From Elusimicrobiota bacterium (GTDB lineage Bacteria; CAYTYR01; UBA6262; DAOVJB01): a DNA stretch of 7,602 nucleotides. Made by a program: the position numbers and the translations under genes. This document shows, piece after piece, positions 1 through 7,602 of the stretch. The DNA is taken from assembly GCA_030673425.1 (NCBI GenBank), contig DAOVJB010000056.1, positions 1 through 7,602 on the forward strand, read 5' to 3'. Under the pieces are notes generated by a model. It did not search any database and was not told the origin of the DNA. It saw only the letters and a program-made list of their open reading frames with translations. Each line of letters starts with the position of its first letter. The stretch's first letter is position 1.

Positions 1-2
1 CA

Positions 3-2657
3 TTGATAAATTTTACTGGATACAGGAAGGAGGAGTTAATAGGAAAAAAATTTACTGAGATAATTTCTCCTCCATATATGGGATTGGTCCAGTTAATATT
101 GAAAAAGACCCTGGATGGAAAAACTATTTCTAAAGGTGAGATGCAGATTGTAAAAGCCGATAAAACAGATTTATGGGTTGAGCTTTCAACCTCAGCGTTA
201 AGGGATCCCGAACAAAAGGTAATCGGGCAAGTCTGTGTCCTGCGTGATATCGGTTCCCGAAAGAGCAAAGAGGCAGAACTTAAGGGTTCAGAAAAATTCC
301 TTTCCCATTTAGTTGATAACGGAATTGATGCAGTTTATGTCTATGACAACAAAGGTAAAATTACCTTTTTCTCTAAAGGCGGAGAGAAACTGCTTGGTTG
401 GAGGTCAGAGGAAGTCGTTGGACAAAATTTTGAGTTACTCATTGCTCCTGAGGCCTTGAACAAACTTAAAGGGCAATTATCTTCCAGACGAACTGATGAA
501 CATAGAACATATCAGACCGTACTGGTGAGCAAAGGTGGTCGCCGGATTGATGTTGTTCAGAAGGTTATACCCGTATATAGGGACAAAGAAGTAATAGAAA
601 CCTGCAGTATAATTACTAACATTACTGCTCAGCAGAAGTTACAGGCAGAGCTTGCTGCTTTAAATGAGAAATTAAACGGATTAATTAGATTAGGAAAGAT
701 GATTTCTTCCAGGACCAACCTGGAAGAAATTTTGAATTTTATAGTAGGTTCTATAACTACATTTGCTAAAGTAGATATTGCTGTCCTGAGACTTCTCAAC
801 GACGACAAGACAGAATTAATTTTAAGAACTTGTTTTGGGGCTGACAAGACTCTGCTTCCTGAAACAATTGTATTAAAAGATGTGCTTACCAAGAAGGCTT
901 TAGATGAAGAAAGGGTCATATCCATCGGGGATATAACCGAGGAGATGGTTCTGTCTGCGGCTGAACGTGAGGTAGGGGAACCGGTGACTTCTATGTTAGC
1001 GGTTCCTTTAATTGCCCGCAAAGAAGGCAAGGGTATTCTTTACTTATACACCAGGGAATATTGCCAGTTTACCCGTCAGCAGATTGATTTAGCCTTTGCT
1101 TTTGTTAATCAGGCGGCAATAGCCATAGAGAGTGCTGTTTTGTATAGCAGGGAGCAGGAAACAATCACTAAATTACAGGACCTTGACCAGTCCAAGTCAG
1201 ATTTCCTTTCCATGGTTTCTCACGAGTTGCGCAGTCCTCTGACATCCATTAAAGGGTATACAGCTCTTATTCTGGGGGGGAGGGTAGGCGACATTAATGA
1301 AAAACAAAGAAAATTCCTGGAGATTGTGGCTAATCAAAGCAATCACTTAACTAAACTGATTGGTGACCTTTTAGATCTTTCACGTATTGAGTCAGGGAAA
1401 CTTATCCTGAAAAAGGATAGAGTCTCCTTAAACGTCGTTACCGAACTTGCCGCTGAAAGGTTCAGACTCCAGTTCGATACCAAAAAACTTAACTTTAGTA
1501 TAGATATCCCGGATACTTTACCTTTTATCTTAGGTGATGAAGAAAGACTGTTGCAGGTTTTCAGTAACTTAATGTCTAATGCTATTAAATTCACACCTGA
1601 AAAAGGAGACGTAACAATTAAAATGTGGAAGGATGCTGATAATATACAGATTCGCTGTATTGATACCGGCATAGGCATTACTCCTGAGGCAATGAAGAAG
1701 GTTTTCTCGGAATTTTATCAGGCAGACGGTACTGCTACAAGACAAATTGGAGGAGCTGGTTTGGGACTTGCTATAGTTCAAAAGATAATTGAAGCCCATA
1801 AAGGTAAAGTCTGGGTAGAGAGTGAAGGTATTGATAAAGGAACAACGATTTGCTTAACAATCCCAGCCATGACCGGTACTGATTCACTTCCGCCAGAAGT
1901 GAAGCCTGAAGTAAAGCCAGAGGTGAAGCCTGAAGTAAAGCCAGAGGTAAAGCCAGAAGTAAAACCTGAGGTAAAACCAGAGGTGAAGCCTGAAGTAAAA
2001 CCAGAGGTGAAGCCTGAAGTGAAACCAGAAGTGAAACCAGAGGTGAAGCCTGAAGTAAAACCAGAGGTAAAGCCTGAAGTGAAACCAGAAGTGAAACCAG
2101 AGGTGAAGCCTGAAGTAAAACCAGAGGTAAAACCAGAAGTGAAACCAGAGGTGAAGCCAGAAGTAAAACCTCAAGTAAAACCAGAGGTGAAACCAGAGGT
2201 GAAGCCAGAGGTAAAGCCAGAAGTAAAACCTGAAGTAAAACCAGAGGTGAAGCCAGAAGTAAAACCTGAGGTAAAACCTTTACCTGAAAAGAAAAAGACT
2301 GTTCTTGTTGTAGATGATGATAAAGAAGCACTGGAATTATTAAAGATTTATTTAACTGATGCAGGTTATAATATCATTGAGGCTTTAGGCGGCTATCAAG
2401 CAGTTGTGTTGGCCCAGAACCAAAAGCCTGATTTGATAAGTTTAGATGTTAAATTGCCTGATATAGACGGAATACAGGTACTTGAGTTGTTAAAGAAAAA
2501 TGACACAACTAAAAATATCCCAATAATGGTTGTCTCTATTGTAGAGGATATGCATGAGGAGATGTCGCGTCTTGGAGCAGCTGATTATTTAGTTAAACCT
2601 GTTGACAAAGATAAATTCCTGGCAACCGTAGATAAAATTTTAGGTATGAAAAAATAG
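3..2657 (+). CDS. Hybrid sensor histidine kinase, PAS-PAS-GAF-HisKA-HATPase-(EVKP)32-REC, 5'-truncated by window edge
   Basis: This is a signal-sensing autokinase with its own receiver. The first visible residues (NFTGYRKEELIG) are the middle of a PAS fold, so the true start lies upstream and the TTG at 3 is not a start. Visible numbering: partial PAS 1-83; second PAS about 96-207; short coiled coil 208-228; GAF about 228-380; HisKA with H-box SHELRSP and phospho-acceptor His407; HATPase with N-box Asn526, G1 box DTGIG (Asp554) and G2 box GGAGLG (583-588); EVKP repeat linker 632-759; receiver about 764-884. The receiver keeps the acidic residues Asp771-773, phospho-acceptor Asp815, Ser845 in the Thr/Ser position and Lys865, so it should be active. 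No membrane segment is seen in this part, suggesting cytoplasmic sensing, although missing N-terminal sequence could anchor it. The ligand cannot be deduced. The gene ends in TAG, 84 nt before the next gene. Confidence 0.95.
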   Translation: MINFTGYRKEELIGKKFTEIISPPYMGLVQLILKKTLDGKTISKGEMQIVKADKTDLWVELSTSALRDPEQKVIGQVCVLRDIGSRKSKEAELKGSEKFLSHLVDNGIDAVYVYDNKGKITFFSKGGEKLLGWRSEEVVGQNFELLIAPEALNKLKGQLSSRRTDEHRTYQTVLVSKGGRRIDVVQKVIPVYRDKEVIETCSIITNITAQQKLQAELAALNEKLNGLIRLGKMISSRTNLEEILNFIVGSITTFAKVDIAVLRLLNDDKTELILRTCFGADKTLLPETIVLKDVLTKKALDEERVISIGDITEEMVLSAAEREVGEPVTSMLAVPLIARKEGKGILYLYTREYCQFTRQQIDLAFAFVNQAAIAIESAVLYSREQETITKLQDLDQSKSDFLSMVSHELRSPLTSIKGYTALILGGRVGDINEKQRKFLEIVANQSNHLTKLIGDLLDLSRIESGKLILKKDRVSLNVVTELAAERFRLQFDTKKLNFSIDIPDTLPFILGDEERLLQVFSNLMSNAIKFTPEKGDVTIKMWKDADNIQIRCIDTGIGITPEAMKKVFSEFYQADGTATRQIGGAGLGLAIVQKIIEAHKGKVWVESEGIDKGTTICLTIPAMTGTDSLPPEVKPEVKPEVKPEVKPEVKPEVKPEVKPEVKPEVKPEVKPEVKPEVKPEVKPEVKPEVKPEVKPEVKPEVKPEVKPEVKPEVKPEVKPEVKPQVKPEVKPEVKPEVKPEVKPEVKPEVKPEVKPEVKPLPEKKKTVLVVDDDKEALELLKIYLTDAGYNIIEALGGYQAVVLAQNQKPDLISLDVKLPDIDGIQVLELLKKNDTTKNIPIMVVSIVEDMHEEMSRLGAADYLVKPVDKDKFLATVDKILGMKK
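1896..2279 (+). repeat. 12-bp in-frame tandem repeat, 32 units, encoding (EVKP)32
   Basis: Thirty-two contiguous 12-bp units of pattern GAR-GTR-AAR-CCW encode Glu-Val-Lys-Pro. Only one unit deviates at protein level: the 24th begins CAA and gives QVKP (2172-2174). Every other difference is a synonymous third-position change (GAA/GAG, GTA/GTG, AAA/AAG, CCA/CCT). The array is exactly 384 bp and lies between the HATPase and REC domains of the hybrid kinase. Proline at every fourth residue with balanced Glu and Lys predicts an extended, highly soluble, polyproline-II-like or disordered linker. The repeat also keeps other frames open, which explains long spurious reading frames on the minus strand. 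Confidence 0.97.
1981..2160 (+). repeat. 60-bp higher-order repeat inside the EVKP array, three copies
   Basis: Within the 12-bp array, 1981-2040 and 2041-2100 match at 59 of 60 positions (G at 2009, A at 2069). The next block, 2101-2160, matches the second copy at 56 of 60. The preceding block, 1921-1980, matches the first at about 53 of 60. The array therefore grew at least partly by duplication of five-unit blocks rather than single units, with the 1981-2100 pair the most recent event. Copy boundaries are arbitrary in phase. Confidence 0.85.
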
Positions 2658-2741
2658 CAGATTATGAACTTATTATACTATCCATATTTAAGATAAAAGA
2701 GTTAATAAAAGAAATCGAAGAAGTTCTGAGGGGGGTAAAAA

Positions 2742-3116
2742 ATGGCACAAAAGATTTTGGCTATTGATGATGAAACATTAATTTTGGATTTAGTCAAAAT
2801 TGCCTTGGAGACAGAAGGATATGAGGTAATTACGGCAGAACGGGGCTCCGTCGGCTTGGAAAAAGCCTTTGCTGAAAAAGTAGATTTAATTCTTTTGGAT
2901 TTTATGATGCCTGATATAAGCGGGTTTGAAGCCTGCAGGAGGCTTAAAACCAATCCGGCAACGAGCAATATTCCAATCGTGGTTCTAACAGCTAAGGTTT
3001 CCGATGATGACATAAAGAAAATAATGGAGACAGGAGCGATTGATTATATGACTAAACCCTTTGATCCTTTACAATTGGGTGACAAGGTTAAAGAAATACT
3101 TAAAAAACAGGGCTAG
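2742..3116 (+). CDS. Single-domain response regulator (CheY-like receiver), first of two
   Basis: The 124-residue product is a receiver domain and nothing else. It has acidic pocket residues Asp9 and Asp10, phospho-acceptor Asp53 in LLDFMMPD, Thr83 in VVLTAK and Lys105 in YMTKPFD, so every residue needed for phosphorylation is present. With no DNA-binding or enzymatic domain it should act by protein contact, as CheY, PilG/PilH and DivK do, or as a phosphate shuttle. The ATG is preceded by a purine-rich Shine-Dalgarno (GAGGGGGG, about 2728-2735). It lies 84 nt after the hybrid kinase gene and 18 nt before a second receiver gene, with pilB next. That context suggests that it links the kinase to pilus or secretion function; the partner itself is inferred. 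Confidence 0.95.
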   Translation: MAQKILAIDDETLILDLVKIALETEGYEVITAERGSVGLEKAFAEKVDLILLDFMMPDISGFEACRRLKTNPATSNIPIVVLTAKVSDDDIKKIMETGAIDYMTKPFDPLQLGDKVKEILKKQG

Positions 3117-3134
3117 CAGGAAGGAGAAATTAAG

Positions 3135-3524
3135 GTGGCCGGTGAAAAAATACTTGTTGTAGATGATGATCCGTTTATAATCAACCTGGTTGTTTATAAC
3201 CTGGAACAGGAAGGGTACAAAGTGCTGCAGGCTACCAACGGTCTGGAAGCGCTGGAGAAGGCACGCAGGGAAAAGCCGGATCTTATAGTTTTAGATATTA
3301 TGCTCCCCAAAATGGACGGATATAAAGTATCGCGTATTCTTAAGTTTGACAAGAAGTATAAAGGTATTCCAGTACTAATGCTTACCGCAAAGGCCCAGGA
3401 AGTAGACAAGGAAACAGGGATGGAGACAGGAGCAGATATTTACATGACCAAGCCTTTTGAACCTGAGACGTTGATAAAAAAAGTCAGGGATCTTTTAGAT
3501 AGAACGAAAGGGGAAAAGAAATAA
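3135..3524 (+). CDS. Single-domain response regulator (CheY-like receiver), second of two, GTG start
   Basis: The 129-residue product is again a lone receiver: Asp10-Asp12 acidic cluster, phospho-acceptor Asp54 in IVLDIMLP, Thr84 in LMLTAK and Lys106 in YMTKPFE. The short tail after helix 5 (about DRTKGEKK) is basic. The GTG start is chosen because AAGGAG at 3121-3126 sits 8 nt upstream and the KILVVDDD strand begins at residue 5. By eye it shares only about two residues in five with the preceding receiver, so the pair is an old paralogue set or two separate recruitments, not a recent tandem duplication. Its TAA is only 6 nt before the pilB ATG and in the same frame, giving strong cotranscription and likely translational coupling. 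Role inferred: phosphorylation-dependent modulation of the adjacent pilus ATPase or its partners. Confidence 0.95.
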   Translation: MAGEKILVVDDDPFIINLVVYNLEQEGYKVLQATNGLEALEKARREKPDLIVLDIMLPKMDGYKVSRILKFDKKYKGIPVLMLTAKAQEVDKETGMETGADIYMTKPFEPETLIKKVRDLLDRTKGEKK

Positions 3525-3530
3525 TTTTCT

Positions 3531-5222
3531 ATGCCCAAACCAGAAAAGAAAAAATTAGGCGAGATGTTGAAAGAGGCGGGACTAGTCTCGGACGCACAGG
3601 TAAAAGAAGCCCTGAAGATACAGAAAGAAACAGGTGAACGCCTGGGTAGAATTCTGGTCAAACAGAATATTATTACAGAGGACAATCTGGTTACTCTATT
3701 GTCAGAGCAGCTGGGGATTCCCCGTGTAAATCTGAGTGATTATCTTATTGACCCCGAGATTATTAACCTGGTTTCTGAAGAGCTGGCAAGGCGGTATTAT
3801 TTAGTTCCTTTGTTTAAGGTTGGGGATGTGCTGACCGTGGCGATGAGCGATCCCTCTAATGTTTTTGCGCTTGATGAGGTCGGTTTCAAAGCGGAGTGTG
3901 CGGTTGAGCCGATACTGGCAACAGAGACTGAAATTAAACGCGTTATAGACCAGTACTATGGAGTAGTCGGTTCAATAGAGGATGTCATAAAAAGCATTGA
4001 TGCCAAGGGGCTGGGTTTAGATGATGCAAATATTGAGGCTGTGAGGCTCCAGGGTATCGCCGAGGAAGCCCCTGTAATAAAACTGGTTAATTTGATTATT
4101 ATGCAGGCTATAAGGGAAGGCGCAAGCGACATTCATATAGAGCCGGAAGAGGATATATTACGTACACGCTTTAGGATAGACGGTGTGTTAAGCGAAGCAG
4201 CTACAACGCCGAAGGACCTGCAATCAGCGATTGTTTCTAGGATAAAGATTATGTCTGAACTGGATATTGCTGAAAGAAGGATTCCGCAGGACGGACGCTT
4301 CCAGATTAAAGTGGAAAACAGAGATATTGACCTTCGTGTTTCTACATTTCCTACCGTACACGGGGAAAATGTAGTAATGCGAATTCTAGATACTTCAAGC
4401 GTATTATTTGGCATAGAGCAACTCGGTTTTTCAGCCGAGATGCTGAGACAGTTTGAGGAAATTATAAGAAAGCCATACGGGATAGTTCTGGTTACCGGGC
4501 CTACAGGGAGTGGGAAAACGACCACTCTTTATGCGTCTTTGAATACTATTAACACAATAGATAAAAATATTATTACTGTTGAGGATCCGGTAGAATACAG
4601 ACTTAAACTTATCCGCCAGTGCCAGATTAATCCCAAGGCAGGGCTTACCTTTGCCACAGGCTTAAGGTCAATTTTAAGGCAGGATCCTGATGTAATAATG
4701 GTCGGAGAAATCAGGGATTTAGAGACAGCTGAGATTGCCATCCAGTCTGCGTTGACAGGACATTTGGTGTTCAGCACACTTCATACCAATGATGCTGCTT
4801 CAACCGTGACAAGGTTAATGGATATGGGAGTGGAGCCTTTTCTGATTTCCTCCTCGTTAACAGGTGTGGTTGCCCAGAGGTTGGTCCGTACAATATGTGA
4901 TGATTGTAAAACCTCATACAAACCTCCTGCTAAAGCACTTAAGCAGCTGGGAATGGAAGAGACCCAAGATGTTACGTTTTATAAAGGTGAGGGCTGTAAG
5001 AAATGTCATAACAGCGGGTACAAAGGTCGGATAGGGCTTATTGAGCTACTCCATCTTAATGAAGCTCTCAGAGAACTAATTGTAGCTAAAGCATCGGCTG
5101 ATGCAATTAAAAAAACTGCTATAGAAGCCGGGATGAAGACCATGAGAGAGGATGGATTCAAAAAGGTTTTAAACGGGGTCACCACTATAGAGGAAGTTTT
5201 AAGGGTTACCCAGGAATTGTAA
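3531..5222 (+). CDS. pilB: PilB/GspE-type assembly ATPase with N-terminal MshEN domain
   Basis: This 563-residue cytoplasmic hexameric ATPase would power pilin polymerisation. The N-terminus is an MshEN domain: two 24-residue motifs at 8-31 and 37-60 separated by the canonical 5 residues. MshEN binds cyclic di-GMP in MshE and relatives. Deviations are Lys8 for Arg, Val24 for Leu and Asn46 for Gly. The ATPase core has the Asp-box region ASDIHIEP (198-205), Walker A GPTGSGKT (323-330, Lys329), Walker B around Asp387 with GEIRD Glu393, and His-box residues His411 and His418. A zinc-type tetracysteine follows: CxxC at 456/459 and CxxC at 489/492. The length fits PilB better than the usually shorter GspE, but GspE of a type II secretion system cannot be excluded. 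There is no close Shine-Dalgarno; AAAGGGG lies about 17 nt upstream inside the previous gene, suggesting coupling. PilC follows after 23 nt. Confidence 0.95.
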   Translation: MPKPEKKKLGEMLKEAGLVSDAQVKEALKIQKETGERLGRILVKQNIITEDNLVTLLSEQLGIPRVNLSDYLIDPEIINLVSEELARRYYLVPLFKVGDVLTVAMSDPSNVFALDEVGFKAECAVEPILATETEIKRVIDQYYGVVGSIEDVIKSIDAKGLGLDDANIEAVRLQGIAEEAPVIKLVNLIIMQAIREGASDIHIEPEEDILRTRFRIDGVLSEAATTPKDLQSAIVSRIKIMSELDIAERRIPQDGRFQIKVENRDIDLRVSTFPTVHGENVVMRILDTSSVLFGIEQLGFSAEMLRQFEEIIRKPYGIVLVTGPTGSGKTTTLYASLNTINTIDKNIITVEDPVEYRLKLIRQCQINPKAGLTFATGLRSILRQDPDVIMVGEIRDLETAEIAIQSALTGHLVFSTLHTNDAASTVTRLMDMGVEPFLISSSLTGVVAQRLVRTICDDCKTSYKPPAKALKQLGMEETQDVTFYKGEGCKKCHNSGYKGRIGLIELLHLNEALRELIVAKASADAIKKTAIEAGMKTMREDGFKKVLNGVTTIEEVLRVTQEL

Positions 5223-5245
5223 GCAAAGCTGTATGCGGAGGTAAA

Positions 5246-6463
5246 ATGCCGGTATTTGTTTATAGGGCGCGGGATAATACGGGCAAGCAGGTAAAAGGAC
5301 TTATGCAGGCTCATTCTGTAGGTGAGTTGAGTAAGAAACTGACCGATCTTGGTTATTTAATTACGGATATAACGGAGCAAAAAGGGCCTATTATTAACCT
5401 TAAAGGCTTTCAGGATAAATTTACAAGGATTAAAATAGATGACATCATAATGATAAATATCCAGTTAGCTAATATGATTGCTTCCGGACTGACGTTGCTC
5501 ACGAGCCTGAGGACTTTAATAAAACAGATTGAAAACAGATACTTAAAAAGAGTTATTGAGGATGTGCACAGAAGTGTTGAGATGGGAAGCACTTTTTCTG
5601 ATGCGGTAGCAAAGCATTCCAAGGTTTTCTCACCTTTATTTGTAAATATGATTCGTGCAGGAGAGGCAAGCGGTACGCTGGATGTTGTGTTAAACAGACT
5701 TGCGAAATTCGCCGAGGCCGACGCGGAATTAAGACAAAAGGTAAAAGCCGCTTTTATATATCCTATTATCCTGGTTGTAGTAGGGTCTATGGTGGTCATT
5801 TTCATGATAACCTTTGTTTTGCCAACTTTTGTAGAAATATTTACAAAGGCAGGCATACCACTGCCTTTGCCTACAAGGGTGCTACGTGCTATCAGTATTA
5901 TACTTAGGAAGTACTCATACCTGGTATTGGCTGTAGGATGCGGGTTAGCTTTTGCCTTTAAGAGTTATGTAAAAACCAGCATGGGCAAATTGCAGTTTGA
6001 CAGATTCATGTTAAAGATACCTGTAGTAGGACTCCTGATACGCAAAATTGCTATTGCCAGGTTCACCCGCACGCTGGCAACACTTATATCAAGCGGCGTT
6101 CCTATCCTGCAGGCGCTGGGGATAGTTGAGAAGGTTGTTGGGAACGAGGTCATCTCCCGGGTGATCAAGAGTGTTCACGACGGGGTGAGCAAGGGAGAAA
6201 AAATCGCACAGCCCTTGAAAATTAGCGAGGAATTTCCTGCTGATACCATTCAGATGATAGCCGTCGGAGAGGAAACAGGAAACCTGGACGGAATGTTAAA
6301 CAAAATATCAGATTTCTATGAGGTTTCTATTAATTACAGTATAAAGAGATTAACCGCATTACTTGAACCTGTTTTTTTGGTAATCATGGGTGCTGTAGTT
6401 GGTTTTATAGTCTCTTCATTGCTGTTGCCGATGTTTGACCTGATGAAGACAATTCAAAGGTAA
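5246..6463 (+). CDS. pilC: PilC/GspF-type inner-membrane platform protein
   Basis: The 405-residue protein is the polytopic platform that couples the ATPase to pilin extraction and filament growth. It opens with the family hallmark PVFVYRARDNTGKQVKG, then two T2SSF repeats, about 68-190 and 272-394. Each repeat carries the matching signature: IRAGEASGTLD (136-146) and IAVGEETGNLD (338-348). Hydrophobic segments are near 170-193, 223-240 and 372-396, as usual for the family. The length (about 400) is normal. GGAGG at 5237-5241 lies just before the ATG. It follows pilB by 23 nt, the standard pilB-pilC pairing, though no pilT retraction ATPase gene lies between them here. Whether it serves a pilus or type II secretion cannot be settled from this gene alone. 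Confidence 0.95.
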   Translation: MPVFVYRARDNTGKQVKGLMQAHSVGELSKKLTDLGYLITDITEQKGPIINLKGFQDKFTRIKIDDIIMINIQLANMIASGLTLLTSLRTLIKQIENRYLKRVIEDVHRSVEMGSTFSDAVAKHSKVFSPLFVNMIRAGEASGTLDVVLNRLAKFAEADAELRQKVKAAFIYPIILVVVGSMVVIFMITFVLPTFVEIFTKAGIPLPLPTRVLRAISIILRKYSYLVLAVGCGLAFAFKSYVKTSMGKLQFDRFMLKIPVVGLLIRKIAIARFTRTLATLISSGVPILQALGIVEKVVGNEVISRVIKSVHDGVSKGEKIAQPLKISEEFPADTIQMIAVGEETGNLDGMLNKISDFYEVSINYSIKRLTALLEPVFLVIMGAVVGFIVSSLLLPMFDLMKTIQR

Positions 6464-6505
6464 AAAAACAGCTTGGAATTGACGGTAAAAAAGTGTCTGG
6501 TTCCC

Positions 6506-6534
6506 TTGCCGGGGCTACAATTTAGTGCTATACT
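6506..6534 (+). promoter_or_regulatory. Predicted sigma70-type promoter for the major pilin
   Basis: TTGCCG (6506-6511) and TATACT (6529-6534) are separated by exactly 17 nt, matching the housekeeping consensus at four of six and five of six positions. Transcription would start near 6541, giving a leader of about 70 nt before the pilin ATG. It sits in the 148-nt gap after pilC, the largest in the window, so the abundant pilin can be made independently of the motor genes. A short inverted repeat, CTATA-CT-TATAG (6528-6539), covers the -10 box. Prediction from sequence only. Confidence 0.55.
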
Positions 6535-6596
6535 TATAGTGTGAATATATCGGCTAAAAAGAGAATAATCTTTCGTGATTTTGGAGTATAAACAGG

Positions 6597-6605
6597 AAGG
6601 AGGTG
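6597..6605 (+). promoter_or_regulatory. Strong Shine-Dalgarno deciding the major pilin start
   Basis: AAGGAGGTG is a near-perfect anti-16S match ending 6 nt before the ATG at 6612. A GTG at 6603-6605 is in the same frame but lies inside this Shine-Dalgarno, so it cannot be the normal start. The strength of the site fits a highly expressed subunit. Confidence 0.85.
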
Positions 6606-6611
6606 AAGAAT

Positions 6612-7067
6612 ATGCTAAAGAGGCAAAGAGGATTTACCTTAATAGAACTACTTATCGTTATGGCGGTAATCGCTATACTGATAGGGATAGCTCTTCCTAG
6701 ATTCAGGGGTATGCAGGATGAAAGTAATTTAGCCAGGGCAAGGTCAGAACTCCGGACATTACAGACAGCAATAGAGTCATTTTATATAAACTCAGACCCC
6801 AAGGCTTATCCTGATTTTGATAGTGGAAATACAGCATGGCAGGGTGCGCTTACAGGGGCAAGCCCTCAGATTATTTCATCAGTATTATATGATCCGTTCG
6901 GACTAACAACGACCACCCAGTATAGATATGATGCATCAGCTAACCTGCAGTATTATATTGCCTGGAGCAGAGGTGTAAACAGGGAAAACCATGTGCTATA
7001 TATAGGGAATACTGGGACTATCAGCGGAACCCAGGGCACCAAGATTTTTGTGAGTAACACACTGTAA
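6612..7067 (+). CDS. Type IV pilin / GspG-like major (pseudo)pilin
   Basis: The 151-residue prepilin has a short basic class III leader MLKRQRG, cleaved by prepilin peptidase before Phe8. The hydrophobic helix FTLIELLIVMAVIAILIG follows, with the conserved Glu at mature position 5 (Glu12) and the typical ALPRF end. A coiled-coil-like helix (ARARSELRTLQTAIESFYI) then leads to a globular head with DPFG (94-97) and a downstream Tyr-rich segment. This resembles the DPWG-Y region of GspG, the major type II pseudopilin. The mature protein has no cysteine and so lacks the disulfide-bounded D-region of classical type IVa pilins. The ATG at 6612 is chosen because an upstream in-frame GTG falls within the Shine-Dalgarno. 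It probably forms the body of the filament driven by the upstream PilB and PilC. Pilus versus secretion pseudopilus is undecided. Confidence 0.9.
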   Translation: MLKRQRGFTLIELLIVMAVIAILIGIALPRFRGMQDESNLARARSELRTLQTAIESFYINSDPKAYPDFDSGNTAWQGALTGASPQIISSVLYDPFGLTTTTQYRYDASANLQYYIAWSRGVNRENHVLYIGNTGTISGTQGTKIFVSNTL

Positions 7068-7091
7068 TTGTTAATACCTTAGGTAGTCAAA

Positions 7092-7134
7092 ACAGATCCT
7101 CAAGGGATGATATTGTTGTCTCTTGAGGGTCTGT
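7092..7134 (+). promoter_or_regulatory. Strong intergenic RNA hairpin between major and minor pilin genes
   Basis: Arms 7092-7107 and 7119-7134 pair over 16 consecutive base pairs, including two G-U wobbles, with no mismatch. Three more weak inner pairs (7108-7110 with 7116-7118) would leave a 5-nt loop. No U-tract follows (the next bases are GATGGACAAGG), so this is not a standard intrinsic terminator on the plus strand. Its place, 24 nt after the pilin stop and just before the next gene's Shine-Dalgarno (7142-7147), suggests an mRNA-stabilising 3' end, a processing site or a partial terminator. On the minus strand the stem would be followed by TTTT, but no gene there needs one. Confidence 0.75.
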
Positions 7135-7157
7135 GATGGACAAGGAGTAAAAAGGTT

Positions 7158-7601
7158 ATGCTTCTTAATATGAGAAAAGAAGCAGGCTTTACCATGGTAG
7201 AAATAATGTTGACCGTAGTGGTTTTAAGCCTCGGAGCCATGTTGTTGGCGAAGGGCTTAAGCACCGGTACAACAGCAGATATAGATACGGAAAATAGGGT
7301 TATTGCCTTAAACTTAGTAGTAGAAAAACTTGAGGAATTGAAGTACAGAGCAAGTTTAGATTTTAACCATTCAGAATTAAGTCCAGGGACTCATACGGAG
7401 AATCAGGTTGCCTTAGGTTTTGAAACTAATGACGAGAGAAACTGGGTAAGGGAATGGGTGGTAGGTAATTATCCGGGTTGCAGTATTAATGAATTAAAGG
7501 ATGTAAGAATTACGATTAGCTGGACACATAAGGGAGAAACCACACGATTAGATGTCGAAGCTGAAACCTTAATTGTTAATATTGCCTGGGCTGGAACTTA
7601 A
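7158..7601 (+). CDS. Minor type IV pilin / pseudopilin, PilV/GspI-like
   Basis: The 147-residue prepilin has leader MLLNMRKEAG, with predicted cleavage before Phe11. The N-methylation-type helix FTMVEIMLTVVVLSLGAMLL follows, with Glu at mature position 5 (Glu15). The next segment, ending ALNLVVEKLEELKYRA, matches the pattern common to PilV and GspI minor pilins. The C-terminal half has alternating beta-like stretches (DVRITISWTHKG, TTRLDVEAET) and a single cysteine. ATG 7158 is preferred because AAGGAG at 7142-7147 is 10 nt upstream; the next in-frame ATG at 7170 would be too far and would shorten the leader. Minor pilins of this kind usually prime filament assembly at the tip with further minor pilins encoded downstream, which the window does not show. 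The gene is complete, with its TAA one base before the window end. Confidence 0.85.
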   Translation: MLLNMRKEAGFTMVEIMLTVVVLSLGAMLLAKGLSTGTTADIDTENRVIALNLVVEKLEELKYRASLDFNHSELSPGTHTENQVALGFETNDERNWVREWVVGNYPGCSINELKDVRITISWTHKGETTRLDVEAETLIVNIAWAGT

Positions 7602-7602
7602 C

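What the first reader, a model, noticed from the sequence alone, without database searches (positions are those of the whole stretch)
1896..2279. A 32-copy EVKP linker separates kinase core from receiver in a hybrid histidine kinase
The sequence shows 128 residues of near-perfect EVKP between HATPase and REC. Linkers there are normally short and degenerate. The composition recalls the proline-rich, charge-alternating spacer of TonB and, in name and chemistry, the PEVK segment of titin. If extended as polyproline II (about 0.31 nm per residue) it could span roughly 40 nm. It might act as a long tether that lets the receiver reach distant partners such as the pilus machine, as a spacer tuning intramolecular phosphotransfer, or as an elastic or mechanosensitive element. 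Those functions are inference.
Basis: partly seen in the sequence, partly recalled or inferred. Interest (0 to 1): 0.72.

Follow-up and report, generated by a model that had tools for sequence, protein, structure and literature searches.

The report
Long EVKP-repeat tether in hybrid kinase
A bacterial signalling kinase encoded next to pilus genes carries a real, in-frame, 32-copy Glu-Val-Lys-Pro repeat joining its catalytic core to its receiver domain, about six times longer than the joint in its relatives; it most likely acts as an unusually long flexible tether, with no evidence here of elasticity or force sensing.

Summary
Window 1896-2279 encodes 32 in-frame units (31 EVKP, one QVKP) between an intact HATPase domain and an intact receiver (REC) domain. 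The linker is 144 aa. In four orthologues from the same class, in the same HK-RR-RR-pilB-pilC-pilin gene order, it is 24 aa and unrelated; in 17 other sampled hybrid kinases it is 4-29 aa. Among 84,980 species genomes, runs of four or more perfect EVKP units occur in only 63 stretches of DNA; none lies in a kinase or receiver protein, and the longest is 16 units (cut by the end of the stretch). Variation inside the array is almost wholly synonymous, with a 60-bp higher-order period. This points to growth by tandem duplication under amino-acid constraint. All 71-mers are unique, so a misassembled array is unlikely.

Best explanation: an ordinary hybrid histidine kinase whose joint expanded into a long, disordered, charge-balanced tether. 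It loosens receiver-kinase coupling while leaving phosphotransfer possible. Function was not tested. The 40 nm figure is a contour maximum; chain models give about 7-14 nm. Titin PEVK and TonB are analogies, not relatives. This is a new variant of a known kind, of moderate interest.

The parts
3..2657 (+). Hybrid histidine kinase gene (PAS-PAS-GAF-HisKA-HATPase_c-EVKP linker-REC); 5' end lies beyond the contig edge
1191..1397 (+). HisKA domain; phospho-accepting His (SHELR) codon at 1221-1223
   Evidence: His invariant in orthologues
1533..1868 (+). HATPase_c domain with N, G1 and G2 boxes intact
1869..2300 (+). Whole HATPase-REC linker, 144 aa (24 aa in orthologues)
1896..2279 (+). 32 x 12-nt tandem array, 31 EVKP + 1 QVKP
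2172..2183 (+). Unit 24, the only non-synonymous variant (QVKP)
2301..2630 (+). Receiver domain; phospho-acceptor Asp codon 2445-2447
2742..3116 (+). Stand-alone single-domain response regulator 1
3135..3524 (+). Stand-alone single-domain response regulator 2
3531..5222 (+). PilB/GspE-type ATPase (MshEN + T2SSE)
5246..6463 (+). PilC/GspF-type membrane protein (T2SSF x2)
6612..7067 (+). Type IV pilin-like protein (N-methylation motif)
7158..7601 (+). Second pilin-like protein (N-methylation motif)

Best explanation
A hybrid histidine kinase, in a conserved pilus operon, whose short HATPase-REC joint was replaced or extended by a 12-nt tandem array. The array grew by in-frame duplication, largely in 60-bp steps, and its amino-acid sequence is constrained. 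The product is a long, disordered, charge-balanced tether (25% P, 25% E, 25% K) that keeps the receiver attached while lowering its effective concentration at the kinase core (about 16-24-fold against a 24-aa joint in an ideal-chain estimate), and lets it swing several nanometres. Shown: array, frame, intact catalytic residues, conserved synteny, short orthologue linkers, near-exclusively synonymous variation. Inferred: disorder, retained phosphotransfer, and any effect on receiver partner choice.
For: Frame kept through 384 nt. HisKA His, N/G1/G2 boxes and REC Asp, Ser and Lys intact and invariant in 5 orthologues. Orthologues in identical gene order have 24-aa linkers. Pairs of units at lag 5 differ at 30 synonymous and 2 non-synonymous positions; 56 minority third-position cells against one non-synonymous cell; even at the minimum of 5 substitution events, P = 0.01 (p_nonsyn 0.78) to 0.04 (0.67), and about 4e-5 or less if the 12 non-founder unit types arose by separate events. 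Nine exactly identical unit pairs at lag 5 against a maximum of 8 over all lags in 5000 shuffles. AlphaFold gives no secondary structure and pLDDT about 30 over the array. EVKP runs recur independently between or beside domains of unrelated families, such as peptidase S41, RNase E/G, 5'-nucleotidase-LysM and CAP proteins, as expected of a generic spacer.
Against: No direct evidence on conformation or activity. The AlphaFold model rests on 5 sequences and is poor over the kinase core as well, so its low confidence in the array is weak support. The orthologues carry short linkers, so the long tether is not needed for the system as a whole. Codons for Val and Pro use only two of four options, so part of the synonymous diversity may come from a few founder changes spread by duplication.
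Confidence: 0.68

Rival explanations
1. Selectively neutral slippage by-product: tandem duplication lengthened a permissive linker, and neither length nor presence matters to the cell.
For: Orthologues with 24-aa linkers in the same operon; the array is confined to one genome among the 5 held for the class; tandem arrays grow readily.
Against: Near-absence of non-synonymous change despite near-even two-state third positions shows constraint on the amino-acid sequence, though this may only be constraint on solubility and disorder, not on length.
Confidence: 0.2
2. Interaction or localisation platform: the repeated EVKP motif itself binds a partner, for example at the pilus machine or the pole, as the Pro-rich linker of Myxococcus RomR targets the cell pole.
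For: Pilus operon context; the RomR linker alone localises to poles (PMC3441718); the amino-acid sequence is constrained.
Against: No partner known; EVKP runs elsewhere sit in unrelated, mostly exported-looking proteins; orthologues lack it although they keep the pilus operon.
Confidence: 0.07
3. Elastic or mechanosensitive element, like titin PEVK or a TonB-type force transmitter.
For: Composition only: P, E, V, K; [quoted passage not shown]
Against: Lies in a kinase between catalytic core and receiver; no second anchor is seen on the receiver side; no TonB or TolA domain; 4-residue unit.
Confidence: 0.02
4. Assembly artefact: array or copy number produced by metagenome assembly.
For: Fragmented assembly (199 contigs); the contig starts inside this gene, with a 94% overlap to another contig; repeats are error-prone.
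Against: Units carry 13 distinct sequences; longest exact repeat 62 nt; all 71-mers unique; frame kept; both flanks belong to one gene whose orthologues have the same domain order.
Confidence: 0.03

Closest known systems
Hybrid histidine kinases (HisKA + HATPase_c + REC), e.g. BarA, ArcB, Caulobacter ShkA
   Same: Same domain order and catalytic residues; a c-di-GMP-responsive hybrid kinase (ShkA by my own knowledge) uses a long linker to let a receiver dock on or leave the core (as summarised in PMC10779265).
   Different: 144-aa near-perfect tetrapeptide-repeat linker directly after HATPase_c; 4-29 aa in the 21 kinases measured here.
Myxococcus xanthus FrzE (CheA-CheY fusion; from memory, not checked here)
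   Same: A kinase joined to a receiver through a long proline-rich linker in a motility-control system.
   Different: CheA-type kinase; the linker is Ala/Pro-rich, not a tetrapeptide array.
Myxococcus RomR
   Same: Receiver protein with a long Pro-rich disordered linker in motility control; linker length and composition vary by taxon (PMC3441718).
   Different: No kinase; the linker is itself a pole-targeting determinant; no EVKP array reported.
Titin PEVK segment
   Same: Rich in P, E, V and K; disordered entropic chain.
   Different: Giant muscle protein; other repeat units; load-bearing between anchors. No homology claimed.
TonB domain II
   Same: Pro-rich, charged, Pro-X1-4-Pro spacing expected to favour polyproline II (PMC12204202).
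   Different: Periplasmic, between a membrane anchor and the TonB C-terminal domain.
Staphylococcal SD-repeat regions (ClfA)
   Same: Low-complexity tandem array as a flexible linker; in-frame rearrangement by recombination (PMC3324548).
   Different: Surface adhesin; SD dipeptide; no signalling domains.

Membership tests
Hybrid histidine kinase | HisKA with phospho-accepting His | tested here: met
   PF00512 E 7e-20; H in SHELR, invariant in orthologues
Hybrid histidine kinase | HATPase_c with N, G1 and G2 boxes | tested here: met
   PF02518 E 3e-31; NLMSNA, DTGIGI, GGAGLGLA present
Hybrid histidine kinase | C-terminal REC with acceptor Asp, Ser/Thr and Lys | tested here: met
   PF00072 E 1e-22; residues invariant in the alignment
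Hybrid histidine kinase | His-to-Asp phosphotransfer activity | not testable with these tools
   needs a biochemical assay
Titin PEVK (homology) | Titin repeat units in a muscle giant protein | tested here: not met
   4-residue unit within a bacterial kinase; the solved-structure matches to the array are compositional and titin is not among those listed
TonB domain II (homology) | N-terminal membrane anchor and C-terminal TonB domain around the Pro-rich segment | tested here: not met
   flanked by HATPase_c and REC; no TonB domain in Pfam
Polyproline II / extended spacer | PPII or extended disordered conformation | tested here: inconclusive
   AlphaFold: no secondary structure, pLDDT about 30, but the alignment is shallow

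The most novel reading that the evidence does not exclude
The repeat number is a heritable dial: gain or loss of 12- or 60-bp units changes the tether length, and so the balance between intramolecular transfer to the attached receiver and transfer to the two stand-alone regulators, tuning pilus control between strains.
Probability: 0.1. Interest if true: 0.65.

Novelty: new variant of a known kind. Interest (0 to 1): 0.38.

Why it matters
Hybrid kinases usually have short joints that hold the receiver near the phosphorylated histidine. A natural pair of orthologous systems, one with a 24-aa and one with a 144-aa repeat joint in the same gene order, gives a clean test of how tether length governs intramolecular phosphotransfer and receiver partner choice. 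It also adds the longest EVKP array seen in this survey, and the only one in a kinase.

Tried and rejected
Solved-structure search with the array gave compositional matches only (circumsporozoite repeats, eL29, and the yeast Smt3 N-terminal tail of SUMO-tagged constructs). SD-like GAGGTG inside the array: 9 units against 6.8 +/- 1.4 in shuffles, not a convincing signal. Antisense ORFs across the array taken as by-products of a stop-free repeat. Joining contig C152 to the window's 5' end was not accepted: overlap only 94% identical, so it may be a strain variant, paralogue or duplicated PAS. Paper searches for proline-rich linkers in hybrid kinases found no direct precedent; the FrzE linker could not be checked in the held library. 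The organism's name was not obtained; only 5 genomes of its class are held. AlphaFold of HisKA-REC gave a usable fold for REC only.

Full report
What is there. The window is a whole 7602-bp contig of a 1.32 Mb, 199-contig assembly, 88% complete. Its first gene, ORF 3-2657, is open at the contig's 5' edge and encodes PAS-PAS-GAF-HisKA-HATPase_c-linker-REC. Nucleotides 1896-2279 are 32 tandem 12-nt units in that frame: 31 EVKP and one QVKP. The finding's coordinates and count are exact.

Is it an artefact? The units comprise 13 different sequences. The longest exact repeat in the region is 62 nt and every 71-mer is unique, so ordinary assembly could resolve it. Both flanks belong to one gene whose orthologues have the same domain order. 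The copy number still rests on one assembly without reads.

How it arose. Tandem Repeats Finder prefers a 60-bp period at 90%. Units five apart are 90% identical, with nine exact pairs; the best count over lags 1-12 in 5000 column shuffles never exceeded eight. This indicates duplication in blocks of five units. Variation sits at third positions: GAA/GAG 16/15, GTA/GTG 17/15, AAA/AAG 18/14, CCA/CCT 20/12; only one cell is non-synonymous. At lag 5 there are 30 synonymous and 2 non-synonymous differences for 85 synonymous and 299 non-synonymous sites. Counting only the minimum five substitutions, P for at most one being non-synonymous is 0.01 to 0.04; if the 12 non-founder unit types were separate events it is about 4e-5 or less. 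The amino-acid sequence is therefore constrained. That does not by itself show that the length is. Val and Pro use only two codons each, unlike the rest of the window, so the diversity probably comes from a limited founder set.

Comparison. Four genomes of the same class carry the orthologue in a conserved neighbourhood; where the contig extends far enough the order is kinase, two single-domain regulators, pilB, pilC, pilin, as in the window (in L019 the first regulator was below the listing's length cut, and L017 ends at pilB). Their linkers are all 24 aa and unrelated in sequence. They also have a second REC domain that the window protein lacks, and an N-terminal hydrophobic segment. Seventeen other hybrid kinases from other lineages have 4-29 aa, and 72 contiguous HATPase-REC matches show at most 32 aa net insertion over a nearly linkerless query; a search for contiguous matches undersamples very long linkers. 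No other EVKP pair occurs in the own genome or the four relatives. Over 84,980 species genomes, 63 stretches hold at least four perfect EVKP units; the longest is 16 units, cut by the end of the stored stretch. None of those proteins matches the HATPase or REC profiles. The ten examined by Pfam include peptidase S41, RNase E/G, 5'-nucleotidase-LysM, CAP and HtaA proteins, and several arrays follow an N-terminal hydrophobic stretch. EVKP arrays thus look like a spacer type that has arisen many times; this one is the longest seen and the only one in a kinase. Records of the window's own genome may be left out of that scan, as the tool states.

How it probably works. Catalytic residues are intact and conserved, so the protein is probably an active hybrid kinase. 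The array has equal numbers of Glu and Lys, well mixed, with Pro at every fourth residue, which predicts a disordered, extended chain (general knowledge of polyampholytes). AlphaFold shows no secondary structure there, at pLDDT about 30, but on a shallow alignment that also leaves the kinase core poorly modelled. Worm-like-chain estimates with persistence lengths of 0.5-2.5 nm give an rms of about 7-14 nm for the array, with 40-46 nm only as contour, and an ideal-chain local concentration about 16-24 times lower for the 144-aa linker than for a 24-aa joint (titin PEVK has a persistence length near 1 nm, PMC12295887). The expected effect is looser coupling of the receiver to the histidine and a wider reach; competition with the two stand-alone regulators is then plausible. 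These functional steps are inference.

Rivals. Neutral expansion of a permissive joint is the main one. A binding or localisation role is possible by analogy with the RomR linker (PMC3441718). Elastic or force-sensing action has only compositional support. Titin PEVK and TonB are analogies; their defining features were not met.

Verdict. Real, unusual, and a useful natural experiment on tether length; a new variant of a known kind.

Noticed in passing
L016 (G000:C152) 291-8040: Six consecutive paralogous substrate-binding-like proteins of about 412 aa (five of them checked: SBP_bac_1/SBP_bac_8), starting without an evident signal peptide (e.g. MVTVNMWIWGAGAAAKQL), next to a PAS-domain ORF; possibly cytoplasmic binding proteins.
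   Followed up: partly
window 3-186 and L002 1-184: The window's start matches the end of contig C152 at 94%, not 100%: strain variant, paralogue or duplicated PAS domain.
   Followed up: partly
L017-L020: Orthologous kinases of the same class have a second C-terminal REC domain, absent from the window protein, and an N-terminal hydrophobic segment; the window protein's N-terminus is cut by the contig edge.
   Followed up: no
L083, L061, L080 (Obscuribacterales MAG JAIERK01): One genome holds several separate EVKP arrays, the longest at least 16 units and cut by the end of the stretch.
   Followed up: no
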